The notes below the pieces were generated by a model. It was given only the letters and a program-made list of their open reading frames with translations. It did no database searches and was not told where the DNA came from. 7,376 nt of DNA from a candidate division NC10 bacterium CSP1-5 (GTDB taxonomy: Bacteria > Methylomirabilota > Methylomirabilia > Methylomirabilales > CSP1-5): the NCBI GenBank assembly GCA_001443495.1, contig LDXR01000035.1:1-7376 (forward strand), written 5' to 3'. Both the position numbers and the translations under genes were made by a program. Numbering within the stretch: the stretch's first letter is position 1; each line of letters starts with the position of its first letter. Of the stretch, positions 1-7,376 are shown one piece after another.

Positions 1-483
1 AACGCTGATTAGCAGCAGGCCATAACCGTAAGCGGAAATAGCCAGAACTGCCGGGGTGAACTCATACAGTAATTCAGGGAATGGCCAGCGTGGTTCCAAC
101 CAAGCCACAGGCCGGATGAGCTGGTGCCATTGATCCGTAAAAATCACCCCCATCGAGATGAGCGGCGCGATGGAGAGCAGAACCCACGTCCGCCGGGGAT
201 GCTTGAGGCGGCCCGTGTACTCAGCGGCGAAGACAGCGTATCCCGTCAGCAGGAGAAACCCGGCCCCGAACTGGAAGTCGTCCCAAAAAATCTTGGCTTC
301 TATCGTCGGACTGAGCAACTCCAGGATAAAGCCCAGTGTCCACGAGGCTTGCGCCAGCGCGATGATCGTATACGTGGTCGCCCCGGTCACGCCCCGGCGC
401 CGCCACGTGTAGAGGCCGAGGCTGATGGCAACGGCCAGAGAAATCAAATACGGGGATAGAAAGATCAGCTTTTGCCAATCCAT
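1..483 (-). CDS. Sensor protein with N-terminal 7TM domain (HisKA_7TM type), 3' part beyond window
   Basis: The frame is open from ATG at 483 to the window edge without a stop, giving 161 residues of a longer protein. An AGGAG at 493-497 sits 9 nt before the ATG and supports this start. The segment is very hydrophobic, with five likely membrane helices at about residues 5-26, 37-57, 66-88, 99-116 and 140-161. The stretch around residues 62-91, with EAKIFWDDFQFG followed by AAEYTGR, is typical of the N-terminal seven-helix sensor domain found in many Chloroflexota and archaeal histidine kinases (HisKA_7TM). By family knowledge such proteins continue into PAS or GAF, HisKA and HATPase domains, or sometimes a diguanylate cyclase, in the cytoplasm. 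None of that is visible here, so the kinase output is inferred. It starts 89 bp after the hybrid kinase gene on the same strand with no terminator between, so co-transcription is likely. The ligand is unknown. Confidence 0.8.
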   Translation of the reverse strand, partial: MDWQKLIFLSPYLISLAVAISLGLYTWRRRGVTGATTYTIIALAQASWTLGFILELLSPTIEAKIFWDDFQFGAGFLLLTGYAVFAAEYTGRLKHPRRTWVLLSIAPLISMGVIFTDQWHQLIRPVAWLEPRWPFPELLYEFTPAVLAISAYGYGLLLISV

Positions 484-572
484 CTGTTTCTGCTCCTGAC
501 TTGTGCGGCAGCGTGAGGCGAACTGGCGCGTGCTTATTGGCCTCTGCCCAAGCGCGTCGTCTGCGCCTGGCG
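484..572 (-). other. Intergenic spacer between the two sensor genes, no terminator seen
   Basis: This 89-bp gap between the TAG stop of the hybrid kinase and the 7TM sensor start contains no stable hairpin followed by a T-run on the minus strand and no convincing promoter. It holds only the ribosome binding site of the downstream gene. This supports read-through and a two-gene operon. Confidence 0.5.
493..497 (-). promoter_or_regulatory. Ribosome binding site of the 7TM sensor gene
   Basis: AGGAG on the minus strand lies 9 nt upstream of the ATG at 483. It fixes the start of the partial 7TM sensor gene. Confidence 0.7.
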
Positions 573-2792
573 CTATGGCTTAATCTGTTCCCGGATTTTT
601 TGAATCAGCAACTCCAGATTGACCGGCTTGGTCAGGTAGTCGTCAGCCCCGGCCGCCAGACAGCGCTCGCGGTCGCCCGGCATCGCCAGCGCGGTGAGCG
701 CGATGATGGGGATGTTGACCAGCGTCGGTTCCTGCCGGATGCGGCGTGTGGCTTCCAACCCGTCCATGCCCGGCATTTGGATGTCCATCAAGATCAACTG
801 CGGTTTCTCGTCGCGCGCTTGCTGCACCGCTTCGCTGCCATTCCGCGCCACCAGCAGGGAATAGCCGCTGGCCTTCAGGTAGTCGCTCAGCACTTGAATA
901 TTGACCTCGTTGTCCTCCGCCAGCAGGAGGCGCGGACACGACGGCGGAGGCGCCACGACCAGCACGGGGTGGGCGTTGGGGGCCTCGGCTTGCGCCGCCC
1001 GCCCCCGGTCTTCCAGCACCGATGTGTCCCAGGGCAGGACGATGGTGAAGCGGCTGCCTGCGCCCAGCGCGCTCTCGACGTTCACGCTGCCGCCGTGCAT
1101 CTCGGCCATGCGGCGCACGAGCGCCAACCCGAGGCCCGTGCCGACATATTGCCGGGCGAGACTGCTGTCGAGCTGGGCGAAGACCCGGAAAAGGCGCGTG
1201 ATGTTCTCAGGCGCGACGCCGATGCCCTTGTCCCACACCGTGAAGCGCACGACGTGTTGCGCGCTATCGCCCGCGATTTCCAGCCCCAACTCGCCGCCTT
1301 CGGGCGTGAACTTGGCGGCGTTGCTAAGCAGGTTGACGAGCATCTGCTTGAGCCGCCGGCCGTCCGCCCGCAGGCGCAGGTCCAGCGGTTGCAGGCTGTA
1401 GCCGACGTTCTGGCGCCTGGCCACCGCCATTTGCTTGACCAGCCGCAGGCTGGCCTGAGCGATTTCGTCCGCCAACACCAGTCCCAGTTCCAGCTCCATC
1501 TTTCCGGCTTCAATCTTGGAGAGGTCGAGGATGTCGTTGATGAGTTCGAGCAGGTGCTTGCCGCTGTCTTCAATCGAACGGACCGCTTTGAGTTGCTTTT
1601 CGGTGAGCGCGCCGTAGACATTCTGCTTTTGCAAGCTCTGGGCGAAGGCGAGGATGCCGGTGAGCGGCGTGCGCAGTTCGTGGCTCATGCTGGCGAGAAA
1701 TTCGTCCTTGAGCCGCGCGGCTTTGGCGAGCGCCTCATTCGCCACGCGCAATTCTTCGGTGCGGTCGGCCACGCGCTGTTCCAACTCGACATTGATCTGG
1801 CGGATTTTTTCCTGCGCCTCTTTCTGGGCGGTAATATTGGTCAGGATGACCGTCAGGCTGGTGACGGCATCCCCCTGTTTGACCGGCCCGATACGGACCG
1901 AATTCCAGGTCATTTGGCCTGTAGGCGCGATGGTCTGGAGTTCAATGGCCTGGGGTTCGCCGCTGCTGAATGCTTTCTCGATCACTTCAAAGGCGTGGTC
2001 AAGTTGTTCGGGATGCAGCACATCGCGTATATTCTTGCCGAGATACAGTTCCGGATATTGGTTGATGAAGAGAATATCGCCCGGGCGGTTGACTTCCACA
2101 ATAAAGTCGGGGGTGTTCTCCACCAGCGCACGCAGGCGGGCTTCGCTTTCCTGCAACTCTTCGTTGATCCGTTTCAGGTCTTGCTGGCGGATATTCTCCA
2201 GGGTGTTGCCGTGCCACATGAACGTCAATATCAGTCCCGTGGCGATGGTCAGGAAATACCACAGGTTGCGCATGTTCCAGTAAACCAAATTCTCAGGAGT
2301 ATGATCTTGCTGGGCAATGAGCAGGTACAGCACCGTCAGCAGCGCGAACGCTGCGCTGGTTGTCCAGCGCATAGAGAAGAAAAGCGCCGTGAGAACGACG
2401 GGGATTAACATGAAGGCCAGGAAGATCGGCGACTCGCCGGAGAAGAACGGGATGTAGATGAAAATCCCCGTGATGGGCAGGATCAGCCCGATGGCCGCGA
2501 TGCGGGTGTACCCTGCCTTGTTGAGGGCGTACATGACGGCGCAAACACCCAGAAGCCCGATCGCCCCCCCGACGGTGGGCTCGGTGATGTCATCCGGGTC
2601 GGCGTGCAGGACCAGCGCGATAATCATGCTGTCCAATACCATCAGCACGAGCAGGATGGCGGAAAGTAGCCGGGCGCGTTGAATACTTTCCCGGTTGGTG
2701 ACGCGCGAGTGCGGGCTGAGCAACCAGTCAGAGACGATATCAACAATATGCTTCATGAGGTTTTCTAGGTAATAGGATGGCCGCTTCATCAT
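573..2792 (-). CDS. Membrane-bound hybrid sensor histidine kinase (6TM-PAS-HisKA-HATPase-REC)
   Basis: This 739-residue protein should sense a signal at the membrane, phosphorylate its own histidine and pass the phosphate to its fused receiver. About six membrane helices lie at residues 42-63, 74-92, 96-117, 121-141, 144-161 and 176-194. A PAS domain follows (about 218-331), then a coiled-coil linker (about 328-360). The HisKA H-box is SHELRTP with phosphoacceptor His371. The ATPase has the N-box around N487-N491, the G1 box DKGIG at 521-525, an F-box at F535/F538 and the G2 box GTGLGL at 551-556. A variable linker (about 588-618) leads to the receiver, which has acidic D627, phosphoacceptor D670, T700 and K722. 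All catalytic residues are present. The start is uncertain: ATGs at 2792 and 2789 have only a weak GTGGG upstream, and Met13 at 2756 is an alternative. There is no HPt or DNA-binding output, so the phosphorelay partner must be elsewhere. The specific signal cannot be read from the sequence. Confidence 0.93.
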   Translation of the reverse strand: MMKRPSYYLENLMKHIVDIVSDWLLSPHSRVTNRESIQRARLLSAILLVLMVLDSMIIALVLHADPDDITEPTVGGAIGLLGVCAVMYALNKAGYTRIAAIGLILPITGIFIYIPFFSGESPIFLAFMLIPVVLTALFFSMRWTTSAAFALLTVLYLLIAQQDHTPENLVYWNMRNLWYFLTIATGLILTFMWHGNTLENIRQQDLKRINEELQESEARLRALVENTPDFIVEVNRPGDILFINQYPELYLGKNIRDVLHPEQLDHAFEVIEKAFSSGEPQAIELQTIAPTGQMTWNSVRIGPVKQGDAVTSLTVILTNITAQKEAQEKIRQINVELEQRVADRTEELRVANEALAKAARLKDEFLASMSHELRTPLTGILAFAQSLQKQNVYGALTEKQLKAVRSIEDSGKHLLELINDILDLSKIEAGKMELELGLVLADEIAQASLRLVKQMAVARRQNVGYSLQPLDLRLRADGRRLKQMLVNLLSNAAKFTPEGGELGLEIAGDSAQHVVRFTVWDKGIGVAPENITRLFRVFAQLDSSLARQYVGTGLGLALVRRMAEMHGGSVNVESALGAGSRFTIVLPWDTSVLEDRGRAAQAEAPNAHPVLVVAPPPSCPRLLLAEDNEVNIQVLSDYLKASGYSLLVARNGSEAVQQARDEKPQLILMDIQMPGMDGLEATRRIRQEPTLVNIPIIALTALAMPGDRERCLAAGADDYLTKPVNLELLIQKIREQIKP

Positions 2793-2862
2793 ATACCCAC
2801 TGCGGGCGCGCGTCTAATCTTCAATTTTTACCTGCCTCTAACCGGCGCAAGTTTCCTCTCCT

Positions 2863-2889
2863 CCGGGTTTGGCGAGAAACCGGCTCGCC
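2863..2889. repeat. Overlapping inverted repeats resembling the AGAAACC/GGTTTCT palindrome
   Basis: CCGGGTTT (2863-2870) pairs with AAACCGG (2877-2883) with one bulged G. The intervening GGCGAG (2871-2876) pairs instead with CTCGCC (2884-2889), so the two hairpins exclude each other. The GGGTTT and GAAACCGG halves resemble the palindromes at 5154-5186, which suggests a degenerate member of the same interspersed family. This link rests on similarity seen by eye. Confidence 0.35.
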
Positions 2890-2904
2890 CCTGCCCGCGG
2901 AGCG

Positions 2905-2937
2905 GAACCTGCCTTCCATATCACCGCCGACAGGTTC
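2905..2937. repeat. 7-bp inverted repeat GAACCTG-N19-CAGGTTC
   Basis: Perfect 7-bp arms (2905-2911 and 2931-2937) are separated by 19 bp, between the LVIVD-gene terminator and the kinase gene. It could be an operator-like dyad for the kinase promoter or a remnant structure. Nothing decides its role. Confidence 0.3.
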
Positions 2938-2939
2938 GT

Positions 2940-2978
2940 AAAACAGTGAGGCCAGCAGGATAACCCGCTGGCCTCGCT
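2940..2978 (-). terminator. Rho-independent terminator of the LVIVD-repeat gene
   Basis: On the minus strand, AGCGAGGCCAGC and GCTGGCCTCACT form a 12-bp stem (2967-2978 with 2945-2956, one G-U wobble) around a 10-nt loop, followed by GTTTTA (2944-2939). It lies about 64 nt after the TAA at 3042-3044 in the right orientation to end that transcript before the kinase gene. This is a textbook intrinsic terminator apart from a short U-tract. Confidence 0.8.
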
Positions 2979-3041
2979 TACTACGCGCGTTGGGATGGAT
3001 CGGAAATGCCTTTAGGCCTGAGTCATCTCACGATTTTCATT

Positions 3042-4940
3042 TTACGGCCCGGTGTATTTGAAGATCCACAGCCCGCTGTCCCGATCGCTGGCCAGGATGA
3101 TCGTGCTGCCGTCCCGGGGATCCACGTGTGGATCAATGCCCCAGAAGTTATTCCCGTTCGCGTCTATGTAGTGGCCAACCTCCTCGATGCCGTCGCGGCC
3201 GAACCTCGCCACGCGGAACCCGCCGGCGTACCAGGAGAAGTAGGCGAGGTTCTGGGTGTCGTCGGTCTCCACCTCGTGAACACTCAGATCGCCGAATCCG
3301 ATCGCGAAGGGTCGGGCAAACGTCTCCGGTATCGTGAAGGTGTCCACTTCGCGAAGCGTCTCTGCGTCGAAGAGGTGGGCGTATCCCAACCCGTCAAACT
3401 GCGCCGTGATGCTCAGGTCCGATCCGGCCGTGCCGACCGCTGGCAGAGCCGGATTCGAGCCGCCGGGGCAGTTGGCCGGGTCGTAGCCCGCGATGCCCAG
3501 GATCTTGAACCCGGTCGAGCGGGCCACGAACAGGAATGGGATGTCACCGGCAACGAGCATGGATACCAGCGCTTCGCAAGGTGGGTCGCCTGTCTCACTG
3601 TTGAAGACGATCCCGCCCACATATCCGGCGGCCGAGACGTTGCCGGCTTTCTCCGTGAACGTGCAGACGCCGCGCTCCACAATGGCGATGGCATCGGGCG
3701 ACGGCGCCGGCGGCACCGGAACCGCGCCGGGGCCGTGGGCGTTGCATGCCCGCCCGACAAACACGGTGGGGCCTACCAGAGAGATCTCGTCGGTGATCTG
3801 CGGGACGTTGCTCCCCTGCGTCGCGTTGAACGTCTCGCGTCGGAACGGGCCAGATGTGATCTCTGTGGACACGCGGAACGCGTCGAAGTCCTCGTCGGTT
3901 CCGATGAAGAACTTCCCGTCCGCGCTCCACCACGCCTGATGCGCATTGCCTTCAGCCGGGCGGAACCCCGTGACTGGGTCTACGGGGAAGTAGTCGGTGT
4001 CGTCGAGGAATATCGGATTGGTCGGGTCGGTGACGTCGAGGATGACCCAACCCACATCCCAGTAGGACAGGAGCGCCAGCCATTGCGCGCCAAACTGCCG
4101 CACTTGCAGGTCGTGGAAGAAAGAGGCGGCGAACGCACCCGTCCCACCGGACTGCGCATTCTGGGCAGCCCCCCAGTCCGGCAGCCCGGTTTCCTTGAGG
4201 AGCACGGGGTTGCGTGGGTCTGTGATCTCCATGATGTCAACGTCGAGGGCTTCCTCGTCGTCAACAAGGATCACGTAGGCCCGGTCCCCCGCGCTCCAGG
4301 CGAAGGCGCTGTGGACCTGGTTGGCGACGGCGCTGGTCACCCCGTCATCGGTGAAGTCCCCCACTCCCTCCGCAAGGATCACCGGCCTTTGGGGGTTCGT
4401 AACGTCCACGAGGGAGATGCCTCCGACGCCGTGCGTCTCATTACAGATCTCATTGTTGTGCACGAGGAGGTCCCCATTGAAGGAGGGCGTATCAACGTGC
4501 AGCACCTGCACGCCCTCCCCGACGTAGGAGCCAACGGCGGCGCGGATGAACCCAACCTCGTTCGGCCGGCTGGGGTCGGAGATGTCAATGACATAGACCC
4601 CGCCGTTCGTGCAGTCGCCGTCGTCGAAGGCCCCCAAGTAAGCAAAGTTGCCGAAGCCCGCCACGTCGGAGATGCGTCCGGGTTCGGCGTCGTGGACCCT
4701 GACCTTCCCGACGAGCTCGACGTTCTGCGATGAGCCGGGCAGGTGTCCTCCCACGCCGCCGTGCTGCTGCCGACGCAACGTTTCTATCTCGCGTGGGGTA
4801 TCGGCAACGTCGTCGTCGAGGATGTGGTTACCCTGCGTCCCGCCCTGGGTGTCGGCGAAGGCTAGGGGAACTACCAACAACGAAATGGATAGAAACGCTG
4901 GCCCTGCCACGCGAAGGACAGACTTGACTTTTGTGCGCAT
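3042..4940 (-). CDS. Secreted LVIVD-repeat (beta-propeller-like) protein with PA domain
   Basis: This is a 632-residue exported protein of unknown biochemical role. The start at 4940 is chosen over the upstream ATG at 4994 because AGGAGG lies 7 nt before it and it begins a clean signal peptide: basic residues 2-10, a hydrophobic core to about 26, and AFA before D30 as the likely cleavage site. LVIVD-type repeats, with motifs like GGVYVIDISDPSRP, occur near residues 113-132, 173-192, 234-252 and 296-314, and more diverged blades continue to the C-terminal SGLWIFKYTGP. In the family these repeats are thought to build an extracellular beta-propeller. Between the blades, about residues 388-485 look like a protease-associated (PA) domain: IVERGVCTFTEKAGNVSAAG, VGGIVFNSE and IPFLFVARSTG. 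No protease catalytic motif, C-terminal anchor or sorting signal is visible. The PA domain and nearby cysteines (399, 426, 455, 491) suggest ligand or protein binding outside the cell. The gene is monocistronic, with its own leader and terminator. Confidence 0.85.
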   Translation of the reverse strand: MRTKVKSVLRVAGPAFLSISLLVVPLAFADTQGGTQGNHILDDDVADTPREIETLRRQQHGGVGGHLPGSSQNVELVGKVRVHDAEPGRISDVAGFGNFAYLGAFDDGDCTNGGVYVIDISDPSRPNEVGFIRAAVGSYVGEGVQVLHVDTPSFNGDLLVHNNEICNETHGVGGISLVDVTNPQRPVILAEGVGDFTDDGVTSAVANQVHSAFAWSAGDRAYVILVDDEEALDVDIMEITDPRNPVLLKETGLPDWGAAQNAQSGGTGAFAASFFHDLQVRQFGAQWLALLSYWDVGWVILDVTDPTNPIFLDDTDYFPVDPVTGFRPAEGNAHQAWWSADGKFFIGTDEDFDAFRVSTEITSGPFRRETFNATQGSNVPQITDEISLVGPTVFVGRACNAHGPGAVPVPPAPSPDAIAIVERGVCTFTEKAGNVSAAGYVGGIVFNSETGDPPCEALVSMLVAGDIPFLFVARSTGFKILGIAGYDPANCPGGSNPALPAVGTAGSDLSITAQFDGLGYAHLFDAETLREVDTFTIPETFARPFAIGFGDLSVHEVETDDTQNLAYFSWYAGGFRVARFGRDGIEEVGHYIDANGNNFWGIDPHVDPRDGSTIILASDRDSGLWIFKYTGP

Positions 4941-4947
4941 ATTCCTT

Positions 4948-4953
4948 CCTCCT
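4948..4953 (-). promoter_or_regulatory. Ribosome binding site deciding the LVIVD gene start
   Basis: A perfect AGGAGG lies 7 nt upstream of the ATG at 4940. This argues against the longer reading frame that would begin at 4994. Confidence 0.85.
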
Positions 4954-4958
4954 GGTAT

Positions 4959-5006
4959 GGTATTGGTCTGGAGCGCAACCTCAGCCCGGGCCAATACCCG
5001 GTGAGG
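4959..5006 (-). promoter_or_regulatory. Structured leader of the LVIVD gene (hairpin plus loop-complementary sequence)
   Basis: GGTATTGG (4959-4966) and CCAATACC (4991-4998) are perfect 8-bp inverted arms, the nearer arm ending 5 bp before the AGGAGG. CCTCA-GC-CCGGG (4979-4990) pairs with CCCGGTGAGG (4997-5006) as a 10-bp stem with a 2-nt bulge. Its 6-nt loop is the TATTGG (minus strand) that is complementary to the RBS-proximal arm. The RNA could therefore form two exclusive hairpins or a loop-downstream pseudoknot. At the DNA level the dyad could be an operator. It matches no riboswitch class I recognise. Confidence 0.45.
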
Positions 5007-5153
5007 CTCAGCCGTTCATCGAAGATTCTTGCGCCCGATACTACCTCCTTTCGCTGGCGTGCATGGTTGGCGATGAGATGCTGGCCGCAAACCGTGCTCC
5101 CGACGCCCCGCCTCTAACCGTCCTTACTAGATCCTCCTATCACCAGGCGGGCC

Positions 5154-5186
5154 AGAAACCCGGTTTCTTGAAGAAACCAGGTTTCT
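5154..5186. repeat. Two tandem 15-bp palindromes AGAAACCNGGTTTCT
   Basis: AGAAACC-C-GGTTTCT (5154-5168) and AGAAACC-A-GGTTTCT (5172-5186) are perfect 7-bp-arm palindromes separated by TGA. The inner halves, GGTTTCTT and AAGAAACC, are also complementary, so either two small hairpins or one central hairpin can form. I recall similar GAAACC/GGTTTC palindromes as abundant intergenic repeats in filamentous cyanobacteria and Chloroflexota. That link is from memory and was not checked. Confidence 0.7.
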
Positions 5187-5193
5187 CCAACGC

Positions 5194-5197
5194 CTAA
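5194..5197. repeat. Putative target-site duplication CTAA (left)
   Basis: CTAA directly abuts the left inverted end and is repeated at 7339-7342 next to the right end. Four bases can match by chance, so it supports the boundaries rather than proving them. Confidence 0.5.
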
Positions 5198-5255
5198 CGT
5201 AGCTTTTGCGCAACCGGGCCTCACATCGTTCTGTGAGGCTCGAAACTCAAACTTT
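5198..5255 (+). repeat. Left terminal inverted repeat of the IS, with internal hairpin
   Basis: The outer block 5198-5213 (ending CTTTTGCGCAA) and the inner block 5240-5255 (AAACTCAAACTTT region) match the right end. Between them GCCTCACA (5218-5225) and TGTGAGGC (5232-5239) form an 8-bp hairpin with a TCGTTC loop. The TGA stop and last codons of the transposase (5221 onward) lie inside this terminal repeat. Confidence 0.75.
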
Positions 5256-7194
5256 TGAACAGGGGCAGGACGTACTGGTAAGTCGCTTGCCCTGCCAAGA
5301 GAAACATCGAACCCGCAAACGGGCCATGTTCATCGAAAATCATGACGCGCCCGACGGCGTGATGCACCAGACGCACCCGGCAGTGGGCCACGATCTGCAC
5401 CAGTGTTTTCACTTCGGTCAGTGCTTGCCGCAGCGCCCAGTTGGCGTCGCGGACGATCTGTTGGGCCCAGCTCGCGGCCCAACGCACAAAGTTGGCGGCA
5501 AAGCGGCTGAAATGCTCTTGCAACTGCAAGCCGAGGGGCGAGCGCACCCACGGGCGGCGCATGGGAAAGACGCTTTTGCCTTCTTTGATGCCGGCTTCAA
5601 TCGTTTGCCGGGCGTTGTAATCGCCGAACCAGGCTTTCAGGTCCGTGGGCGGCGGGCGGTCGCCGTAGTAGAGCAAGGTGGTGTAGCTCAAGCCGGCCGG
5701 CAAGTGATAGCGCACCAGCAGCGCCTGCAGCCGATACGGGCACTCGGCGATGTGTTGCTGAGGCAACGCGACGGCTTCCGCGTTGCGGCCGACACGCGTC
5801 CAAGCCGTGGTCGGGGCGACTTGCCGGTGCAGCCGGGCGGTGGTCTGCCCGTTATGGGCTTTGGTGTACACGACATAGCCCATCTCGATCAGCCAAGTCA
5901 GATTATCGTCGGTGCTGAAGCCGGCATCGATCCGCAACACCATTGGCGGCGGATTGGGTTGTGTGGCATTCTCATTCTCCAGGGTGGCCAGCCAGTCCAG
6001 CAAGCGCGTTTGCTGCGCCTGCAGGGCCAGCCCCTCCTGCTCCAGTTTCGTCAGGCGCGCGGCATTCGCCCGCAAACCCCGCCCGGCCCGCTGTTGGCGT
6101 TTCTGGGCGCTTTCCAACCGCTGGCGGGCTTTCGCCAAATAACTGTGGGGACGCTCCGGGCGGCCCCGCGCTTCAAACGCCGCCGTCAAGCGCGTGGCCT
6201 CGGCCTGAGCCAGGCGTTCATCGTTCCGGGCCGTCTGCAACTGGTCAAACAATGCCCGGCGCTGCGCCCGCGCGCTGTCCAGGGCCGTCTGCACCGCTTC
6301 GATGTTGACCCCCAGGGCGTGCAGCTGCGCCTGGACCAACTCGGTGCGCCGCCGGGGGTGCAATCCCAGCGTGCTTTCCATCTGGCGCACCGCCGCCTGC
6401 AAGCACGCCGCCGATTGCGCCCGACCCGAATAGCGTTGGCTACTCAACAGCAACCGCTCACAGGGCCCGCCACTCAGGGAGGTGATCGCCGCTTGGTAGC
6501 CGTTGGCCACTTCGTCGTCCATCCAGCCAAAATCCGCGTCAGGATAGGTCGTGCTGGTGGGACTAACCCGCCGCCCGGTCAAATCCACATCGACCACCAG
6601 CGGGCCACCCCGGCGGAGCAACGCCATGACTTCCGCATCCAGGAAGGGTTGCGAGACCCGCTGCAACACGTCCAGCACGGCTTGCAGGGTCTGGTCATCA
6701 GCGGCGTCCAATGTCCGGCTCACGCCCGAATAGTGCGCAAAGGCCGGCTGCCCCCAACTGGCAATGACGGCCTGATCCTTGACCAAGGGCTGCGGCGCGT
6801 CGTTGAAGTCTTGCAAATGCTCCAATCCGGCCAGCACGCCGACCCAAAACTGGATCAACTTGGTCTGGGGCGTATGGTCGCGGGTGCGCTGGTCCAGCGG
6901 CACCGCTTCCAGTTGCTCAATCAACCCCAAGTGTCGGGCATACTGCCCCAGCAACACCAGCAGGGCATGGTCTGTCGTCACGTCCAACTCTTCCCGCCAG
7001 TCCCGCTCCCCGACCAGAGCGAGCACTTGTTCCGCTTCATAGCGGGGACCCGCCCGGATGACCAGTTGGTGCGCATCCGCTCGGGAACGGAAGTCATCGG
7101 ACGCGCAGACCCGGTAGGTCTCGCCGTCGCCCAGCCACGCCTGGAGGCTGGGAACCGGCACAAGTTGCGAAGGCGTTGGGTGCGTTACAATCAT
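5221..7194 (-). CDS. DDE transposase, IS1380-like with coiled-coil insertion
   Basis: This 657-residue enzyme should cut and join the element's ends by DDE chemistry with two metal ions in an RNase H-like fold. The first Asp is in LVVDVDLTGR (D202 or D204) and the second in VLRIDAGF (D423). The Glu is E533 in YNARQTIEAGIKEGK, which fits the Y-2-R-3-E-6-K signature (Y526, R529, E533, K540) and resembles the IS1380 RGTAEQ-IKEGK box. All three acidic residues are present. Residues 1-195 form an N-terminal DNA-binding and dimer-type region, inferred from position. Residues about 280-405 are rich in Ala, Arg, Gln and Glu with heptad-like leucines and form a long coiled-coil insertion between D1 and D2. 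This makes the protein longer than the roughly 420-480 residues I recall for IS1380 enzymes. Start at 7194 is supported by AGGAG 9 nt upstream. No frameshift or stop interrupts it. Confidence 0.88.
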   Translation of the reverse strand: MIVTHPTPSQLVPVPSLQAWLGDGETYRVCASDDFRSRADAHQLVIRAGPRYEAEQVLALVGERDWREELDVTTDHALLVLLGQYARHLGLIEQLEAVPLDQRTRDHTPQTKLIQFWVGVLAGLEHLQDFNDAPQPLVKDQAVIASWGQPAFAHYSGVSRTLDAADDQTLQAVLDVLQRVSQPFLDAEVMALLRRGGPLVVDVDLTGRRVSPTSTTYPDADFGWMDDEVANGYQAAITSLSGGPCERLLLSSQRYSGRAQSAACLQAAVRQMESTLGLHPRRRTELVQAQLHALGVNIEAVQTALDSARAQRRALFDQLQTARNDERLAQAEATRLTAAFEARGRPERPHSYLAKARQRLESAQKRQQRAGRGLRANAARLTKLEQEGLALQAQQTRLLDWLATLENENATQPNPPPMVLRIDAGFSTDDNLTWLIEMGYVVYTKAHNGQTTARLHRQVAPTTAWTRVGRNAEAVALPQQHIAECPYRLQALLVRYHLPAGLSYTTLLYYGDRPPPTDLKAWFGDYNARQTIEAGIKEGKSVFPMRRPWVRSPLGLQLQEHFSRFAANFVRWAASWAQQIVRDANWALRQALTEVKTLVQIVAHCRVRLVHHAVGRVMIFDEHGPFAGSMFLLAGQATYQYVLPLFKSLSFEPHRTM

Positions 7195-7203
7195 GGCGGA
7201 GCT

Positions 7204-7208
7204 CTCCT
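7204..7208 (-). promoter_or_regulatory. Ribosome binding site of the transposase
   Basis: AGGAG on the minus strand lies 9 nt before the ATG at 7194 and supports that start. Confidence 0.65.
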
Positions 7209-7217
7209 GAACGGTGA

Positions 7218-7245
7218 CAGAATGGGTTGGGGAACCTAGATTCTG
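7218..7245 (-). other. Inverted repeat in the transposase leader
   Basis: CAGAAT (7218-7223) pairs with ATTCTG (7240-7245), enclosing a nested GGTT-GGGG-AACC (7225-7236). It lies between the right inverted end and the RBS. It could fold in the leader RNA and dampen translation, as some IS leaders do, but this is weak evidence. Confidence 0.3.
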
Positions 7246-7276
7246 CCACTGTCGGGAGGGCTCTCGCCGGTTCCGT

Positions 7277-7282
7277 TGTCAA
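7277..7282 (-). promoter_or_regulatory. Possible -35 box (TTGACA) at the inner edge of the right IS end
   Basis: An exact TTGACA reads inward toward the transposase and overlaps the edge of the right terminal repeat, a common place for IS promoters. No matching -10 is found 16-18 bp downstream, so the promoter is doubtful. Confidence 0.25.
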
Positions 7283-7338
7283 AGTTCGAGTTTTCAGCCC
7301 GCCGAGACGAACTCGGCGCTAATTGCGCAAAAGTTAGG
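7281..7338 (-). repeat. Right terminal inverted repeat of the IS, with internal hairpin
   Basis: Read from the right end inward it begins CCTAACTTTTGCGCAA (7338-7323), matching the left end at 14 of 16. CGCCGAG (7300-7306) and CTCGGCG (7312-7318) form a 7-bp hairpin. The inner block with AAACTCGAACTTT (7293-7281) matches the left end. The hairpin begins exactly 20 bp from the element tip, as on the left. Confidence 0.75.
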
Positions 7339-7342
7339 CTAA
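7339..7342. repeat. Putative target-site duplication CTAA (right)
   Basis: Second copy of the 4 bp found at 5194-5197, directly outside the right inverted end. Confidence 0.5.
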
Positions 7343-7376
7343 TGATTCAAGAAGCTGGAGTCTACATCACCTGGGT
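7343..7376. other. Host flank right of the IS, too short to annotate
   Basis: Only 34 bp remain. One minus-strand frame is open from the window edge and would end with a TAG at 7341-7339, inside the CTAA duplication, giving a tail ending DSSFLNH. With 11 codons this could equally be chance. Confidence 0.2.

Follow-up and report, generated by a model that had tools for sequence, protein, structure and literature searches.

The subterminal spacers of the insertion sequence described here, and of its relatives, seem to be selected for the fold that they form rather than for their sequence, above all at the promoter-side end. The sequence comparison suggests this because at least eight different versions of the hairpin arms occur across the family, all of them still pairing. 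The element lies in a stretch of 7,376 nucleotides (contig LDXR01000035.1 of candidate division NC10 bacterium CSP1-5, assembly GCA_001443495.1), which is referred to here as the window.

The features of the element are collected in Table 1. The transposase gene runs from right to left within it. The tips had been predicted at 5198 and 7338, and these are exact, with a CTAA duplication directly outside both. Identical 4 bp target site duplications are present in 17 of the 19 elements for which both ends and flanks are readable (the one in the window included) and the boundaries are therefore regarded as fixed. CTAG, TTAA and TTAG are the commonest duplications among these 19. In L046, of clade C4, the duplication is TCGA, which is not of the usual YTAR type, and the outer blocks of clade C4 end in TTGCGCAC or TTGCGCAT. 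A copy of 926 bp, L050, has both ends, an exact duplication and a shortened transposase gene, and is a deletion derivative.

Table 1. Coordinates of the insertion sequence and its parts, numbered from the first base of the window.
Feature	Position	Strand	Basis or remarks
Insertion sequence	5198..7338	-	2141 bp; exact 4 bp target site duplication, inverted terminal blocks, same boundaries in relatives
Left target site duplication CTAA	5194..5197	.	YTAR-type 4 bp duplications also in relatives
Right target site duplication CTAA	7339..7342	.	perfect match to left copy
Outer terminal block, transposase 3' end, CGTAGCTTTTGCGCAA	5198..5213	+	family consensus CSTAASNNTTGYGCAA
Left subterminal hairpin GCCTCACA-tcgttc-TGTGAGGC	5218..5239	+	extends to 5215-5242, one G-T included
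Inner terminal block, left, GGCTCGAAACTCAAACTTT	5237..5255	+	inverted repeat I8
Transposase, Tn5-like fold	5221..7194	-	657 aa; D204, D423, E533; Y526-x2-R529-x3-E533-x6-K540
Leader stem 3' arm	7195..7223	-	ribosome site AGGAGA up to start codon 7194-7192
Leader stem 5' arm	7240..7268	-	includes presumed extended -10 TGGCAGAAT at 7248-7240
Inner terminal block, right, GGCTGAAAACTCGAACTTT	7281..7299	-	inverted repeat with left inner block
Right (promoter-side) subterminal hairpin CGCCGAG-ttcgt-CTCGGCG	7300..7318	-	position-locked stems in most family clades
Outer terminal block, promoter end, CCTAACTTTTGCGCAA	7323..7338	-	family consensus

Palindromic sequences are also found in the flanks. At window positions 5145-5195, two 25-base arms form an imperfect palindrome in which AGAAACCNGGTTTCT occurs twice and which ends just before the left target site duplication. 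This palindrome is absent from all of the other loci fetched and looks like a host palindromic repeat adjoining the insertion site. Upstream of the element in L016, at approximately 125-320, an inverted pair of CTAGTATTACAGCGCAA is found about 200 bp apart and facing each other, which may be a small non-autonomous element edged by CTAG. The host flank of L018 contains a long palindrome, TTGTAACTGGAAGCATAG...CTATGCTTCCAGTTACAA, about 177 bases beyond the far end.

Alignment of 21 transposase sequences shows D204 and D423 to be invariant and E533 to be conserved in at least 90%; the YREK motif is complete (Y526, R529, E533 and K540). The best structural match of the AlphaFold2 model (mean pLDDT 81) is the Tn5 transposase (1muh, E 5e-6). 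Two 60-residue helices in the model, at 284-343 and 352-411, are predicted to be a coiled-coil hairpin of approximately 130 residues (284-411) inserted between D204 and D423. Many members of this transposase family also hit coiled-coil profiles, SMC among them.

The element had been described as IS1380-like. The NCBIfam IS1380 profile NF033539 is the best profile for it, and for 18 of the 21 members, yet the relationship is only a distant one, with 60.6 bits against a cut-off of 180 and a top member at only E 5.7e-21. Target duplications in the IS1380 family of ISfinder are of 4-5 bp, which the 4 bp duplications fit, and the element shares with this family a single-frame transposase with a DDE triad and a short AT-rich target duplication. 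It differs in the coiled coil inserted between D204 and D423 and in its structured subterminal spacers, which are not reported for IS1380 in the limited literature searched. Searches on IS1380 together with subterminal hairpins, or with a coiled coil, found nothing relevant, and with such limited coverage this absence proves little. Profiles of the IS701 family match few of the 21 members, and these weakly; this family also has a 4 bp duplication, but has mostly lost the tyrosine of YREK (PMC2266710), which is present here, and it was therefore rejected. The IS4 family, including Tn5 (IS50), fits in part. It shares the exact Y-2-R-3-E-6-K motif and the Tn5-like fold, yet its members generate target duplications of approximately 7-13 bp (PMC2266710) rather than 4 bp, and the coiled-coil insert is a further difference. 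The element belongs to a group of cut-and-paste DDE insertion sequences that is centred on Chloroflexota and distantly related to IS1380.

There is one copy only of the insertion sequence in its own genome. Within the same phylum, a protein search of 94 further genomes at E 1e-20 gave no relative; the relatives that were found, at about 50% identity or less, are from the phylum to which an Anaerolineales (Chloroflexota) genome belongs. With relatives around Chloroflexota only, recent transfer and a binning error are both possible. The contig of the window (C35) is a short member of a 40-contig assembly. Plasmid proteins searched with two of the transposases gave no match. Viral contigs scanned by protein, by alignment and by a strict end pattern contained no relative; a looser end pattern matched 10 viral stretches.

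Read inward from the tip, the family end consensus has CSTAASNNTTGYGCAA, a spacer, ATCGTT or GATGTT at approximately 27-32 bases, a second spacer, and the inner block near GAACTTT. Three parts of the terminal repeat are thus conserved in sequence, these being the outer block, the ATCGTT-like core and the inner block, and the transposase presumably reads them as double-stranded DNA. The 14/16 match that had been noted between outer blocks CGTAGCTTTTGCGCAA and CCTAACTTTTGCGCAA was borne out. The inner blocks pair as a single 19 bp inverted repeat and end in AACTTT; the outer and inner blocks shared by the two ends are covered by the inverted repeats I7 and I8. The core, as ATCGTT, GATGTT or close variants, is present in most ends, including ones without a hairpin such as those of L018 and L050 on the far side. 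The TCGT seen at both ends of the element is therefore real, but is a motif of the terminal repeat rather than the loop feature that it had been taken for.

Both subterminal hairpins in the window exist as predicted, each beginning at base 21 from its tip. The left hairpin shares bases with the final codons and the stop codon (5221-5223) of the transposase gene and is therefore partly under coding constraint. Equally good stems at the same position are found in shuffled 36-mers at frequencies of 0.0028 (right) and 0.00125 (left), and in host-flank 36-mers at 0.004 and 0.002, respectively. Folding as single-stranded DNA places each of these hairpins in the centroid structure, and both strands of both ends are predicted to fold. 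Rfam gave no match. An intrinsic terminator at the promoter-side end was rejected because there is no T run after the hairpin.

The family sample consisted of about 35 relatives from Chloroflexota genomes, from which 58 ends were read. Each end was scored for its best Watson-Crick stem with a left arm starting in the first bases past the outer block. For comparison, the first 13-15 bases of one end were joined to the remainder of another, which preserves the column make-up and the conserved motifs. An ungapped alignment for counts per base pair was set aside in favour of this swap test, since the right arm slides. The mean stem score over the 58 ends is 11.43, against 8.72 +/- 0.32 for swapped halves, and none of 5000 swaps reached the observed value, to be read with the caution that the stem score and the position limits were chosen after inspection of the ends. 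Stems of at least 6 bp are present in 14 of the 58 ends, where 2.4 are expected from the swaps. With swaps confined to the same clade and side p = 0.0002, which controls only partly for the fact that the ends are not independent draws. Removal of the window changed the result little, with p still at the floor of 5000 swaps. Stems of at least 6 bp are found in 24% of the ends, whereas among random 36-mers they make up 3.8% in transposase genes and 3.5% in host flanks. The proposal that the paired shape itself is selected is therefore supported, in that halves of the same end pair far better than swapped halves, also when swaps stay inside one clade and side and when the window is left out.

In addition to the two in the window, arm pairs include GAGGCCGA/TCGGCCTC, GAGCCCG/CGGGCTC, CCAGAGC/GCTCTGG, CAGGAA/TTCCTG, GAGCCA/TGGCTC, GATGC/GCATC and GAACA/TGTTC. 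The left arm begins 17-23 bp from the tip and the loop is 3-16 nt, such that it is the right arm that slides. A fixed left arm with a sliding right arm fits a hairpin, not a spaced operator. Stems are almost wholly Watson-Crick, with few wobbles. In a comparison of G-U with A-C mismatches, meant to tell RNA from DNA action but of low power, the promoter-side stems (2 versus 3) show no G-U bias on the sense strand, and even control stems gave only 23 versus 15.

The original prediction had the two ends behaving alike, and this did not hold. When ends are scanned from the tip, those on the promoter side show a sharp peak in stem score at offset 16, right after the outer block (12.9 versus about 8 elsewhere), and the far ends show a weak peak that is not above the adjoining coding-region background. 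Within elements, the promoter-side end scores higher than the far end (paired Wilcoxon p = 0.004, n = 22). Far ends also score 9.65 against 8.17 in swaps (p = 6e-4, or p = 0.005 without the window). In the clade of the window all four promoter-side ends pair, with 7, 6, 5 and 4 bp, and among the far ends only that of the window does so, with 8 bp against 2-3 bp in the others. The far ends of L003, L016 and L017, its three closest relatives in this clade, and of L018 are without a stem. Most ends in clades C3 and C4 also have no hairpin. Because stemless ends retain the terminal blocks, end recognition does not depend on the stem. A middle segment without complementary arms in related copies had been named at the outset as the finding that would count against selection, and it does so for far ends but not for promoter-side ends. 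The promoter-side bias suggests that expression, or an inequality of the ends, is at stake rather than general end recognition.

A second structure, absent from the original prediction, is located between the hairpin and the gene. When the region from the tip to the start codon is folded, a long leader stem is seen in nearly every member, and the mean leader stem score in 26 members is 23.9 against 16.0 with swapped partners (swap maximum 17.9). Comparison and folding support a role for this stem in which transcripts entering from outside would have their ribosome site or start codon buried by it, and it is predicted to be a stronger structure than the subterminal hairpin. The read-through leader of the window has a folding energy of -60.1 kcal/mol (z = -4.45), and its minimum-energy fold contains the subterminal hairpin as well as the leader stem. 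A promoter can be recognised in 13 members, and in most of them the ribosome site or start codon is predicted to be less accessible in read-through RNA than in own-promoter RNA. In the window itself the difference in ribosome site exposure is small, 0.33 versus 0.40, and uses promoter positions that are guesses. Deletion in silico of the first 50 nt, which include the subterminal hairpin, hardly altered the predicted exposure of the ribosome site. This speaks against the hairpin being required for sequestration of the site; any role that it has in RNA must therefore be a separate one, such as hindering the polymerase or affecting RNA decay.

The tentatively preferred reading, ahead of dimer binding or an extruded cruciform but short of being probable, is that the two structures form a two-layer RNA guard against outside transcription. 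The two spacers flanking the core would be free in sequence and yet kept complementary, giving a hairpin around the core, above all on the promoter side. Outside transcripts that enter through this end would fold the subterminal hairpin and then the leader stem, of which the 5' arm would overlap the -10 region and the 3' arm would hold the ribosome site or start codon. RNA made from the element's own promoter would start within or past the 5' arm, so that the start of translation would be less shielded. On the model of IS200, which has two stem-loops, the subterminal hairpin may hinder incoming transcription or destabilise the RNA that results from it. The leader-stem layer is the part that comparison and folding support, while promoter positions and all functional steps are putative. 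Some far ends, including that of the window, have a hairpin, which incoming sense transcripts do not explain, and the lack of a T run past the hairpin and of a G-U bias on the sense strand also count against an RNA guard.

A leader stem guarding against impinging transcription is the plan found in IS10 and IS50. IS200 has two stem-loops, of which the first terminates impinging transcripts and the second masks the ribosome site (PMC3196728). The leader stem of the present family would resemble that of these three elements, having its 5' arm at or upstream of the element's own putative start and its 3' arm over the ribosome site or start codon. It is in the first stem that the family differs from IS200, this being inside the terminal repeat, without a terminator tail, and with arms that covary across the family.

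A role for the hairpins at the level of DNA, where single-stranded or extruded hairpins near the ends would be recognised by the transposase (through the coiled-coil insert, for example) or would affect synapsis, so that shape and not sequence would be retained, is unlikely without being far-fetched. The nearly constant position of the stem from the tip, the weaker excess at far ends, the scarcity of wobbles and the folding of both DNA strands at both ends in the window are all consistent with it. The stemless ends of L003, L016, L017, L018 and most of C3 and C4 are not, since their terminal blocks are kept. Arms of 5-8 bp with loops of up to 16 nt extrude poorly from duplex DNA, and the extruded structure that had been suggested is for this reason not supported. 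Hairpins shortly inside the end, with variable arms, are also a feature of the IS200/IS605 family, where they are read as single-stranded DNA by an HUH tyrosine transposase and there is no target duplication. The DDE enzyme and the target duplications set the present element apart, and rule out its membership of that family.

It is decidedly unlikely that the pairing is a mutational by-product, with template switching during replication repeatedly perfecting a quasi-palindrome, so that the arms change together without selection. This would yield matching arms of changing sequence, and the arms do sit in spacers without other constraint, but the process should not favour the promoter side, and there is no comparable excess in the 36-mers taken from within the transposase gene or from flanking host DNA. 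Recognition of the hairpin shape in DNA by the coiled-coil arm of the transposase or a host factor, at the promoter-side end and with functionally unequal ends, is markedly improbable. A palindromic operator, bound next to the promoter by a homodimer of the transposase or of a repressor and with half-sites that change along with its specificity, is highly improbable, even though the promoter-side hairpin sits just upstream of the promoter. Half-sites and spacing vary within clades and between the ends of one element (CGCCGAG-N5 and GCCTCACA-N6 in the window, AGCC-N4 and GAACA-N3 in L043), and one protein would need to read unrelated arms at varying spacing; the dimeric transposase binding site offered in the original prediction is therefore unlikely as well. 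Chance palindromes in the window only are scarcely credible: each arm pair alone has a frequency of a few per thousand, which is not vanishing in a genome scan, but the family-wide swap test stays at its floor without the window and refutes chance as a complete explanation for the promoter-side ends.

In the group to which this element belongs, a catalytic core of the Tn5 type is joined to a long coiled-coil insert that is poorly covered by the profiles of known families. The comparison of its ends suggests that the terminal repeat of a DDE insertion sequence can hold on to a fold even as its bases change. Adjoining this is a second conserved fold, which is predicted to hide the start of the transposase gene. 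If both folds act together as a guard against outside transcription, they would be a compact design for silencing a mobile gene when host transcription runs into it.
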